Assembly: GCF_014132355.1 (NCBI RefSeq)
Contig: NZ_BLZO01000039.1
Coordinates: forward strand, 1 to 64,000
Source: Okeania sp. KiyG1
Lineage (GTDB): Bacteria > Cyanobacteriota > Cyanobacteriia > Cyanobacteriales > Microcoleaceae
DNA length: 64,000 nt
Direction of reading: 5' to 3'
Shown piece by piece: positions 1 to 64,000 of the stretch (position 1 is the first letter of the stretch; every line of letters begins with the position of its first letter). Under the pieces are notes generated by a model that had not been told where the DNA came from, did not search any database, and saw nothing but the letters and a program-made list of their open reading frames with translations. A program made the position numbers and the translations under genes.

Positions 1-119
1 GTGGGTGTCAAGTTAGTAAATATTAAGGCAGTTATTCCCCCAATAGTAATGAGATATACTATTAGTGAAAAGACGAAGTTGACTAAAGTTTGGGAAGTTT
101 TTTGTTGTCTAAAATTCAT
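1..119 (-). CDS. Partial membrane protein, 5' end only
   Basis: An open frame begins at an ATG at 119 and runs off the left edge of the window, giving about 39 residues. It starts MNFRQQKTSQTLVNF and is followed by a hydrophobic stretch (about residues 14-36, rich in V, L, I, G, F) that would form one transmembrane helix. An in-frame stop lies just upstream of the ATG, so this start is likely. The gene is divergent from yraN with a 61-bp gap, so the two may share a promoter region. I do not recognise the family; the rest of the gene is outside the window. Confidence 0.55.
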   Translation of the reverse strand, partial: MNFRQQKTSQTLVNFVFSLIVYLITIGGITALIFTNLTP

Positions 120-180
120 ACTACTTCTGTCTAATTTACTCCAGGCGGTCCATAACCATAATAAAGAAGAATAAACCAAA

Positions 181-723
181 ATGAGCTTTTCTTCATCTAG
201 GCAATCTGCTTCTTCCTCAAAAATTGACACAGGTCTCTTGGGAGAAAATTTAGTGGCAAAATGGTTAACTCAAGAAGGTTGGCAAATACTCCATCGACGG
301 TGGCAATGTCCTTGGGGAGAGTTAGATATTATTGCCCTAAAAACTTCTCCTTTGGAAGATAACCCAGCTCAAAAATTTCCAATTCTGGTATTTGTGGAGG
401 TCAAAACTCGTAGTCGGGGTAACTGGGATAAAAATGGTTTACTGGCAGTTACAGAAACAAAACAAGCCAAGTTGTGGCAAACCGCAGAAATATTTTTGAG
501 CGATCGCCCAGAATTAGCAGATTGTTCTTGCAGATTCGATGTAGCTTTAGTCAAGTGTAATTATACTCAAAAAGATTATCCTCAATCTAAATTTCTATCA
601 TTAGAGGAGCAACTATCTAAGTTAACTATTAAGGTCGGAAATTCTGTAGAATTGGCAGGTTATCAACTTGTGTTGCAAAATTATATTCCTTCTGCCTTTA
701 TTTCTACCTCTGAGCTAGACTAA
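181..723 (+). CDS. yraN: YraN / UPF0102 family nuclease-like protein
   Basis: The 180-residue protein matches the YraN (UPF0102) family, which has a restriction-endonuclease-like fold and an unclear cellular role. Visible family features are GLLGENLVAKWL near residue 20, WGELDIIA near residue 44 and VFVEVKTRSRG near residue 71. These supply the E...D...ExK pattern of the PD-(D/E)XK core. Bacterial members are usually about 120 residues; the extra 50 or so residues here form a C-terminal extension containing an inserted segment (residues about 125-160). There is no strong ribosome-binding site before the ATG, which is common in cyanobacteria. The function in this organism is unknown; assignment to the family is secure. 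Confidence 0.88.
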   Translation: MSFSSSRQSASSSKIDTGLLGENLVAKWLTQEGWQILHRRWQCPWGELDIIALKTSPLEDNPAQKFPILVFVEVKTRSRGNWDKNGLLAVTETKQAKLWQTAEIFLSDRPELADCSCRFDVALVKCNYTQKDYPQSKFLSLEEQLSKLTIKVGNSVELAGYQLVLQNYIPSAFISTSELD

Positions 724-730
724 AGTTATT

Positions 731-1008
731 GTAAGCATTCAGCTATTAGCAGTCAGCTATCAGCTATCATGATGAGGTTTTAATGAATATAGACTGTTGA
801 GCGCCAGCTTTTATAGTTAGTAGTCGTGTAAAAATAACTTGAACAGTTTTTTTAATGGAAGCTATATTTCACAATTTATCCCAGATAAAATTTGTACAAC
901 TTATTATTACATGGCTCCTTAAGTATAAATTCTGCCTAAATTAGTAAAGCTTTTATCTCATACTAAAAGCAATAGCTGATGGCTAATAGCTGACAGCTGA
1001 ATGCTTAC
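731..1008. mobile_element. MITE with GTAAGCATTCAGCT ends
   Basis: A 278-bp non-coding element starts GTAAGCATTCAGCT and ends AGCTGAATGCTTAC, a perfect 14-bp inverted repeat. Beyond it an imperfect inverted region of about 37 bp contains reshuffled CAGCTAT/ATAGCTG words. No reading frame lies inside. This is the shape of a miniature inverted-repeat element; the mobilising transposase is not evident. Flanks are only weakly similar (AGTTATT and ACTTATT), so no target duplication is claimed. Confidence 0.6.
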
Positions 1009-2173
1009 AACTTATTTACAGTTAATAAGGTATTTGGCGTTGTTGAATAACAGTATAATTTTTACTATTGAGTAGTGTTATAGGTACTAAATTTATGCTT
1101 GCTTCATATCCAGATAGAACAGAGATAATACAATCATTATAATCATTTGGCATCTCCAGAAAATAGGGAACAGTTCAACAATTAATAATTACCTCTTATT
1201 ATCAATAAGAGGATTGGCTAAAAGGATTTTTTTCTCCATGAATGGAGAGGCTTTATACCTTAATTTTTCGGGTGCATCTCATATTTGCAAAAATACTTTT
1301 TTCCTATATATTCCCTGTTCCCTGTTCCCTGTTCCCTGTTCCCAGCTCCGGTGTTCCCTAAAAGCGATAAATTTTTGCTTTATTCACGCATTGAGATGCA
1401 CCCAATTTTTCGGTAATAGGAAGAAATAATTAATTGACAATTTTATAGATAAGAATTGCTTTGATTTTTGATTTTTAGAGAAGTTTATTATAGATTTTGG
1501 CTAGTTCCAAAATTCATCCCTCTTTTCAGCAATGCCAGGTATTCAATGATGTGCCTATGCTACCAAAAAAACTAAACAAAAGCCCGGAAAATTCATAGGC
1601 TAACCCTCAATTATAGTATTGTCAGACTACAAAATAAATTCAGTGACTCATTTTTCATCCAAGGGTTAAAACCGCCTGGTTCTCTTCATTCTTTTGATAT
1701 TTTTGTAGTGTGGAATGAGAAGCCAAATTTAATAAAATTACAGCGTTGTTAAATAAAAAGATGAATTATAGCGAAATTGTCTTTTCCTTGATTTAACTGT
1801 ACACTTTATTATTATCTCAATCATCTTCTTTTCAGACAATGTCCAAATTACTTCTATTCCTTACCGAATTATTAATTATTAATAATTAGTAATTAAATAA
1901 TTCTGGTTTAAAGCCTCCCTTTTAAGGGGAAAAAAGAAATAATATTTCCTTATATTCAATTCCGTAGCGGTTAAAACCCGAGGTAATTATCAATTATCCA
2001 TTATCAATTATCAATTAATGAAGAACGCTAGCCTCTGAACTGTAGAATGCTATCCAAATGAGCAAAGTAAGTTAAATTATAAAGAATAAATTAAATGTGT
2101 CTTACTCTTGTTGTACCCGTACTAATATAACTAACGTACAGGTACAAATTTAGAGTAAGAGTAAAACTATAAC
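1009..2173. other. Non-coding stretch with heptamer repeats and a dispersed repeat
   Basis: No convincing gene is seen. At 1311-1344 there is a run of the seven-base unit TTCCCTG. Around 1861-2000 lies one copy of a dispersed repeat with TTACCGAA at one end, the stem CCCTTTTAAGGGG inside and GAGGTAATT at the other end. The same repeat recurs near 32.35, 36.07, 40.38 and 41.54 kb. Confidence 0.6.
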
Positions 2174-2563
2174 TCAACCCAAAGTTTCAGGACAATACCC
2201 TAAACCCTTGACAAATTGGGTACGGAATGCTTCTATTTCCTCTTGATTTGGTTGGCCATGAGATACGACTGCTACCTGATAGCGTCTCATCACACTTAAA
2301 GGTGATTGTCCAGTTTCTAAACCCCACAACGCCATTCTAATACGGATATCAGGCTCATAAGGTATTCCTAGTTCATTCATAAAAGCCCGAAAATCCCCAT
2401 GTTGTTGAGGTGTCAAATAGTGACTCATTTTGATTTTTACCACCCAACCATCAATTTGATGAATCACAGTCATAAATTGAAGCGGTAGTTGATGAGTAAT
2501 GCGTAGGTATTCAACTACTCTCAGGCAGAGGCTAGTATTAGCTATAAAGTAAAGGTATTCCAT
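2174..2563 (-). CDS. Conserved hypothetical protein (129 aa)
   Basis: A 129-residue soluble protein with balanced composition and no low-complexity sequence. Its N-terminal half (MEYLYFIANTSLCLRVVEYL) is hydrophobic-helical. The centre contains MSHYLTPQQHGDFRAFMNELGIPYEPDIRIRM written across residues about 47-78 in pieces that read like a structured domain. The C-terminal part has NQEEIEAFRTQFVKGLGY. I do not recognise a named family. It is likely a real gene because the frame is long for this AT-rich DNA and because the amino-acid pattern is protein-like. It is transcribed away from queA and stands alone, with no operon partner. Confidence 0.6.
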   Translation of the reverse strand: MEYLYFIANTSLCLRVVEYLRITHQLPLQFMTVIHQIDGWVVKIKMSHYLTPQQHGDFRAFMNELGIPYEPDIRIRMALWGLETGQSPLSVMRRYQVAVVSHGQPNQEEIEAFRTQFVKGLGYCPETLG

Positions 2564-2670
2564 CTCAATCTCACTGTTACCGCTGAAAACTACTGCTTTT
2601 CCCTCGGTTTAACCTCTCAATTTTTTGACTACTACAGAGGAAAAATTAAAGGTTATGAAAAACGGTTGTA

Positions 2671-2697
2671 GGAAGCGGGGCGGATGTTGCCGCTTCC
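2671..2697. other. Isolated hairpin in the gap before queA
   Basis: GGAAGCGG and CCGCTTCC form a perfect 8-bp stem with an 11-base loop, without a T-run. It lies between the divergent 2174-2563 gene and queA. It is either a small dispersed palindrome or part of a 5' leader. Nothing else was seen in 2564-2916. Confidence 0.4.
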
Positions 2698-2916
2698 CAG
2701 TTAATAAATTAGGTGTATGTTCTAGAATGTTTAGAGTTTTGAACTAGATTATCGATCTGTTATTTTTCACTACAGATATATCTGCCCCACACTCTGAAAA
2801 TTAATTCTGTACTGATATATTCTATATTTTCTCTAAATGTGTAGCATATCACTAGGGGAAAAGTACCCTAATTTCTCTGGGGGATTTTACCCAATTACGA
2901 ATCATATATCAGTAAC

Positions 2917-4032
2917 ATGACTGAGGTAGATTGGTCTATTGATGCTTATGACTATGAACTTCCCCAGGAACTAATTGCTCAAAATCCTGTTGTTCCCAGG
3001 GATAGTTCTCATTTAATGGTTGTAGATTCACTTACACACCATAATTGTATTTTTAGAGATTTACCAGATTTACTCCAGCCAGGAGACTTACTGGTTTTGA
3101 ATAATACTCGCGTTATTCCTGCAAGGCTTTATGGCCACAAAACTACTGGCGCTCAGGTAGAAATATTGTTGCTCAAACCAGTGGAAAATAATTGCTGGCT
3201 AGCCTTAGTAAAACCAGGTAAACGTTTTACCAATGGTACAACAATTGAATTTGAACCTAATTCATCTCTTGGGTGTGATTATAAGTTACAGGCAACAGTA
3301 TTATCAACAGATAGAGAAACTGGTGGGCGCTTTTTACAGTTTAACTTACCTCAAGGAATTTCTTTGATAGAGTTGTTAGACCAATTTGGTCATGTGCCCT
3401 TCCCTCCTTATGTTACAGATTCACAGGCTATCACAGAACAATATCAAACTGTATATGGTACAATTTCGGGGGCAGTTGCTGCACCTACTGCTGGTTTACA
3501 TTTTACTGATGAATTACTAGAGAAACTAGAGCAAAGGAATATTAGACTAGCTTTTATCACATTACACGTTGGTCTTGGTACATTTCGTCCAGTGGAAACT
3601 GAAGACATTACCAAGCATGATATGCACTACGAATGGCTTGAGGTTTCGTCATTAGTTGTAGACAAAATTAATCAAACAAAATCTCAAGGTGGACGTATAA
3701 TTGCAGTGGGAACAACAGTAGTTAGAGCTCTTGAGGGAGCAGCACTAGCTAATCAGAAAAATAGTAGTAGTGATAGTAGTAGTGAGGAATTTTCTATCTC
3801 ACCATTTTCTGGTTATACCAATATATTTATTTATCCTGGCTACAAGTGGCAAATAGTAGAAGGTCTAATCACTAATTTCCATCTACCACGGTCCAGCTTG
3901 CTTATGCTTGTGAGCGCAATGATAGGAAGAGAACGCCTTTTAAGCTTATATCAGGAAGCCATCGCCCAACAATATCGCTTTTATTCTTTTGGTGATGCGA
4001 TGTTAATTTTGCCAGATGCTAGGATAAATTAG
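2917..4032 (+). CDS. queA: S-adenosylmethionine:tRNA ribosyltransferase-isomerase QueA
   Basis: QueA transfers and isomerises the ribose of S-adenosylmethionine onto 7-aminomethyl-7-deazaguanine in tRNA, giving epoxyqueuosine at the wobble position of Asn, Asp, His and Tyr tRNAs. The 371-residue protein has the family's N-terminal YDYELPQELIAQNP, then LVLNNTRVIPARL, then GAVAAPTAGLHFT and TLHVGLGTFRPVETEDI, and ends with the usual GLITNFHLPRSSLLMLVSA and YSFGDAMLIL. Length is slightly above the common 340-350 because of a Ser/Asn-rich insert near residues 282-300. The gene stands alone and converges on rpmF. Confidence 0.97.
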   Translation: MTEVDWSIDAYDYELPQELIAQNPVVPRDSSHLMVVDSLTHHNCIFRDLPDLLQPGDLLVLNNTRVIPARLYGHKTTGAQVEILLLKPVENNCWLALVKPGKRFTNGTTIEFEPNSSLGCDYKLQATVLSTDRETGGRFLQFNLPQGISLIELLDQFGHVPFPPYVTDSQAITEQYQTVYGTISGAVAAPTAGLHFTDELLEKLEQRNIRLAFITLHVGLGTFRPVETEDITKHDMHYEWLEVSSLVVDKINQTKSQGGRIIAVGTTVVRALEGAALANQKNSSSDSSSEEFSISPFSGYTNIFIYPGYKWQIVEGLITNFHLPRSSLLMLVSAMIGRERLLSLYQEAIAQQYRFYSFGDAMLILPDARIN

Positions 4033-4052
4033 TCTAGTAGTTAAAATATTTT

Positions 4053-4081
4053 GAGAATTGGACATTTTATCCCCAATTCTC
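4053..4081. terminator. Hairpin between convergent queA and rpmF
   Basis: GAGAATTGG and CCAATTCTC make a perfect 9-bp stem 20 bases after the queA stop and 8 bases after the rpmF stop. An AAAATATTTT run on its left would give a U-rich tail for minus-strand transcripts. It is a plausible shared terminator; the plus-strand tail is weak. Confidence 0.45.
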
Positions 4082-4088
4082 CAATAAA

Positions 4089-4265
4089 TTAATCTTCTTC
4101 CTCTTCTTCCTCAGCACTTGGATATACAAAACTGTGGGAACGTTGAGTAAGAACTGATTTCCCTAAAGATAGCGCTTTCTGTGCTTCCAGTCTTGCTTTG
4201 CGCTTCCACTGAGCTTTCCGCATCTTTGTCTTAGATTTTGAAGTTCTCTTCTTTGGTACAGCCAT
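4089..4265 (-). CDS. rpmF: 50S ribosomal protein L32
   Basis: A 58-residue basic protein beginning [20 protein letters not shown], the signature start of L32 (MAVPKKR.SKSK...RR..W). It is followed by [20 protein letters not shown] and an acidic tail of six glutamates and one aspartate, which is typical of cyanobacterial and plastid L32. The zinc-binding cysteines found in some bacterial L32 proteins are absent, as in other cyanobacteria. It is too short to be caught by common length cut-offs. It converges on queA with 56 bp between the stops. Confidence 0.95.
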
Positions 4266-4424
4266 GAAAGTTATTGTATAGATAATTATAGACAGACTAC
4301 TATAGTACCTTAATTTTATTAACTATGGAAGACCTCTATAAAACCCATTTGATACTTATCTATTTATAGAAGTCATTTGGTATCTTTACCCGCAATTAAG
4401 TTTTTGAGTTAGCGAAAAATTCAG

Positions 4425-5142
4425 TCATAAAGCCTCCTTAATCGAAAACCCAATATTTCATCTTATTAAGCTCATAACGCACGCCAAAGGATTTTCCGTT
4501 GCATCCTCACCAAAATTGTGATATCGTATAATTTATTGGGTGTTTCTCGCCCCTGCGCATGACTTTTTATTCAACTAAGTTGCTTAGTGAACAGGGCAAA
4601 CGCATCTAAATTCTGGAAGCTTCTGCCATTAAGCTTTAGAGAAGTTATAAATATAAATACTCATAAGCCTGGCATCCTTGCCCTGTCAGAACTTCAAAAT
4701 AAGATGCGTTTGCCCTGGCTTAGTGAAGACACAATCATAGGTATTCAGGAATTTTCCCCAGGAGCAATACCAGCAAATATATTCATCTTGTGAAGCTTCC
4801 CTTGAAGAAGGAGTAAGTCCTTAGGAGTCAGGAGGGAAAATTGCATGGGGATAGTCAACGACAAGCCGCTCCGCGTCTATGCTCCCCCAAACAATTTTGA
4901 GTACCGCAGGTGAGGTGTGGGGTATTAAACCCATAAGGGAAATGATAAATGCTTGTTTTTCCCCATCAAACCTTTCCATCCATCGCTCCTTAGTAGAAAA
5001 TTCCCAACATTTCATTCTAGTAAGCTCCTGAAAAAAAACCGCGCGCCAAAAGATTTTCCGTTGCATCCTCACCAAAATTGTGATATCGTATGATTTATTG
5101 GGTTTCACTCGCCCCTACGCATGACTTTTTATTCAACTAAAG
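4425..5142 (-). repeat. Decayed coding segment present twice
   Basis: Two segments (about 4425-4580 and 4980-5142) share a long near-identical stretch containing TTTTCCGTTGCATCCTCACC and GCATGACTTTTTATTCAACT. On the minus strand both read NKxYDITILVRMQRKIxWRA, followed by stops or divergence, so they look like two decayed copies of one coding or mobile sequence. The product is not recognised. The stretch between them holds a separate small inverted-repeat element (4592-4717). Confidence 0.5.
4592..4717. mobile_element. 126-bp MITE with perfect 10-bp target duplication
   Basis: The element begins CAGGGCAAACGCATCT and ends AGATGCGTTTGCCCTG, a perfect 16-bp inverted repeat that continues imperfectly to about 27 bp. 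It is bounded on both sides by GCTTAGTGAA (4582-4591 and 4718-4727), a perfect 10-bp direct repeat. CAGGG ends and a duplication of about 10 bp fit an ISAs1-like transposase; that link is inference. Confidence 0.8.
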
Positions 5143-5332
5143 AATTGATAAAACTCAACTCCGCTTTCGCTCTGCGACATGAAACGCGTTTTGCGTTCCG
5201 CAAAGCTTCGCGTTTCGGCAGTCGCCTACATAGAAAGCCTAGCATTCCAAAGGAAAAAACAGAGCCTAGCAGCAGTCAGATCGCGAATGTTGTAGAAAGG
5301 AAAATCAATATAAAGACTATTGGTAGGCAAAA

Positions 5333-5812
5333 TTACAACTCATGGAAATCGTAAATTACAATACCTGTCTCTGGATGGTTATCTACACTAACATAACCAG
5401 TTTTAAGCATTTCCTTCAGAGTTTCTTCTACTTCTACAAAGCTAGCTCCTGTTTCCATCACCCCCTGACTAACAGATAACTTACCTCCTTTAGTAGAAGC
5501 TGACCTGAGTAAAGCAACCATTAACTGTTGACGAGTTTGTGGAGGAGAAACTTTCATAGAGACCGCCCCATTTGATTGATATAGTGGCACTCCTTGGGAT
5601 GAAGTACCTAACCTTGCTTTGACTTTAGTGTTGTGTTCTTCTACCATATTAGGAATTAACAACAAATCAATAAATTGGCCTATTCCAAATAAGCCTCCAG
5701 TAAAGAGCCAAAGTAGACCAGTCAAAATTTTGCCATTGTATAAACGATGACATCCGTTAAGACCTAGAATGCAAGCTCCCCAAAATAGGTAACTGTATCT
5801 TATAGTATTCAT
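5333..5812 (-). CDS. TM2 domain-containing membrane protein
   Basis: The N-terminal half (residues about 1-60) is a TM2 domain: two hydrophobic helices, SYLFWGACILGLNGCHRLYNG and LTGLLWLFTGGLFGIGQFIDLLLIP, joined by a short loop with the G.H.FY..K-like pattern. The family is widespread in bacteria, and most members have no defined role. The C-terminal 90 residues (after VKARLGTSS) are soluble and resemble a winged-helix-like arrangement (QQLMVALLRSASTKGG..., EVEETLKEMLKTGYVSVDN). This could mean the protein senses or binds something in the cytoplasm, but that is inference. It is a single gene with repeat DNA on both sides. Confidence 0.8.
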   Translation of the reverse strand: MNTIRYSYLFWGACILGLNGCHRLYNGKILTGLLWLFTGGLFGIGQFIDLLLIPNMVEEHNTKVKARLGTSSQGVPLYQSNGAVSMKVSPPQTRQQLMVALLRSASTKGGKLSVSQGVMETGASFVEVEETLKEMLKTGYVSVDNHPETGIVIYDFHEL

Positions 5813-6489
5813 TTAGTCCCAAAAATTACTTTTCTGAAATTAATATACTTCTTTGCCTAGTTACTTAATTTTCGTTATGGGCACTTAGTATTACTACCAT
5901 CTTAGTCCAATAATATAATGGGGAAAACAGTAATAACTCTAAATATAGCGTTTTTATCTGGGATGTGGAAACCAAGTACTATGAAAAAAGAAACAGGAAA
6001 TAGGGCATAGTAAAGGAGGAAAAATAGCATTAAATAGCAGCAAACACCAGAATAACTGGTACTCAAAACAGCATTTTTTTATAATAAAAAGCCTCAATCT
6101 ATGTTTACATCTCAAATAAAAACACTACATACTGTATATTAGAAACAGGATAATAATGAAAAAAGCAGCTCTCTTATGTCTCTGACCATGGGATAGAGAA
6201 GTCAGTGCGCCCTTGCGGGTTCCCCGACAGTCACGCAACTGGCGTGGTGTTGTAGTGCCTCCTCCGGAGGAGCTGCGCTAACACCCAGTCAGGGTAACAC
6301 CTGCAAAATAAGGATGTGTCTTATGTGACTATATCTTTAATGAACTATAGATACTTTGCAATTCTTAACTAAAACTTTGCACTTCAGTCCCCTAGACCTT
6401 GGTAAAATACATAGCGTGGAAAATATAGTACTTCTTGCTCATTCTCCAAACCAGCCATAAATTCATAGATTCAGAAAACAACAAAACTT
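5813..6489. other. Gap before acsF with short palindromes
   Basis: No gene seen. At 6180-6310 there is a GC-rich island unlike the AT-rich surroundings. It contains the palindrome CCTCCTCCGGAGGAG (also seen near 13630) and several TGCGC/GCGCA words. It could be a remnant of an IS200/IS605-type right end or a cluster of small dispersed repeats. The last 150 bp before acsF are AT-rich and probably hold its promoter. Confidence 0.4.
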
Positions 6490-7566
6490 ATGGTAGATTC
6501 TCTAAAAAAACCAGATTTTCAAGAAATGCGACCAGGGGTTAAAGTTCCCTCTAAAGAAACTATTCTAACCCCTAGATTCTACACAACAGATTTTGATGAG
6601 ATGGCTAAAATGGACATCTCAGTCAATGAGGATGAATTGATAGCTATTCTAGAAGAATTTCGTACTGACTATAACCGCCATCATTTTGTTCGGGATGAAG
6701 AATTTGCCCAATCATGGGATCATATTGATGGGGATACTCGTAGATTATTTGTTGAGTTTCTAGAACGTTCTTGTACGGCTGAATTTTCTGGTTTTTTACT
6801 CTACAAAGAATTGGGTCGTCGTCTCAAAAATAAAAGCCCTATTTTGGCTGAGTGTTTCAATTTAATGTCCAGAGATGAAGCTCGTCATGCAGGTTTTTTA
6901 AATAAGGCCATGTCGGATTTTAATCTATCATTAGATTTAGGATTTCTGACAAAGAGTCGTAAGTATACTTTCTTTAAACCAAAGTTTATTTTCTACGCTA
7001 CTTATCTATCGGAAAAAATTGGTTATTGGCGTTACATTACTATCTATCGTCATTTAGAAGCTCATCCAGAAGATAGAATTTATCCTATTTTCCGTTTCTT
7101 TGAAAATTGGTGTCAGGATGAAAATCGTCATGGAGATTTCTTTGATGCTATTATGAGGGCACAACCACAAATTTTAAATGACTGGCAAGCAAAATTGTGG
7201 TGTAGGTTTTTCTTACTTTCTGTGTTCGCTACTATGTACTTGAATGACATTCAAAGAGCTGATTTTTATGCTGCTATTGGTTTGAATGCTCGTGATTATG
7301 ATAAGTATGTAATTGAGAAGACTAATGAAACTTCAGGACGTGTTTTTCCAGTAATTTTGGATGTAGAAGATCCTCAATTTTATGAAAGACTAGAACTTTG
7401 TGTGAAGAATAATGAAAAGTTAACGGCGATCGCTAATTCTAATAAGTTGGGTGTTGTGAAGCTTTTCCAGAAATTACCTCTTTATCTGTCTAATGGTTGG
7501 CAATTCCTAAAACTATATTTTATGAAGCCAATTGAAACTGCTACTATGCAAAGTTCAGTTCGTTAA
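6490..7566 (+). CDS. acsF: Mg-protoporphyrin IX monomethyl ester (oxidative) cyclase AcsF
   Basis: This di-iron, oxygen-dependent enzyme closes the isocyclic (fifth) ring of chlorophyll, converting Mg-protoporphyrin IX monomethyl ester to divinyl protochlorophyllide. The 358-residue protein has the expected length. It shows the rubrerythrin-type iron ligands: AEFSG near residue 97, DEARHAGFL near residue 128, [15 protein letters not shown] near residue 214, plus FVEFLERSC upstream. The conserved N-terminus [16 protein letters not shown] is present. It is a single gene followed by a clear terminator. Cyanobacteria often carry two versions for high and low oxygen; only one is in this window. 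Confidence 0.97.
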
Positions 7567-7593
7567 ATAAGTCTTGATAATCACTCTAGTTTG

Positions 7594-7627
7594 ATAGCCT
7601 TGGAAATATCACAAGGCTATTTTTTTA
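7594..7627 (+). terminator. Rho-independent terminator of acsF
   Basis: ATAGCCTTG and CAAGGCTAT form a 9-bp stem around a short AT loop, followed immediately by a run of T (7620-7627). It lies 28 bases after the acsF stop. Confidence 0.85.
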
Positions 7628-8793
7628 TTTGTTTTATTTAAGAAAAGAGGGAGTAGGGAGTAGGGAGTAGGGGAGAAATAATTGACGATCTATGTACTAT
7701 AATTAACTTTATTTTTGATTATTGGAGATGTCTAATATCAAATCAACTTAATTGGCTATAAAACAATGTTTCATCCCACATTCCGCACCACAAAATGTGG
7801 AGTTGCACATTATGGAATGATATTGGCAAAAATTAGTTTAGACTTTGACTAAAAAAAACTGAATATTAACCATTCTAGCCATTTATTAATCCAAAATCCT
7901 GTTCATAAAAAATCTAAAATCATTCGTTACTGTGCAACGCCCAAAATGTAGCATAGAATCAGGAGTCAGTCCTCAGGAGACAGGAGACAGAATTTTAGAA
8001 GAAAATCATAGCTGCCGGGATCGAGTCAACAATTAAGTAAGTATTTATGCTTAATTATTTACTCGGAATTCGATCGACTAAAAAAGTAATTGAGATGATT
8101 TGCATAGTATAAATATCTACCAAGCTACGGATTTATATACTACTTTTAATAATATAAATTGAATTACAAAATGTGGACTCAAACCCTGCTAGTTAAAAGT
8201 TTTAATTATCAATCTCAATCTATAAATTTAAAAATTAAAATTTTGTCAGAGATTGATGACAAAAAATCGGATAAATCCCCTGAAATAGCCAACAGAATTT
8301 CAATAGTTTCAGCTCTTCCATGATAAAATAAACAAATAATAATCCAAGGGGTTTTATTACTTAAAGAGATTTTAAAGCCTAAAATACTTATTATTTCGTT
8401 GTTTAGATAGGCGACACCTCATTTTTATTCAAACGTGATGAACTAATTTTTCTAAGTTATCCATATACTGATTTGACTTATTTAGAACTATATGGTATGG
8501 ACCAATAATCACAGAACTAGACCATAGAGCAATAATTGTCTTCTTAAAGCTTGAGAATTGAGATCAAACCTACATTCCGCACGACACAATGTAGTACATA
8601 AAGAGGAGAAAACTTGAGTAAGTATTTAGACTCAAGAAAAAAACCTCAAACTGTAATTATAGAGAAGAGGTGAAGATAAAAAAGAGGAGAAAATGTCAGT
8701 TTCATCTTTAACCAGACCGCAAATCTTTCTAAATTCTCTCCAGACTCCAGACTCCAGACTCCAGACTCCAGACTCCTCCCTTGATATAACTCC
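7628..8793. other. 1.2-kb gap, AT-rich, no gene seen
   Basis: No supported reading frame. It includes two related words, TCCCACATTCCGCACCACA (about 7774) and ACATTCCGCACGACACA (about 8572), and GGAGTAG heptamers near 7650. At 8737-8776 there is a run of the seven-base unit ACTCCAG just beyond the stop of the DUF4335 gene. Confidence 0.5.
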
Positions 8794-10413
8794 TTAATTC
8801 AAGGACTCTAAAAAAGTCTGAACTTGACCATCTGGTCTCAAAACCAATCGAATTTTAGCAGTCTTGCCACCCTCAATATTAGAGACAAAAACTTCATCTT
8901 CCAAAGGCATCTCTGTATTACCATAAAATTCAACTGATGCTAGACCAATTGGAGTTACTTTTTTCACCGAACCATCACCGTTTAATAACAAACTATACTG
9001 CAAATTCCTATCTAAATCTGATGGCGGTTCCCAACTTTTTTCAAAATATTCTCTTACCTCTGCAACTTGGGGAATTCGATCAAATAATGTCGATTTCGGT
9101 TTCCTGCTAGCATTTTCACTAGGTTCAACCACAGATTCGCGATCGCGTAAAGCAACTGGTTCTACATCTTCCAAGGTCGGTAAATCAATTGCTCTAGGAA
9201 CATTAACCGGAATACGACTCACATCTAAATAAGGTCTTACCCCACCTCCTCTATTGAGTGCTGGTGGTAGAGGTCGGTTTGGTGCAGGTGGAATTTGTAA
9301 ATTTGGAGGCGGTTGCACAGGAGGTCTTGGTTGTACTGACACCCCATAATTAGGTATTGCTGGTGGAGGAATTGGTGGCGGTGTAGTTGGTGGTGCAACA
9401 GGAACTGGTGGCAGTATTATTGGTGGTGCCGGAATAACTACTGTTGTAGCATTTCCCTGATTTTGAGGAGGGCGAGAAAAATCATTCAGAGGTGGTGGCA
9501 AGTTATTAGGAGCAGGTGGTGCGGGGTTTTGTCTAGGAAACAGAGGAGATGGTGTGGGAATAGGAGATGGTCTGGTAATTGTTGGTGTTGGTAGATTTGT
9601 TGGTGGTGTTGGTAATGGTGATAGAGTTACTGTTGGTGTTGGTGTTGATGTTGGTGTTGATGTTGGTGTTGGTAAATTTGTTGGTGCTGGAAGGGGTGAA
9701 TTACTGGTTGGTGGAGAAGCAATAATGTTAGGTTCATTTTGTTGTTTGCGACTAATTGCGTAGCGGTCATATAATTTAATGGCGCTTGCTGTTAAACCAG
9801 CACTGATAATAATTAGTATCAAAGTCTGCAACCATTCAGGAAGAGGTTTAACCTCACCGTCAGACTTAAACTGAGGCAATGTCTGTATATCTGTTTGACA
9901 TTCATCTAGAGCGATCGCCAGGTCAAATAGTTGCAGCATACTCATGGTAATAAAACTTCCTGACTCTTTAGTCGCTAAAGACCCCAAAAATAGATCGTGG
10001 TTTAATAAGTCTCGTGGTTGTAGATAAATACTTTGACCGTTTATTGGGGGTGGGGAATTAGGTATGGAAAGTTTGGCATCAGCAACTTCGGTGGTCTCTT
10101 CCTGAATTTTTGTTTGTGAGTTTGACTCTGTTGCAGTGCTATTGTTTTCTTCTCCTTGATTTTCATTATCTAGAGGTAATTCTGGAGACTTACTGAGAAA
10201 TTCTTGTACATAAGTCGTAACAACTTTGTGGAGAGCGTCTAATTCACTGCGGCCACCCCTCAATGTAATATGCTCTGTTTCTGATACCCTGGGGTCGTCA
10301 AAACTCAGGCTAAAACGTTGTTTTCTGGGAATACCGATCCATTTTAAGGCCGCTAAACCTCTAGCTGTAAATTTTAGTGTACAAGTTGGGGGAGTATAAC
10401 TTCGTGAAGGCAT
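8794..10413 (-). CDS. DUF4335 domain-containing protein
   Basis: The first 90 residues (SRSYTPPTCTLKFTARGLAALKW..., then FSLSFDDPRVSETEHITLRG) match the cyanobacterial DUF4335 N-terminus. A single hydrophobic helix follows at about residues 194-216 (LQTLILIIISAGLTASAIKL). Then comes a long Pro/Thr-rich linker (about 235-390) and a C-terminal domain (about 450-539) ending in NIEGGKTAKIRLVLRPDGQV, which looks like a TonB-C-like or periplasmic module. It is therefore probably a membrane-anchored, envelope-spanning protein. In cyanobacteria it usually sits next to a DUF3038 gene; here that partner is 1.5 kb away (11896-12471), separated by mobile repeats. Its function is unknown. Confidence 0.85.
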   Translation of the reverse strand: MPSRSYTPPTCTLKFTARGLAALKWIGIPRKQRFSLSFDDPRVSETEHITLRGGRSELDALHKVVTTYVQEFLSKSPELPLDNENQGEENNSTATESNSQTKIQEETTEVADAKLSIPNSPPPINGQSIYLQPRDLLNHDLFLGSLATKESGSFITMSMLQLFDLAIALDECQTDIQTLPQFKSDGEVKPLPEWLQTLILIIISAGLTASAIKLYDRYAISRKQQNEPNIIASPPTSNSPLPAPTNLPTPTSTPTSTPTPTVTLSPLPTPPTNLPTPTITRPSPIPTPSPLFPRQNPAPPAPNNLPPPLNDFSRPPQNQGNATTVVIPAPPIILPPVPVAPPTTPPPIPPPAIPNYGVSVQPRPPVQPPPNLQIPPAPNRPLPPALNRGGGVRPYLDVSRIPVNVPRAIDLPTLEDVEPVALRDRESVVEPSENASRKPKSTLFDRIPQVAEVREYFEKSWEPPSDLDRNLQYSLLLNGDGSVKKVTPIGLASVEFYGNTEMPLEDEVFVSNIEGGKTAKIRLVLRPDGQVQTFLESLN

Positions 10414-10543
10414 TTGAAAACCTTTGAATAAATATCAAATTAATAAATATCAAAATAAAATTATCTTATATGTACAATTTTAACAATTATTTCTTCATAC
10501 CAATTAATTATCTTACCATTACTATGCAGAACTACCTATTTAG

Positions 10544-11005
10544 GGTTTGCTGAAAAAGTCTTATGGGTGAGGGTAGGAGACAGGAAACAACCCACCCCTG
10601 ACCCCTCCCAGGAGGGGAAGACAGGAGACAAGAGAAAAGGGTCGGGAGCGAGGAGGTAGGAGTAAGAATTGTAAGAGTGATTTTTCTGCCATAGTCAGCC
10701 CAAAATACGCTCCTTTTTGAGGGTGAAGAGCTGAAAACCAGGCACTTTAAGGCCCCAAGGTGAGGGTAGGAGACAGGAGACAACCCACCCCTGACCCCTC
10801 CCAGGAGGGGAAGACAGGAGACAAGAGAAAAGGGTCGGGAGCGAGGAGGTAGGAGTAAGAATTGTAAGAGTGATTTTTCTGCCATAGTCAGCCCAAAATA
10901 CGCTCCTTTTTGAGGGTGAAGAGCTGAAAACCAGGCACTTTTTAAAGGCCCCAAAAAGGCTAAAACCTTTATCTGTAAATACTTTTAGATTTAATCAGCA
11001 ATGCC
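10544..11005. mobile_element. Repeat element with GGGTTTGCTGA ends, two internal units
   Basis: CTATTTA followed by GGGTTTGCTGA stands at the left, and TCAGCA...CCTATTTA at the right, giving short inverted ends inside a CTATTTA direct repeat. The interior is a tandem pair of about 190-bp units (10561-10745 and 10759-10945). It has long open frames, but these are repeat-derived low-complexity sequence, not a gene. A single-unit copy is at 12844-13308. Confidence 0.65.
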
Positions 11006-11033
11006 TATTTATGTACTTAAATATCGATATCGT

Positions 11034-11480
11034 GACATACTCTCACACTAAGCTGACGCTATAGTGTGGGCTTCTCGTTTCGCTGCCCTGCTATTGCATC
11101 GGGCTCCACGAGCTTTAAGGACGGAATGCCCTACCGCCCTATTTTTGATATTTATCGCTGCATTTAAGTCGCGGTCTATGACAATACCACAGTGCGGGCA
11201 AGAATGAGTTCGTATTTTTAATTCTTTCTTGACTTTTTCACCACAATTTGAGCAGTCTTGGCTAGTATTTTTAGGGTTCACTGCTATGGTTTTCACCTCC
11301 AGCATTTCCGGCTTTGACAGTCAAAATAGACAGGAATTGGCCCCATCCAGCATCGTTAATTGATTTACTCAAACGAGTCTTTGCTAGCCCTTTAATATTT
11401 AAATTTGCCTCCGGCACGCTGCTCCGCGTCTACATGGGCGATAACTTCAGCTTTTAATAATAATTCATTGGCTGTTTTGA
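11034..11480 (-). pseudogene. Decayed TnpB (IS200/IS605 family) with right end
   Basis: On the minus strand, TnpB-like sequence runs from about 11480 to 11048. A part reading KAEVIAHV is followed by [20 protein letters not shown] in other frames. Then comes an 85-residue open frame, [20 protein letters not shown], with the zinc-ribbon pattern CSNC...CPHC and the last catalytic region DRDLNAAINIKN. The reading frame is broken at least twice. One break is a roughly 27-bp GC-rich insertion (about 11405-11435, containing GCTGCTCCGCGTC) where HEDLNIKG would be expected. A hairpin then GAGTATGTCA (near 11034-11070) is the usual right end of these elements. It is inactive. Confidence 0.8.
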
Positions 11481-11895
11481 AGTGAAAGTCTTATAGAACT
11501 CCGTTCCGCCCTCTGCAACCAAAAAACTTTCTCCTTTTCCTCCTCTTTATTCTTTCTTATTGCTTATTTCTTCTTCTTTCTTCCCTCCTGACTCCTGACT
11601 CCTGAATTCTCCTCCCAGGAAGGGTTAGGGGTGGGTTTACTCCTCCGTCGTTTATCTATAAGTATTCAACCGGACATTATATAAATTTTATCTCAAAAAA
11701 TCAAAAGAGAATTAAGGTATAAAACAGTTTAAACTATCTAAAGTTTACCGTTTACTTAATGATTCTTAATTCTCTACTATGCTTAAAACTTTTTCAATCA
11801 ATCAATCAATTTTTTAAGTTTTTTGTTAAATCGGTATTTTGAATTTTTCTCAAGTATTTTGCTTCATACTAATATTTCTAGTATGATTTCGGAGT
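11480..11895. other. Gap with heptamers and a degraded mobile end
   Basis: No gene seen. ACTCCTG heptamers lie near 11586-11605. A partial copy of the ATATCATGTCCG-type element lies at 11610-11690 (GGGTTAGGGGTGGG, then AAGTATTCAACCGGACATTA). The rest is AT-rich sequence downstream of the DUF3038 gene. Confidence 0.4.
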
Positions 11896-12471
11896 CTAAA
11901 ATTTCAGACTTGACCAATGACGACTACACCCTTGAGGAGCGCTATAAAATAATAAATCTACTAATAACTTTAGAGCTAATTTTTCTGGGTTATCATCGGG
12001 AGTATTTTCAGAGTATATGTGATATTGTTTATATGCTTTTTCAAATTTATCAAGATATTCTCTTAATAAAGTAACTGATTGAGGTTTAGCCTTTTGAGCA
12101 GCAACTTGCTCCATTAATGCTACTGCACGACGAATTAATGCTTGGTTTTGTTTTGCTAAGTGACATACAATTGAGATGAAAAATTTTGCTTCCTCTGTTT
12201 TCAGAGGTCGGTTTGCCGACATTCCCCGTTTTTCATCAACCACTAAAGTCAGTTCATCAGCTAAATTGGGAGGTATATTCAATTTACTCGCTACTCGCAA
12301 TATACTGTCTGAATTAATTCCCGTTAAAACATTTAGGGCTAATAATTCCATGTCCAATTTTGTTCTAATCTGGTTTGATTGAACTTTTTTGGCCACGACA
12401 GGGTGAGTATAATTTTGTCTCGAAGGCAGCATGAAGACTGAGGTATTGCCACGAGAAGAATATGTTACCAT
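11896..12471 (-). CDS. DUF3038 domain-containing protein
   Basis: The core (RTKLDMELLALNVLTGINSDSILRVASKLNIP) and the end (EKLALKLLVDLLFYSAPQGCSRHW) match the cyanobacterial DUF3038 family as I know it. The family's role is unknown. Members are all-helical and usually sit beside a DUF4335 gene on the same strand. Here both are on the minus strand, with DUF3038 upstream, but 1.5 kb of inserted repeats and a dead TnpB now separate them. The start could also be the methionine at residue 14 (MLPSRQ), which is more like other members. The last few residues (SSLKF) differ from the usual WLALL, so the tail may be altered by flanking repeat DNA. Confidence 0.75.
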   Translation of the reverse strand: MVTYSSRGNTSVFMLPSRQNYTHPVVAKKVQSNQIRTKLDMELLALNVLTGINSDSILRVASKLNIPPNLADELTLVVDEKRGMSANRPLKTEEAKFFISIVCHLAKQNQALIRRAVALMEQVAAQKAKPQSVTLLREYLDKFEKAYKQYHIYSENTPDDNPEKLALKLLVDLLFYSAPQGCSRHWSSLKF

Positions 12472-12843
12472 ATTTTAGACCTCTGAAAAATTTATTACAA
12501 GCACGTCTATTGTAGTCGTACTTTCCTAAATTGTGTCTACTATTCGGAAAATTTTTTTTACTAAATATCTAGATATCTTCAGAAAAGAGGGAGTAGAGAG
12601 TAGGGAGTAGGGAGGAAAGAATTAGATATCTCCAGAAAATAAACTTACTCTTTATTTAACATAAGCTAGACTTGTAACAGTCACTTACAAAATCATTTTT
12701 CGTATCTTTAGCATGAAAATATCTTCCCTATTCCCTATTTCATGTTCCCTACTCTTGCAAAAAGTATATATCTTTTTCTGAGATGTCTATTGATAATTTC
12801 TGTGCGATAATTGATTTTATTTTTTATTATTGGAAATGTCTAT

Positions 12844-13308
12844 TTAGGGTTTGCTGAAAAAGTCTGATGGGTGAGGGTAGGAGACAACCCACCCCTAACC
12901 CTCCCAGGAGGCAGGGTCTATTTATTGTCACGCTTAGAAAAATTTATGGGGAGATGGGGGGATGGGGAGATGGGGGAATGGGGAGATGGGGAGGTGGGGA
13001 GGTGGGGAGATGGAGAGATTTGTATATTTGCATAATTTTTTGTATTTCTTATGAATATTCTCGCTACGACAAAGAATTAGCCCTGCTCCCAGGAGGGGAG
13101 GGGGAGACAGGAGACAGGAGACAGGAGAAATAGGAATGAGCGAGGAGGTAGGGGTAAGAATTGTCCCTTGATGTTTCTGCCCAACTATGGGCCTAAAATA
13201 CGCTGCTTTTTGAGCATGAAGAGCTGAAACAGGCGCACTTTTTTTGACCTCAAAAAGGCACTTGTCTTTATATGTCAATGCTTTTAGATTTAATCAGCAA
13301 GCCCTATT
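12844..13308. mobile_element. Second GGGTTTGCTGA element, interrupted by another MITE
   Basis: Same ends as 10544-11005: CTATTTA then GGGTTTGCTGA at left, TCAGCAAGCC then CTATTTA at right. It has a single internal unit. That unit is interrupted at 12911-13086 by a different miniature element, so the insertion order can be read directly. Confidence 0.65.
12911..13086. mobile_element. ISAs1-end MITE carrying a GGGGAGAT microsatellite
   Basis: Starts GCAGGGTCTATTTATTGTCA and ends GAATTAGCCCTGC, close to the termini of the ISAs1-type element at 27868-29308. It is flanked by TCCCAGGAG on both sides (12902-12910 and 13087-13095), a 9-bp target duplication. The interior is mostly tandem GGGGAGAT/GGGGAGGT words. 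There is no coding capacity. A related copy is at 25071-25245. Confidence 0.75.
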
Positions 13309-13419
13309 TATTTACCGAAAAATTGGGTTTAAAGCCTCCCCCTTTTCGGGGGACTTTATGTTATGCTTAAATTCGCGGAAAGGTATTCAACCGCTCTAAA
13401 AACCTATAGCTACCTAACT

Positions 13420-13802
13420 TGTAGCGTTTGCACCTTGAAAACTGCGGTCAGACCCCGCGTCGCCGTCAGCTCGCTTGCGGAATGCTGACCAAGATAAGAG
13501 CTAGGGGGTTTTGTACAGGAATGCTTGTGCTTAGGAATTGCTCTAAGCAACAAATATCAGAGAACCAAAGTTTTTTAAGGTTTAAACTGTACCGTAGGGC
13601 ATACGGGAACAGGCTCTTGATAGCGAAGCTCCTCCGGAGGAGGCAATAGAGCGAACGCTTGGGGAGAGAACCATCTCTGGACTAGATGCCGTAAGGTGTT
13701 TAGTTTAAGTGGACTCATTGTTGGCGTAGCCTTGCGGAGCGCAAACCAAGAATCCTGGTTTCAGGAGAATCCCCGTGCGTTTACGCCGGGGAGTATGTCA
13801 AT
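13420..13802 (+). ncRNA. Orphan IS200/IS605 right end, omega-RNA-like remnant
   Basis: No TnpB frame is present. The sequence has the form seen at the 3' end of TnpB elements: GAACCATCTCTGGACTAGAT, CCGTAAGGTGTTTAG, an AAGAATCCTGG...AGGAGAATC stretch, then the hairpin CCCCGTGCG...CGCCGGGG (13771-13791) and AGTATGTCA at the very end. In active elements this region encodes the guide RNA scaffold of TnpB. A GC-rich palindrome (CTCCTCCGGAGGAG, about 13630) is inserted in it. Whether it is transcribed is unknown. Confidence 0.55.
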
Positions 13803-13873
13803 AATAGGGAGTAGGGTAAAAGAATTGATAATTTGTGTTTTTGTTTTCAAAAAAATATTATTTAATTTCTGAA

Positions 13874-15754
13874 TCAATTAATCAGTACAATTTTGGCATT
13901 CAGACCATTATTCCGTAAAACTTTTAATAGTTGATCGGCCTCAAGACGACTACGAAAAGCTCCAGCTTGCATGACTGAATTACCATTAATATTCGTGGAA
14001 AAAGCATCTGGTACAAGCGATCGCAACTTGTAAGTCTGAGAGGCATTTTTGACATTTACAACAACTCGATAACGTAGGCCCAAGGCAGCAGCACGACTTT
14101 GAGAATTACGACGCAAGGATAGTCTAGGCAAAGGGTTAGGATTAGAATTTTGATTTCTGCCAATACCGGGAGGTACATAACCCCCACGACCAAGGGGAAT
14201 ATTTGTGCTTGGTACAGATAGTAAACCAGGAGATGCAACTGGGGTAGTGGGTTCAAAACTTGGGGTAGTGTTCCTTGGAGGTAAATTTCGCCATCTTTCT
14301 AAAGTTCTGCTCCCTGACTCTGGTGGCGATACTGGTATTTCAATTGCTCGTGTATTCTGATAATTAGGATTAGTTTGTAGTAGTCTTTGTAAGTTGCCTT
14401 GACGACTTGTTGTCTGGTAGGAATTTCCCCTAGACCTTGGGGTTTCTGGTTTTGGTACGGGGATAATAATTGTAGTAGAATTTCCCGGTCTTTGTCGTGA
14501 AATAATACTATCAGAATTGTTCTGCTCCTGTAATTTTTCTGCTGAAGCTGAAATATTTGGTTTCTTTGGCGTTGTCTGAATTTCTGGTTCAGTCGATGTC
14601 GATGCAGTTTCCCTAACAGACTTTTCCTGGACAGACTCTGTTTCTCGATTTACTGTAGGAGTAGTTACAATATTCGGCAAAGGAGCAACTCGTGGGGGTG
14701 GAGCAATTTTCCCAGCAATGTCAATACTGCCATAATTACGACCCCCTCCTAAAGAATTTCCATAAGCAGGAAGAATTTGACCTTTTACTGCATGATAAAT
14801 ATTATACCGAATGTTATTACGAATAGTATTACGACCAGGTTCTTGAGAGTTACCTAGATCCGGTAATGATTGAGCGATCGCTGCTACTCCATCTTTTCTA
14901 TTACTCTCAATATAATTACCCCGCAAAATTGGGCGTGCATTTCCTTGAATAATAATCCCACTTTCATTTTCTATCAGACGGTTTCCCACTACTTTTGGAG
15001 CAGCATCATCAGATATTTTAATTCCAATACCAGTATTTTGAAACGAATTGTCTCTAATTTCTGGCTGAGAATTATGATAAATTTCAATACCACTTACCCT
15101 ATTTCCATAGAAATTATTTTCCTGAATAATTGCTGTATTACTACCCGCTACAGAAATGCCATTTACATTATTACCAGTAAAAGTATTTTTACTAATAATA
15201 GAACCACTAGATTCTATCCATAAACCATAACCTTGAAGATTAGGATTTATAACTGTTACGCCACTTAAATTGGACTGATTAGCAGATACTATTGTAATAT
15301 TTTTCTGATTTAAAATCGGACTCTTAAAATTACCTCCACCTTTAATCAAAACATTTTTTCCACGGTTAAAATAGTTACCTTTAATTGTTATTTTTGGCTG
15401 CAAAATTAAAGGAAAAACTTCACCTGTTTGTCTACTGTAAGTTCCGGGAGCAAGCAAAATTGTTGTGTGAGGTTGAGCAATTTTCAAAGCATAAGTAATA
15501 GTTTTCAAAGGAGCGGTTTTAGTACCATCTCCAGAGTCACTACCAACAGATGAACTAACATAAAGCACATTTATTTGAGAATTAGCTTGAGTTTCTAGGG
15601 ATTTGGCCACTTGTTGTGCAAATGGTACTGCCAAACTTGCAGAAGTAAATACCCCTAGTAGCGCAGTGGCTAAAATAGGCGATAAAAAATTGATTTTACG
15701 CAGTAAATTTGTTTGATTACTTTCCTGCGAAAAAAGGATAAATATTTGTTTCAC
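13874..15754 (-). CDS. Exported DUF1565 beta-helix protein with SPOR-like C-terminus
   Basis: The 626-residue protein has an N-terminal signal or anchor segment (about residues 20-45, LSPILATALLGVFTSASLAV). It is followed by a DUF1565/right-handed beta-helix domain (about 60-345): VSSSVGSDSGDGTKTAPLKTI, then repeated I..N.F.GN / I..N..Y.N strands typical of pectate-lyase-like folds. A long Pro/Ser/Thr/Asn-rich linker (about 350-545) leads to a C-terminal SPOR-like repeat (VMQAGAFRSRLEADQLLKVL), which in other proteins binds denuded peptidoglycan. It is probably a periplasmic or cell-surface protein; a carbohydrate substrate is possible but not shown. It is a single gene. Confidence 0.82.
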   Translation of the reverse strand: MKQIFILFSQESNQTNLLRKINFLSPILATALLGVFTSASLAVPFAQQVAKSLETQANSQINVLYVSSSVGSDSGDGTKTAPLKTITYALKIAQPHTTILLAPGTYSRQTGEVFPLILQPKITIKGNYFNRGKNVLIKGGGNFKSPILNQKNITIVSANQSNLSGVTVINPNLQGYGLWIESSGSIISKNTFTGNNVNGISVAGSNTAIIQENNFYGNRVSGIEIYHNSQPEIRDNSFQNTGIGIKISDDAAPKVVGNRLIENESGIIIQGNARPILRGNYIESNRKDGVAAIAQSLPDLGNSQEPGRNTIRNNIRYNIYHAVKGQILPAYGNSLGGGRNYGSIDIAGKIAPPPRVAPLPNIVTTPTVNRETESVQEKSVRETASTSTEPEIQTTPKKPNISASAEKLQEQNNSDSIISRQRPGNSTTIIIPVPKPETPRSRGNSYQTTSRQGNLQRLLQTNPNYQNTRAIEIPVSPPESGSRTLERWRNLPPRNTTPSFEPTTPVASPGLLSVPSTNIPLGRGGYVPPGIGRNQNSNPNPLPRLSLRRNSQSRAAALGLRYRVVVNVKNASQTYKLRSLVPDAFSTNINGNSVMQAGAFRSRLEADQLLKVLRNNGLNAKIVLIN

Positions 15755-16299
15755 GGCTTTCCTCCTAGGAAACTGTGACAGACAATTTAATTATTATAGT
15801 TTTGTCAAGTACCTCTTATTATAGGTGTTTTGAACAAATCTTTTAATTTTTGTAAAGAGGGGTTGATTGTTAAGGATAATGGATACCGCTTGAACAGTTA
15901 TAAATAATTAGGCAGGAGTCATTTCAGTTATCAGTTATCAGTTATCAGTTATCAGTACTTCTGCCTGTTTGCGCAGCATGACCTAGGAAAGTATTGGGAT
16001 TGAAATATTGAACTTTATTTTCTCTTGGTCGATTAGATATGGCGAGGAAACCTCGTCATCTCTCGACCGCTTTTTCATCCCCTTGTAGAGCGGTAGCTCG
16101 CGGTGCAGCCAAGGGGAGGCTTCAGACCTGATTTTTTGGTCAGGAGGGAAAAAAGTTCTATCACAGGCTTAAGCGGCCAGGATATAAGTCTTAATGTATC
16201 TAGCAAAACTTATTTTTAGAGATAGAAATGGAACTTTGCAATTACCCGAAATTCTTTATTCTTCTCACCCATTTTACTCTTAATAAACTCTACTACTGC
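15755..16299. other. Gap with TTATCAG heptamers and dispersed repeat
   Basis: CAGTTAT heptamers run at about 15926-15956. A partial copy of the TTACCGAA...GAGGTAATT family sits at 16018-16140 with TCTCTTGGTCGATTAGATAT and the AAGGGGAGGCTT stem. No gene seen. Confidence 0.45.
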
Positions 16300-16509
16300 C
16301 TAGTTGTCGATATTATTTAGGGGGGTTTCAGCATAATTATTTTTAGTATTAAAATCTGCTCCTTTATTAATAAGTAAAGCAGTGATTTCCTGGGTTTTAC
16401 TTGCATAATGTAGTGGAGTATTCTCATTGTTCTTTTTCGCATTAACCTGAGCGACATGAGCAATTAGTATATTTATTACTTGAGATTCATTATCCTGAGT
16501 AGCATTATG
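16300..16509 (-). pseudogene. Ankyrin-repeat gene remnant
   Basis: About 69 codons are open on the minus strand and end at a TAG at 16300. They read as two ankyrin repeats: NATQDNESQVINILIAH, then ENTPLHYASKTQEITALLIN followed by KGADFNTKNNYAETPL. There is no start codon, and a TGA immediately precedes the frame (16510-16512) where more ankyrin sequence would be expected (IELV, stop, HNA). This is the 3' end of a lost ankyrin gene. Confidence 0.75.
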
Positions 16510-16817
16510 TCATACCAATTCAATAAATGTTTGCTACAAATAGCTAGGGTATTTCTTAGAATTTCCTAGGTCATGCTCCGCTACCTCCTCGCTCCCGACC
16601 CTTTTCTCCTGTCTCCTATTCTCCTACCCCAGCAAAAAGACTTTCCATACGCAAACCCTATTTAGACCAGTTGCTTATCCGATAATTGGACTTGGACTGA
16701 TTCACATATAGAAATGTCCTTAATACAAATATTTGGTAAGGTGATTAATTTCCTCTTGAGCTGATAAAATATGAAATGAACAATTAACTCCATAAATTAT
16801 CAAAGAAATAAATAATT

Positions 16818-17126
16818 ATGAGTATGATGCAAGCAGGTTCCGTTGACTTAAACTCCCCAGGACCAAGTGCTACACAAGGCGGTGACCTTAGCCGTTTTAC
16901 ACAAGTTGACTTTCCTACACCATTTCCAGAAGGAACAACTGTAATTGTCATTCCTATGGTTCAAACCTTTAATGGACCAGATAATCCAGGAGTCCGTCTT
17001 GCTGAGGTTACAACTACTGGATTTAAGATCCGAATGAATGAATTAGTTGCAAATGGTGGTAAGGAAACACTCTCAGATGGTAATCACACTACTGAAACAA
17101 TTGGATGGGTAGCTTATTCTGTTTAA
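16818..17126 (+). CDS. Small H-type-lectin-like protein
   Basis: A 102-residue protein without signal peptide. The sequence VDFPTPFPEGTTVIVIPMVQ followed by QTFNGPDNPGVRLAEVTTTGFKIRMNEL and a C-terminal TTETIGWVAYSV resembles the H-type lectin fold. There, a F..PF...P.V.....T F stretch is followed by a strand pattern ending in E.I.W.A. Such domains bind N-acetylgalactosamine or related sugars in other proteins. The match is by eye and moderate. The gene is isolated, with mobile remnants upstream, which fits an accessory gene. A perfect hairpin (17189-17213) follows it. Confidence 0.6.
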   Translation: MSMMQAGSVDLNSPGPSATQGGDLSRFTQVDFPTPFPEGTTVIVIPMVQTFNGPDNPGVRLAEVTTTGFKIRMNELVANGGKETLSDGNHTTETIGWVAYSV

Positions 17127-17188
17127 TCCTGTAGAGTCTATACTGTAGCCTTGTCTGTAAATTTAACCACCGGGTTGCTATTCAAAAT

Positions 17189-17213
17189 GATCGCACATCT
17201 ATCTTGTGCGATC
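17189..17213. other. Hairpin after the lectin-like gene
   Basis: GATCGCACA and TGTGCGATC form a perfect 9-bp stem and overlap a HIP1 octamer. No T-run follows, so a terminator role is uncertain. The rest of 17127-17681 shows no gene; AT-rich sequence with two more GCGATCGC-like words. Confidence 0.4.
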
Positions 17214-17681
17214 GCACTTATCAGAAAAAATTATATTGTTGTTTGATGAGAAATTAAATAAAATCTAGACTTAGGATCGCCCTCAAAGATATCCACTACT
17301 GCCCTATCAAAATTAACTAGCAATATAATCTGTAAATCAACAGTTAAAAACGAAGTTACTCATAGCGATCGCTAAAATTTTTCGATCATCGCTATCCGCT
17401 AACTATATAAACAATTAATTTTTTAATTCAGCAAAATTTCTAGCCTGAGAGTCAGCATTTTCTCTAAATATGGCCTGACAATCTTTCTTTTTGTCCTGTG
17501 GTCATAAATATTGATAGCTACAATATCTCAGAAATTATCTGAACCATAGTTAGTTTATAGATTGCAGGCAATATTATACGATAAAACAATCTATATTAGT
17601 AGCAAAATTTGTCATAATCTGCCCCTTAGTATTCTAGAGAGCAGGATTATAGTTATGTTGAAAATTTATAGGGCAATTATT

Positions 17682-18764
17682 ATGAACGATAAGTATAATT
17701 GGGGTCAAAATGTACAGCCTGGGGTTCGCCGAATTTTGGATGCTAACCTAGATAGGGCCAGAGAAGGTTTAAGAATTATAGAAGAATGGTGTCGGTTTGG
17801 CCTCAATAATATACATTGGGCAAATGAATGTAAACAACTACGTCAAGAGATCGGCAGTTGGCATAGTACAGAATTAAGAATGTCCCGAAATACCCCTGGC
17901 GATCTAGGTACAGAATTGACTCATCCACAGGAAGAGCAACGCTCAGATGTTGAACAACTACTACAGGTTAACTTCTGTCGCTTAGAAGAAGCACTACGAG
18001 TTTTAGAAGAATACGGAAAAATTTATAATTCTCAGATGGGTTCCGCTTGTAAACAAATACGTTACCGAGTTTACACTATAGAAAGTGGACTTCTCGCCTA
18101 TAGAAGATATCAGCAATTGCAAAACTCCTACCTTTATCTAGTTACCTCACCCAACGATAAATTAATCAATATAGTAGAAGCAGCTCTTCAGGGAGGGTTA
18201 ACTCTTGTCCAATACCGCAACAAAACAGCAGACGATATAACAAGATTGACAGAAGCTCAAAAACTCTCTCAACTCTGCCATCGCTACGGCGCTCTATTTA
18301 TTGTTAATGACCGAGTAGACCTGGCGATCGCTGTGGATGCAGATGGAGTTCATCTCGGACAGGATGATATACCAGTTAAGCTCGCTAGACAACTGCTTGG
18401 CCCTCAGAAACTTGTAGGTCGTTCCACTACAAACCCAGAAGAAATGAAGGGAGCTATTCAAGAAGAAGCGGACTATATTGGAGTAGGGCCAATATATGAA
18501 ACTCCTACTAAGTTAGATAAACCAGCAGCAGGTTTAGAATACATTAGTTATGCTGTGAATAATTGTACTATTCCTTGGTTTGCCATTGGTGGAATTGATA
18601 TGCAAAATTGTGATGAAGTTTTATCTTCTGGTGCGGAGCGTGTATCTGTAGTTAGGGCAATTATGCAGGCAGAGCAACCAACTTTAGTAACTCAATATTT
18701 TCTTTCTCAACTAAATCGCTATCAAGCCCTACGCTCTCACAATATATTACCAGAAAAAATCTAA
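17682..18764 (+). CDS. thiE: Thiamine-phosphate synthase (ThiD2-ThiE fusion)
   Basis: ThiE joins HMP pyrophosphate and the thiazole phosphate to make thiamine phosphate. The start at 17682 (MNDKYNWGQN) is preferred over an in-frame ATG at 17562, because the upstream 40 residues are not protein-like and cyanobacterial ThiE begins near VRRILDANLDRAREGLR. Residues about 15-135 are the ThiD2-like N-terminal domain typical of cyanobacterial ThiE. The TIM-barrel ThiE domain follows with LVQYRNK, FIVNDRVDLAIAVDADGVHLGQDD split across residues about 205-228, VGRSTTNPEE, DYIGVGPIYETPTK and WFAIGGID. ThiS follows after 11 bp, so the two are probably co-transcribed. No TPP riboswitch was recognised upstream. 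Confidence 0.95.
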   Translation: MNDKYNWGQNVQPGVRRILDANLDRAREGLRIIEEWCRFGLNNIHWANECKQLRQEIGSWHSTELRMSRNTPGDLGTELTHPQEEQRSDVEQLLQVNFCRLEEALRVLEEYGKIYNSQMGSACKQIRYRVYTIESGLLAYRRYQQLQNSYLYLVTSPNDKLINIVEAALQGGLTLVQYRNKTADDITRLTEAQKLSQLCHRYGALFIVNDRVDLAIAVDADGVHLGQDDIPVKLARQLLGPQKLVGRSTTNPEEMKGAIQEEADYIGVGPIYETPTKLDKPAAGLEYISYAVNNCTIPWFAIGGIDMQNCDEVLSSGAERVSVVRAIMQAEQPTLVTQYFLSQLNRYQALRSHNILPEKI

Positions 18765-18775
18765 ATATTACTAGA

Positions 18776-18994
18776 ATGTCAAGTCAAATTACGCTCAAAG
18801 TTAACGGAGAAACCCATACTTGTTTACCCCATACACTTTTACCTAATTTTCTGGAGCAGTTGGGGCTAAACCCTCGGTTAATAGCTGTGGAATATAATGG
18901 TGAGATTTTACATAGACAATTTTGGGACAAAACTGAAATACAAGCAGGGGACAAGTTGGAAATAGTTACTATTGTGGGAGGAGGTGTTGATTGA
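18776..18994 (+). CDS. thiS: Sulfur carrier protein ThiS
   Basis: A 72-residue beta-grasp protein that carries sulfur as a C-terminal thiocarboxylate for thiazole formation. The N-terminus ITLKVNGETHTCLPHTLLPN and the ending LEIVTIVGGGVD are typical of the family. The working form must end in Gly-Gly; here a Val-Asp pair follows the three glycines. Either this tail is removed, or the terminal codons are a lineage oddity. The gene lies 11 bp after thiE on the same strand. Confidence 0.92.
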   Translation: MSSQITLKVNGETHTCLPHTLLPNFLEQLGLNPRLIAVEYNGEILHRQFWDKTEIQAGDKLEIVTIVGGGVD

Positions 18995-19619
18995 AGTCAG
19001 AAGTCAGAAGTTAGAAGTTAGAAGTTAGTGCCGCTACGCGGAAGTTAAAAGTCAAAATTTAAAAGTCAAAAGTATTGATTGGTAAGGCTTTTAGGATTTT
19101 GTGACTGGTCAGTTATTTGCGCCATCCTGCACTAGATTTGATAGACTAAAAACGGGGATTTATATTTATATATGGTTATAGCAACTCAAAACTATAGTGC
19201 TATATAATTAAGTATTAAGTAAATTCCTACCTAGACTGTAACCTCGACTACATACAGTACTGCCCGCTGCCCGTGAGGTAAACATCTAGCGGGCAAGATG
19301 CCCGCACTACAATAATTTTACCATTCAGGTCTTGTACATCGTTTGCCCGAAATATGCTGTAACTTTTGATATCTAGTAACTCAAGTACGGATATCCCAAT
19401 AATTAAACACTCAGTTTTGATTGCAAAGTCTAGAAAGAAAGCTATACATTAAAGAAGGGTGGTGATGTATTGTAATGGTTGTGCATTGTCTTGATTTTTG
19501 TTACGAAAACAGTGGGAGCATCTTGCTCCCGTGCCAGGTATTGCTTTTTCCTGTATACCATTACTATGCAGAACTACTTAAAGAAAAAGAAGTATAGCAA
19601 TAATAACAATTATTTATTT
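18995..19619. other. Gap with heptamers and small hairpins
   Basis: AGAAGTC/AGAAGTT heptamers directly after thiS (about 18994-19030) and AAAAGTC at 19048-19070. Two small dispersed hairpins follow: GCGGGCAAGATGCCCGC (about 19289) and GGGAGCATCTTGCTCCC (about 19513). The second lies only about 90 bp before the DUF1517 start. No gene seen. Confidence 0.5.
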
Positions 19620-20564
19620 ATGAATAAAAAACTGCTTTCCCAGATTGTAAAATCTGTCTTTGCCATAGCGCTAGTGTTTACTTTAGTCTTCAGTCAAGCT
19701 GATGCAGCTTTTGCCGCTCGAAGTGGAGGTCGTATGGGCGGTGGATCATTTAGAATGCCTAGTCGTACCTATGCATCACCTACCCGTAGTCCTGGAGGTG
19801 GTTACTATCCTAGAGGAGGTATTGGTTTCCCATTTTTACTACCTTTCTTTGGTTTCGGTGGGTTTGGTAGTCTGTTTACAATTTTGATTTTTATTGCGAT
19901 CGCTAATTTCTTAGTTAGTAGTTTCCGAAGAGCAACTCAGGGAGATGAGTTTGAAAGCTATAGTAATAATCCTACAGTTTCTGTTGCTAGTGTACAAGTT
20001 GGTTTATTGGCGGAAGGTCGCAGTTTACAAACAGACCTTGATAGAATAGCTGAAAATGCTGATACTGGTTCTGCTGCGGGTAGAGCGCAAGTTCTCCAAG
20101 AAGCTACATTATCTTTATTGCGTCACCCTGAATATTGGGCTTATGGATCTGCCCAAAGTGAACAAGCAAAGCTAGACTTGGCAGAAGCAAAGTTTAATCA
20201 GTATGCTTTGGCTGAACGCAGTAAGTTTTCTGAGGAGACTCTTTCTAATTACAATAATAAATTAATTGATAAAGACCTTCAAACTTCTCTGTCTGTTAGT
20301 GAGACTAATGGTGAACTGGTAACTCAGCAAGTAGAAGCACCAGGGGAATATATTGTGGTTACTGTTGTTGTTGGTACTCAAAGTAAATTACAGTTACCAG
20401 TTATTAATAGTACGGAAGATGTCAGACGTGCTTTAAGTCAAATTGGTAGTATTTCTAGCGAGCAGTTATTAGCTGTTGAAGTTTTATGGACACCTCAAGC
20501 GAGTGGTGATACTTTGACATCTGAGGATATGGTTGCTGAGTATCCAAATCTTAAATTGGTTTAA
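19620..20564 (+). CDS. DUF1517 domain-containing membrane protein
   Basis: The start is taken at 19620 (MNKKLLSQIVKSVFAIAL), which opens a classical signal peptide ending near ADAAFA. Upstream in-frame ATGs exist but add residues without signal-peptide character. After the signal comes a Gly/Arg/Ser/Tyr-rich stretch (ARSGGRMGGGSFRMPS), a hydrophobic helix (about residues 65-95, IGFPFLLPFFGFGGFGSLFT then ILIFIAIANFLV). A soluble domain of about 210 residues follows with SVASVQVGLLAEGRSLQTDL and ending VEVLWTPQASGDTLTSEDM. This is the DUF1517 pattern of cyanobacteria and chloroplasts, a thylakoid- or envelope-associated family of unknown role. Confidence 0.88.
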   Translation: MNKKLLSQIVKSVFAIALVFTLVFSQADAAFAARSGGRMGGGSFRMPSRTYASPTRSPGGGYYPRGGIGFPFLLPFFGFGGFGSLFTILIFIAIANFLVSSFRRATQGDEFESYSNNPTVSVASVQVGLLAEGRSLQTDLDRIAENADTGSAAGRAQVLQEATLSLLRHPEYWAYGSAQSEQAKLDLAEAKFNQYALAERSKFSEETLSNYNNKLIDKDLQTSLSVSETNGELVTQQVEAPGEYIVVTVVVGTQSKLQLPVINSTEDVRRALSQIGSISSEQLLAVEVLWTPQASGDTLTSEDMVAEYPNLKLV

Positions 20565-21433
20565 TCAAAAGAAGGAAGGAGGAAGGAGGAAGAAGGAAGA
20601 AGGAAGGAAGAACCGAAGTTGTGATGATTTTGATCGGGGTATAGCAAGTGGGAGCATCTTGCTCCCGTTCTGATTATTTTTGTCACTGGAGTAGGGTGTC
20701 GTTAGCGGCAGCGTAACGCACCCCAACTGATTTTTTATATATAGAACCTATTTGGTATCTTTGGACGCGGTATGTGCTTTTGGCTTCCGTCCTCAGTCTG
20801 AGCGAGCCAGTGAAAATTCAGGAACGAGAATGGGGAGGCCAGCGGATGAGACCCCGCGTCGCCCAATAGCAAACCTGGTAGCTTCCCTTGCAGGTAGGAA
20901 AATACTCTCATCCCCCCATCTCCCCATCTCCCCATCCCCCCATCCCCCATCTCCTTCTCTATTTTTAAATAGATCCACTCAGGGGTTCTATAGGAGTCGC
21001 CACTATAGTTAGGACATCGGGTAATTATGATAATTTATGACGCGAGCAAGATGCTCGCACTAATTGTCAAACATGAACCTGGCGGTTTGCTAGCTATTAG
21101 CATTTTCCGTACCGGAATGCTCCGCAAACAGCACTCAGCTTTCAGCGTAATAGTATAGGCAGTGGGAGCATCTTGCTCCCGTTCTAAATGTTGCTTGTCT
21201 CCATTTATCATTACGCCTACAGTAATACCAATTAGTGTACTGTTTGTTAAACTGTAATATTCCCCATTCTTAATTCCTGTAAGGGTGGGGAATATTTGTT
21301 TTTGATTTTTAATATATTGCTGATTGGCTCTAAGAATGAAAGGGGTAAAACTTTTCAAATTCCTGGTATGTAAAAGTTGTTTAATCGACAAAATTTTCTG
21401 ATTTCTAGTAGATGCGATGGAATTTATAGTAAG
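20565..21433. other. Gap with short dispersed repeats and CTCCCCAT microsatellite
   Basis: GGAAGAA-type heptamers near 20570-20612. Small hairpins GGGAGCATCTTGCTCCC at about 20651 and 21163, and GCGAGCAAGATGCTCGC at about 21042. A CCCCATCT microsatellite at about 20910-20952. Several frames are open across these repeats but none looks like a protein. Confidence 0.5.
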
Positions 21434-21524
21434 CAGGACTTACGCAAAATATCAAATCACACACCATCTGTAGGGGCGAATGGCATTCGCCCTCCCTGTA
21501 TGTAGAGTCTCTGCGTAAGTCCTG
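21434..21524. mobile_element. MITE-1 copy, short form
   Basis: A 91-bp element from CAGGACTTACGCA to TGCGTAAGTCCTG, perfect 13-bp inverted ends. It contains the near-palindrome GGGCGAATGGCATTCGCCC. It is the shortest intact form of the most common miniature element in this window (other copies near 26.14, 29.45, 32.13, 32.65, 34.66, 48.40, 50.55, 50.84 and 51.62 kb). Confidence 0.8.
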
Positions 21525-21771
21525 GTAAGATTACTTCGGAATTTATCAATATTTGATTGTTGTTTAATAATAGTAGCATAGCCAGGATATTTTAGGCAAA
21601 TGTTATTGTCTAAAATATAATGTGAATAGTTATTATATTAATCCATATATTTCACAAATTAACTATCAGCTATCTCAGGGTCGCATCTGGTAAAAAATAT
21701 CCTCAAACTTAAAACTTGAATCAATAAGTTTGAGGTAATTATAACTCGTACACAGATGCAATAAAGAATTA

Positions 21772-22587
21772 GTGATGAAGAACTGCAACCAAGCAATTAA
21801 TTCCAGAGAATACAAATTAATTCTCAACATTAATCAATTTTATGACCGTACTCATACTGTAGAAAGATTTGGTAATTTAGTTGGGTCATTGACACAACAG
21901 TTTAAAGGAAAAGTTATTAGCCAACAAACTGAAGAAAAATATAGACACATTTATTACTTAGATACACCAAATTTTGATTTACGTCATCATGGTTTTATCC
22001 TGAGAATTAGGCGAGAAAAAAAATATCATCAACCAAAATATCAGATAACTCTCAAACATCGTGAGTCAGACCGCTATTTGTCAGCTTCACAGGATTTGTC
22101 GGCAACAAAACCAGGTAAGACTAAGTTTGAAGAAGATATAATTCCGCCATTTCAAAGCAAATTTTCTCAGTCAATATCTGTAACTAAAGATCGGCAGCCT
22201 AACTTTGAAAATATTAAACAAGTTGCGAAATTATTTCCTGGTTTAAAAGCTCTTGATATTCCCGAACAAACTTCAATTGGGTTAGTCAATAATTTTCGGG
22301 CTTTTGAAGTGGTAAAGAAACTAGCAAATTTACAATTTGGAGACAAACATATTGTGAAAACAGATTTAAGTTTATGGTATTTAAATACAACAGATAATTT
22401 ACCGTTAATTGCAGAATTTTCACTTAAGTATCGTCTACCTAAAAAATTGTTGGAATCTCCAAAAAAATTAGAACAATTTCCTATGCCAATGATTCAAGGA
22501 ACAAATTATTTGTTTAAAGCTTTGCAACAACAACGGGAATGGATAAATTTTCATCCTATGACTAAAACTGCTTATGTTTATGGTTAA
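21772..22587 (+). CDS. CYTH-like (triphosphate tunnel) domain protein
   Basis: Residues about 10-115 carry CYTH-type features: REYKLILNI near the N-terminus, IYYLDTPNFDLRHHGFILRIRRE, then YQITLKHRESDRY and FEEDI. In this fold, alternating charged residues on eight strands line a tunnel that binds triphosphates and metal. Members include thiamine triphosphatases, inorganic triphosphatases and class IV adenylate cyclases. The usual ExExK start is REYKL here, so one of the acidic ligands is replaced and the activity cannot be predicted. The C-terminal half (LSLWYLNTTDNLPLIAEFSL) adds further strands. The gene is isolated. Confidence 0.6.
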   Translation: MMKNCNQAINSREYKLILNINQFYDRTHTVERFGNLVGSLTQQFKGKVISQQTEEKYRHIYYLDTPNFDLRHHGFILRIRREKKYHQPKYQITLKHRESDRYLSASQDLSATKPGKTKFEEDIIPPFQSKFSQSISVTKDRQPNFENIKQVAKLFPGLKALDIPEQTSIGLVNNFRAFEVVKKLANLQFGDKHIVKTDLSLWYLNTTDNLPLIAEFSLKYRLPKKLLESPKKLEQFPMPMIQGTNYLFKALQQQREWINFHPMTKTAYVYG

Positions 22588-23236
22588 GGAAATAAATTTC
22601 AAAATATGTTTTTGGCAGAAAAAAAATCTCTGTTTGCTGCTTAATTTAGTAGGGTGCTGTTAGCGACAGCGTAACTGAGCAAAACTCCAATGGGGAAAAA
22701 TGGTGCGTGATACTTCACTTCGTTCCCCTCACACACCCTACTACTGAAAATTCTGACTCCTGAGTCCTGAGTCCTGTCTCCTTCTTCAGAAAAATGGTGC
22801 GTGATACTCCACTTCGTTCCGCTCACACACCCTACTGGACTGACACAGCTAAAACTATGCAGAGCGATTATTGGTGCGGGGGCGGGTTTACCTGGTCCTG
22901 GGTAAAACCATTAACTTAACGCGGGGGCGGGTTTACCTGGTCCTGGGTAAAACCATTAACTTAACGCGGATCCCGCCCCTACCCGCGGAACCCGCCCCTA
23001 CTACTGTACATTAGATTATTGGTGCGGCGGCGGGTTTACCTGGTCTTGGGTAAAACCATTAACTTAACGCGGGGGCGGGTTTACCTGGTCCTGGGTAAAA
23101 CCATTAACTTAACGCGGAACCCGCCCCTACCCGCGGAACCCGCCCCTACTACTGTACATTAGATTATTGGTGCGGGGGCGGGTTTACCTGGTCCTGGGTA
23201 AAACCATTAACTTAACGCGGAACCCGCCCCTACCCG
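22588..23236. repeat. 148-bp tandem repeat, three copies, plus local duplications
   Basis: GATTATTGGTGCGG starts at about 22866, 23014 and 23162, a 148-bp period. Each unit holds one or two copies of GGCGGGTTTACCTGGTC followed by TGGGTAAAACCATTAACTTA and of AACCCGCCCCTAC, which are inverted words of the same GC-rich cassette. Upstream (22650-22840) are two copies of GGTGCGTGATAC followed by ACTTCGTTCC. There are no unique spacers, so it is not a CRISPR array. Confidence 0.75.
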
Positions 23237-23403
23237 ATGCACCATTTTAGGCGTGTCACGCCACTACTACTCCTGACTCCTGTCTGCTGACTCCTGACTC
23301 CTGTTTCCTTCTTCAGTCACAAATCACTCAGATTTTTCTGAAAAGTTGCGCCACAATATAGGGAGAGTATAAATTACTAGACACTTGATTATTTTTGATA
23401 AAT

Positions 23404-24717
23404 ATGGTAATGGAGCAACTTTCCCAAAATTCTCTATCTGAAACAACTGTCAAACCAAAATTAGATTACGATTTAGTTATCGTCGGTGGGGGTATCGCTG
23501 GCACTGCTCTTGCTTGTGCTTTGAAAAATTCTGGCTTAAAAGTGGCATTGATTGAAAGTCAACCTAAGTCTGTAGTTGCAGCTAGAAAACTTGCTTATAA
23601 TCTCTCCTTAACATCTGGCAGAATATTAGATGGCATCGGAGTTTGGCAACAAATTTTGCCTAACATCACTACATATCAGCAAATTAGTCTTTCTGATGGT
23701 AATTATCCCCGTACTGTCCAATTTTATCCTGATGATTTGGCTATTACTGGTAAAAGGCCAAGTTCAAAGGAGGGATTGGGTTATGTGGGAGAACATCAGG
23801 TGATGTTGACGGCAATGCAGGAATTTTTGGCAGACTGCGAACAACTTACTTGGTTATGTCCAGCGGAAGTTTTGCGGGTAGATTATAAATCGGATTTTGT
23901 GGAGGTTGAGCTAAAGCAGAAGGATACAGATAGTTTGTCTGGTGAAAATGAAAGTTTGACTGTCCGTTCTCGGTTGGTGGTAGGAGCAGATGGGGCGAGG
24001 TCTCCTATTCGTGAAGCTGCTAATATTGGGACTCATGGTTGGAAGTATTGGCAGTCTTGTGTGGCAATGACTATTAAAACTGAAAAGTCTCACAATAATA
24101 TTGCTTTTGAGAGATTTTGGCCGAGTGGCCCCATGGGGGTTTTGCCCTTGCCGGGAAATCGCTGTCAGGTGGTTTGGACTGCTCCTCATGCTGAGGCGAA
24201 GGCGTTGCAAGAGTTGGATAAACAGGAATTTTTGGCTAAGTTGGAGTATCGCACTGCTGGAAAGTTGGGTAAGTTGGAGTTGTTGAGCGATCGCTACGTT
24301 TTTCCGGTACAGTTGATGCAGAGCGATCGCTATGTTCAACACCGTCTAGCTTTAATTGGGGATGCTGCTCATTGTTGTCATCCTGTGGGCGGTCAAGGTT
24401 TGAATATGGGTATTCGGGATGTAGGAGCGATCGCTGAGGTGATTAAGTTTGCTCATCAGCAAGGTGAGGATATTGGAGATATTCGGGTATTAAGGCGTTA
24501 TGAAAGTTGGCGCAGAAAGGAGAATTTCGTAATTTTAGGGGTTACTGATTTTCTTGATAGAATGTTTTCTGCTAGTGTGTTGCCTATAGTAGCGGTTCGT
24601 CGTTTGGGTTTGTGGGGTATGGGAATAGTTCCGATTTTTAAGTCTTTGTCTTTGCGGGTGATGACTGGTTTATTTGGGCGTCATCCAGAATTAGCTCAGA
24701 TGTTATCTGTTAAGTAG
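23404..24717 (+). CDS. FAD-dependent hydroxylase, UbiH/COQ6 family
   Basis: A flavoprotein monooxygenase of the UbiH/UbiF/VisC/COQ6 type. In cyanobacteria this family is a candidate for hydroxylation steps on quinone-like or other aromatic rings. The FAD-binding GxGxxG is at residues about 29-34 (VIVGGGIAGTALA); the second motif is VVGADGARSPIREAANI and the third is ALIGDAAHCCHPVGGQGLNMGIRD. All three are intact. An ATG at 23404 is chosen over a TTG nine bases upstream; ATG 23410 is also possible. Length (about 437) is normal. Several HIP1 octamers lie inside, as expected for a resident gene. Confidence 0.9.
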   Translation: MVMEQLSQNSLSETTVKPKLDYDLVIVGGGIAGTALACALKNSGLKVALIESQPKSVVAARKLAYNLSLTSGRILDGIGVWQQILPNITTYQQISLSDGNYPRTVQFYPDDLAITGKRPSSKEGLGYVGEHQVMLTAMQEFLADCEQLTWLCPAEVLRVDYKSDFVEVELKQKDTDSLSGENESLTVRSRLVVGADGARSPIREAANIGTHGWKYWQSCVAMTIKTEKSHNNIAFERFWPSGPMGVLPLPGNRCQVVWTAPHAEAKALQELDKQEFLAKLEYRTAGKLGKLELLSDRYVFPVQLMQSDRYVQHRLALIGDAAHCCHPVGGQGLNMGIRDVGAIAEVIKFAHQQGEDIGDIRVLRRYESWRRKENFVILGVTDFLDRMFSASVLPIVAVRRLGLWGMGIVPIFKSLSLRVMTGLFGRHPELAQMLSVK

Positions 24718-25070
24718 AGGAGTCATTTCAGTTATCAGTTAGCCTCCTATGGTCAGAACTGCGTTAACAGTTATCAGTTATCAGTACATCTACCTGAAGT
24801 ATTGGGATTGAAATAATGCGCGATTGTTTGGTTCTGGTAAAGCCCCCTAAATCCCCCAAAATTGGGGGACTTTTAGAGTTTTATTCCCCCCAAAATTGGG
24901 GGACTTTTAGAGTTTTATACCATTTTCATAAAATATTGCTACAGTGGTTGATTTCTAGGTGTTAGGTGTTAGTTATGAGAGAAAACAAGTGCCAATTTTC
25001 CAATCCTTTGACCCCCGGATTTTACTGTAACAATCTTTCTTGAATTTGGTATTATTCCCCCCAATTTTGG
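24718..25070. repeat. Dispersed G/C-run repeat and heptamers
   Basis: TTATCAG heptamers at about 24727-24785, then two copies of CCCCAAAATTGGGGGAC with ACTTTTAGAGTTTTAT. This is the same dispersed repeat that surrounds the ISAs1 element at 27.8 kb and makes the tandem array at 47 kb. No gene seen. Confidence 0.5.
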
Positions 25071-25245
25071 GCAGGGCTAATTCATTGTAGTCAGAGAATA
25101 TTTATATGGATATGAAATACAAAAAATTGTGCAAATAGCAAATAGATATAAGAATCTCCCCATCTCCCCATCTCCCCATCCCCCCATCCCCCCATCTCCC
25201 CATCTCCCCATCAATTTTTCTCTAGTGACAATAAATAGACCCTGC
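25071..25245. mobile_element. ISAs1-end MITE with CTCCCCAT microsatellite, second copy
   Basis: Starts GCAGGGCTAATTCATTGT and ends ATTTATTGTC... in reverse with CCCTGC, matching 12911-13086 in the opposite orientation. The interior has a run of CTCCCCAT units (about 25157-25212). It sits within a CCCCAATTTTGG/CCAAAATTGGGG stretch; because that stretch is palindromic, no clear target duplication can be read. Confidence 0.65.
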
Positions 25246-25302
25246 CAAAATTGGGGGGCTAGGGGGGGCAAAATCATACCCAGAATCAGCAACGTCGCTT
25301 TT

Positions 25303-25860
25303 TCAACCCTCTAACTCACACACAACCCTTTCTAATTCTGTTTTCAAGAAATTAGAAGCATCTTGTTGATAAATCTCCAGCAAACTACGATAAAACCATA
25401 ACGAACCCTCTTTTCCTCCCTTAAATTTCTGCCAAACTGTATCGCCTTCTTGATAAAATTCAGCTAGAGTAGAACGAGCATTATGTAATTTATCTGCCAT
25501 TGATACCCGCAGTACAGAAGTCGAAGCAGAACGCATTTTTTCCAAATACTGTAACTTGCGATCGCGCCAGGGTGGTTTAGGTATTGTCAAAGACTCGGTG
25601 CAACTATCAACAATACTAATAACTTTCTCTCCAAACTGCTGTCTAATTAATTCACGAGTTTTTTCTCCCCCCTGGTCTTCCACCGCATCATGTAAAAGAG
25701 CAGCGATCGCCTCATCCTCATCCCCACCATCTTCTAAAACCAACGCTGCCACACTTAGTAAGTGACTAATATAGGGAATATTATTGCCTTTTCTGACTTG
25801 ATTAGCATGAAGTTGAGTTGCTAATACTAAAGCTTGTTCAAAACGATTTGAAAGTTTCAT
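25303..25860 (-). CDS. Small HD-domain phosphohydrolase, MESH1/SpoT-hydrolase-like
   Basis: The 185-residue protein has the HD-domain order of the (p)ppGpp hydrolase part of SpoT: H at HANQVRKGNNIPYISHLL, then AALLHDAVEDQGG (HD and the following ED pair), then VSMADKLHNARS near residue 120 (D of the fourth motif). There is no synthetase, TGS or ACT domain, so it is a stand-alone small hydrolase-type protein. Removing (p)ppGpp or another nucleotide is the likely chemistry; the substrate is not proven. It is a single gene between repeat blocks. Confidence 0.82.
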   Translation of the reverse strand: MKLSNRFEQALVLATQLHANQVRKGNNIPYISHLLSVAALVLEDGGDEDEAIAALLHDAVEDQGGEKTRELIRQQFGEKVISIVDSCTESLTIPKPPWRDRKLQYLEKMRSASTSVLRVSMADKLHNARSTLAEFYQEGDTVWQKFKGGKEGSLWFYRSLLEIYQQDASNFLKTELERVVCELEG

Positions 25861-25892
25861 TTTTTTGATTATATGTTTTTATTTAGTAGTAT

Positions 25893-26016
25893 ACAGCGGT
25901 TTTCATTTCAGTAGACCATAGTAGGGGCGAATGGCATTTGCTAACGCAAAGCTCCGCTAACGCCCTTACAGAATTTTGGTTATGACGATGTGGTTTATCA
26001 ATCTGAAAAGCGCTGT
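25893..26016. mobile_element. MITE with ACAGCGGTTTTCA ends
   Basis: Left end ACAGCGGTTTTCA and right end TGAAAAGCGCTGT, inverted with one mismatch. The inside holds GTAGGGGCGAATGGCATT and a small AAGCTCCGCTAACGCC insertion. A second copy in the opposite orientation is at 56254-56358, and a left half is at about 40790-40828. Confidence 0.65.
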
Positions 26017-26137
26017 AAAGTAGTGGTAGAAAGGGGTTGAGAATATGAAGTCAAAAGTCAAAAGTCAAAAGTCAGATTTTACAGGCTCAAAACTTTGACA
26101 CTACAGTAATTTTCTGACTCCTGAATTCTGAATTCTA

Positions 26138-26250
26138 CAGGATTACGCACAGACTCTAGTTATGGGGAGGGCGAATGCCATTTGCTAACGCAGAGCTGCC
26201 GCTAACGCCCCTACAGATAGTGGTTTAAAGGTCAATTTGCGTAAGTCTTG
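26138..26250. mobile_element. MITE-1 copy (degenerate)
   Basis: Ends CAGGATTACGCA and TTGCGTAAGTCTTG, the MITE-1 termini with a few changes. The core is expanded by a CGCAGAGCTGCCGCTAACGC insertion. It lies next to the stop of the WYL gene. Confidence 0.6.
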
Positions 26251-26252
26251 TT

Positions 26253-27728
26253 CTAACTATTATAAAGTTTCCAAGTATCTTGAATATTTTCAGTCATAGT
26301 TTGACGCAAATCCCAAGGTAATAATACTTCAACTTTTGCCCCCCAAGCTCTCAAACGCATAATTATGTTGTAATCATCTTTACGATAGTTAATTCGACAA
26401 TAAATATCATCGGGAGAACGAGATTTTAAAACTCTTAATAGTTGTTGTTTCTGCTCTAATTTATCCTTGGAATTATTAATCAAACTTTGAGCTTGTTTAT
26501 AAGAAATATTTTGAAATAATTTTTCTCGTTCTGTGCCTTGAATATAAAGATTATGAAAGTAGCGATCGAAGCGAATTAGTAGCACATCTTGGGGCTTATA
26601 AAAATCAAACCCCCAAGCTTCACTTCTCTTTTTTTCTATTTCCTTTGGTGTTTTTGATTGACAAATTTTGAGAGAAAAATTAGGCAGATTAACTCTATTC
26701 CATTCTAATACCTCTAAACTTTTTATTCTGTCGAGACGATAATCATACCAATCTATTTTCGTGCCACTATCATCCTTTGGAGTTTGACCATAAGCAAATA
26801 GATAAGGGGCGCGCTGAGAATAGTAAATACAAACAGGATAGACTATATAATCTTCCCCATCATCTTGACGGTCTTGAAAATTTCTAGCACTAACATAAGT
26901 GATTTTTATAGGCGGAATAGGCTGAGAATGCCAAATTTCTTTGAGTTTTTCCCGGAACTCATTTATTCTTGATGATAACTTGTGATGTACGATATATTCA
27001 AGGTCTAAAAAAAACCGTTGTTCGTGATTAATTTCCCTACCAAAATCATCAAAAAAATCGGCTAAATCATTTTGAATAACATTTCCTACCTCTTGACGTT
27101 CGACAACTTCTTGTGAAGGTGTAGATGTGAGAAAATTAGGAAATGAGGAGACTTTAATATATTGAGTTTTAAATTTATTGAGATGATGATTAGTTTTGAC
27201 TTGTCTCGCCCGCAACCAACCCATTGAAACTAAAGCTTGAAAATCATATTGAAAGTTTTTTCGTGTTTTAGCTAATAAACGATTTTTTTGTTGTTTGGTC
27301 TGGTTTTTCTGTGTATTAATTATGCCAAAATTTAATAAGTTATTTAGTTGCTGTACGGTAATTGGGTAAAGCTGAATAAAAGACTTTTTCCATTCCCGTG
27401 CATTAGAACCTATAGTTGGTTCAAATAGCCAATCAGGAGTTGTTTTAGCACAAGGACATTTAGGGTCGTGGTAGATAGGAATTTTATCATTTTTGTGATA
27501 CTCAAATTCTGTAAAAAACCTCTCGCACCAGTCATTGTAAGTAAATTTATCGGTCAATTTTACCTTGATTGGATCTGTTTCAGGACCATATATAGAACGT
27601 AAAATTACCCAAAGACGTACTGCTTTAGGTAAGTTTTGTTTTAAAGAACCTCGTGCTAATATCTGTAAAAATTCAACATCAGGTGAAAATTTAAAAACAT
27701 CAGATGTTGTAAAGTTTTCTTGATTCAT
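26253..27728 (-). CDS. TIGR03985-type CRISPR-associated WYL protein
   Basis: A 491-residue protein whose N-terminal part (SPDVEFLQILARGSLKQNLP, then KAVRLWVILRSIYG, then FTYNDWCERFFT and CPCAKTTPDWLFEP) matches, as I recall it, the cyanobacterial TIGR03985 family. That family is listed as CRISPR-associated and carries a WYL-type ligand-binding domain. The WYL region would be about residues 290-380 (EDYIVYPVCIYYSQRAPYLFAYGQ, then IDWYDYRLDRIKSLEVLEW). WYL proteins are mostly nucleic-acid- or nucleotide-responsive regulators. There is no cas operon or CRISPR array nearby; the nearest candidate partner is the Csx3 protein 2 kb away, beyond a dead IS. Confidence 0.65.
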   Translation of the reverse strand: MNQENFTTSDVFKFSPDVEFLQILARGSLKQNLPKAVRLWVILRSIYGPETDPIKVKLTDKFTYNDWCERFFTEFEYHKNDKIPIYHDPKCPCAKTTPDWLFEPTIGSNAREWKKSFIQLYPITVQQLNNLLNFGIINTQKNQTKQQKNRLLAKTRKNFQYDFQALVSMGWLRARQVKTNHHLNKFKTQYIKVSSFPNFLTSTPSQEVVERQEVGNVIQNDLADFFDDFGREINHEQRFFLDLEYIVHHKLSSRINEFREKLKEIWHSQPIPPIKITYVSARNFQDRQDDGEDYIVYPVCIYYSQRAPYLFAYGQTPKDDSGTKIDWYDYRLDRIKSLEVLEWNRVNLPNFSLKICQSKTPKEIEKKRSEAWGFDFYKPQDVLLIRFDRYFHNLYIQGTEREKLFQNISYKQAQSLINNSKDKLEQKQQLLRVLKSRSPDDIYCRINYRKDDYNIIMRLRAWGAKVEVLLPWDLRQTMTENIQDTWKLYNS

Positions 27729-27867
27729 TATTCTAATTTTAAGAAGAAAGGCAGAAGTTTATTAAGAGGTTGTCTGAGAAGTCCCATTTGCTAGATATAA
27801 GCCCCCTAAATCCCCCAATTTTGGGGGACTTTGAGAAGCAAATTGACTCTTGTTCCCCCCAAAGTTG

Positions 27868-29308
27868 GCAGGGCTAATTCATTGTCGCCAGAGAAAAATA
27901 TTGAGGAGTACAATGATTGTTGTCAAGTATTGAGTTAAGCTAACTATTCTCAATATTAGGGCTTAGATAGAAATGAACTTATTACAAATATTGGCCCAAT
28001 TACCAGATTTTCGAGCTGCTAGAGGGAGACGTTATCCATTATGGTTAGTATTACTGTTAGTAATTATGGGTACAATGAGCGGTTGTTTCTCCTATTGTGC
28101 CCTAGAAGATTTTGCTCGTCGTCATCATCTGGCATTACAGCAACAACTAGAGCTATCGCCTTTGAGTTTTCCAACTGAAGTCTACATTTCGGCGAATTAT
28201 GACCAGAATTGATTTTGCTCAATTAGCTCAAGTATTCAATCAATGGGCTCAACACCAAATAACAATTCAAGAGGCCGAATGGTTAGCAGTGGACGGTAAG
28301 AGTATTAGGTCTACTGTCAGTGACTGTTATGGTTCTTACCAAGACTTTGTCAATGTTGTTTCTGTGTTCAGTAATTGTCAAGGAGTACCTGTAGCCATAG
28401 AACAATTTCACGTGGGAAGAAAGTAGTGAAATTGCTGTTGTCCAAGCCATATTGGCTAGTTTAAACCTTGAAGGAGTAGTTTTTAGTTGCGATGCTTTAC
28501 ATTGTCAAAAAAAAACCGTCAAGTTAATCATTGACAGAGGTAACCATTACACAATAGCAGTCAAGGGTAATCAAAAAAAAACTGTACCAGCAAGTACAAC
28601 TAACAACTGAACAAACACAACCAAGTAGTGTTGATATATCAGAAGATAGATCTAGAAATCGTGTGGTTTGTAGAACAGTGTCTGTGTTTAATAATCTGTT
28701 GGGAATTAGCTCTGAGTGGGAAGGAATTAAGTCTGTGATTAGAGTTGAGCGTCAGGGTACACGAGCAAGTGTTGACTATTATCAAACAGCTTACTACATT
28801 AGCAGTCTGAAATTAAGTGCAGCAGAATTTGCAGTAGGAATTCAGGGACATTGGGGAATTGAGAATCGACTACATTGGGTTAAAGATGTAGTGTTTCGAG
28901 AGGACACAAGTCTAATTCGGCACTCTCAAGCTGCTGCTAATTTTTCTGTGATTCGTCAGTTGGCGATCGCTATCTGTCGCCTTCATGGTTATTCTTCCCT
29001 CACTACTGCGATTCGTACCATTGCTCACGATTTGGAGCAGATTTTTCTGATGATTATAAATCTAGAACTGTAGTCATTGAGAATTGAAATTGGCCCATAC
29101 ACAGAACCTCACTCCCCCCTAGTTTTCGATTTCAATAGTTCTGGTATTGGCGATCGCGACTGATATTAGCGATCGCGACTGAGTCTGTGACATAAATTTT
29201 TCCTGTATAAGTATGATAATTTAGGGGAAAAGACTATGAAATACTTGACAATATGGCCAAACTTGTACTCCTCAATATTTTTCTCTGGCGACAATGAATT
29301 AGCCCTGC
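27868..29308 (+). mobile_element. ISAs1-family insertion sequence, complete ends
   Basis: The 1441-bp element is bounded by 46-bp inverted repeats that appear identical, starting GCAGGGCTAATTCATTGTCG and continuing through the GAGGAGTACAA that faces inward. CCAAAGTTG flanks both sides (27859-27867 and 29309-29317), a 9-bp target duplication (11 bp if CAGGG is taken as the end). It is inserted in a copy of the dispersed CCCCAAAGTTGGGG repeat. The perfect ends and duplication suggest a fairly recent insertion, although the transposase is broken. Confidence 0.88.
27973..29073 (+). pseudogene. ISAs1-family transposase, three frameshifts
   Basis: Three consecutive pieces make one DDE transposase of the ISAs1 (H-repeat) family: LLQILAQLPDFRAARGRRYP in the first, EAEWLAVDGKSIRSTVSD (with the first catalytic Asp) in the second, and GIQGHWGIENRLHWVKDVVF (with the catalytic Glu) in the third. 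Frame changes occur near 28180 (one extra base before TCTACATTTCGG), near 28415, and in a run of nine A at about 28573. It cannot make a full transposase. Confidence 0.9.
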
Positions 29309-29445
29309 CCAAAGTTGGGGGGTTAGGGGGGCAAAATATTGATAATTACCTCTGGTTAAAACCGTTCTTGATTGAATATAAGGAAATCATATTTCTTCTC
29401 TTGGTAGAAAAGAAATGTTTAAAAAAGAAGGTTTTTTATAATTAA

Positions 29446-29538
29446 CAGGACTTACGCAAATTCTTAGATAAAACGCTATCTGTAGAGGGCGAATGCCATT
29501 CGCCCCTACCAGATATGGCGCTTGGTGCGTAAGTCCTG
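29446..29538. mobile_element. MITE-1 copy upstream of csx3
   Basis: CAGGACTTACGCAAA to GTGCGTAAGTCCTG, 93 bp, with the GCGAATGCCATTCGCCC core. It lies 260 bp before the csx3 start. GAATTCT heptamers follow at about 29681-29716. Confidence 0.75.
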
Positions 29539-29797
29539 ATTAATAAACATCTCGAATAATAAAAAATCAAATCAATTATCCCACAGAAATTATCAATTAT
29601 TTCCCCCTACTCTATACGGACGTTGCATGCAACGTCCCCACCGCCAACTCCCTCTTTTCTAGAGATGTTTATTCTGACTTCTGAATTCTGAATTCTGCAT
29701 TCTGAATTCTGAATTCTATTATAGTACAAGATTGTAGAAAGCCCCCTTTCATATTGTGGTGTAAAGTAAAAAAGTCAATAAAAAAAGGGAAAAATAG

Positions 29798-31087
29798 ATG
29801 GCTTCCTACAATATTCGCTTAGAAAAAGATACTCTCAAAGTAGACTTTGCTAAAACTCCGAATGGTGAAGCTATTCAAGTTGATGGAGACCAAATTGTCA
29901 AAGATGTAGCAAAACAGCTAGACCAAATGATTTCTGCAGGAGAACTTAAAGGTGGGAAACTGCTGAAAATTTACGGACGTATTTCTGTATTAGCAAGTTA
30001 TACTTTTGCCCATCAACTAGGACATTTATATGGAGCGATCGCTGTTTCAGATACTCGTTTAAGTGCTTATGTTGTTGTTATCAGCACAACTCCCGACTAT
30101 CCTTTAGGAACTCGTATTGACTTGGAAACTGGTGAAATTATACAAGTATCTCCTGCGCCTTCGGTAGAACTATCATTTTTAACATATTGGGAAGATGATA
30201 TTTTAATTGCCAAAATTAAAAATGCTGGGGAAGTTGAGGGCGATCGAATTCTCAAAGACGCGAAAATACAGTTAGAAAATTTAATTAATTCCGGGCAATT
30301 ACCAGGTGGTAAAAAACTGTTAAAAATCAACGGACGTTCAACAGTATTAGCTAGTTTTTTCATAGCGAATAAATTAGCTCATAAATATAGTGGTATAGCC
30401 GTTTTTGACCCCAGAATTGGGTATGTAGTAACTATCAGTCATGCTCAATCTTATCAAGTAGGACAAGTATTAAATATAGAAAATCATGTCAACCATCAAC
30501 CTACTAAAGTAGTTTTATGCGGACCTGCAAATACTGGTAAAACTGTTTTGCGAGATGGTTTAAAAAAAGTTATTTTGAGTTTAGAATCAGCTCCACAAGA
30601 TTTTTATTCAATTTCAGCTTGTCCTGATGGTGATGGAGCTTTTTATTCTGAAACTGCCAAGAAATATCCAGAGTTAGCCAAGCAATTAAAAGTTGAATAT
30701 AAAGCTAAATTTACGCCAGAATTTGCCGAAGGAAAGGCACGAGATATCCAAAGAATTAAAAATTCCTTATTGTTGTTTGATGTGGGAGGAAAAACTTCTC
30801 CAGAAAATCAAGTAATTATGTCTGAAGCTACTCATGCAGTGATTTTAGCCAAAGCTGAATCTGAAGTTATTGAATGGCAAAATTTTTGTCAAAATGAACT
30901 GAAAAAAACTTTACCCATAATCGCAATTATCTACAGCAATTATGAGGCAAAAGAGGATAAAGTTGAGAGAAAAGATTCGATTTTAACAGGTATTGTACAT
31001 CATCTAGAAAGAGGAGAAAATGTTTCTACTCGCCCAATGATACAAGCATTAGCCTCAGAAATTGTCAAGTTAGTAAACCGGCACTAA
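29798..31087 (+). CDS. csx3: Tandem Csx3 (Crn3) domains fused to a P-loop domain
   Basis: Two Csx3 domains are read in series. The first (residues about 1-112) has KIYGRISVLASYTFAHQLGH and ends VVVISTTPDYPLGTRID. The second (about 120-226) has KINGRSTVLASFFIANKLAH, then AVFDPRIGYVVTIS. Csx3/Crn3 proteins cleave the cyclic tetra-adenylate messenger of type III CRISPR systems. Domain 1 keeps both histidines (H72, H76); domain 2 has Asn191 in place of the first and keeps H195. A P-loop NTPase domain follows (CGPANTGKTVLRDGL at 241-255; LLLFDVGGK at about 324 as a possible Walker B region). No Cas10, array or effector is in view. A role in clearing or modifying a nucleotide second messenger is inference. 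Confidence 0.85.
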   Translation: MASYNIRLEKDTLKVDFAKTPNGEAIQVDGDQIVKDVAKQLDQMISAGELKGGKLLKIYGRISVLASYTFAHQLGHLYGAIAVSDTRLSAYVVVISTTPDYPLGTRIDLETGEIIQVSPAPSVELSFLTYWEDDILIAKIKNAGEVEGDRILKDAKIQLENLINSGQLPGGKKLLKINGRSTVLASFFIANKLAHKYSGIAVFDPRIGYVVTISHAQSYQVGQVLNIENHVNHQPTKVVLCGPANTGKTVLRDGLKKVILSLESAPQDFYSISACPDGDGAFYSETAKKYPELAKQLKVEYKAKFTPEFAEGKARDIQRIKNSLLLFDVGGKTSPENQVIMSEATHAVILAKAESEVIEWQNFCQNELKKTLPIIAIIYSNYEAKEDKVERKDSILTGIVHHLERGENVSTRPMIQALASEIVKLVNRH

Positions 31088-31258
31088 ATTTTCGGAAAAT
31101 AATTTATATCATGTCCTGATAATCAGTTATAACGCGTAGCGCTAGGGAATAGGGAACCCACCCTAACCCTCCCAGGAGGGAGTAATTGATAATTTATGTA
31201 CGATAATTGATTTTATTTTTTATTTTTGGAGATGTCTATCAAAAATTTTGAAAGAGGA

Positions 31259-31555
31259 CTCCCGTTATAATCTTTGATTTAACGGTGAGATGAATTTCAA
31301 AGTGGTAAGTTAATTGAAGAGTTGCAAATTAAGGAAGCATCAGTTACAGTTATTAGCAGCCGTGGGGCACACGGTTAAATAAAAGCGCACCGCCTGCGCT
31401 GAGGTTCCCTCAGCGTAAAGACGGAGCAAGAGAGCTTGTGGAGATGGTCTGACGGGGGTATAACTCAACTTGTTTGATTTGCTACCTAGTTAAGAATCTG
31501 GGAAACAAGAATCTCCCGTTATAATCTTTGATTTAACGGTGAGAGTGTCAATTGT
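31259..31555 (+). ncRNA. IS200/IS605-type right end, duplicated hairpin
   Basis: A 32-bp word from CTCCCGTTA to TAACGGTGAGA, which itself forms a hairpin, occurs at 31259-31290 and again, identical, at 31513-31544. The second copy is preceded by GTTAAGAATCTGGGAAACAA and followed by GTGTCAA, the layout of a TnpB element right end (compare 13420-13802). No tnpB is present. It separates csx3 from the TerB-like gene. In 31091-31260 there is also a partial ATATCATGTCC-type repeat. Confidence 0.55.
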
Positions 31556-31647
31556 AATAATTTTTTACACTGTCAAAAATTAATATTTTCCACCATATTA
31601 ATATGATGCTAGTGGAAGTAAACAATCCAAACAAGGAGTGTTAAATT

Positions 31648-32127
31648 ATGTCTGATATGGAACAGGACGCTAAGTTGTGGTTGCATGGTGAAACCTATGG
31701 CTTCAAAAGTCTCCCACCAACTAAAGACCATGACACAATTATTAAATCAGTTCTTATTTGTGCAAAAGGAGATGGGGTACTAGCACCAGAAGAAAGAAAT
31801 TGGATTGTTGGTCGTGCTGCTGCACTGGGTAGTCAGGGATATGAATTAGCTAAAACTTACCTAGCAGATGAGGATGTAATTGATGTTTTAAGTCAGGCAC
31901 CTGCTGTGAATAAAGGTGGTCGTCGTACAGTTATTTATCTGGCCATTAAGACTTGTAGCGCTGATGGAGAATTACACCCAGATGAAATGGCTAAAATTTA
32001 CCAAATAGCAGAAAAACTAGGGTTGTCAAAAGATGTTGTTGATTCTCTCAAGGAACTTTGTGCTGAGGAAGCTAAGGTGCGACAAAAACGGATAGGTATG
32101 TTATTCCCTGATGGCGCTCCTTACTAA
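31648..32127 (+). CDS. TerB-like domain protein
   Basis: A 159-residue all-helical protein with two matching halves, each with an acidic turn: ICAKGDGVLAPEERNWIVGR (near residue 40) and KTCSADGELHPDEMAKIYQI (near residue 110). This is the D-G-x-(L/V)-x-P-x-E pattern of the TerB family, whose members bind metal and occur in tellurite-resistance and phage-defence contexts. A strong AAGGAG ribosome-binding site lies nine bases before the ATG, better than most genes here. It follows csx3 on the same strand after 560 bp of repeat DNA, so a functional link is possible but not shown. Confidence 0.75.
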   Translation: MSDMEQDAKLWLHGETYGFKSLPPTKDHDTIIKSVLICAKGDGVLAPEERNWIVGRAAALGSQGYELAKTYLADEDVIDVLSQAPAVNKGGRRTVIYLAIKTCSADGELHPDEMAKIYQIAEKLGLSKDVVDSLKELCAEEAKVRQKRIGMLFPDGAPY

Positions 32128-32129
32128 AC

Positions 32130-32265
32130 CAGGACTTACGCAAATTAACCTTTGAAGCACCATCTGTAGGGGCGTTAACGTAGTTGTGCGTAGCAAATGG
32201 CATTTGCGTTCCGCAGAGCTGCCGCTAACGCCCTTGCTATATGTAGAGTCCCTGCGTAAGTCGTG
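32130..32265. mobile_element. MITE-1 copy, long form
   Basis: CAGGACTTACGCAAA to CTGCGTAAGTCGTG, 136 bp, beginning two bases after the TerB-like stop codon. The core is split by an insertion with GCGTTCCGCAGAGCTGCCGC, a separate small palindrome seen in other copies. Confidence 0.7.
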
Positions 32266-32337
32266 TAAACTTGATTTTTAGTTACTGAACCTAGAGCTTC
32301 CCGTATTAACTAAGCTCAGAACGCAAAGCATTTTCAT

Positions 32338-32565
32338 TAATGGATAATTGATAATGGATAATTGATAATTACCTCTGGTTAAAACTGCTACGGAATTGAA
32401 TATAAGGAAATATTATTTCTTCTCTTGGTCGATTGGATATGGTTAGGAAACCCATCCATCCCACCCTTCGGGAAGCTACGCTAACGACCGCTTTTTTCCC
32501 CTTAAAAGGGGAGGCTTTAAACCAAAATTATTTAATTATTAATTATTAATTATTCGGTAAGTTTC
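32338..32565. repeat. TTACCGAA/GAGGTAATT family repeat
   Basis: Reverse-oriented copy: TAATTACCTCTGGTTAAAAC at left, TTCTCTTGGTCGATTGGATA inside, then the AAAAGGGGAGGCTTTAAACC stem and ATTAATT heptamers ending in TTCGGTAA. It is the same family that is inserted in the RTX-type gene at 41.5 kb. Confidence 0.6.
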
Positions 32566-32649
32566 TGTTGGGTTGCGCTAACGCTTAACCCAACCTACTG
32601 GAGCGATAGTCTATTGCTCGAACCAGAAATTTTTCTATTTTAAAAGCGT

Positions 32650-32785
32650 CAGGACTTACGCAGAACCACCACATCTAGTAGGGGCGTTAACGATAGTTAT
32701 GCGAAGCAAACGGCCGTTTGCTGACGCATAGCTCCGCTAACGCCCCTACAAATGGTGTATAATTTCCTTTTTTGCGTAAGTCCTG
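32650..32785. mobile_element. MITE-1 copy, long form
   Basis: CAGGACTTACGCAGA to TTGCGTAAGTCCTG with an expanded core (GGCCGTTTGCTGACGC... and AGCTCCGCTAACGCCCC). It lies just downstream of ygfZ. Confidence 0.7.
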
Positions 32786-32805
32786 AGCGTGTGAAATTAC
32801 TCTGC

Positions 32806-33855
32806 CTAACTATCAAAATATTGATGACTTAAAAAAGGCACTTCAACTACTTCCCCTTCCACATCTCCTACTTGAACTTTTAAACCTACTCCACCTGCTT
32901 TAGTTTTAATATAAACCAAACCAAAATAACCCTCATTAGTTTCCGTAAAACTTGTTAGTTTCCCCACTTTTTCATCTCCAACTTTCACAACATTTCCTAA
33001 TTCCGCCATCCCATTTAAACGTACTCCCAAAAGTCTTTGTTTCACACCTTTATATGTGTTTAAACGAGCAATAGTTTCTTGACCAATGTAACAACCTTTC
33101 TCAAAAGAAATGGTATTCCATAAACCAGCTTCGAGAGGGTTATAGTCATCTGTAAGTTCATAGTCTGGTGCGGGACGACCTTCCTGTATTCTCAGTTGTT
33201 GCCATAGGCGATCGCCCATAGGTACTGCTCCTGTTTCTGTTAACATTTGCCAAACCTTAGCAGCATTATTTACAGGAACTATCAAAGTGCATCCCTCTGT
33301 TGCCAACCCACTACCAACAGTAAAGCGAACTTCTACATCTTTTAGACTTATTAACTGGTGACTAGCGTGGGGTGCATCTGGAGGAGTTATCCCTGATAAT
33401 TTGGCGATGGAGTTTTTGCTTTCTGGTCCAATGAGACTAAATATTGCGTATTCGCTACTAATATCTTTCACTTCTACCCTGTCCATCGGGAACAGATAAC
33501 GGTCAAACCACTCTATTAACTGTTGACAACGGGTGGGAGAGACTAACAACAAAACTGCATCTTCTATCACATAAGCTGTTGCTAAGTCAATAGTACGAGC
33601 AGTGGGGGTGACAAAAACTGTCTCACAACCTTCACCTGGTTTGAGAATATTGAAATTATTCGTGCTTTGGTTATGTAGAAACCGGAGACGGTCATCGTCG
33701 GAAATTTGTATTAGTCCCCAATGAGAGCGATCGCATACAGCTACTCCCTGTTTTGTTGCTTCTATTGCTTGAGTATTATTACCAAAACTAACTGGAATTG
33801 AGTCTTGAAAAGTTGCACCATTAGATGTTTGAATATTCTGTAATTCTTGGTTCAT
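32806..33855 (-). CDS. ygfZ: YgfZ/GcvT-family folate-binding protein
   Basis: YgfZ-type proteins bind tetrahydrofolate and help maintain iron-sulfur enzymes. The diagnostic motif K-G-C-Y-x-G-Q-E is present as KGCYIGQET near residue 253. The N-terminal part (GVAVCDRSHWGLIQISDDDR, then FLHNQSTNNFNILKPGEGCE) is typical of cyanobacterial members. The length (349) is normal. An alternative annotation is aminomethyltransferase (GcvT), but the KGCYxGQE cysteine motif favours YgfZ. The gene is single. Confidence 0.9.
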   Translation of the reverse strand: MNQELQNIQTSNGATFQDSIPVSFGNNTQAIEATKQGVAVCDRSHWGLIQISDDDRLRFLHNQSTNNFNILKPGEGCETVFVTPTARTIDLATAYVIEDAVLLLVSPTRCQQLIEWFDRYLFPMDRVEVKDISSEYAIFSLIGPESKNSIAKLSGITPPDAPHASHQLISLKDVEVRFTVGSGLATEGCTLIVPVNNAAKVWQMLTETGAVPMGDRLWQQLRIQEGRPAPDYELTDDYNPLEAGLWNTISFEKGCYIGQETIARLNTYKGVKQRLLGVRLNGMAELGNVVKVGDEKVGKLTSFTETNEGYFGLVYIKTKAGGVGLKVQVGDVEGEVVEVPFLSHQYFDS

Positions 33856-34065
33856 AATTATATTTTATTCTGTTGATTTTTATTTAATTAGCTATCAGCG
33901 CTTCAGCTTTTTGATCTTGGGTTTATACCCAGGCAAAAGAGTGCGCCAGATGGTTTAGTCTGGGTTAAAATCCCCCGTAAAAAAAAAGTTCTAATGCTGA
34001 CCGCTGACCGCTGACTGCTGACTGCTATCTAATACAAATAGTTCTTTTGTTCTGAGAAAATATAT

Positions 34066-34449
34066 CTATACTGTTGGTAAGTTAGCCATCATATTTTCTA
34101 CTACTTTCAGAGCTTTTTCGTCAATATGCTCCCAATTTACATTTCCTTCATCGTTTAGTAAGCTAGTATCGACTTCAACTTCTACTGTTTGGTCAGCACT
34201 ATGAGTAACATGATAGTTACTAAAACAAACTTGATAGCAAAGTTCCCAGATATCAATACTAACTTTTTGGTCTTGATATTCTAAATCTAATCTATAGCCT
34301 GGAATTGGTGTTTGTACTTCTTGATAATCTCCTTGCCAAACAGAACTATCTAGTTTTTTACGAATATGATCTAATAATCTGATGAAGGCAGGTTGCATGA
34401 GTAGTTCAGCTTGTTTCCAGGCAGTAATGTTATTAATTTTAGGCTTCAT
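34066..34449 (-). CDS. Conserved cyanobacterial protein of unknown function
   Basis: A 127-residue acidic protein: KINNITAWKQAELLMQPAFI at the start, RLDLEYQDQKVSIDIWELCY in the middle and EHIDEKALKVVENMMANLP at the end. It is mixed alpha/beta with no membrane segment or signal peptide. It reads like a compact single domain and I believe it occurs in other cyanobacteria, but I cannot name a family. It lies downstream of ygfZ in map order and on the same strand, but 210 bp of sequence with a CTGACCG-type heptamer run separates the two, so an operon is unlikely. Confidence 0.65.
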   Translation of the reverse strand: MKPKINNITAWKQAELLMQPAFIRLLDHIRKKLDSSVWQGDYQEVQTPIPGYRLDLEYQDQKVSIDIWELCYQVCFSNYHVTHSADQTVEVEVDTSLLNDEGNVNWEHIDEKALKVVENMMANLPTV

Positions 34450-34958
34450 TTAATTTGATTCAGAAACATTAAACTTCTTGCAGAATTCAGGGAATAGGGA
34501 ATAGGGAATAGGGAGATAAAATTGTTTATTTCATATCTTGAATTGGTTTAATTAAAACTTTTGCAAGAGGTATATTCATTAATATAATATTTATTGGGAA
34601 TAATTATTCACATTTTGTCAATCTTTTAACTTTTAACTTTTAAACTTTTGCTTCAATACTATCAGGACTTACGCACGGACATTAAATCCACTGAGGGCGA
34701 ATGCCATTCGCCCCTACATATGGTGCTTTAAAAGTCAACTTACCTAAGTCCTGACTATCTCGCTTTTGACTTTTAAACTTTTAACTTTTAAACTTTTGCG
34801 TGAATACTATCTCACTTTTGACTTTTGACTTTTGACTTTTGACTTTTGACTTTCAAACTTTTAATTTTTGACTTTTGACTTTTGACTTTCAAACTTTTGA
34901 CTTCATTTATGTTATTGTTAATAATTAATTAACATTTAATGGCTAAAGTTAAAACGTA
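34450..34958. repeat. Heptamers and a MITE-1 copy before trpS
   Basis: GGGAATA heptamers near 34485-34512, AACTTTT-type heptamers at about 34623-34650 and a long ACTTTTG run at about 34806-34890. One MITE-1 copy lies at 34663-34753 (CAGGACTTACGCAC to TACCTAAGTCCTG). The trpS promoter should lie in the last 70 bases. Confidence 0.65.
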
Positions 34959-35966
34959 ATGGTTAAACAGCGCGTACTCTCTGGAGTTCAACCAACTGGA
35001 AACCTTCATATTGGAAATTATTTAGGTGCTATTCGCAACTGGGTGGAGGGTCAAAAAGAATATGATAATTTTTTCTGTGTAGTAGACTTACACGCTATTA
35101 CAGTACCACACAATCCAGCGACACTAACTACAGATACTTACACTATTGCAGCGTTATATTTAGCTTGTGGTATAGACCTGGATTGTTCTACCATATTCGT
35201 ACAATCTCATATTCCAGCTCATAGTGAATTGACATGGTTACTGAACTGTATTACTCCACTGAATTGGTTGACAGATATGATCCAATTTAAGGAAAAATCA
35301 GTTAAGCAAGGAGAAAATGTAGGTACAGGTTTATTAGATTATCCAGTTTTGATGGCTGCAGATATTTTACTTTATGATGCAGATAAGGTTCCTGTGGGAG
35401 AAGACCAAAAACAACACTTGGAGCTGACCCGCGATATTGCAGTTAGATTTAATCATCAGTTTGGTCAGGAGGAAAAGATACTAAAATTACCAGATCCTTT
35501 GATTAGAAAAGAGGGTGCGCGGGTAATGAGTTTGACAGATGGTACTAGCAAAATGTCTAAATCTGACCCTTCAGAATTGAGTAGAATTAGTTTATTAGAC
35601 CCACCAGATGTAATTACAAAAAAAATTAAACGTTGTAAAACAGACCCAGTTAAGGGTTTAGAATTTGATAATCCTGAGCGACCTGAATGCAATAATTTAT
35701 TAACCCTTTATCGATTATTTTCAGACAAAACAAAAGAAGAAGTAGCAGTAGAATGTCAGGATATGGGATGGGGACAATTTAAGCCTTTATTAACTGAGGC
35801 AACTATTGAAGCTTTGAAACCAATTCAAACAAAATATAAAGAAATAATGGACGATAAAGGTTATTTAGAATCTGTTTTAGCTGAAGGTAGACAAAAAGCA
35901 GGAGCAGTTGCTAATCAAACATTAGCAAAAGTGAAAGCAGCTTTAGGTTATTCTGTGCCAATTTAG
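34959..35966 (+). CDS. trpS: Tryptophanyl-tRNA synthetase
   Basis: A class I aminoacyl-tRNA synthetase charging tRNA-Trp. The ATP-binding signature is TGNLHIGNYLGAIRNW at residues about 12-27, and the second signature is KMSKSDPSELS near residue 198. Both are intact. The bacterial-type motif FVQSHIPAHSELTWLLNC and VGEDQKQHLELTRDIA are also present. At 335 residues it has the standard length. It is a single gene with heptamer repeats (AAAAGTC, AAAAGTT) starting directly after the stop. Confidence 0.97.
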   Translation: MVKQRVLSGVQPTGNLHIGNYLGAIRNWVEGQKEYDNFFCVVDLHAITVPHNPATLTTDTYTIAALYLACGIDLDCSTIFVQSHIPAHSELTWLLNCITPLNWLTDMIQFKEKSVKQGENVGTGLLDYPVLMAADILLYDADKVPVGEDQKQHLELTRDIAVRFNHQFGQEEKILKLPDPLIRKEGARVMSLTDGTSKMSKSDPSELSRISLLDPPDVITKKIKRCKTDPVKGLEFDNPERPECNNLLTLYRLFSDKTKEEVAVECQDMGWGQFKPLLTEATIEALKPIQTKYKEIMDDKGYLESVLAEGRQKAGAVANQTLAKVKAALGYSVPI

Positions 35967-36571
35967 AAGTCAAAAGTCAAAAGTCAAAAGTTAAAAGTTA
36001 AAAGTTAAAAGTTAAAAGTCAAGAGTAAGATTTTATCATCTCAAAACTTTGATGCGACAGTAATTTACCGAAAAATTGTGGTATAAAGCCTACCCTTTTA
36101 AGGGGATAAAAAGGAAAAATTTCATGATTAGTCAATCCTATCCGTGTTAAAGGAGAGGTAATTCTAAATTCTAAATTCTAAATTCTAAATTCTTGAAGGA
36201 AGTTATTTAACATTTAAAGGAGTGAAACTATTTGTGACATATTTAAAGTGAATTGGTATTAGAAGTTAACTACTCAGGTAAAGCTCAAATTAATAATTTA
36301 TTTTTTCCTAAATCACAATTATCCTAAACTGAAGTTAAATGGATTAACTTATTGTAAAAGTTATTTTAAAGTTGGATAATTATGTGTAAGTACAACGCGA
36401 AATTATAATTTGTTAACGAGCAACAAAAATGATATTTGTTCTACCATGATATATTCTGAAATTTCCGTTGTTAATCAAAGTAAATAGTAGTTAGTTAAAA
36501 AAGATTTTTATTTAATCTATCGAATAGTCTGAAAAAAATCAACAACTTAACCACAACTAAGTAATAAATAA
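35967..36571. repeat. Heptamers and a TTACCGAA-family repeat after trpS
   Basis: AAAAGTC then AAAAGTT units at 35968-36020. TTACCGAAAAATTG opens a repeat copy at about 36066 that runs through GCCTACCCTTTTAAGGGG to GGAGAGGTAATT (about 36162). AATTCTA heptamers follow to about 36193. The last 370 bp are AT-rich without a gene. Confidence 0.6.
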
Positions 36572-37456
36572 ATGAATAGATTTCGTAATGCAGTAAAATC
36601 GGGAGAATTTTTAGTAACTGCTGAAGTAGCACCACCAAAAGGAGCTGATCCCACTCACATGATTGAAATGGCCTCAACACTAAAAGGTCGAGTTCATGCT
36701 GTTAATGTAACAGATGGCAGTCGTGCTGTCTTGAGAATGTCTTCATTGGCAGCCTCAATTATCTTGAAAAATAATGGCATAGAGCCAATATGTCAAGTAG
36801 CTTGTCGCGATCGCAACCGTATTGGGTTACAAGCTGATCTAATGGGAGCTTCGGCATTAGGACTTAATAACATTTTAGCTCTTACTGGCGACCCTGTAAA
36901 GGCAGGGGATCATAAAAAGGCCAGGAGTGTGTTTGATATGGAGTCAGTGCGTTTATTACAAATGATTGCTAAATTAAACCAAGGGATAGATTGGAATGAG
37001 AAAGCTTTACCGGATGGAGCTACAGATTTATTTGTAGGTGCTGCTGTCGATCCTCAGTCCCCTAGTTGGTCTGGATTAAAAAAACGATTTGAGCGGAAAT
37101 TATTAGCAGGGTCTCAATTTTTTCAAAGTCAATTAATTTCTGATTTTGATAAGTTAGAAAAGTTTATGAATCAAATTGCAGTTGAGAGTAATAAGCCAAT
37201 TTTAGCTGGAATATTTTTACTTAAATCTGCAAAAAATGCTGCTTTTCTTAATAAGTATGTGCCTGGAATTGATATACCAGAACATATTATTAATCGTTTG
37301 GCAAAAGCTGAAAAACCTTTAGAGGAAGGAATTAAAATTGCTGCCGAACAAGTACAAATTGCTAGTAAGATTTGTCATGGAGTTCATTTGATGGCAATTA
37401 AACGAGAAGATTTAATTCCCAAAATATTAGATATGGCTGAAATTTCTCCTATTTAA
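36572..37456 (+). CDS. metF: Methylenetetrahydrofolate reductase (MetF family)
   Basis: The 294-residue protein is a TIM-barrel flavoprotein of the 5,10-methylenetetrahydrofolate reductase family, supplying methyl-THF for methionine synthesis. Visible family features are FLVTAEVAPPKGAD at the start (with the catalytic-region Glu), VNVTDGSRAVLRMSSLAASI, a long helix region, ILALTGDPVKAGDH near residue 107 and QFFQSQLISDFDKL, then KPILAGIFLLKS. It resembles the cyanobacterial type more than E. coli MetF. No operon partner is seen; the 3' side is a GGAAGAA heptamer run. Confidence 0.85.
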   Translation: MNRFRNAVKSGEFLVTAEVAPPKGADPTHMIEMASTLKGRVHAVNVTDGSRAVLRMSSLAASIILKNNGIEPICQVACRDRNRIGLQADLMGASALGLNNILALTGDPVKAGDHKKARSVFDMESVRLLQMIAKLNQGIDWNEKALPDGATDLFVGAAVDPQSPSWSGLKKRFERKLLAGSQFFQSQLISDFDKLEKFMNQIAVESNKPILAGIFLLKSAKNAAFLNKYVPGIDIPEHIINRLAKAEKPLEEGIKIAAEQVQIASKICHGVHLMAIKREDLIPKILDMAEISPI

Positions 37457-37802
37457 GGAAGAAGGAAGAAGGAAGAAGGAAGAAGGAAGAAGGAAGAAGG
37501 AGGAAGGAAGAAGGAGGAAGAAGGAAGTAAGTAGGAAGGAGGAAGGAATAAGAAAGGACTGAAAAAAATGGCGTTTTCATAGAAGAAGGAAGAAGGAAGG
37601 ACTAAAAAATATGGTTTTGTCTGAGTTTTAAGCTTTTGATACAGCAGATTACATCAAGGGTGAGGTACACTAATAGTGGGCAAGATGCCCCCACTGGGAA
37701 GATTTAATCATTAATATCTGTACTTCATATACAACCGAATCTGCTGTATGTCCTAACCTTTCTCTAATCATAAACCTGATAACTGATAACTGATAACTGA
37801 AT
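37457..37802. repeat. GGAAGAA heptamer run and a small hairpin
   Basis: Purine-only GGAAGAA units with AGGAGGAAG variants at 37457-37545 and again near 37580. A GTGGGCAAGATGCCC hairpin at about 37676. No gene seen. Confidence 0.6.
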
Positions 37803-38209
37803 TCAACCCTTATGAAAAAACTGCTTTAATATTTCAGTAGGTTTTCTATCCCAAGTATCAATATGCTCATAAATTAATCCATCTTGATTCAATTTATAAG
37901 TAGAATAACCATTAAAAAAAATTCTGGCTTGCCAAGGAACTCTTAATATTCCACGCACAGTCCAATTTGCCAAAATTATATTTTCTTCTGTTTGCTGAAC
38001 ATTGTGCAAATCAAAATAGAGTTCTGTGAAAAATAACCGACCATGAAAGCGCAAAGTCCAAAAAATAATTCGATAATTAAACTTCCACTTGAATGTATTA
38101 ACTGGGTCTTTAAAAAAATATTTTTAGTATAAATATCGTAGGAAATATCCTTTTCAAATAGAGTAGGTAAATCCAAATTTAGGGTATTAATAACTTGTTC
38201 AACTTTCAC
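37803..38209 (-). pseudogene. DUF2358 protein, single frameshift
   Basis: The 5' piece (MKVEQVINTLNLDLPTLFEK, then DISYDIYTKNI) and the 3' piece (RFHGRLFFTELYFDLHNVQQ, ...ANWTVRGILRVPWQARIFFN, ...IYEHIDTWDRKP) together are one DUF2358 protein, a cyanobacterial/plastid family of unknown role related in shape to NTF2-like folds. The frame slips by one base at about 38110-38125 in an A/T homopolymer stretch. There IYFKDPVNTFKWKFNYRIIF would be expected and FKDPVNTFKWKFNYRIIFW is found in the other frame. It is either a recent pseudogene or a sequencing error. Confidence 0.8.
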
Positions 38210-38371
38210 TATAATTTTCCTCAGAAAAAATTGACATATCTAGACTAGAGTTTACTTAATCTACTTAAAAAATAATCAGCGTAAGTTGAAATAGCAGTTT
38301 TATCTTTTCTTTTGCGGGTTTAATACCCCACCGTCAATGGGAATGCTTAAAATTGCTTGGGGTTAGGGATT

Positions 38372-38553
38372 ATATCAAATCCGTTGGCTTCAGAGTAATA
38401 TAATTCTGTCGATCGTCATACAATGGGTAAGGACGAATGGCCATTTACTAACGCAAAGCTGCTGCTAACGCCCCTACAATATAGGGCGAATGCCATTCGC
38501 CCCTACTCTTATCTTTAAAGACTGAATAACACCGATGCTACCGGATTTGATAT
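38372..38553. mobile_element. MITE with ATATCAAATCCG ends
   Basis: ATATCAAATCCG at left and CGGATTTGATAT at right, a perfect 12-bp inverted repeat, 182 bp long. Two GGCGAATGCCATTCGCC-type cores lie inside, one expanded by a small insertion. A sister copy (166 bp) is at 40601-40766 and shares CATACAATGGGTAAGG and AACACCGATGCTACCGG. Confidence 0.7.
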
Positions 38554-38595
38554 TATAAGACACGGAGTGGCCAATCGTTTACTATCCATAAGTAA

Positions 38596-38656
38596 TTTTC
38601 CCTTCTGCCTTCTGCCTTCTGCCTTCTGCCTTCTTCCTTCTTCCTTCTTCCTTCTT
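38596..38656. repeat. CTTCTGC / CTTCTTC heptamer run
   Basis: About four CTTCTGC units change to CTTCTTC units and run up to the stop of lpxD. It shows how one heptamer family drifts into another within a single run. Confidence 0.75.
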
Positions 38657-39709
38657 CTAATAAGAACTAATATTCAAAATTCGTTTAATCTGTTTCACAT
38701 ATTGATAAATTTCAGGTAAACGTTTATAAATAGCAGACGCTTTTAAATAAATCTTATAAGGAACAGCAGGACTACTAGAAACAATTTCTCCAGCAGCAAC
38801 ATCATTATGAACACCCGCTTGAGCAGTAGCGATCGCTCCATCTCCAATTTTTGCCTGATTAGCAATACCCACTTGACCTGCCAAAATCACATTATCACCA
38901 AGTTTCACCCCACCAGCTAAACCAACTTGAGCGGCCAAAGCACAGTTTTTCCCAATTTGACAACCATGACCGACCTGCACTAAATTATCCAACTTTGTAT
39001 TTTTGCCAATTCTAGTTTCTCCCACTGCGGGGCGATCGATAGTAGTATTACCACCAACTTCAACCCCATCTTCCAAAACCACTCTGCCAGACTGTTCCAT
39101 TTTATACCAACCCTCTTGAGTAGGCACAAAACCAAAACCTTCTCCACCAATAACCGCTCCACTATGAATCACACAACCATTACCAATCTGACTACGTTCA
39201 TGAATCGAACAGTTGGCGTGTAAAACAGAATTATCTCCTATTTCTACATCTGGATAAATTACTACATTTGGATAAATACAAACATTGTCCCCAATTTTTA
39301 CCCCCGCATCAACCACAACATGAGCGCCAAGATAAACATTTTTTCCTATTTCCGCTGTTGAGTGAATAACAGCAGTGCTATGAATTTCTCGAATAGGTTG
39401 AAAAGGTTGATAAAAAAGAGCGATCGCCTTGGCAAATAATAATCTCGGTTCTTTTCCAGCTACCCACTCAATACCACGTTCGCTTGCCTGGGTTTGCAGA
39501 GTCTCATCCATGGGCAAAATCAAAGCACTAGCATTTGTCGTGCCTAAATAACTGGCAAATTTTGCTCCTTCTATATAACTAAGAGTACCTACTACTGCTT
39601 CATCCACTGGGGCCACACCTGTAATATCTGGGGCCACACCATTAGTTTTTTCTAGACTACTAGCGATCGCCTCACAACCAAGTTTATTTACAAGTTCCCT
39701 AAATTTCAT
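38657..39709 (-). CDS. lpxD: UDP-3-O-acylglucosamine N-acyltransferase LpxD
   Basis: LpxD adds the second acyl chain in lipid A synthesis. The 350-residue protein has the N-terminal uridine-binding domain (about 1-110; ITGVAPVDEAVVGTLSYIEG). A left-handed beta-helix of hexapeptide repeats (about 115-310) follows: IGKNVYLGAHVVVDAGVKIG, IGDNSVLHANCSIHERSQIG and so on. The active-site histidine region is KLDNLVQVGHGCQIGKNCAL, and the helical C-terminus is YKIYLKASAIYKRLPEIYQY. The usual cyanobacterial neighbours lpxC/fabZ/lpxA are not in the window. Confidence 0.95.
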   Translation of the reverse strand: MKFRELVNKLGCEAIASSLEKTNGVAPDITGVAPVDEAVVGTLSYIEGAKFASYLGTTNASALILPMDETLQTQASERGIEWVAGKEPRLLFAKAIALFYQPFQPIREIHSTAVIHSTAEIGKNVYLGAHVVVDAGVKIGDNVCIYPNVVIYPDVEIGDNSVLHANCSIHERSQIGNGCVIHSGAVIGGEGFGFVPTQEGWYKMEQSGRVVLEDGVEVGGNTTIDRPAVGETRIGKNTKLDNLVQVGHGCQIGKNCALAAQVGLAGGVKLGDNVILAGQVGIANQAKIGDGAIATAQAGVHNDVAAGEIVSSSPAVPYKIYLKASAIYKRLPEIYQYVKQIKRILNISSY

Positions 39710-39860
39710 AACTTCCCACTCGTAGCAAATACCCTTGAACTAATACCATTTTCCTGCAAAAAAATAAACCCAAATCCATCGTTGTTAATCAACCGGAGAT
39801 TTGGATTAAATATTCTTATCAAGACAAAATACTCGAAAGCTAATTTTGCCTAAGTCTAAT

Positions 39861-40181
39861 TTACTTGACAGAAACAGCATCTACATCAACTGTGGTATCA
39901 GTAGTAGTTGAATCTTTATCATTAATATCAGGTGCAACTGCTACATCTTTTTTACCCCGACGTAACTTTATAAATTCAACTGCCATCTGAGAAACTTCTG
40001 CCACTAAGAGAGTTACAATAGCAATATCATCGATTTGTCCTGCAATTGGGATAAAATCGGGAGAGATGTCAAAAGGACTCAATACATAAGCCAATGTTCC
40101 AGCAATAATCCACCAACGATACTTAGGATTACGGATAGTATTGCGATACCAAGTATATAGAGATTGAATGGAAAAACTCAT
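39861..40181 (-). CDS. DUF1232 (YkvA-like) membrane protein
   Basis: A 106-residue protein with the DUF1232 signature LAYVLSPFDISPDFIPIAGQIDD at residues about 30-52 (Y-x-L-S-P-x-D-x-x-P-D-x-x-P-x-x-G-x-x-D-D), preceded by WWIIAGTL and followed by the hydrophobic helix IAIVTLLVAEVSQMAV. Its role is unknown; the family is common in bacteria and thought to be membrane-associated. The C-terminal 25 residues are Asp/Thr-rich and probably disordered. It is the neighbour of lpxD on the same strand, 150 bp upstream, so co-transcription is possible. Confidence 0.85.
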   Translation of the reverse strand: MSFSIQSLYTWYRNTIRNPKYRWWIIAGTLAYVLSPFDISPDFIPIAGQIDDIAIVTLLVAEVSQMAVEFIKLRRGKKDVAVAPDINDKDSTTTDTTVDVDAVSVK

Positions 40182-40600
40182 TTAATTATCCTTAAACTTA
40201 AAACTTACTTACATTTTTAATAATGGCAGAATTTAAAGCAGTATCGCAGTGTCAGTATCCACCATAGTTTTTACAGAAATTTCTACACTTAAAATTAAGG
40301 AATGAGGAATACCTGGCACGGGAGTAAGATGCTCCCACTACCGTGCCTCTTCAAGAATTTAGAATTTAGAATTTAGAATTTAGAATTTAGAATTTAGAAT
40401 TACCTCTCCTTGAAAAGAAGAGGATTGACTAATCATGAAAATTTTTATTTATTATCCCCTGAAAAGGGGAGGCGCATACCCACAATATTTCGGTAATACC
40501 ATTTCACTAAAGTCAGAAGTCAAAAGTCAAAAGTGGTATTTTAGGTACTTAAAACCTCTACTCTACAGTAATTTCAGCTTATTATTTGAATTCATCAGTT
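40182..40600. repeat. TTTAGAA heptamers and a dispersed repeat
   Basis: GGGAGTAAGATGCTCCC hairpin at about 40319, TTTAGAA heptamers at 40356-40400, then a reverse TTACCGAA-family copy (AATTACCTCTCC to ATTTCGGTAA) to about 40497. AAAAGTC heptamers near 40518. No gene seen. Confidence 0.55.
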
Positions 40601-40766
40601 ATATCAAATCTGTTGGCTAGGGTTCCCGAGAAATCGGAGTAATATAATTCAGTTGCTCGTCATACAATGGGTAAGGGCGAATGGCCATTCGCCCCTACAA
40701 TATAGGGCGAATGCCATTCTCTTATCTTTAAATACTGAATAACACCGATGCTACCGGATTTGATAT
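40601..40766. mobile_element. MITE with ATATCAAATC ends, second copy
   Basis: ATATCAAATCTG to CCGGATTTGATAT, 166 bp, matching 38372-38553. It contains both GGGCGAATGGCCATTCGCCC and a truncated GCGAATGCCATTC core. Confidence 0.7.
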
Positions 40767-40828
40767 TACTAACTATTTGTGACATTTTTTACAGCCGTTT
40801 TTATTTGTATAGACCACAGTAGGGGCGA

Positions 40829-41287
40829 ATGGCATTCGCCCTCAAATGGCATTCGCCCTCAAATGGCATTCGCCCTCAAATGGCATTCGCCCTCAAATGG
40901 CATTCGCCCTCAAATGGCATTCGCCCTCAAATGGCATTCGCCCTCAAATGGCATTCGCCCTCAAATGGCATTCGCCCTCAAATGGCATTCGCCCTCAAAT
41001 GGCATTCGCCCTCAAATGGCATTCGCCCTCAAATGGCATTCGCCCTCAAATGGCATTCGCCCTCAAATGGCATTCGCCCTCAAATGGCATTCGCCCTCAA
41101 ATGGCATTCGCCCTCAAATGGCATTCGCCCTCAAATGGCATTCGCCCTCAAATGGCATTCGCCCTCAAATGGCATTCGCCCTCAAATGGCATTCGCCCTC
41201 AAATGGCATTCGCCCTCAAATGGCATTCGCCCTCAAATGGCATTCGCCCTCAAATGGCATTCGCCCTCAAATGGCATTCACCCTCAC
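40829..41287. repeat. 17-bp tandem array, 27 units
   Basis: ATGGCATTCGCCCTCAA is repeated head to tail from 40829; ATG positions fall every 17 bases up to 41271. The first 26 units appear identical and the 27th is changed (ATGGCATTCACCCTCAC). Because 17 is not a multiple of three, all three forward frames are open and encode the same cycling peptide, so the long open frames are artefacts. The left flank (40790-40828) is the end of an ACAGCGG-type MITE, and the right flank (about 41288-41316) is the end of a MITE-1 (CTGCGTAAGTCCCGG). Confidence 0.95.
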
Positions 41288-41534
41288 TGGATTTAGTGTC
41301 TCTGCGTAAGTCCCGGTGATAACAAACATTGCTGGGCAATTCACGACCATTACAATGCAATACTACCTAACTATTATCTCAGTAAAAAATTATCCTCACT
41401 TAAAGATGCTGTATTGAGCAGTTTTGCGAATCGACCACCTCCGCCAAATCCTGCTTCACTGCCATTGGGGTTGTAGAATAAGTTTCCATTTTCAGTATTG
41501 TACACAATAAAAGCATTGGCAGTTCTGGCGTCTC

Positions 41535-41747
41535 GATTACCGAAAAATTGTGGTTTAAATCCTCCCCTTTTAAGGGGATAATAAGCGGTCGTTTGCGGAG
41601 CAGTCCGTTAGGATGGGATGGCGAGGAAACCTGCGCCATATCCAATCGACCAAGAGAAGAAAAATTTTCATGAATTTGTCAATCCTATCCGTTTCAAGGA
41701 GAGGTAATTATTCATTATTCATTATTAATTATTAATTATTAATTGTT
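41535..41747. mobile_element. TTACCGAA-family repeat inserted in the RTX gene
   Basis: Begins ATTACCGAAAAATTGTGG and ends GGAGAGGTAATTATTC plus ATTATTA heptamers. It divides the coding sequence between FETVTL and GNRDARTANAF. The intact RTX protein at 54.8 kb has no such interruption, which shows that this dispersed repeat has moved into a gene. Confidence 0.75.
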
Positions 41748-42352
41748 GAAGAGTCACTGTCTCAAATTCAGTATCAATACTAAACCCAGTTCCACTGTCA
41801 CTCATCAGTGCGGTGAAAGTTCTTTTATCCAGAAGAATCAAATCTTGTCCGGGAACGAAGTCTGTAATTTTATCTATTCCTAAATCTTCAGGATTAAACT
41901 CTTTGTTGGTGTTGAAAATAAAGCGGTCAATACTACCTCCTCCAGTGAGAACATCATTTCCGCTACCACCATTGAGGCGATCGCGACCAATACCACCATT
42001 AAGGGTATCATCACCACTACCTCCAAGGAGACGGTCATTACCACGACGACCAATCAAAAGGTCATTACCAGATGTACCAAACAGACGGTCGTTGCCTATA
42101 CCACCATTAAGAGTATCATTACCCTGACCACCATTCAAGCGGTCTGCACCTCCTCCTCCTAGGAGATTATCCTCGCCACTGCCACCCCTGAGTGTGTCGT
42201 TTCCTCCTCCACTACTTAATGTATCGTCACCTGCTTCTCCATTCAGCACATCGTTGTCTGCACCACCATTAATTTCATCGTCAGTAACTTCATCAATGAG
42301 GTAGAGACCTGCATCCCAAGTCAAATCAGTTTGCTCGTCAACTAAGGTGATA

Positions 42353-42479
42353 AACCTATCCCACTATTTTAAAAAAATTAAGCTTTTTAAGTAAAATATG
42401 CTTAAAAAGCTTAATTTTTCGCTTTTAATTATCAAAATTTTTAGGGTTTTTAGCAAAAATATTATTAGTGGGATAGGTT
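42353..42479. mobile_element. 127-bp MITE with AACCTATCCCACTA ends inside the RTX gene
   Basis: AACCTATCCCACTA at left and TAGTGGGATAGGTT at right form a perfect 14-bp inverted repeat. The interior has an AT-rich inverted pair (TTAAGCTTTTTAAG and CTTAAAAAGCTTAA). It splits the coding sequence between TTGRTTS and TLVDEQTDLTWDAG and introduces stops. Confidence 0.85.
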
Positions 42480-44158
42480 CATGGAAGTAGTACGACCTGT
42501 GGTGGGGTCTACATCGCTATCTAGATTGTCATTTGTTCCTTCATTTTGAGGACTGAAGGTTACGCCTTCAGGTGCGATAAATTCTAGGAAGTATTCCCCT
42601 GGAGGAATGTCTGTGAAACTGTAGGAACCAGAGTCAATAGTTGTGGTTGTGTCAACTAAGTTTTCATCGCGGTCATAGAGATTTACTGTAATATCTGCTA
42701 GACCTGCTTCGTTTTGGTCTTGAATACCGTCAACATTACTGTCTAACCAAACAAAGTCACCGATGGTTGCCTCTGGGGGAAGAGTAACAACTTCATCTAT
42801 AATAAAGTTGGCAAATTCTGTATCTGTGCCAGAATTTCCTGCTTCGTCTTGGATAGTTGTGGTATTAATTCCTAAACTTTAGTTACCAAAGGTTTTGGTT
42901 AAATTTCTCAGTTTCTGAATTCGGTAGGTGTTATCAGAAATATTTTTGATGGTAATTCCATCGGTTGAGACTGTTTCACCATCGCGGGTGAGGGTAATGT
43001 CGCTGTTGTCAAAGGTTGTAATGTCGATGGCTTCTGAAAAACGGACATCGATAAATCTTACGGGGTCTGTAGTTAGGGTTTCTGGAACGTTGGAGAATTC
43101 TAGGATGGTAGGTGCGGTAACATCGGCGAATAGTTCGAGAGTTCCTGTTGTCGAATTTCCTGCTCGATCGGCGATCGCTATTTCTACTGTGCGAGACCCT
43201 ACTCCAGAAAGTTCTATATTTCCAGTGAAGTTTGTTCCTGTTACTGTTGCTTGACCGAGGGAGTCTCCTGTGGTTATGTCTGTGAAAGAAACTTGCAGAT
43301 TTTCTTCTGGTAAGTCTCCTGCAATGGTAATATTGTTGCTGGTAATACTGAATTCTCCATAGTTGATGTCATCCTGGGTTGAGTCGGATGGATCGTTGCT
43401 AGAACCATTAACTTGAATGTTAGTTGCAGCTAGAGGTGCAATTGTATCTAGTTCCCAACTGGTAGACAAATTGTCAGCTATTGAGTTACCCGCGCTGTCT
43501 GTAATTCCCGAACCATTGACTGTTAGGGTATATTCCCCATCTTCAGTTTGGAAGGGGATTAAGCCTTTGATGACGTAAGTTGTTTCATCTTGTTCCTCAA
43601 TTTCTATATTTTCTGTGATTAGATTTTCACCGCCATCAACTGTGAGGGTAATATCTTGGAAATTGAAAGATTCGGGAGCGATCGCCTGGTCAAAGGTGAC
43701 AGTTATACTGGGATTAGGAATATTACGAACGCTAGTAATTTCATCAATTCCGGTCAAGGTGGGTACGTTGTTGTCTAGTTCCCAGGTGAACCCTTTTCCA
43801 CCGACTCCGTTATTGCCGTCTATGTCTTGAACGTTATTAGCGGCAACAATGAGTTCGTATTCGCCTTCGGTATTACTTAAGTTTGCTATGTTGGCAACTT
43901 CGTAGGTGAGGTCATCCAGTTGGGTTACAGTAACTGTGTCATTTATCAGGTTCCCGCCGTCATTGCGAGTTAGGGTGATATCTTGATAGCAGAGCGTGTT
44001 AATACTGCTTCTTGGTCGATTTCAATGCGGACTTGGGCGCAGACTCCATCGCTGTCGTTGTCTAGAGCAACTTGAAGCTCTTCCGCAATCGCCAAAGTTG
44101 CTTCTCTGAGGTCGTCAAATCTTTCTGCTTGAGTTTGTTCGATAGCTGTATCCAGTGT

Positions 44159-44584
44159 TTACAATTACTTCGCTAAAATTTTGCACAACTTTTCTCTCTA
44201 GGGCTGATATACAAATGTAGGCTAGTTCAAATTTAATTTTGCACGATTTTTTTCTCCAGGACTGATATATAAATGTAGACTTGTTCAACCAAATATCCAA
44301 ACTCATTATCAACTGATTTATCCATAGGGGATCAACATCGTATTTGAGTTAGTGATTTTACAACCGTAGGACTACTTAAGCCAGATTCTTGTTCTCTAGT
44401 TTGTCTAGTTATATGTAAATAACAAGATGTCTGCTCCTATGATGGTATCGATAGTGACCCATCCGGTCATTGTCAAGGGCGATCGCTCTTTTCTGCATAT
44501 ACTCTGCTGCTACTGACGATTATGGTGAATCAATGCAGGGCAGAGAATTGGTTTGTAATCCTTTGAAATTGAGAAAAAATCACC
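44159..44584. repeat. Tandem pair of about 65 bp, upstream of the protease gene
   Basis: GGGCTGATATACAAATGTAG and GGACTGATATATAAATGTAG start two related units (about 44200 and 44262), each with TTTTGCAC before it. The rest of the gap up to 44584 shows no gene. Confidence 0.5.
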
Positions 44585-45697
44585 ATGGAAGACGATAAAA
44601 CCAAATCATTTTCATTATCCTCTGCGCTCTTAGCGCTTACCGCTACAGTGGGAGTTAGCGCGATCGCTCCCCCCGTGCAAGCGGGTACAATCCGTCACGA
44701 TCGCTATGACTCCCAATATCGGAGTCTGGCCAACTTATTTCCCAGTGTCGGATATCTCAGTGCCCGCAACTCAAGGGGTAGCTGGGCATGTTCGGGAACC
44801 CTCATTGGCTCTCGATATGTGATGACAGCCGCCCATTGTGTAGAAAATGGCTCTTACATGAATCAAGGGACATTTTCGGTGGGCAATAGTCGTTATTCTG
44901 TAACCGGATTAACCGCTCATCGGAATTGGTTTTCAACCCGTCGTAACCTGGGATTAGGCAATGACATTGCCCTTCTTGCCCTATCTCGCTCCGTTACAGG
45001 AGTAAAGCCTGCCTCACTCTATACCAGCTTTAATGAAGATATCAGCCTTGGTACTTACGTTGGCTATGGCCGCACTGGTAACGGTCTCACCGGAGCAATT
45101 TATCCCGGTGGAACCAAGCGAGCTGGACAAAACATCATTGGCACAGGTAATCGACTAGGATACAGTACCAATGTTTTAGTCTCTGACTTTGACGACCCTC
45201 GTGACAGCAAATGGTGGGCCTTCTTAAGCCAACCCATGAATTTAGAGTATCAGCTTGCCCCCGGTGATAGCGGTGGAGGTCTATTTATTAACGGTCGAGT
45301 CGCAGGAGTTCATTCCTTTGTGAGTTCCAATGATGGTCCTGGCAATACCAGCTATAGGGACCGCTCTGCTTCCACCCGTGTTTCCACCAAGAAAAACTGG
45401 ATTTGGGGAGGATTAAATGCACTCAGAAAGTGGTTTGGAGGTTCTACAATCACTCAGTCTAATCCCAGTGTACCTGCCCCCGCTTCGGCTCCCTCTAGTG
45501 ACTCCTTAAGTCCTGGCCTAATGGAGCTTAACCCAGAATATGACTACTTTGACCCGAGCTATAAAATCAGTGTTCTTGAGGATACGGGTTTTTATGCCGA
45601 ACGCACCAAAGCCCCAGAACCGAGCAGTCTTTTCGGGTTGGGCTTAGTCGGTGCATTCCTGGTCAAGCTCCGGTTAAGTTCAGCACGTAAAAAGTAA
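44585..45697 (+). CDS. Trypsin-like serine protease with PEP-CTERM sorting signal
   Basis: A secreted S1-family endopeptidase. An N-terminal signal segment (about residues 8-33, SSALLALTATVGVSAIAPPV) is followed by the catalytic triad: His in VMTAAHCVEN (about 79), Asp in LGNDIALLAL (about 127) and Ser in LAPGDSGGGLF (about 230). The C-terminus is APEPSSLFGLGLVGAFLVKL followed by RLSSARKK, a PEP-CTERM signal recognised by the exosortase pathway. The coding sequence is richer in G+C than its neighbours and contains a HIP1 octamer, so transfer from another cyanobacterium is possible. It follows directly on the broken RTX gene but is transcribed in the opposite direction. Confidence 0.92.
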   Translation: MEDDKTKSFSLSSALLALTATVGVSAIAPPVQAGTIRHDRYDSQYRSLANLFPSVGYLSARNSRGSWACSGTLIGSRYVMTAAHCVENGSYMNQGTFSVGNSRYSVTGLTAHRNWFSTRRNLGLGNDIALLALSRSVTGVKPASLYTSFNEDISLGTYVGYGRTGNGLTGAIYPGGTKRAGQNIIGTGNRLGYSTNVLVSDFDDPRDSKWWAFLSQPMNLEYQLAPGDSGGGLFINGRVAGVHSFVSSNDGPGNTSYRDRSASTRVSTKKNWIWGGLNALRKWFGGSTITQSNPSVPAPASAPSSDSLSPGLMELNPEYDYFDPSYKISVLEDTGFYAERTKAPEPSSLFGLGLVGAFLVKLRLSSARKK

Positions 45698-45853
45698 CCG
45701 TCTTGCTTCATTCAGAAGCCAGCCATAGGTCTACAGAGAATCGATGAGGGTGGAATATGATCATAATCTTCTACCTCTCATTCTTGCTGGCTTCATAGTC
45801 TAAGCTAGAGCGATCGCTAATGATACCCAATTGTGGGCGATAGCGCCATCAGG
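45698..45853. other. Short gap after the protease
   Basis: No gene seen; an imperfect inverted word (AGAAGCCAGCCATAGGTC and GCTGGCTTCATAGTC) near 45714 and 45787 may be a weak terminator or a small element end. Confidence 0.35.
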
Positions 45854-45955
45854 TCAGGGTTTGACTGTAATCTGGAAACTTTCACAAAGTTGACTTCCTT
45901 TGCTGGTCTTTCCATGTTTATGAGTTTTCTGATTGCCACATAGAGGACATTCCAT
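45854..45955 (-). pseudogene. IS1-type transposase N-terminal fragment
   Basis: An ATG at 45955 opens MECPLCGNQKTHKHGKTSKG and ends after 33 residues in SFQITVKP and a stop. CPLCGN...KHGKTSKGSQ...C is the zinc-finger start of IS1-family transposases (InsA-like). The rest of the gene is missing; only this fragment remains. Confidence 0.75.
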
Positions 45956-46034
45956 GATAATAGAAAGTGTTTAAGGACAATAATTATATTACCATTCCCA
46001 CACTTTCGCACAGGCACTACCGTTAATTCTTAAT

Positions 46035-46927
46035 CTAAGCCAAAAAATTTGCCACCCTTTGTAAATAATTTTCCCGGTCTTCTAACATAGGAAAATGAGC
46101 TGTATTTGGCATAACACTTAATTCTATTTTTTCATTTAATTCTGCTGCTTGCCTACCCATTTCTGCGGGAATAATTTGGTCATATTCGCCAGCTACTAAT
46201 AAAGTAGGTACTGTAAATTTTTTAAATTGTTCTGGTAACCATTCTGTGGCTTCTTTACTTACAGAAGTTAAAACTGTGCCATAAGCAGCATCAAAATCTG
46301 CTAATAAAAATCTTCTAAAAATGTACGACTAATACTATCTGGCAGAGATTTATATAAAAATCTTGCCATAAATATGCGGCTCATAAATGGAATTTGTACT
46401 AGCCATTTGGGGCGAAACATAACTACATAACGACTAAATTTATGAAAGGTTGTAAATGTTTTTTCATCATATTCAAAAATACCGCTACAAGTTAAGATTG
46501 CTTTTTCTATTCTCTCTGGATACATATTCAAAAATAAGGCAGCAATAGAACCTCCCATAGAATGAGCATTAATATAAACTTTCTCTAAATTTAAAGCATC
46601 AAGTAATATTGCTAAATCTTCTGCATAGCCTACTAATTCATATTTTTCTGTCGGATTTTTTGAGGATTTTAAAAGAGTTTTTTCCTCAGTAGTAGAAGGT
46701 TGAGGTAAACATGAACGTCCAAATCCTCGTAAGTCATAAATTAAACAATCAAACTGACTAGAAAGCTCCTTGGCTGTACTTTCCCAATATCTACCAGAAC
46801 CTCCCCATCCGTGGAGAAATACCATTACTGGTTTTGATTTTTCTGTGGAATTTGATGTCTTTATCCACTCATAATAATGTTCAACGCCATTGATATTTAT
46901 ATAAGATGTTTTTTCTGTTGTTTTCAC
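46035..46927 (-). pseudogene. Alpha/beta hydrolase, one frameshift
   Basis: The 5' piece is 208 residues with FLHGWGGSGRYWESTAKEL (oxyanion region), IYDLRGFGRS and the nucleophile elbow NAHSMGGSIAA (Ser near residue 125). It is followed in another frame by DFDAAYGTVLTSVSKEATEW, LLVAGEYDQIIP (catalytic Asp) and VMPNTAHFPMLED (catalytic His). The slip is at about 46303-46310 in a T-run (GAAGATTTTTATTAG). With one more T the protein would be a complete, normal-looking hydrolase of about 297 residues. It is either a very recent pseudogene or a sequencing error. The substrate is unknown. Confidence 0.85.
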
Positions 46928-46967
46928 CCTAGATTACTCCTATAAAAATACTTTATTCTTGTAAGCT

Positions 46968-47640
46968 CCCCGCGCATCCCCCACGCATTGGGGGACTATG
47001 AGCAAGCAAATTGTCTTGTTCCCCCAAAGTTGGGGGCTAGGGGGCAAAATTCAGTATCAAACAAGCCCCGCGCATCCCCCACGCATTGGGGGACTTTTAG
47101 AAGCAAATTGTCTTGTTCCCCCAAAGTTGGGGGGCTAGGGGGCAAAATTCAGTATCAAACAAGCCCCCGCGCATCCCCCACGCATTGGGGGACTAGAGCA
47201 AGCAAATTGTCTTGTTCCCCCAAAGTTGGGGGCTAGGGGGCAAAATTCAGTATCAAACAAGCCCCGCGCATCCCCCACGCATTGGGGGACTAGAGCAAGC
47301 AAATTGTCTTGTTCCCCCAAAGTTGGGGGCTAGGGGGCAAAATTCAGTATCAAACAAGCCCCGCGCATCCCCCACGCATTGGGGGACTAGAGCAAGCAAA
47401 TTGTCTTGTTCCCCCAAAGTTGGGGGCTAGGGGGCAAAATTCAGTATCAAACAAGCCCCGCGCATCCCCCACGCATTGGGGGACTTTGAGAAGCAAATTG
47501 ACTCTTGTTCCCTCCAAAGTTGGCTTGCTCGGGGGCAAATTCAGTGCCCCCGCGCATCCCCCACGCATTGGGGGACTTTGAGAAGCAAATTGATTCTTGT
47601 TCCCCCAAAGTTGGGGGTTAGGGGCAAAATTCAGTATCAA
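46968..47640. repeat. Tandem array of a 97-bp repeat, seven copies
   Basis: Units begin CCCCGCGCATCCCCCACGC at about 46968, 47066, 47165, 47262, 47359, 47456 and 47547. Each contains ATTGGGGGACT, AAGCAAATTG, TTGTTCCCCCAAAGTTGGGG and GCAAAATTCAGTATC. Units 4-6 are exactly 97 bp apart, and the last two are more diverged. It is a local expansion of the dispersed repeat seen singly at 24.85 and 27.80 kb. Frames open across it are repeat-derived. Confidence 0.85.
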
Positions 47641-47698
47641 AAACTTTTCAGATATCCTCTTATGTAGGGATATTGCATACAAGTCCCTACTCCCTTTT

Positions 47699-48275
47699 CT
47701 ATTTTTTATACTGAGAAAATTCTTGATACTTTTCCAAAATTTGACTAATAAATTCCTTAACTGTCGCTGGTGAGGCTGTTTCTAATTGGGCACTGTTTTG
47801 ATGTAGCCACCAACCTTTAGTAGTTTGGGGCGATCGCCAGATTTCCAAATGTTCTACATATGGATGGGCATAAAAACTCTCATCCACAGTCCCCAAAAGT
47901 CCCCAACTCCAATGGGTAAAATAGTCGTGACTCACTTTATATATGGGAAAGTTTCCCTACAGGCATTCCCCACCCATCAATAGCAACAAAGGCTTTGACT
48001 TGTCCACCCCGCAGTTGCCAACCCCAAGCTGCTCCCACTGCTCCTACTACTCCGGCACTAAAGGCAATAAATAATAGTGGCACATTTTTAGTTAATTGTT
48101 TTTTTATGCATAAAAAGTTCAAAATGTCAATAGCAGAATAGGGAGAATAATCTTGAGTGGGACAAATTAACAGCTCTCCAGATTGAGAGAGACTTTGCCA
48201 ATGGACAAATAATCCCTCCAAAAATTGCTCAGTTAGCTTTGAGTCGTGCATTCCAGGGCAAATTACTATCGTCAT
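47699..48275 (-). pseudogene. Alpha/beta-hydrolase-like cyanobacterial protein, one frameshift
   Basis: The 5' piece begins MTIVICPGMHDSKLTEQFLE and includes LLFIAFSAGVVGAVGAAWGW (a G/F-S-x-G elbow-like motif) and FVAIDGWGMPVG. The 3' piece, SHDYFTHWSWGLLGTVDESF and EIWRSPQTTKGWWLH, continues the same protein in another frame. One G appears to be missing at about 47945-47955: GTAGGGAAACTTTCCC gives GKLSH, while the other frame gives GNFPIYKVSHDYF. It is recently broken or a sequencing error. The function is unknown. Confidence 0.75.
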
Positions 48276-49240
48276 GTTGAAGAAGGAAGAAGCAAGAAGG
48301 AAGAAGGAAGAAAGTTAGAAGTCAAAAGTCAAAAGTAAGAAGGAAGAAAGTTAGAAGTCAAAAGTCAAAAGTCAAAAGTAAGAAGGAAGAAAGTTAGAAG
48401 TCAGGACTGACGCAGAACCGCCATATCTAGTAGGGGCGAATGGCATTCGCCCTCTACAGATAGCGTTTTATCTAATAATTTGTGTAAGTCCTGAAGTTAT
48501 AAGTTATAAGTCAAAAGTCAGAAGTCATAAGGAAGAAGGAAGAAGGCTTTAGTTATCTAGGATAGAACTGAAGGATGGAAAAATCTGGCCTTGTTTGAGT
48601 CTTCAGCTTTTGATCAAAATAATTGGGTCTAATCAGTTATCAGTTATCAGTTATCAGTTATCAGTAAATCTGGCCTTGTCTGAGTCTTCAGCTTTTTATC
48701 CAAATAATTGGGTCTAAAACGCCGCCTTTTAAGGCGAAATATACCGTTTCCCCTTGTTATGAGGTACATCCATCGCGGGCAAGATGCCCGCACTACATAT
48801 TTTCATCATTTACCCTGTACCTTATTTGCCCGAAATATGCTGTATTTTTGGAACCTTGCTCCAATCCCCTACTTCCCCTCCTGGGAGGGGTTAGGGGTGG
48901 GTTAACTTCTGACTTCTGAACTTCTGACTTCATTAAATGTCCCAAGCAAACCTTCAATATTTTATATAATCTCAATTATTTTAGTACCCATCCCCCCGGA
49001 GGGGAGTGTTAAACTAACACCAGAGTGAAATTACTCACTACTACTGTTGCACAGAAACCAATAGTTGTAGGGGCGGGTTCGAGAAAAATGTTTGCTTTTT
49101 TTCAATCTTATGTCAATCAAACCTATTCTCAAAAAAATAATTTTTATACTTGTTTTTTGACAGGGTATAAATCAAGAAATTGTTTCTGTTGCACATTCTT
49201 GTTTCAAGTTAATTAATATTTCTAAAATCAAGGGAAAAAC
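48276..49240. repeat. Heptamers, MITE-1 copy and hairpin before the ferrochelatase-like gene
   Basis: GGAAGAA and AAAAGTC heptamers at 48287-48400; a MITE-1 copy at 48402-48493 (CAGGACTGACGCAG to GTGTAAGTCCTG). TTATCAG heptamers at about 48633-48664; the GCGGGCAAGATGCCCGC hairpin at about 48776; GTTAGGGGTGGG and CTTCTGA heptamers near 48890-48930. No gene seen in 965 bp. Confidence 0.55.
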
Positions 49241-50443
49241 GTGGTTACTACTCCAGAAAAAATTCAACAATCAACAGTTACTCCATCGGATAAAAAAGAC
49301 AGAGTAGCAGTCTTATTAATGGGATATGGTGAAGTAGAAAGTTATGAAGATTTTGCGAATTATAACGAACAAGCTTTAAATTTACTTACTGCTAAATTTG
49401 CTCCTGTTCCTACCTGGATATATCCTCCTATTGCCAAATTATTAGCTATTTTTGACTTGCATGAATGGAGTCATCAACATGGCAATTTTATCTCTCCTCA
49501 TAATGCTATTTTTGAAAGTCAAAGAGCAGGAATTGAAAAAAATCTCCAAACAAAATGGGGCGATCGCGTCAAAGTTTTCAAAGCTTTTAACTTCTGCGCT
49601 CCCCACTTACCAGAACAAGTATTAACACAAATTAAAGCTGAAGGGTTTGATAAATTATTGATTTATCCTTTGCTCGTAGTTGATTCTATTTTTACCAGTG
49701 GAATTGCTGTCGAACAAGTGAATGAAGCTTTAGTAAAATTAGCAGACAATACCGAACATTGGATTAAAGGTCAACGTTATATTCCTTCCTTTTATAACGA
49801 ACCAGATTATATTAATCTAATGGCAACAATGGTAGAAGAAGAAATTGCTAATGATTTAGCAGTTGCTCATTTACCATCTCAAATTGGCATTGTTTTAACT
49901 AATCATGGTTGTCCTCACGAAGCGAAAGGTTTTACTTCTGGAATTGATGAAAGTCAGGCACTTTATGAGTTAGTGCGGGAACGTTTAATTAATCGTTTTC
50001 CTTTAATTTCTGTAGGTTGGTTAAATCACGATACCCCACTAATTGACTGGACTCAACCAGATGCGAAAACTGCTGCTAAAAACCTCATAGAATTAGGTGC
50101 AACAGCTATTATATTTATGCCTATCGGTTTTGCCACAGAAAATCACGAAACATTATTAGATGTTGAGCATATTATTGAAGCGATACGTCGCAAATATCCA
50201 CAAGTAACTTATCGTCAAATGCCTTGTGTAAACGATCGCCCAGAATTTTTGAAGATGGCTGCGGAGTGGGCTAACCTTTATATTGAGGAGTTGTTGAGTG
50301 AGAATGCTTTAGCTGTTAATCCTTCTTTAGCAGTGGCACAGGCGAAGAAAACTCATAGTCATAGTCATGGTGGGGAACATGGACATTCCCACGGTCATCA
50401 TCACCATCACGACCATGACCACCATCATCATCATCATCATTAG
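49241..50443 (+). CDS. Ferrochelatase-family protein with polyhistidine tail
   Basis: Starts at a GTG (MVTTPEKIQQ). The 400-residue protein has the chelatase pattern RVAVLLMGYGEVESYEDFAN, VLTNHGCPHEAKGFTSGID (catalytic-type His near residue 226) and FATENHETLLDVEHIIEAI (acidic/His pair near residue 307), so it is a HemH/class II-like metal chelatase homologue. It lacks the CAB-type C-terminal segment of the usual cyanobacterial ferrochelatase. Instead it ends in a tail with HSHSHGGEHGHSHGHHHHHD and more, about 24 His in the last 35 residues. Such tails bind Ni, Co or Zn in metal chaperones. It may insert a metal other than iron or store metal for the reaction; that is inference. Confidence 0.8.
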   Translation: MVTTPEKIQQSTVTPSDKKDRVAVLLMGYGEVESYEDFANYNEQALNLLTAKFAPVPTWIYPPIAKLLAIFDLHEWSHQHGNFISPHNAIFESQRAGIEKNLQTKWGDRVKVFKAFNFCAPHLPEQVLTQIKAEGFDKLLIYPLLVVDSIFTSGIAVEQVNEALVKLADNTEHWIKGQRYIPSFYNEPDYINLMATMVEEEIANDLAVAHLPSQIGIVLTNHGCPHEAKGFTSGIDESQALYELVRERLINRFPLISVGWLNHDTPLIDWTQPDAKTAAKNLIELGATAIIFMPIGFATENHETLLDVEHIIEAIRRKYPQVTYRQMPCVNDRPEFLKMAAEWANLYIEELLSENALAVNPSLAVAQAKKTHSHSHGGEHGHSHGHHHHHDHDHHHHHHH

Positions 50444-50545
50444 AAAGAATTTCCTACGGAATGCTCCGCAAACAGGAGTCAGGAGTTAGAGTTCAGGAGT
50501 GAGAATTAACAGGAAAATTCTGTATGAGCTAAGATAAATAAATTG

Positions 50546-50658
50546 GTCAGTTACGCAAATTCACCTTAAAAACGCCATCTGTAGGGGCGAATGGCATTTG
50601 CGTTCCGCAAAGCTCCGCTAACGCCCTCAGTCTATTTAGTGTCCGTGCGTAAGTCCTG
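50546..50658. mobile_element. MITE-1 copy
   Basis: TCAGTTACGCAAA (decayed left end) to GTGCGTAAGTCCTG, with the core expanded by GCGTTCCGCAAAGCTCCGC. It lies downstream of the ferrochelatase-like gene. The rest of 50444-51009 also holds the next copy at 50844-50975 and no gene. Confidence 0.65.
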
Positions 50659-50843
50659 TTTGTATGAGCTAATATGAATAAATTAGTTTAATATCAATTA
50701 CAAATCATCAGATTAGTTAGTTTTCAATTAATGGCAGGTTTGAACTTCTGACTTCTTCTTCAAATAATTAATTTTCTAATATTCAACTTTTTAAAGCCTC
50801 TCTTTTTTAGGGGGGTTTGTTTTTTCTGCAAAACTTTAATTTC

Positions 50844-50975
50844 CAGGACTTAAGCACAGACTCTACATACAGGGAGGGCGTTTTGCTCCGCAACATATAA
50901 AGCGGAGCTTTGCGGAACGCAAATGCCATTCGCCCCTACAAATGGTGCGTGATTTGATATTTTGCGTAAGTCCTG
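50844..50975. mobile_element. MITE-1 copy, core palindrome in opposite sense
   Basis: CAGGACTTAAGCACA to TTGCGTAAGTCCTG, with GCGGAGCTTTGCGGAACGC inside. That is the reverse complement of the insertion in the previous copy. Confidence 0.7.
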
Positions 50976-51009
50976 TTTCAAAACTTTCATTTCAAAAACA
51001 GGGCGATCG

Positions 51010-51558
51010 CTACTTTGTTGAAAATTTAAACTTAAACATAGATAAAATTAGAGATATTCCACCTATTTTGGCACTCATCAATAAGTGAGTAGCGATCGCC
51101 AATAACATTATTAACCAACCTGTGAGATGAATGTAGTACCAAATGTGATTCATTTCTCCACTTGGCAACCAATTTTCATCTTGAAGTTTTCCTGAACCTA
51201 TGGATAAAATTGCTGCGAGTAAAATTGTGGTATTAACAATGCGATGCAGTCTATGCCACCAAATTTTTGTACCTACTTTATTTATTAATTTTGGCAAATC
51301 ATCTGATTTAATTAAACGGTTTCTGCCAATTCTAATACTAACTATTAGAAACCCCAAAAATACAAAAAACAAGACAAAAGCAAAAGTTCCATGAATATCA
51401 ATTAAACTGCGGTTTTTTACAGTCAGACCAAGTTGACCAAATCTACCGTCCCAGCTATCATAAACTAAAAAACCTGTAATGAGACAAGCAATTATCAGTA
51501 AAGCATTAATACCGTGAAATAAGCGGAGTAAAAATGGTTGATATTGTTGAGTTTTCAT
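51010..51558 (-). CDS. Cytochrome b561-type membrane protein
   Basis: A 182-residue integral membrane protein with four hydrophobic helices (about residues 13-30, 52-76, 108-122 and 145-168). Histidines lie in or near the helices: FHGINALL (15), IDIHGTFAFV (55), HRLHRIVN (102-105), IHLTGWLIM (144) and ATHLLMSAK (158), arranged to bind b-type haem. It matches the bacterial cytochrome b561/Ni-Fe hydrogenase cytochrome b group, electron carriers of the cytoplasmic or thylakoid membrane. No partner dehydrogenase is adjacent. The charged loop between helices 2 and 3 (RNRLIKSDDLPKLINKVG) is cytoplasmic by charge. Confidence 0.82.
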   Translation of the reverse strand: MKTQQYQPFLLRLFHGINALLIIACLITGFLVYDSWDGRFGQLGLTVKNRSLIDIHGTFAFVLFFVFLGFLIVSIRIGRNRLIKSDDLPKLINKVGTKIWWHRLHRIVNTTILLAAILSIGSGKLQDENWLPSGEMNHIWYYIHLTGWLIMLLAIATHLLMSAKIGGISLILSMFKFKFSTK

Positions 51559-51619
51559 AATTGAGTAAAGTTTTATATTTTGTATTCTTTGGGAAAGAAA
51601 CTTGATTGTTTAAGTTGAA

Positions 51620-51712
51620 CAGGACTTACGCACCAAGCGCCACATCTAGTAGGGGCGAATGGCATTCGCCCCCTAAAAATAGCGTATTGTCTAAGAATTT
51701 GCGTAACTCCTG
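51620..51712. mobile_element. MITE-1 copy
   Basis: CAGGACTTACGCACC to TTGCGTAACTCCTG, 93 bp, with the GGGCGAATGGCATTCGCCC core intact. It lies between the cytochrome gene and the 3' end of the LysR gene. The remaining 51713-51933 shows no gene. Confidence 0.75.
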
Positions 51713-51933
51713 TTGAAATTACCTTATATGATAAACTGTATCTGGAAATTTTTACTCCTTGAGAAAATCATCTAAATTCTGGCAGTTTAATCGTAAGGAT
51801 ATACTTACCTACAGGTTTATTATTGTCAGATCACACTCTCCTCCAAATAAGAGCGAATTACTAGGAGATTAGGCTTCTATCCCTAAAGCTCAAAAGTTAA
51901 CTTGGTGAAGCACCCAAGAACACGCATAAAAAA

Positions 51934-52857
51934 TTACTCTGATAAATATGTTCTTAACCTGAATTCATCGCTTATGAAATCCATAAATACTTTGATCCGT
52001 GAAGGAATAAAATCTCCTGCGTGATAGAGCAAGTAAATGGGAAATGTTTCAAACTCATATTCAGAAAGAATTTCAATCAACTCGCCTGTATTCAACATAT
52101 CAAAAAACAAATAAGACGGACCTTTATAAATACCGATATCAAGCATTGCAGCTTTTGCAATAAACAACGACTGATCGACCTGGTAATTTCCTCTGATCTC
52201 AATACTTTTCGGAGTTCCATCTTTATCCAGATACTGCCATGTGTTGCGATTCCCCAGCCCTATGAATTGTCCAAGCCGTGTGAAACTGATACAGTTATGA
52301 TTTATTAGGTCTTCAGGTTTTTTAGGCATTCCGTTCTTTTTAAGATATGTTGGCGTGGCGGCTGTAATAGGCCGGATCAGCCCGATCTTCCTTGCTCGTA
52401 AAGTACTATCTTTTAAATTGCCCAACCATATGGCGACATCAATTTGGTTCTCGACCATATTGATAAATTGATCGGAGACAACATGGTCAATTTGAATATG
52501 TGGATAGTAGTTCAGAAACTTTGCGATTATCTCTATAACAACCGATCCACCAATTCCATTGGATGTTAAAAGCCTAATTTTACCTTTTGGGTCTGATTGA
52601 TAACCCTGTAAATCCTCTTGAGCAATATTAAACCTTTCGATTATCGCTTTTGCATGGATCAGCAGATTCTGGCCTTCTTCAGTAAGCGTAATTTTGCGTG
52701 TTGTGCGGTGAAAGAGTGAGACCTGAAACTCTTCTTCCAAGCGTCGGATCATTTTGCTCACTTGTGACTGGGTTTGCCCTAAAAGCCTAGCTGCGCTGGA
52801 GAAGCTCCCTGCTTCGGTAACATAAATGAAAGTATTTAAAAGCGTCAAACGATCCAT
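51934..52857 (-). CDS. LysR-family transcriptional regulator
   Basis: The start is taken at 52857 (MDRLTLLNTFIYVTEAGSFS), the usual first residue of a LysR helix-turn-helix. The 28 codons before it are AT-rich promoter DNA containing the dyad at 52877-52897. The HTH is at residues about 18-37 (SFSSAARLLGQTQSQVSKMI), followed by EEEFQVSLFHRTTRKITLTEEG and a periplasmic-binding-like effector domain of about 200 residues. It is divergent from the iron-containing ADH gene, so it probably controls that gene. The sequence style resembles proteobacterial LysR proteins more than cyanobacterial ones; transfer is likely. Confidence 0.93.
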   Translation of the reverse strand: MDRLTLLNTFIYVTEAGSFSSAARLLGQTQSQVSKMIRRLEEEFQVSLFHRTTRKITLTEEGQNLLIHAKAIIERFNIAQEDLQGYQSDPKGKIRLLTSNGIGGSVVIEIIAKFLNYYPHIQIDHVVSDQFINMVENQIDVAIWLGNLKDSTLRARKIGLIRPITAATPTYLKKNGMPKKPEDLINHNCISFTRLGQFIGLGNRNTWQYLDKDGTPKSIEIRGNYQVDQSLFIAKAAMLDIGIYKGPSYLFFDMLNTGELIEILSEYEFETFPIYLLYHAGDFIPSRIKVFMDFISDEFRLRTYLSE

Positions 52858-52876
52858 ATATTCTATTAACTTTTTA

Positions 52877-52897
52877 TATATTCTATTATGGAATATA
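52877..52897. promoter_or_regulatory. Candidate LysR operator
   Basis: TATATTC and GAATATA form perfect 7-bp arms around TATTATG, 20 bp upstream of the LysR start. It fits the T-N11-A dyad typical of LysR sites. An additional TATATTCTATTA half copy lies next to it at about 52857-52868. It would serve autoregulation and control of the divergent ADH gene. Confidence 0.55.
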
Positions 52898-53007
52898 TAA
52901 TAGTAAAAATAAAGGTCTAGTAATCTTGAATAGAATGACATAAAGTAAGAATATCAGCAACAGAGATGAATCGAATGTTTCACAAGTCTGCCACAAAACA
53001 GTGATTA

Positions 53008-53163
53008 ATATCATGTCCGGATAATTAGTGATGAAAAAACTTATCATGAATGCTTCAACAGTAAATCTTTCTATTTTCCCCTCCTCGGAGGGGTTAGGGG
53101 TGGGTCTCCTACTCCCCCGCTCCCCTACTATCTTAATAATAAGTATTCAAACGGACATGATAT
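53008..53163. mobile_element. MITE with ATATCATGTCCG ends in the LysR-ADH promoter region
   Basis: ATATCATGTCCG to CGGACATGATAT, a perfect 12-bp inverted repeat, 156 bp. It holds GGGTTAGGGGTGGG and AAGTATTCAAACGG. It separates the LysR operator from the ADH gene. A sister copy is at 56396-56595; partial copies near 11650 and 31110. Confidence 0.8.
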
Positions 53164-53216
53164 AACTAGGCTAAACAAGCACCATGCCAAATATTAAATT
53201 ATCAAATGAGGTAAAA

Positions 53217-54470
53217 ATGTTTAAACCTATCGATTTTCTTAAAAACCGTTCATTGATGTTTGCTTTCAAAATACTCGGTAAGTTCATCAAAACCTACGAA
53301 CCAGAGCTTTTTACAGGCGAACAAGCAGCGCTCACATTAGCCGAAAAAATATCGCAGGCAAAGTATAAGAAACTGCTGATTATGACAACATCTGGCATTA
53401 AACGAAGAGGACAACTTGATTCAGTTATAGAGCAGCTAAAAAATGATGGCGTTTCGGTTTTCGTGTTTGATGATATTAACCCAGATCCTACTTTTGCAGA
53501 TGTTAGCAAAGCTCTGGAGCATGGCTTATCCAATCAATTTGATGCAGTACTTGCGGTTGGTGGTGGCTCTGTCATCGATGCGGCGAAAGTCGTTGCCATG
53601 GCTGCCACAAATGGCAATACCCCTGAGAAATTGGTTGGCATAATGAAGGGAAAGCAAAAACCGCTGCCTTTTTATGCTATCCCAACAACATCGGGAACAG
53701 GTTCAGAAGTCACCATCGCTTCCGTTGTCTCAGAAAAGGAAAGCCACAGGAAACGATTTGTAGTCGATCCTAATTTAGTGCCAAAAGCAGCTGCCCTCGA
53801 TCCGGTACTCTTGGCTACTATGCCACCTGCAATAACAGCAATGACGGGAATGGATGCTCTAACACATGCGGTTGAAGCTTATCTTAGCAGAAACGCAAGC
53901 AGGAAAACGGATCGATATGCCATTGAAGCCATAAAACACATCTTTGAAAGTCTACCTGTCGCTTTTGAAGACGGAAAAAATTTTCAGGCAAGAGAGGCGA
54001 TGGCATTAGCATCTCATCAAGCAGGTATTGCATTTACTAACGCTTCCTTGGGATATGTCCATGCGATATCCCATCAATTGGGTGGAATTTATGGTGTATC
54101 CCACGGTTTGGGTAATGCTATTCTTCTTCCCAAAGTGCTGAAAGCATCTTTACCTAACATCACAAACCAACTTGCAGAGTTAGCGAAAGAATTAAACATT
54201 GGTATGTCAGATATGACAGATGAAGAACGCGCTGCTGCCTTTATTGACTCTATTGAAGAGTTGAATGCTCGTTTGAATATTCCAAGTGTAGTTCATGAGC
54301 TACAGAAAGAGGACATTTCGCGTATTGCTGGTACAGCCTACGAGGAAGCCATTTCCAGCTACGCCGTACCAAAGTTTATGTCCACTCAGGATATTGAGGC
54401 AATATTGCTTGACATCCTCTCCGGCCTGAAGGCGCGGAGATTCCTACCGAACCTTAGCTCCTCGGTGGGT
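53217..54470 (+). CDS. Iron-containing alcohol dehydrogenase (group III)
   Basis: NAD(P)-dependent oxidoreductase of the iron-ADH family, acting on short alcohols or aldehydes. The start at 53217 (MFKPIDFLKN) is preferred because GAGG lies five bases before it; an in-frame ATG at 53184 is weaker. Features: VLAVGGGSVIDAAKVVAM (nucleotide-binding), PTTSGTGSEVT and MTGMDALTHAVEAYLSRNAS. The metal-binding histidines lie in YVHAISHQLGGIYGVSHGLG. The natural C-terminus probably ended soon after DIEAILLDIL; the last residues (SGLKARRFLPNLSSSVG) are encoded by an inserted IS200/IS605-type left end. It resembles Bacteroidetes/proteobacterial enzymes. Confidence 0.92.
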
Positions 54471-54480
54471 TGAAGTCTCA
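54407..54480 (+). mobile_element. IS200/IS605-type left end in the ADH 3' end
   Basis: After TTGAC, the sequence CATCCTCTCCGGCCTGAAGG followed by GCGCGGAGATTCCTACC has the form of an IS200/IS605 left-end hairpin. No transposase follows; only the end remains. It supplies the final codons and stop of the ADH gene. Confidence 0.6.
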
Positions 54481-54758
54481 TTGGCTGCTGCACCCACCCC
54501 TCTTGCTCCCCTCCCGGGAGGGGATGGGGGTGGGTTACACTTTTTTAAGCGATCGCTCTCTTGAGCATACACTATATATAGTTTCTTTGCGTAAGTCCTG
54601 ATATTAATAAGTAGTCAGAAAAATTATAAGCATCTACACAAAATCATAGCAATTCTCATACTTATATTGAAACCATTCATTCTGACTCCTGACTCCTGAC
54701 TTCTAAAACCCTAATTAGATGATATAATCTATGGTGGTATTTAAAAGTAGTAGAAAAA

Positions 54759-56063
54759 ATGACTAATTTTGTACTAACAGAAGGTCCTGACTTTTTTCCC
54801 CAACCAGACCAAAATAATTCTGGAGACGATTTAATTAACGCTCTCGCAGGAGCAGATACTATTGATGGTGGTTTTGGTAATGATACCATTGATGGTGGTG
54901 CAGGAAATGACCAACTTTTAAGTGTTTTTGGTAATAATGTAATCATTGGTGGTGCTGGTACAGACTTCCTCGTTGCTGGAAATGGTGATGATGTGCTTGA
55001 TGGTGGTAGCGACTTCGATGATTTGTTTGGGGGTGATGGTAATGATGCTTTATTCGGGGGTCGTGATAGTGACGGACTGAATGGAGGTCCTGGAAATGAC
55101 TTGGTTGATGGCGGTAAGGGTGATGATTTTATCCAGGGTGGTAGTGGCGATGATGTACTCGAAGGTGGTCATGGTAATGATAACCTTGATGGGGGTAGTG
55201 GTATTGACGCAATGAATGGTGGAGAAGGTAACGATACCTACATTGTTGATACTCCTCAAGATTTCATCACTGAATTAGAGGGAGAAAATGCAGGGGAAGA
55301 AGATTTGGTAATCTCTTATGTAGACTACCAATTAGGTCCTAATATAGAATTTCTCAATCTTTCTGAAGACTTTAACAGTGGTAGATTTGCTATCAACGGT
55401 TCTGGCAATGACCTGGATAACCGCATCATTGGGAACCGCTTCCCGAATAATCTCTTTGGTGCAGCAGGTGATGACACTCTCGAAGGTGGGGACGGTAATG
55501 ATACTTTAACTGGGGGAGTAGGTAGCGATCGCTTTTCTTTTGGATCGGATTTCTTTGCACCTTTCGACCCTGGTTTCTTTGGTATTGACCTGATTACTGA
55601 TTTTGAGAAAGCGCAGGGAGATAAAATTGCTTTGAATCAGTCATCATTTCCTAGTATAGGGGGTACTCTGGATGAGAGTGAGTTCGCCATTATTACCAAT
55701 GATGATGAAGCAGTAAATAATCCTGCCCTGATTATTTATAATCCTTTAAATGGTCGTCTATTCTATAATCCTAATGGTATTGAGGAGGGTTTTGGTGCAG
55801 GGGAATCGATTTTTGCACCTCCAGAAAGAGGAGGTATATTTGCCATCTTACAGAATACTCCGAATTTAGATGTCAATGATTTTGTTGTGACAGAACCAGA
55901 TTTTGGTTTTCCCCGTCCAATTCCGCTTCCGGTAGTAGATGATTTTGCTGTTCCCGAACCAGCTATTCCTGAACCCATTCCATCTCCTGTAGCGATCGAA
56001 CCAGTTCCTGAAGTAATGGAAGATGTTGTTACCTCTATGTTGAGTGATTCCGGTATAGTTTGA
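54759..56063 (+). CDS. RTX-type calcium-binding exoprotein
   Basis: A 434-residue acidic protein with two blocks of GGxGxDxxx nonapeptides (residues about 25-150 and about 230-262; GNDTIDGGAGNDQLL, DTLEGGDGNDTLTGG). These would form calcium-bound beta-rolls, as in hemolysin-type proteins secreted by type I systems. A C-terminal segment (about 285-375: FGIDLITDFEKAQGDKIALN, IIYNPLNGRLFYNPNGIEEG) matches the end of the broken RTX gene at 41.4 kb. A Pro/Glu/Ile-rich tail follows. No signal peptide, as expected for type I secretion; no transporter is in the window. It is the intact relative of the 41.4-kb pseudogene. Confidence 0.9.
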   Translation: MTNFVLTEGPDFFPQPDQNNSGDDLINALAGADTIDGGFGNDTIDGGAGNDQLLSVFGNNVIIGGAGTDFLVAGNGDDVLDGGSDFDDLFGGDGNDALFGGRDSDGLNGGPGNDLVDGGKGDDFIQGGSGDDVLEGGHGNDNLDGGSGIDAMNGGEGNDTYIVDTPQDFITELEGENAGEEDLVISYVDYQLGPNIEFLNLSEDFNSGRFAINGSGNDLDNRIIGNRFPNNLFGAAGDDTLEGGDGNDTLTGGVGSDRFSFGSDFFAPFDPGFFGIDLITDFEKAQGDKIALNQSSFPSIGGTLDESEFAIITNDDEAVNNPALIIYNPLNGRLFYNPNGIEEGFGAGESIFAPPERGGIFAILQNTPNLDVNDFVVTEPDFGFPRPIPLPVVDDFAVPEPAIPEPIPSPVAIEPVPEVMEDVVTSMLSDSGIV

Positions 56064-56253
56064 GGTTCTGAAGGTTGATTTATGTTTGCTATCCAGATTT
56101 CTTGAGCGGGGGAATAGGAGAGTAGGGATGTGGTATGCAACGTCCCTACAGGGTTATCATTCTTTTAACGTGGTTCATTATAAACCGTGTAAAGTTTGAT
56201 AGTCTTCATTCAAACGATGATATTTCCTACTTTTGACTTCTGTGAAATGGTAT

Positions 56254-56358
56254 ACAGCGCTTTTCGCTCTTGATGAACCACATCGCCATAACCAAAACCC
56301 TGTAGGGACGTTGCATAAGGGCGTCCCTACTGTGGTCTACTGAAATGAAAACCGCTGT
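56254..56358. mobile_element. MITE with ACAGCG ends, second copy
   Basis: ACAGCGCTTTTCGCTC at left and TGAAAACCGCTGT at right; the interior carries GTAGGGACGTTGCATAAGGG, a different core from the 25.9-kb copy. The two copies are in opposite orientation. Confidence 0.65.
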
Positions 56359-56395
56359 AAGCGATCGCAGACTGTTGCTAATTTGAAGGCATATT

Positions 56396-56595
56396 ATATC
56401 ATGTCCGGTTGAATACTTATTATTAAAATAGTAGGGGAGCGGGGGACCCACCCTCGCCCCTCCCCTCCCTGGAGGGGAAAAGGGGAGTAGGGAACCCACC
56501 CTCGCCCCTCCCCTCCCTGGAGGGGAAAATAGAAAGATTTACTGTTTAAGCACTCGTGATAAGTTTTTTCATCACTAATTATCCGGACATGATAT
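56396..56595. mobile_element. MITE with ATATCATGTCCG ends, second copy
   Basis: ATATCATGTCCG to CGGACATGATAT, 200 bp, inverted orientation relative to 53008-53163. It has two tandem copies of the ACCCACCCTCGCCCCTCCCC segment. It lies just beyond the 3' end of the first FGE gene. Confidence 0.8.
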
Positions 56596-56671
56596 TAGCT
56601 ATGGAACACAAATATTATCAAAAAATTCGACTTGCCAGAGGCGAGACTCAAGAGGTCAAGAGAGCAAAGCG

Positions 56672-57547
56672 CTATTCAAGAGTCCTGGGGGGGATACGCA
56701 ATACACGAAAACCAGTAAAGAGGTTTAAGGTATCAAATGTGCTGCGGAACGCAGAGCGACAGTCTTTAGGAGAGTAGTTCCAGCAGCCACCACGAATGAC
56801 TTTTTTAGTAGCCTTTGTAGTTTTTTGATTACCTAATAGCCACGCACCACTATCATTAGGTGCGTTTTCATAATTCTTGTGCAAATCATCTTCGCACCAT
56901 TCAAAAACGTTGCCGTGCATATCGTACAATCCAAAAGAATTAGCAACTTTGAAGTAACCGACTGGAGTGGTTTGTTTTCTATGTTCTCCTTTTGGACCTC
57001 TGCCATAGGAACCACTGTAGATATTTTTACCAGTCTCTTGATCTACTCCATGGTAGTTAGCTAGGTCTGTAGTAATAGTTTCCCCAAAATGAAAGGGTGT
57101 AGTCGTTTCTGCACGACAAGCATATTCCCATTCTGCTTCACTAGGTAGCCGATATTCTCTCCCTGTCTTCTGAGTTAACCGGGCGCAGAACTCTTGAGCA
57201 TCTAGCCAGGAAACTTGCTCAACTGGGCGACTCCAACGCTCATAGTTTTCATAGTCATCTTTAAAATATGAAGGGTCAGAATTAAGGTCACGTTCAATCC
57301 TTTCAGTGGTTTCGACAACGGCTTTCCACTGACCCTGAGTAATTGGATAACGCCCCATATAAAATTCAGGTACTGTAACTTCATGTTGGGGACTTTCCCT
57401 ATTCTGTCGCTCTAATTCATCTTCTGGGGAACCCATGAGGAACTTACCCCCTGGAATCTTCACCATAACTAGCTCAACATTATTACCCAGGTCTTCAATA
57501 TAGTATTCAGCTTGTTGCTTCTTCTTACGAATAGTTATTCTTACCAT
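56672..57547 (-). CDS. FGE-sulfatase (SUMF1/C-type-lectin fold) protein 1
   Basis: A stand-alone 291-residue protein: a short N-terminal part (MVRITIRKKKQQAEYYIEDL) and then the FGE-sulfatase domain from about residue 27. Domain markers are VMVKIPGGKFLMGSPEDELE, MGRYPITQGQWKAVV, PVEQVSWLDAQEFCARL, REYRLPSEAEWEYACRAETT, GLYDMHGNVFEWCEDD and VIRGGCWNYSP, ending GFRVLRIPPRTLE. One cysteine of the FGE pair (KDC) is kept and the other is not at the expected place, so formylglycine synthesis is unlikely. A binding role in the C-type-lectin fold is more probable. The last 90 bp look like a variable region. It is nearly identical to protein 2 over most of its length. Confidence 0.9.
   Translation of the reverse strand: MVRITIRKKKQQAEYYIEDLGNNVELVMVKIPGGKFLMGSPEDELERQNRESPQHEVTVPEFYMGRYPITQGQWKAVVETTERIERDLNSDPSYFKDDYENYERWSRPVEQVSWLDAQEFCARLTQKTGREYRLPSEAEWEYACRAETTTPFHFGETITTDLANYHGVDQETGKNIYSGSYGRGPKGEHRKQTTPVGYFKVANSFGLYDMHGNVFEWCEDDLHKNYENAPNDSGAWLLGNQKTTKATKKVIRGGCWNYSPKDCRSAFRSTFDTLNLFTGFRVLRIPPRTLE
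56707..56790 (-). other. Candidate variable region (VR) of FGE protein 1
   Basis: Codons between RGG.W and GFRVLR. It is two codons shorter than in the other two genes. Flanks (GGTTTTCGTGTATTGCG on the minus strand) are identical in all three. Confidence 0.6.
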
Positions 57548-58038
57548 TTCAGTTATCAGTCATCAGTTATCAGTTATCAGCTTTTTTCAGTTCTTTTGAT
57601 GATGGAAAATAAGATTTTAGCAATCTCATCTGCACCTTTTCAGTTATCAGTTATCAGCTTTTTCAGTCCTTTGTGACCTAAAATAAGCTTGAGGTATATA
57701 GTAGCCGTCATTACTGTTAGGAAATTTTTAAACTCTCAAATTTAGTCATAGCAAGAATGTACAGGTAATTCATAAATTACTCCTACTTCTGACTTTTAAC
57801 TTCAAATATACCTTCATTTGCTTCTGCTATATTCGCTCCAATAGATGTCCCACTTCTCAACAATTGTTTAGATAATACATATTCTTTTTTTTCCTCAGTT
57901 AAATATTTATAAGCTTTGACAATTCTAATAGCAAATTAGTAAGCTTTTTGATAAACTAATGCTCTTATTTATATCCATAAGTTTAGGCGCTAATAACTAA
58001 AAAAACTGATAACTGAAAAAGCTGATAACTGATAACTG
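57548..58038. other. Gap between FGE genes 1 and 2
   Basis: No gene. TTATCAG heptamers (57548-57580, 57640-57660 and 58000-58037) bracket AT-rich sequence. The words AACTGAAAAAGCTGATAACT near the FGE-2 stop are heptamer-derived. Confidence 0.5.
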
Positions 58039-58896
58039 TTAAAGAGTCCTGGGGGAGATACGCAATACACGAAAACCAATAAAGTTGTACAAGTCATCCG
58101 GATTATAGATGTCGTGGTACGCAGAGCGACAGTTCCCTGGAAAGTCAGTCCATGAGCCACCACGAATGACTGTTGTAGTAACTTCTGCAATGTTTTGATT
58201 ACCTGGTGCGCGGTTAATATAGTGCCACTGCCGCTCATCTTTACACCATTCCAAAACGTTGCCGTGCATATCGTACAATCCAAAGAAATTAGAAGTTTTA
58301 AAGTAACCGACTGGAGTGGTTTGTTCTCTATATTTTCCCTTTGGACCTCTACCATAGGAACCACTGTAGATAATCTCATCAATATCTCTATCTACTCCAC
58401 AGTAGTTAGCTAGGTCTGTAGTAATAGTTTCCCCAAAATGAAAGGGTGTAGTCGTTCCTGCACGACAAGCATATTCCCATTCTGCTTCACTGGGTAACCG
58501 ATAGTCTCTCCCTGTCTTCTGGCTTAACCGGGCGCAAAACTCTTGAGCATCTAGCCAGGAAACTTGCTCAACTGGGCGATTCCAACGCCCATAGTTTTCA
58601 TAGTCGTCTTTAAAAAATGAAGGGTCAGAATTAAGGTCACGTTCAATTTTTTTAGTGGTTTCGACAACTGCTTTCCACTGACCCTGAGTAATTGGATAAC
58701 GCCCCATGTAAAATTCCGGCACTGTAACTTCATGTTGGGGGCTTTCCAAGCTCACTCGCTCTAATTCATTTTCGGGAGAACCCATGAGGAATTTGCCTCC
58801 TGGAATCTTCACCATAGCTAGCTCAACATTATTGCCCAGGTCTTCTATATAGTATTCAGCCTGTTGCTTTTTCTCACAAATAGTTATTCTTACCAT
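58039..58896 (-). CDS. FGE-sulfatase (SUMF1/C-type-lectin fold) protein 2
   Basis: The start is placed at 58896 (MVRITICEKKQQAEYYIEDL) by analogy with protein 1. An ATG at 59028 lies in frame upstream, but its 44 codons are translated tandem-repeat DNA. The 285-residue product has the same order of motifs: AMVKIPGGKFLMGSPENELE, VSWLDAQEFCARLSQKTGR, DYRLPSEAEWEYACRAGTTT, MHGNVLEWCKDE and VIRGGSWTDFPGNC, then GFRVLRISPRTL. It differs from protein 1 mainly in the last 90 bp and in the loop before them. It is a duplicate, and probably binds a diversified ligand rather than modifying sulfatases. Confidence 0.9.
   Translation of the reverse strand: MVRITICEKKQQAEYYIEDLGNNVELAMVKIPGGKFLMGSPENELERVSLESPQHEVTVPEFYMGRYPITQGQWKAVVETTKKIERDLNSDPSFFKDDYENYGRWNRPVEQVSWLDAQEFCARLSQKTGRDYRLPSEAEWEYACRAGTTTPFHFGETITTDLANYCGVDRDIDEIIYSGSYGRGPKGKYREQTTPVGYFKTSNFFGLYDMHGNVLEWCKDERQWHYINRAPGNQNIAEVTTTVIRGGSWTDFPGNCRSAYHDIYNPDDLYNFIGFRVLRISPRTL
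58072..58162 (-). other. Candidate variable region (VR) of FGE protein 2
   Basis: Between RGGSW and GFRVLR. Compared codon by codon with the VR of the SAV_2336-FGE gene, ten codons differ at position 1 or 2 with the third base unchanged (for example AAT/ACT, AAC/GAC, ATT/TTT, GCT/GAT, GCC/GAC). Six codons change the third base. Confidence 0.65.
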
Positions 58897-58949
58897 TAAT
58901 CTGCTAGGATAGCTTACAATTATTTCTATATTACTTCCTAATCTTACTA

Positions 58950-59165
58950 CTCCAGTCCCCCCCTCTTTTTTAGGCCACTTCAGTCCACTCCAGTCCCCCC
59001 TTTTTAAGGCTACTCCAGTCCACTCCAATTCCCCCTTTTTAAGGCTAACTCCAGTCCACTCCAGTTCCCCCCTTTTTAAGGCTACTCCAGTCCACTCCAG
59101 TTCCCCCCTTTTTAAGGCTGCTCCAGTCCACTCCAGTCCCCCCCTTTTTAAGGGGGGCTAGGGGG
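58950..59165. repeat. Tandem repeat of about 41 bp, five to six units
   Basis: Units contain CTCCAGTCCACTCCAGT followed by TCCCCCCTTTTTAAGGCT, with a final GGGGGGCTAGGGGGGATC. It lies between FGE-2 and the DUF559 gene and creates a false N-terminal extension of FGE-2. Confidence 0.8.
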
Positions 59166-59221
59166 GATCAAAAAGCCAGGAGATATCAACATAGAAGTAA
59201 AACCAACCACAAACTCCCACC

Positions 59222-59605
59222 ATGCCAAAACTCAACGACTCCAACTTTCACCTCCCCTACAACCGCCAACTCGTCCCCATCGCCAAACAACTCCGCAAAA
59301 ACCCCACTCCAGCAGAAAAAAAACTCTGGCAAGATTTCCTCAGAACTTTTCCCCTGCGCGTGTTGAGACAGCGACCTATTGATAACTTTATTGTTGATTT
59401 CTATTGTGCTGCTCTGAGGTTGGTAATTGAAATTGATGGGGATAGCCACTTTACGGAGGAAGGAAAAGCTTATGATGCTGAGAGGACTTCTGTTTTGGAA
59501 GGTTATGGGTTACGGGTGATTAGGTTTACTAATGTTGAGGTTTTGCAAGAGTTTGAGGGAGTTTGTTGGCGGTTGGAGAGTTTGATTGGTGAGTTGAGAG
59601 ATTGA
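59222..59605 (+). CDS. DUF559 domain endonuclease-like protein
   Basis: A 127-residue protein of the DUF559 family, related to Vsr-type PD-(D/E)XK nucleases. Features: ARQLRKNPTPAEKKLW-like start (AKQLRKNPTPAEKKLWQDFL), VLRQRPIDNFIVDFYC, RLVIEIDGDSHF (the acidic catalytic region) and VIRFTNVEVLQEFEGV. Such genes are often found near or within mobile and repeat DNA. It is on the plus strand, opposite to the FGE/MoxR genes, and is bracketed by GGGGGGTTAGGGGGGATC-type repeats, so it is probably an insertion into that locus rather than part of it. Confidence 0.9.
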   Translation: MPKLNDSNFHLPYNRQLVPIAKQLRKNPTPAEKKLWQDFLRTFPLRVLRQRPIDNFIVDFYCAALRLVIEIDGDSHFTEEGKAYDAERTSVLEGYGLRVIRFTNVEVLQEFEGVCWRLESLIGELRD

Positions 59606-60471
59606 TCCCCCCTAACCCCCCTTGAAAAGGGGGGGACCGGAGTTGGAGAAGGAGCGATCGCTCCCCAAGTATAAGATTTCCCATTAACAGCAGGGATTTT
59701 TTTGTGTTGACTTTTGTCCTCCCCTTCTTTCTCTTGTCCCTCCCTTCTTCTCTTGTCCCCCCCTTCTTAAGGGGGGTTAGGGGGGATCAACACAGGAGCT
59801 ATCAACCCGCAACTAACCTTCCGACTACTACCTCCAAGAGCGATCGCTCCCCAAGTATAAGATTTCCCATTAACAGCAGGGATTTTTTTGTGTTGACTCT
59901 TGTCCCTCCCTTCTTCTGTTGTCCCCCCCTTCTTAAGGGAGGTTAGGGGGGATAAACACAGGAGTTATCAACCCGCAACTAACCTTCCGACTACTACCTC
60001 GAAGAGCGAACGCTCCCCAAGTATAAGATTTCCCATTAACAGCAGGGATTTTTTGGTGTTGACTCTTGTACCTTCTTCTTCTGTTGTCCCCCCCTTCTTA
60101 AGGGAGGTTAGGGGGGATAAACACAGGAGTTATCAACCCGCAACTAACCTTCCGACTACTACCTCGAAGAGCGATCGCTCTCTAACTCAAGATTTCCGCT
60201 CAACAGCAGGGATTTTTTGGTGTTGATTTTACCTTGGGTTTCGATCCCCCCTAACCCCCCTTGAAAAGGGGGGGACTGGAATTTGGTAACGTGCGATCGC
60301 TCTCTAACTCAAGATTTCCGCTCAACAGCAGGGATTTTTTGGTGTTGATTTTACCTTGGGTTTTGATCCCCCCTAACCCCCCTTGAAAAGGGGGGGACTG
60401 GACTTTGGTAACGTGCGAACGCTCTTTTCTCTCGCCAAAGACTGGACTCAAGAGGGTAAAAGAGTGTCTAT
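59606..60471. repeat. Tandem repeat of about 165-180 bp, four to five units
   Basis: AACAGCAGGGATTTTTT recurs at about 59690, 59872, 60040, 60203 and 60326. Each unit also has GCGATCGCTC or its mutated form GCGAACGCTC, GTGTTGAC, CCCCCCTTCTTAAGGG with GGTTAGGGGGGAT, and (units 1-4) TATCAACCCGCAACTAACCT. No gene. Confidence 0.8.
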
Positions 60472-63057
60472 TCAAGATACACGCAATACACGAAAACCAA
60501 TAAAGTTATTCGAGGCAGCAGGAATATAGTTGTCGCGGTACGCGGTTCGACAGTATATGGGAATGTTATTCCAGGAGCCGCCACGAACAATTTTCCTAGT
60601 AGTTTCTGTAGTATTTTGATTCCCTGATAGCCATGCACGACCATCATTGGGTGCGCCCTTATAATTATTATGCCAATCATCTTGGCACCACTCATAAACA
60701 TTGCCGTGCATATCATATAAGCCAAAAGCATTCGCTACTTCAAAACTACCTACAGGAGTTGTTTTTTTTCTATACTTATCTTTTGCCCCTTGGATATAAG
60801 TATAATTGCCGTTATAATTTGCTAAATTTGTAGTAATAGCTTTCCCAAAATGAAAAGGTGTAGTCGTTCCTGCACGACAGGCATATTCCCATTCAGCTTC
60901 ACTGGGGAGCCGATAGTTTCTGCCTGTATATCTAGAGAGTCTGGCACAAAATTCTACTGCATCGTACCAAGATACTGTTTCTACAGGTTGATTATCTCCT
61001 TTAAATCTTGAAGGGTTGGACTCAAGGTCACGTTGAATTTTCGGAACATTATTAACAATGGCTTTCCACTGACCTTGAGTAATGGGATAGCGACCCATAA
61101 GAAAAGCTGAAACAATCACTATATGTTTAGGACTTTCATCACTAAAGCGTTCCACTTCATCTTCTGGGGAACCCATCAGAAACTTTCCTGTGGGGATTTC
61201 AACCAGTTCAAGTTTGATTCCATTGTCTAAGTCTTCAATAATGCCTGTAACTCGTCGGCGTTGTTTTTCAATTACCCATCCATTTCTCAAAAATCCTAAA
61301 CGTCTTCTTTCCAGCTTTCCTACATCAAACTCAAACGTTACAGTTTCCTCCACCTCAATGAAGGCAACGTCAAAGGTATCAATTAAAATTTGAGGTTCTG
61401 GTGTAATTTCTCCAGTTTCCCCCATTGTTGAATCTGGAACACTCGAAATATTCCGAGAAACCTCGCGAGCAAATTCGGCATATTCTCCCCCTAGATTTTC
61501 CAATACTTCAACAGCAACTTGAGCAAAAGGTAAAATTTTCTCCCGGTCTTCCTTTTCATATTGAGGCAATAACGTCAACAACGCCCGAAAACTACGAATA
61601 GGTCGGTCAATTTTTTCAGCTATGTCACGAGAAATAGCATCCAGAACCGCTGTAGTTTCATTGCGTCCCATTGCCTGATTCAACTCTTGTCGGACACCAG
61701 GGATAAATTCATAGATTTGTTCTTGACCGTTAGAGTCAGTTGCAGCAAGCAAACCTCCCATATAAACTTCTGCTACATGAACAGGGGTAGCTTCTGGTAA
61801 TAGATTTTTGCGAATCAAGTTAACCACAGATAAATTTACCGGAGCTGCTGCCATCATTCCTGCCAGTCGTTGAGCAGTAATAGAAGTTGTTGCCAGAAAT
61901 TGCCTCACCCTAGTTGCTGCTGAAACTTCCTTTCTAGACTCGCTTTGCTGAGGTCGATCGCCATATTGTTCCTCAACAAATTCTAAATCAAATAAAAATA
62001 TAGGTACTCGTGCGTTACTTGCTCCCGACACCACCCGACACCAACTTTTCAACAGTTCAGGTTCGGGTAGAATAACTGGTAAAACCAAAGCATTTTTCCA
62101 GTCAATATCTATCCAAGCAGGTAGATTTTCCAACACCAGACGGGGGTTAGCAACTCCTGGTGTAATAGCAGTACCGAATAATTTACGTCCCGCTCCCAGT
62201 TGGGTACTCTCCCAAAGATATTCGGGGAACATTTGTAGCACCGTAGTTGGGCTTTTTTCCGACCAACTTTTTAACCAGCGGTGAATAGTTGCATTTTGCC
62301 AAACCCCAGAGGTACAGTCACTCACCAGAATAACTACTCCCCGTTGGTTGGGATGAATCAATTCTGGGTGACTATGTTCACGTTCCCTGGGTTTTCCACT
62401 GCTATCTCGCCGGACTAATTTTAACGATTTGCTTTTTGAACTCAGCAAACTCCAGACTCGCACATTTCTAAATGCTCCTTGAGTTTCAAAAATTTCTTGC
62501 AGTTCATTAACCGTCTCTCTCCAAATAAAAGCCGAACTAGACTCTTCTACCACCAGTTCTAGATCGAGCCACCGTTCCGGTTCTGGTTTAGTAACGGGCA
62601 ACCACACATCCCGCTCGGCAATGAGATTCACGGTTGCTTCATCGTCTAGCACTTCCCCTGTAAGCGAGGGAACTTTCCGCATTAAAGGGCGCAGCGCACG
62701 GCCTAATTCCAGAACATTCTGGAGAGCTGCTGCTGCTGGAGCTTGAAAAGGTAAACCTTTGACTGGAGGTTGTTCGGGGGTTTGATGAGTTGGTTCTTCA
62801 GTGATGACTGAAACAATGGGTTCCCTGTCAGGTATAAATTCTAGTGGTTCACCTTCCTCAAATTCGATCGCCAGAGGTTGTTCGGGTTCTGTTTTTTGCT
62901 CCTGCTTTTCTTGAGTCTCTACCTTACCCATTTGTAAAGCTAACCAGATGCTATCGGCAATATTTTCATCGCTGAGTTCCAGACGTTTTAACATTCCGGT
63001 TTCATCGAGTCGGTCTATCAAACGTTCAATGGCATAATAAAGACTGGGACCGCTCAT
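60472..63057 (-). CDS. SAV_2336-type vWA-like protein fused to FGE-sulfatase domain
   Basis: An 861-residue protein. Residues about 1-45 are a helical SAV_2336-like start (LYYAIERLIDRLDETGMLKR). About 46-100 are an acidic/Pro linker. About 160-330 are a vWA-like Rossmann domain (RWLDLELVVEESSSAFIWRE with a degenerate metal site, VVILVSDCTSGVW). About 330-500 is a conserved helical region (VPIFLFDLEFVEEQYGD, VAEVYMGGLLAATDSNGQEQ). Residues 615-861 are an FGE-sulfatase domain (LVEIPTGKFLMGSPEDEVER, YRLPSEAEWEYACRAGTTTP, MHGNVYEWCQDDWHNNY, ending GFRVLRVS). It starts 3 bp after the MoxR stop, so the two form an operon. This pairing matches the NTP-dependent conflict systems described with MoxR and vWA-type partners. 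The C-terminal 90 bp resemble a DGR variable region. Confidence 0.88.
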   Translation of the reverse strand: MSGPSLYYAIERLIDRLDETGMLKRLELSDENIADSIWLALQMGKVETQEKQEQKTEPEQPLAIEFEEGEPLEFIPDREPIVSVITEEPTHQTPEQPPVKGLPFQAPAAAALQNVLELGRALRPLMRKVPSLTGEVLDDEATVNLIAERDVWLPVTKPEPERWLDLELVVEESSSAFIWRETVNELQEIFETQGAFRNVRVWSLLSSKSKSLKLVRRDSSGKPREREHSHPELIHPNQRGVVILVSDCTSGVWQNATIHRWLKSWSEKSPTTVLQMFPEYLWESTQLGAGRKLFGTAITPGVANPRLVLENLPAWIDIDWKNALVLPVILPEPELLKSWCRVVSGASNARVPIFLFDLEFVEEQYGDRPQQSESRKEVSAATRVRQFLATTSITAQRLAGMMAAAPVNLSVVNLIRKNLLPEATPVHVAEVYMGGLLAATDSNGQEQIYEFIPGVRQELNQAMGRNETTAVLDAISRDIAEKIDRPIRSFRALLTLLPQYEKEDREKILPFAQVAVEVLENLGGEYAEFAREVSRNISSVPDSTMGETGEITPEPQILIDTFDVAFIEVEETVTFEFDVGKLERRRLGFLRNGWVIEKQRRRVTGIIEDLDNGIKLELVEIPTGKFLMGSPEDEVERFSDESPKHIVIVSAFLMGRYPITQGQWKAIVNNVPKIQRDLESNPSRFKGDNQPVETVSWYDAVEFCARLSRYTGRNYRLPSEAEWEYACRAGTTTPFHFGKAITTNLANYNGNYTYIQGAKDKYRKKTTPVGSFEVANAFGLYDMHGNVYEWCQDDWHNNYKGAPNDGRAWLSGNQNTTETTRKIVRGGSWNNIPIYCRTAYRDNYIPAASNNFIGFRVLRVS
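60492..60582 (-). other. Candidate variable region (VR) of the SAV_2336-FGE protein
   Basis: The segment from RGGSW to GFRVLR. Many codons are of the AAY-derived kind (AAT, AAC, TAC, GAC, ATT, TAT, TTT). Third bases match FGE-2 at 18 of 24 aligned codons although the encoded residues differ widely. Confidence 0.6.
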
Positions 63058-63060
63058 CGT

Positions 63061-64000
63061 TTAATCCTCATCCTCAACTCTTCCTAAATCTTGGAAAAGT
63101 TGCTGCACTAATTTATCCTCAGCGAATGTTTTGCCTTCTGTAGCAGGAATGCGACCCTCTGTTACCATGAAAATTGCATTCAGTAACTGGTCAGTTGCCA
63201 GAGTTCTCTCATCTCCTAGATTAATAAAACCCTCAATCAGTTGTTGTATTTTTTCCTGTTCCGCAGTAGCTTGATTAAAATGAGCAGTAACAATTCTGGT
63301 CAACTCCTCCTTTGTGGGAGATTTCATCCTTAAGCGCAAACACCGTCGTAAAAAAGGTGCGGGAAAATCTCTCTCTCCGTTACTGGTCATTACCACAAAA
63401 GGGAAAGCGGTGCAAGTTATCCGCCCATTCTCAACTTCCGCTTCCATCTCAGAGGCAGTCTTTTCGTCAGTTTCATCAGTGTAAGCAGTACGCACCGTTA
63501 CCTTGTCTACCTCTTTCTTAATTCTCACTAATTCTGGGATTTCAAAAAATCCTTCTTCTAGAATAGTCAGTAAGTTATTGGGTAGATCGATGTCACTTTT
63601 ATCAATCTCATCTATCAGGAGAACGCGAGGATATTTTGACGGTAGCAAACTTGTACCTAAAGACCCCAGAGTTATATATTTTTCAATCTGTTGAATTTGT
63701 TCTCGACGTTCTTCTGGGGAAAGAGTTTGATTATTTAGGTTTTCCTGTTGTTTAGCTTCCTGTAACCGACCGATAGCATCATAACTGTATAGTCCCTCTT
63801 TCAAGGTAGTGCGAGTGGTAATTGGCCAGTAAAGCACTTCTCCCAGTTTCAGTTGTCGAGCTACAGCATAAGCGAGGGAAGATTTACCCGTTCCTGGTTT
63901 GCCAGTAATTAGTAATGGTCGCCTCAAGTATAATGCAGCATTAATCATTTTTACCTCATCAGGACGCACCTGAAAAGTTTCACCCCGTCGTTTCAGGCGA
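63061..64000 (-). CDS. MoxR-type AAA ATPase, 5' end outside window
   Basis: The visible C-terminal 310 or so residues start in frame at the window edge (RLKRRGETFQVRPDEVKMIN); a GTG at 63969 is not the true start because the family sequence continues upstream. Walker A: LLITGKPGTGKSSLAYAVAR. Walker B: PRVLLIDEIDKSDIDLPNNL. Sensor 1 region: FPFVVMTSNGERDFPAPFLR, with the arginine finger RRCLRL. MoxR ATPases remodel or activate partner proteins, commonly with vWA-domain partners. Here the next gene, 3 bp away, supplies a vWA-like domain. The KGKPGTGKS...LEEGFFEIPELV pattern is the subtype seen with SAV_2336-type proteins. Confidence 0.9.
   Translation of the reverse strand, partial: RLKRRGETFQVRPDEVKMINAALYLRRPLLITGKPGTGKSSLAYAVARQLKLGEVLYWPITTRTTLKEGLYSYDAIGRLQEAKQQENLNNQTLSPEERREQIQQIEKYITLGSLGTSLLPSKYPRVLLIDEIDKSDIDLPNNLLTILEEGFFEIPELVRIKKEVDKVTVRTAYTDETDEKTASEMEAEVENGRITCTAFPFVVMTSNGERDFPAPFLRRCLRLRMKSPTKEELTRIVTAHFNQATAEQEKIQQLIEGFINLGDERTLATDQLLNAIFMVTEGRIPATEGKTFAEDKLVQQLFQDLGRVEDED

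Follow-up and report, generated by a model that had tools for sequence, protein, structure and literature searches.

Three genes encoding C-terminal CLec/FGE domains in the window, which is the whole 64,000-nucleotide stretch of DNA analysed, very probably carry variable regions (VRs) orphaned by the loss of a diversity-generating retroelement (DGR), whose former place was between SAV_2336-FGE and the FGE genes. The sequence comparisons point to past hypermutation, rather than to a working DGR at this locus, where searches found no reverse transcriptase (RT), matching template repeat (TR) or Avd. The locus, in the order AAA, SAV_2336-FGE, gap, FGE-2, FGE-1, comprises the following features:

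63061..63969, minus strand: AAA ATPase (AAA_5), window part of a 350-aa gene
60472..63057, minus strand: SAV_2336-FGE, the long target, 861 aa (NF041121, E=6.8e-140; PF03781, E=1.7e-55)
60499..60570, minus strand: VR of SAV_2336-FGE, 24 codons
60481..60498, minus strand: constant 3' flank of this VR, GGTTTTCGTGTATTGCGT, IMH-like, the same in all 5 VRs compared
58897..60471, no strand: gap with repeats and a DUF559 gene and no Avd or RT match; the orthologous gap in a relative (G011, below) holds Avd, RT and TR
59731..60425, no strand: tandem repeats of 166 and 122 bp
59222..59605, plus strand: DUF559 gene, 127 aa, in place of the cassette
58039..58896, minus strand: FGE-2, CLec-only target, 285 aa counted from ATG
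58078..58149, minus strand: VR of FGE-2, 24 codons
58060..58077, minus strand: constant 3' flank of the FGE-2 VR, IMH-like
56672..57547, minus strand: FGE-1, CLec-only target, 291 aa
56714..56779, minus strand: VR of FGE-1, 22 codons, two fewer than in the other VRs
56696..56713, minus strand: constant 3' flank of the FGE-1 VR, IMH-like

The original prediction placed three FGE C-termini here correctly, all on the minus strand, and made their aligned segments too long at roughly 90 bp: the distance from GG[SC]W to GFR is 66, 72 and 72 bp (22, 24 and 24 codons). Profile matches show that SAV_2336-FGE joins an N-terminal SAV_2336 domain to an FGE/CLec domain at its C-terminus, and this C-terminal domain, with a localized hypervariable segment, is present in the window targets. 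The 27 PDB matches are mostly FGE-family enzymes and include the Treponema variable protein 2y3c (E=7.3e-15). Outside the window, the AAA ATPase gene is adjoined by a gene encoding trypsin, VMAP-M1 and VMAP-C (Trypsin_2, VMAP-M1 and VMAP-C, the last with E=1.7e-26, in one 640-aa protein). The ATPase matched AAA_5 (E=6.6e-9) and scored 20.5 bits against bpMoxR, under the cut-off of 27, so that MoxR-like is a weak label given by position. The SAV_2336 domain stands in the place of the vWA protein, and a Pfam vWA match is absent. The target proteins probably act as sensors in a conflict system of the VMAP type, consisting of trypsin-VMAP, the AAA ATPase and SAV_2336-FGE.

Comparison with Okeania hirsuta indicates that the VRs are hypervariable between the species and that their edges are sharp. 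In SAV_2336-FGE, amino acid changes affect 17/24 VR positions (71%), 118/822 upstream and 0/8 downstream (p=1.5e-9), and all 5 VRs compared from the window and O. hirsuta share one 18-nt 3' flank. Within the window, FGE-1 and FGE-2 differ at 14/22 VR residues versus 44/248 elsewhere (p=8.9e-6). Upstream third-base differences amount to 32/212 (15%) between FGE-1 and FGE-2, 41/216 between FGE-1 and the O. hirsuta FGE gene, and 41-47% for SAV_2336-FGE/FGE pairs in one genome; FGE-1 and FGE-2 look to have been duplicated at about the time of the species split or after it.

The original prediction rested on third-base conservation among the paralogues, and its codon counts for SAV_2336-FGE versus FGE-2 proved exact: of 24 codons, 10 differ at positions 1 and/or 2 only, 8 are identical and 6 change the third base. 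Its description of this as exactly the pattern of a DGR is too strong: 5-7 third-base changes per pair are left, and SAV_2336-FGE lacks an A-bias against the nearest known TR (below). The pattern is rare in upstream blocks. With a block statistic that subtracts twice the third-position differences from those at positions 1 and 2, a value at least as high as that of the VR was reached by 2/203 upstream blocks for SAV_2336-FGE/FGE-2, 0/223 for FGE-1/FGE-2 and 3/214 for FGE-1/SAV_2336-FGE; these blocks overlap, so the counts are not independent trials. Fisher tests that set positions 1/2 against position 3, comparing the VR with upstream sequence, were marginal for all three pairs (p=0.091, 0.042 and 0.066, in the same order). 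Third-base differences were fewer in the VR than in the upstream FGE domain for SAV_2336-FGE/FGE-2 (6/24 vs 94/201, p=0.033), and for FGE-1/SAV_2336-FGE the values were 7/22 vs 83/203 (p=0.28). The two VRs of O. hirsuta itself differ at 26 first or second positions versus 4 third bases. Third-base conservation is missing from 2/3 orthologue pairs between the window and O. hirsuta, namely the SAV_2336-FGE pair (10/24 third bases differ; 180/795 upstream blocks equally extreme) and the FGE-1 pair (47/228 upstream blocks equally extreme).

A link to a DGR comes from a relative in the same family and a different genus, G011, in which the SAV_2336-FGE orthologue adjoins a DGR cassette. Its locus (C237) reads AAA, SAV_2336-FGE, Avd, RT, TR, FGE, with amino acid identities to the window proteins of 85% for AAA, 74% for SAV_2336-FGE and 74% for FGE (to FGE-1). 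The G011 TR differs from its two VRs at 18/29 and 14/29 A sites versus 2/93 and 1/93 non-A sites, a pattern indicating that the G011 orthologue was diversified by a DGR in cis. An early in-frame stop in the G011 RT gene means that this cassette may itself be damaged; the argument rests on the TR/VR pattern and the gene order, and the odds of the DGR reading are therefore unchanged by the stop. In another family, G044 has the order FGE, Avd, RT (380-aa frame), TR, FGE, with TR/VR changes at 18/28 A vs 2/71 non-A sites and 11/28 A vs 0/71 non-A sites. Within the same genus as the window, G004 has a single frame of 365 aa encoding a DGR RT, with A-specific TR/VR differences (10/30 A, 0/69 non-A). 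The loci of the window, O. hirsuta and G008 are without DGR genes.

The window VRs were compared with the G011 TR, which is that of a different genus and the nearest known, over 22 codons per VR. Differences fell at A versus non-A sites in 14/24 vs 11/42 for FGE-1 (p=0.01) and 11/24 vs 9/42 for FGE-2 (p=0.037), in a test that is not specific, because the C70 tail, judged not to be DGR-like, also scores p=0.01-0.04. The bias toward A in this distant TR was consequently dropped as proof. The C70 comparison used 28/30 fetched FGE loci (two short fragments were left out), four of the 28 yielding no tail by the motif applied. In SAV_2336-FGE the A-bias against the G011 TR is absent (A 8/24 vs non-A 16/42, p=0.74). 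Variability is higher at alignment columns that are A in the G011 TR than at the others, both when the window VRs are pooled with those of O. hirsuta (0.60 vs 0.28; permutation p=5e-5) and in the window VRs alone (0.49 vs 0.26, p=0.015).

RT and Avd queries gave zero matches at E<=0.01 on the entire 99-kb contig that contains the window (C39), and the near-identical AAC-rich template that the original prediction expected in the genome, the cognate TR of the window VRs, was not found by TR searches of the assembly. Such searches could miss an unusual TR: one overlooked the known TR of contig C43, and another requires a TGGAAYAAYNAY start. The check for a DGR RT found just one in the assembly, on C43; it is split by an insertion carrying one DDE transposase and two neighbouring frames without a Pfam match, and is paired with a different TR. 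A derivation of the window VRs from that DGR was rejected because of the many non-A mismatches of its TR (44/108, 40/100 and 39/102 sites). Avd matches (bAvd, PF22296) occur only on C43 and C11. With these two further damaged DGR loci and 31 FGE-domain matches, the genome shows DGR decay at several stages.

The 3' flank matched nothing in the viral contigs searched. A plasmid collection gave partial matches in six records. In a defence-gene library, the three FGE proteins and Avd had no match, and the ATPase and RT had only generic ones. A hairpin (CTCGCC-loop-GGCGAG) lies 64 nt past GFR[VL] in 7/21 segments compared; FGE-1 has it, with one mismatch, 56 nt past the motif, SAV_2336-FGE retains 3/6 pairs, and it is absent from the FGE-2 3' segment. 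We rejected it as a DGR mark; a T-run comes after it, and it may therefore be no more than a terminator of transcription.

In the reading we favour, a DGR would formerly have occupied the gap that separates SAV_2336-FGE from the FGE genes. Reverse transcription of an AAC-rich template by its RT would have put random bases at the A positions, and the product would have overwritten the VR as far as the invariant 3' flank (GGTTTTCGTGTATTGCGT), so that ligand-binding residues were renewed while third bases stayed conserved. Avd, RT and TR would then have been lost in the window lineage, with the DUF559 gene and repeats filling the gap, so that the VRs would now be orphans drifting like ordinary genes. 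We infer past retrohoming at this locus, and loss of the cassette rather than an assembly gap. The DUF559 gene is also present in the O. hirsuta gap (93.7% amino acid identity), which makes hypermutation after the species split fit awkwardly. DUF559 might also have been the neighbour of a cassette in the past, with each lineage losing that cassette afterwards. Since the DUF559 gap is common to both species and the VRs are far more diverged than other gene parts, hypermutation might have continued after the local cassette was replaced, driven in trans by a second DGR now lost or unseen; we regard this as conceivable and rather doubtful.

That the VRs are diversified even now, in trans or by a DGR locus that the draft assembly (198 contigs, 92% complete) lacks, is unlikely. 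FGE-1 and FGE-2 have very different VRs, yet their upstream third-base divergence does not exceed that of FGE-1 from O. hirsuta, G004 shows a DGR RT in a single frame in this genus, and diversification in trans has been described for Thiohalocapsa DGR 4/5 (in the available part of PMC10907252); against this, the only DGR-type RT found is interrupted and its TR mismatched, and the assembly yielded no TR-like copy. An origin without any DGR, in which the duplicated FGE genes diverged in the ordinary way, positive selection acted on their ligand-binding loop and gene conversion kept their 3' ends similar, is less probable still. The marginal codon-position tests, the two orthologue pairs lacking third-base conservation and the weak A-test would suit it, but it is opposed by the cassette between the same gene pair in G011, whose TR resembles the tails of the window genes and changes A-specifically into its VRs, by the abrupt fall to 0/8 changes directly after the SAV_2336-FGE VR, and by the O. 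hirsuta VR pair. The original prediction is supported in part: a DGR origin is favoured by the G011 cassette with its A-specific TR-to-VR change and by the sharp-edged hypervariability of the VRs between species, and the template that it expected was not found in this assembly.

Earlier publications cover both VMAP systems equipped with DGRs and DGR loci in decay. The available part of Vallota-Eastman et al. 2020 (PMC7517822) reports cyanobacterial DGRs whose variable proteins are of the CLec/FGE type, and the window shares with them a C-terminal CLec/FGE domain whose 3' end carries the VR and, across its genome, many paralogues. It likewise resembles Nostoc all3226, described there as a target with remnant TR-VR homology and no RT nearby, in having targets without a nearby RT. 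Unlike the DGRs in that portion of the paper, both Okeania loci examined lack a local cassette, and a cognate TR was not found. As far as the accessible sections of Kaur et al. 2020 (PMC7159879) and Dore et al. 2024 (PMC10907252) describe DGR-equipped VMAP ternary conflict systems, the AAA ATPase, the trypsin-VMAP gene and the long and short FGE-tailed targets are common to both; unlike them, the long target here has a SAV_2336 N-terminus without a Pfam vWA match, and the window VRs are probably no longer diversified. At Thiohalocapsa DGR 3, 4, 5 and 7 (same part of PMC10907252), transposons or repeat arrays have broken up RT or TR or taken their place, and transposons or repeats interrupt or replace RT or TR here too. 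The present loci provide a with-and-without comparison of one conflict-system locus, with DGR genes in G011 and none in the window, O. hirsuta and G008, and raise the question of whether a lineage that discards its DGR thereby fixes a useful sensor, as has been suggested for Nostoc in the part of PMC7517822 cited above.

The original prediction had read template-A mutagenesis by a diversity-generating retroelement (DGR) from the codon differences between the variable regions (VRs, the 66-72 bp before GFR) of two genes encoding FGE tails, SAV_2336-FGE and FGE-2. The window covers positions 1-64000 of contig C39 in a genome that comprises 10.98 Mb in 198 contigs, and gene and domain annotation places the following genes within the window:

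AAA ATPase gene, minus strand
SAV_2336-FGE gene, minus strand
FGE-2 gene, minus strand
FGE-1 gene, minus strand

A recount of the codons in this pair of VRs was in exact agreement with the predicted counts. The pattern was seldom seen elsewhere along the same genes when upstream blocks were compared, and plain Fisher tests on it were marginal. At the protein level, the SAV_2336-FGE orthologues differed in 14% of the residues upstream of the VR, 71% of those within it and none of the eight after it, and FGE-1 and FGE-2 differed from each other in 18% of the upstream residues and 64% of those in the VR. The 18-nt 3' flank was one sequence in all five VRs of the window and O. hirsuta, and the relative G011 has its own version. 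This lineage-specific identity is expected if a template homogenises the flank of each lineage; gene conversion would give the same result.

DGR reverse transcriptase (RT) matches (E<=1e-20) were found in 16 of the 60 genomes searched, including the window's own. In G011, contig C237 has the gene order of the window, plus bAvd, RT and template repeat (TR) inside the gap between SAV_2336-FGE and FGE, and the TR/VR differences are A-specific. The RT gene of this cassette (locus L091, around 2841, minus strand) contains an in-frame stop near its start, with the TR and VRs still differing almost only at A, and the G011 mutator may also be decaying. A relative from another family, G044, has the order FGE, Avd, RT (a 380-aa frame), TR and FGE. 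Across relatives, 8 of 10 TR/VR comparisons were A-specific (p<=6e-6), in a set where the TR was taken as the most Asn-rich segment and the mis-assigned L091 comparison was set aside; one comparison at L096 was not A-specific (1/30 A and 7/69 non-A sites). In O. hirsuta (L093/L109), DUF559 occupies the gap, and no RT match at E<=1e-20 came from G003, which was treated as this same genome. The gap in G008 is about 310 bp long and holds no cassette, and that genome likewise has no RT match at this threshold. In G026, the contig stops within a gene at this locus.

Where the cassette probably once lay, window positions 58949-60425 hold dense tandem repeats of 36, 122 and 166 bp with inverted copies. 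The interval between FGE-2 and FGE-1 contains a short open stretch (57783-57863, minus strand), RSGTSIGANIAEANEGIFEVKSQK, apparently a pseudogene remnant, which we take to resemble a fragment of the S23/four-helix-bundle family. At DGR targets of L091 (two), L092, L100, L101, L105 and L106, a CTCGCC-loop-GGCGAG hairpin with a T-run lies exactly 64 nt past the GFR[VL] codons; it is either a terminator or a target-recognition hairpin.

Testing whether VR differences from the G011 TR are concentrated at template A gave weak support for FGE-1 and FGE-2 and none for SAV_2336-FGE, and comparison with other FGE tails showed that the test is not specific. Third bases were unconserved in two of the three orthologue pairs between the window and O. 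hirsuta, those of SAV_2336-FGE and of FGE-1, which is compatible with templates drifting between the species and does not prove it. The pair of FGE-2 and the O. hirsuta FGE-1 counterpart does show the third-base pattern, with 0 of 217 blocks as extreme.

Among the 36 RT matches in the window's own genome, one, on contig C43, has the LGNLTSQ and YVDD motifs, which serve as marks of a DGR-type RT. With the G011 DGR RT as the query, C43 was matched in two pieces, at 63% (E=4.9e-96) and 56% identity (E=3.8e-30), and the next-best match in the genome was at 32% (E=4.1e-10). The C43 RT is broken in two where a segment carrying a DDE transposase gene has inserted. The DGR parts are as follows:

C43, DGR locus: RT, bAvd gene, FGE target and TR
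C11, second bAvd gene: its neighbours are a further FGE target and a transposase gene of the IS605 type

The C43 TR and its VR differ at 14 of 36 A sites and 2 of 107 non-A sites. On C11 (locus L107, 3853-10109), a TPR-FGE target is followed by a shortened bAvd gene and then the IS605-type transposase gene; no RT was seen on this contig near the bAvd gene and FGE target. The C11 locus is a third DGR relic, with the transposase gene sitting where the RT is expected.

The C43 TR was ruled out as the source of the window VRs, with mismatches at 39-44 of 100-108 non-A sites, and a TR-pattern search of the genome retrieved only this TR and the C11 VR, an unusual TR being able to escape both this search and the DNA search. 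Neither the C43 nor the C11 locus therefore explains the window VRs. Contigs C66 and C91 (L145 and L146) carry more FGE-tailed genes, SAV_2336-like paralogues among them, and their C-termini have another common pattern, CRSA[YF]R...IGFRI; these are perhaps the VRs of yet another lost template.

Beyond the window, a trypsin/VMAP-M1/VMAP-C gene adjoins the AAA ATPase gene. Among the papers of the library searched, none contained both 'Okeania' and 'diversity-generating retroelement'. According to Kaur et al. (PMC7159879), roughly 80% of the VMAP systems in cyanobacteria and gammaproteobacteria are associated with DGRs. Dore et al. (PMC10907252) suggest that the targets act as sensors, and some of the loci in their study have an RT or TR that is interrupted or replaced by transposons or repeats. 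Given this published association and these decayed loci, the window represents an already-known kind of system, in a decayed form.
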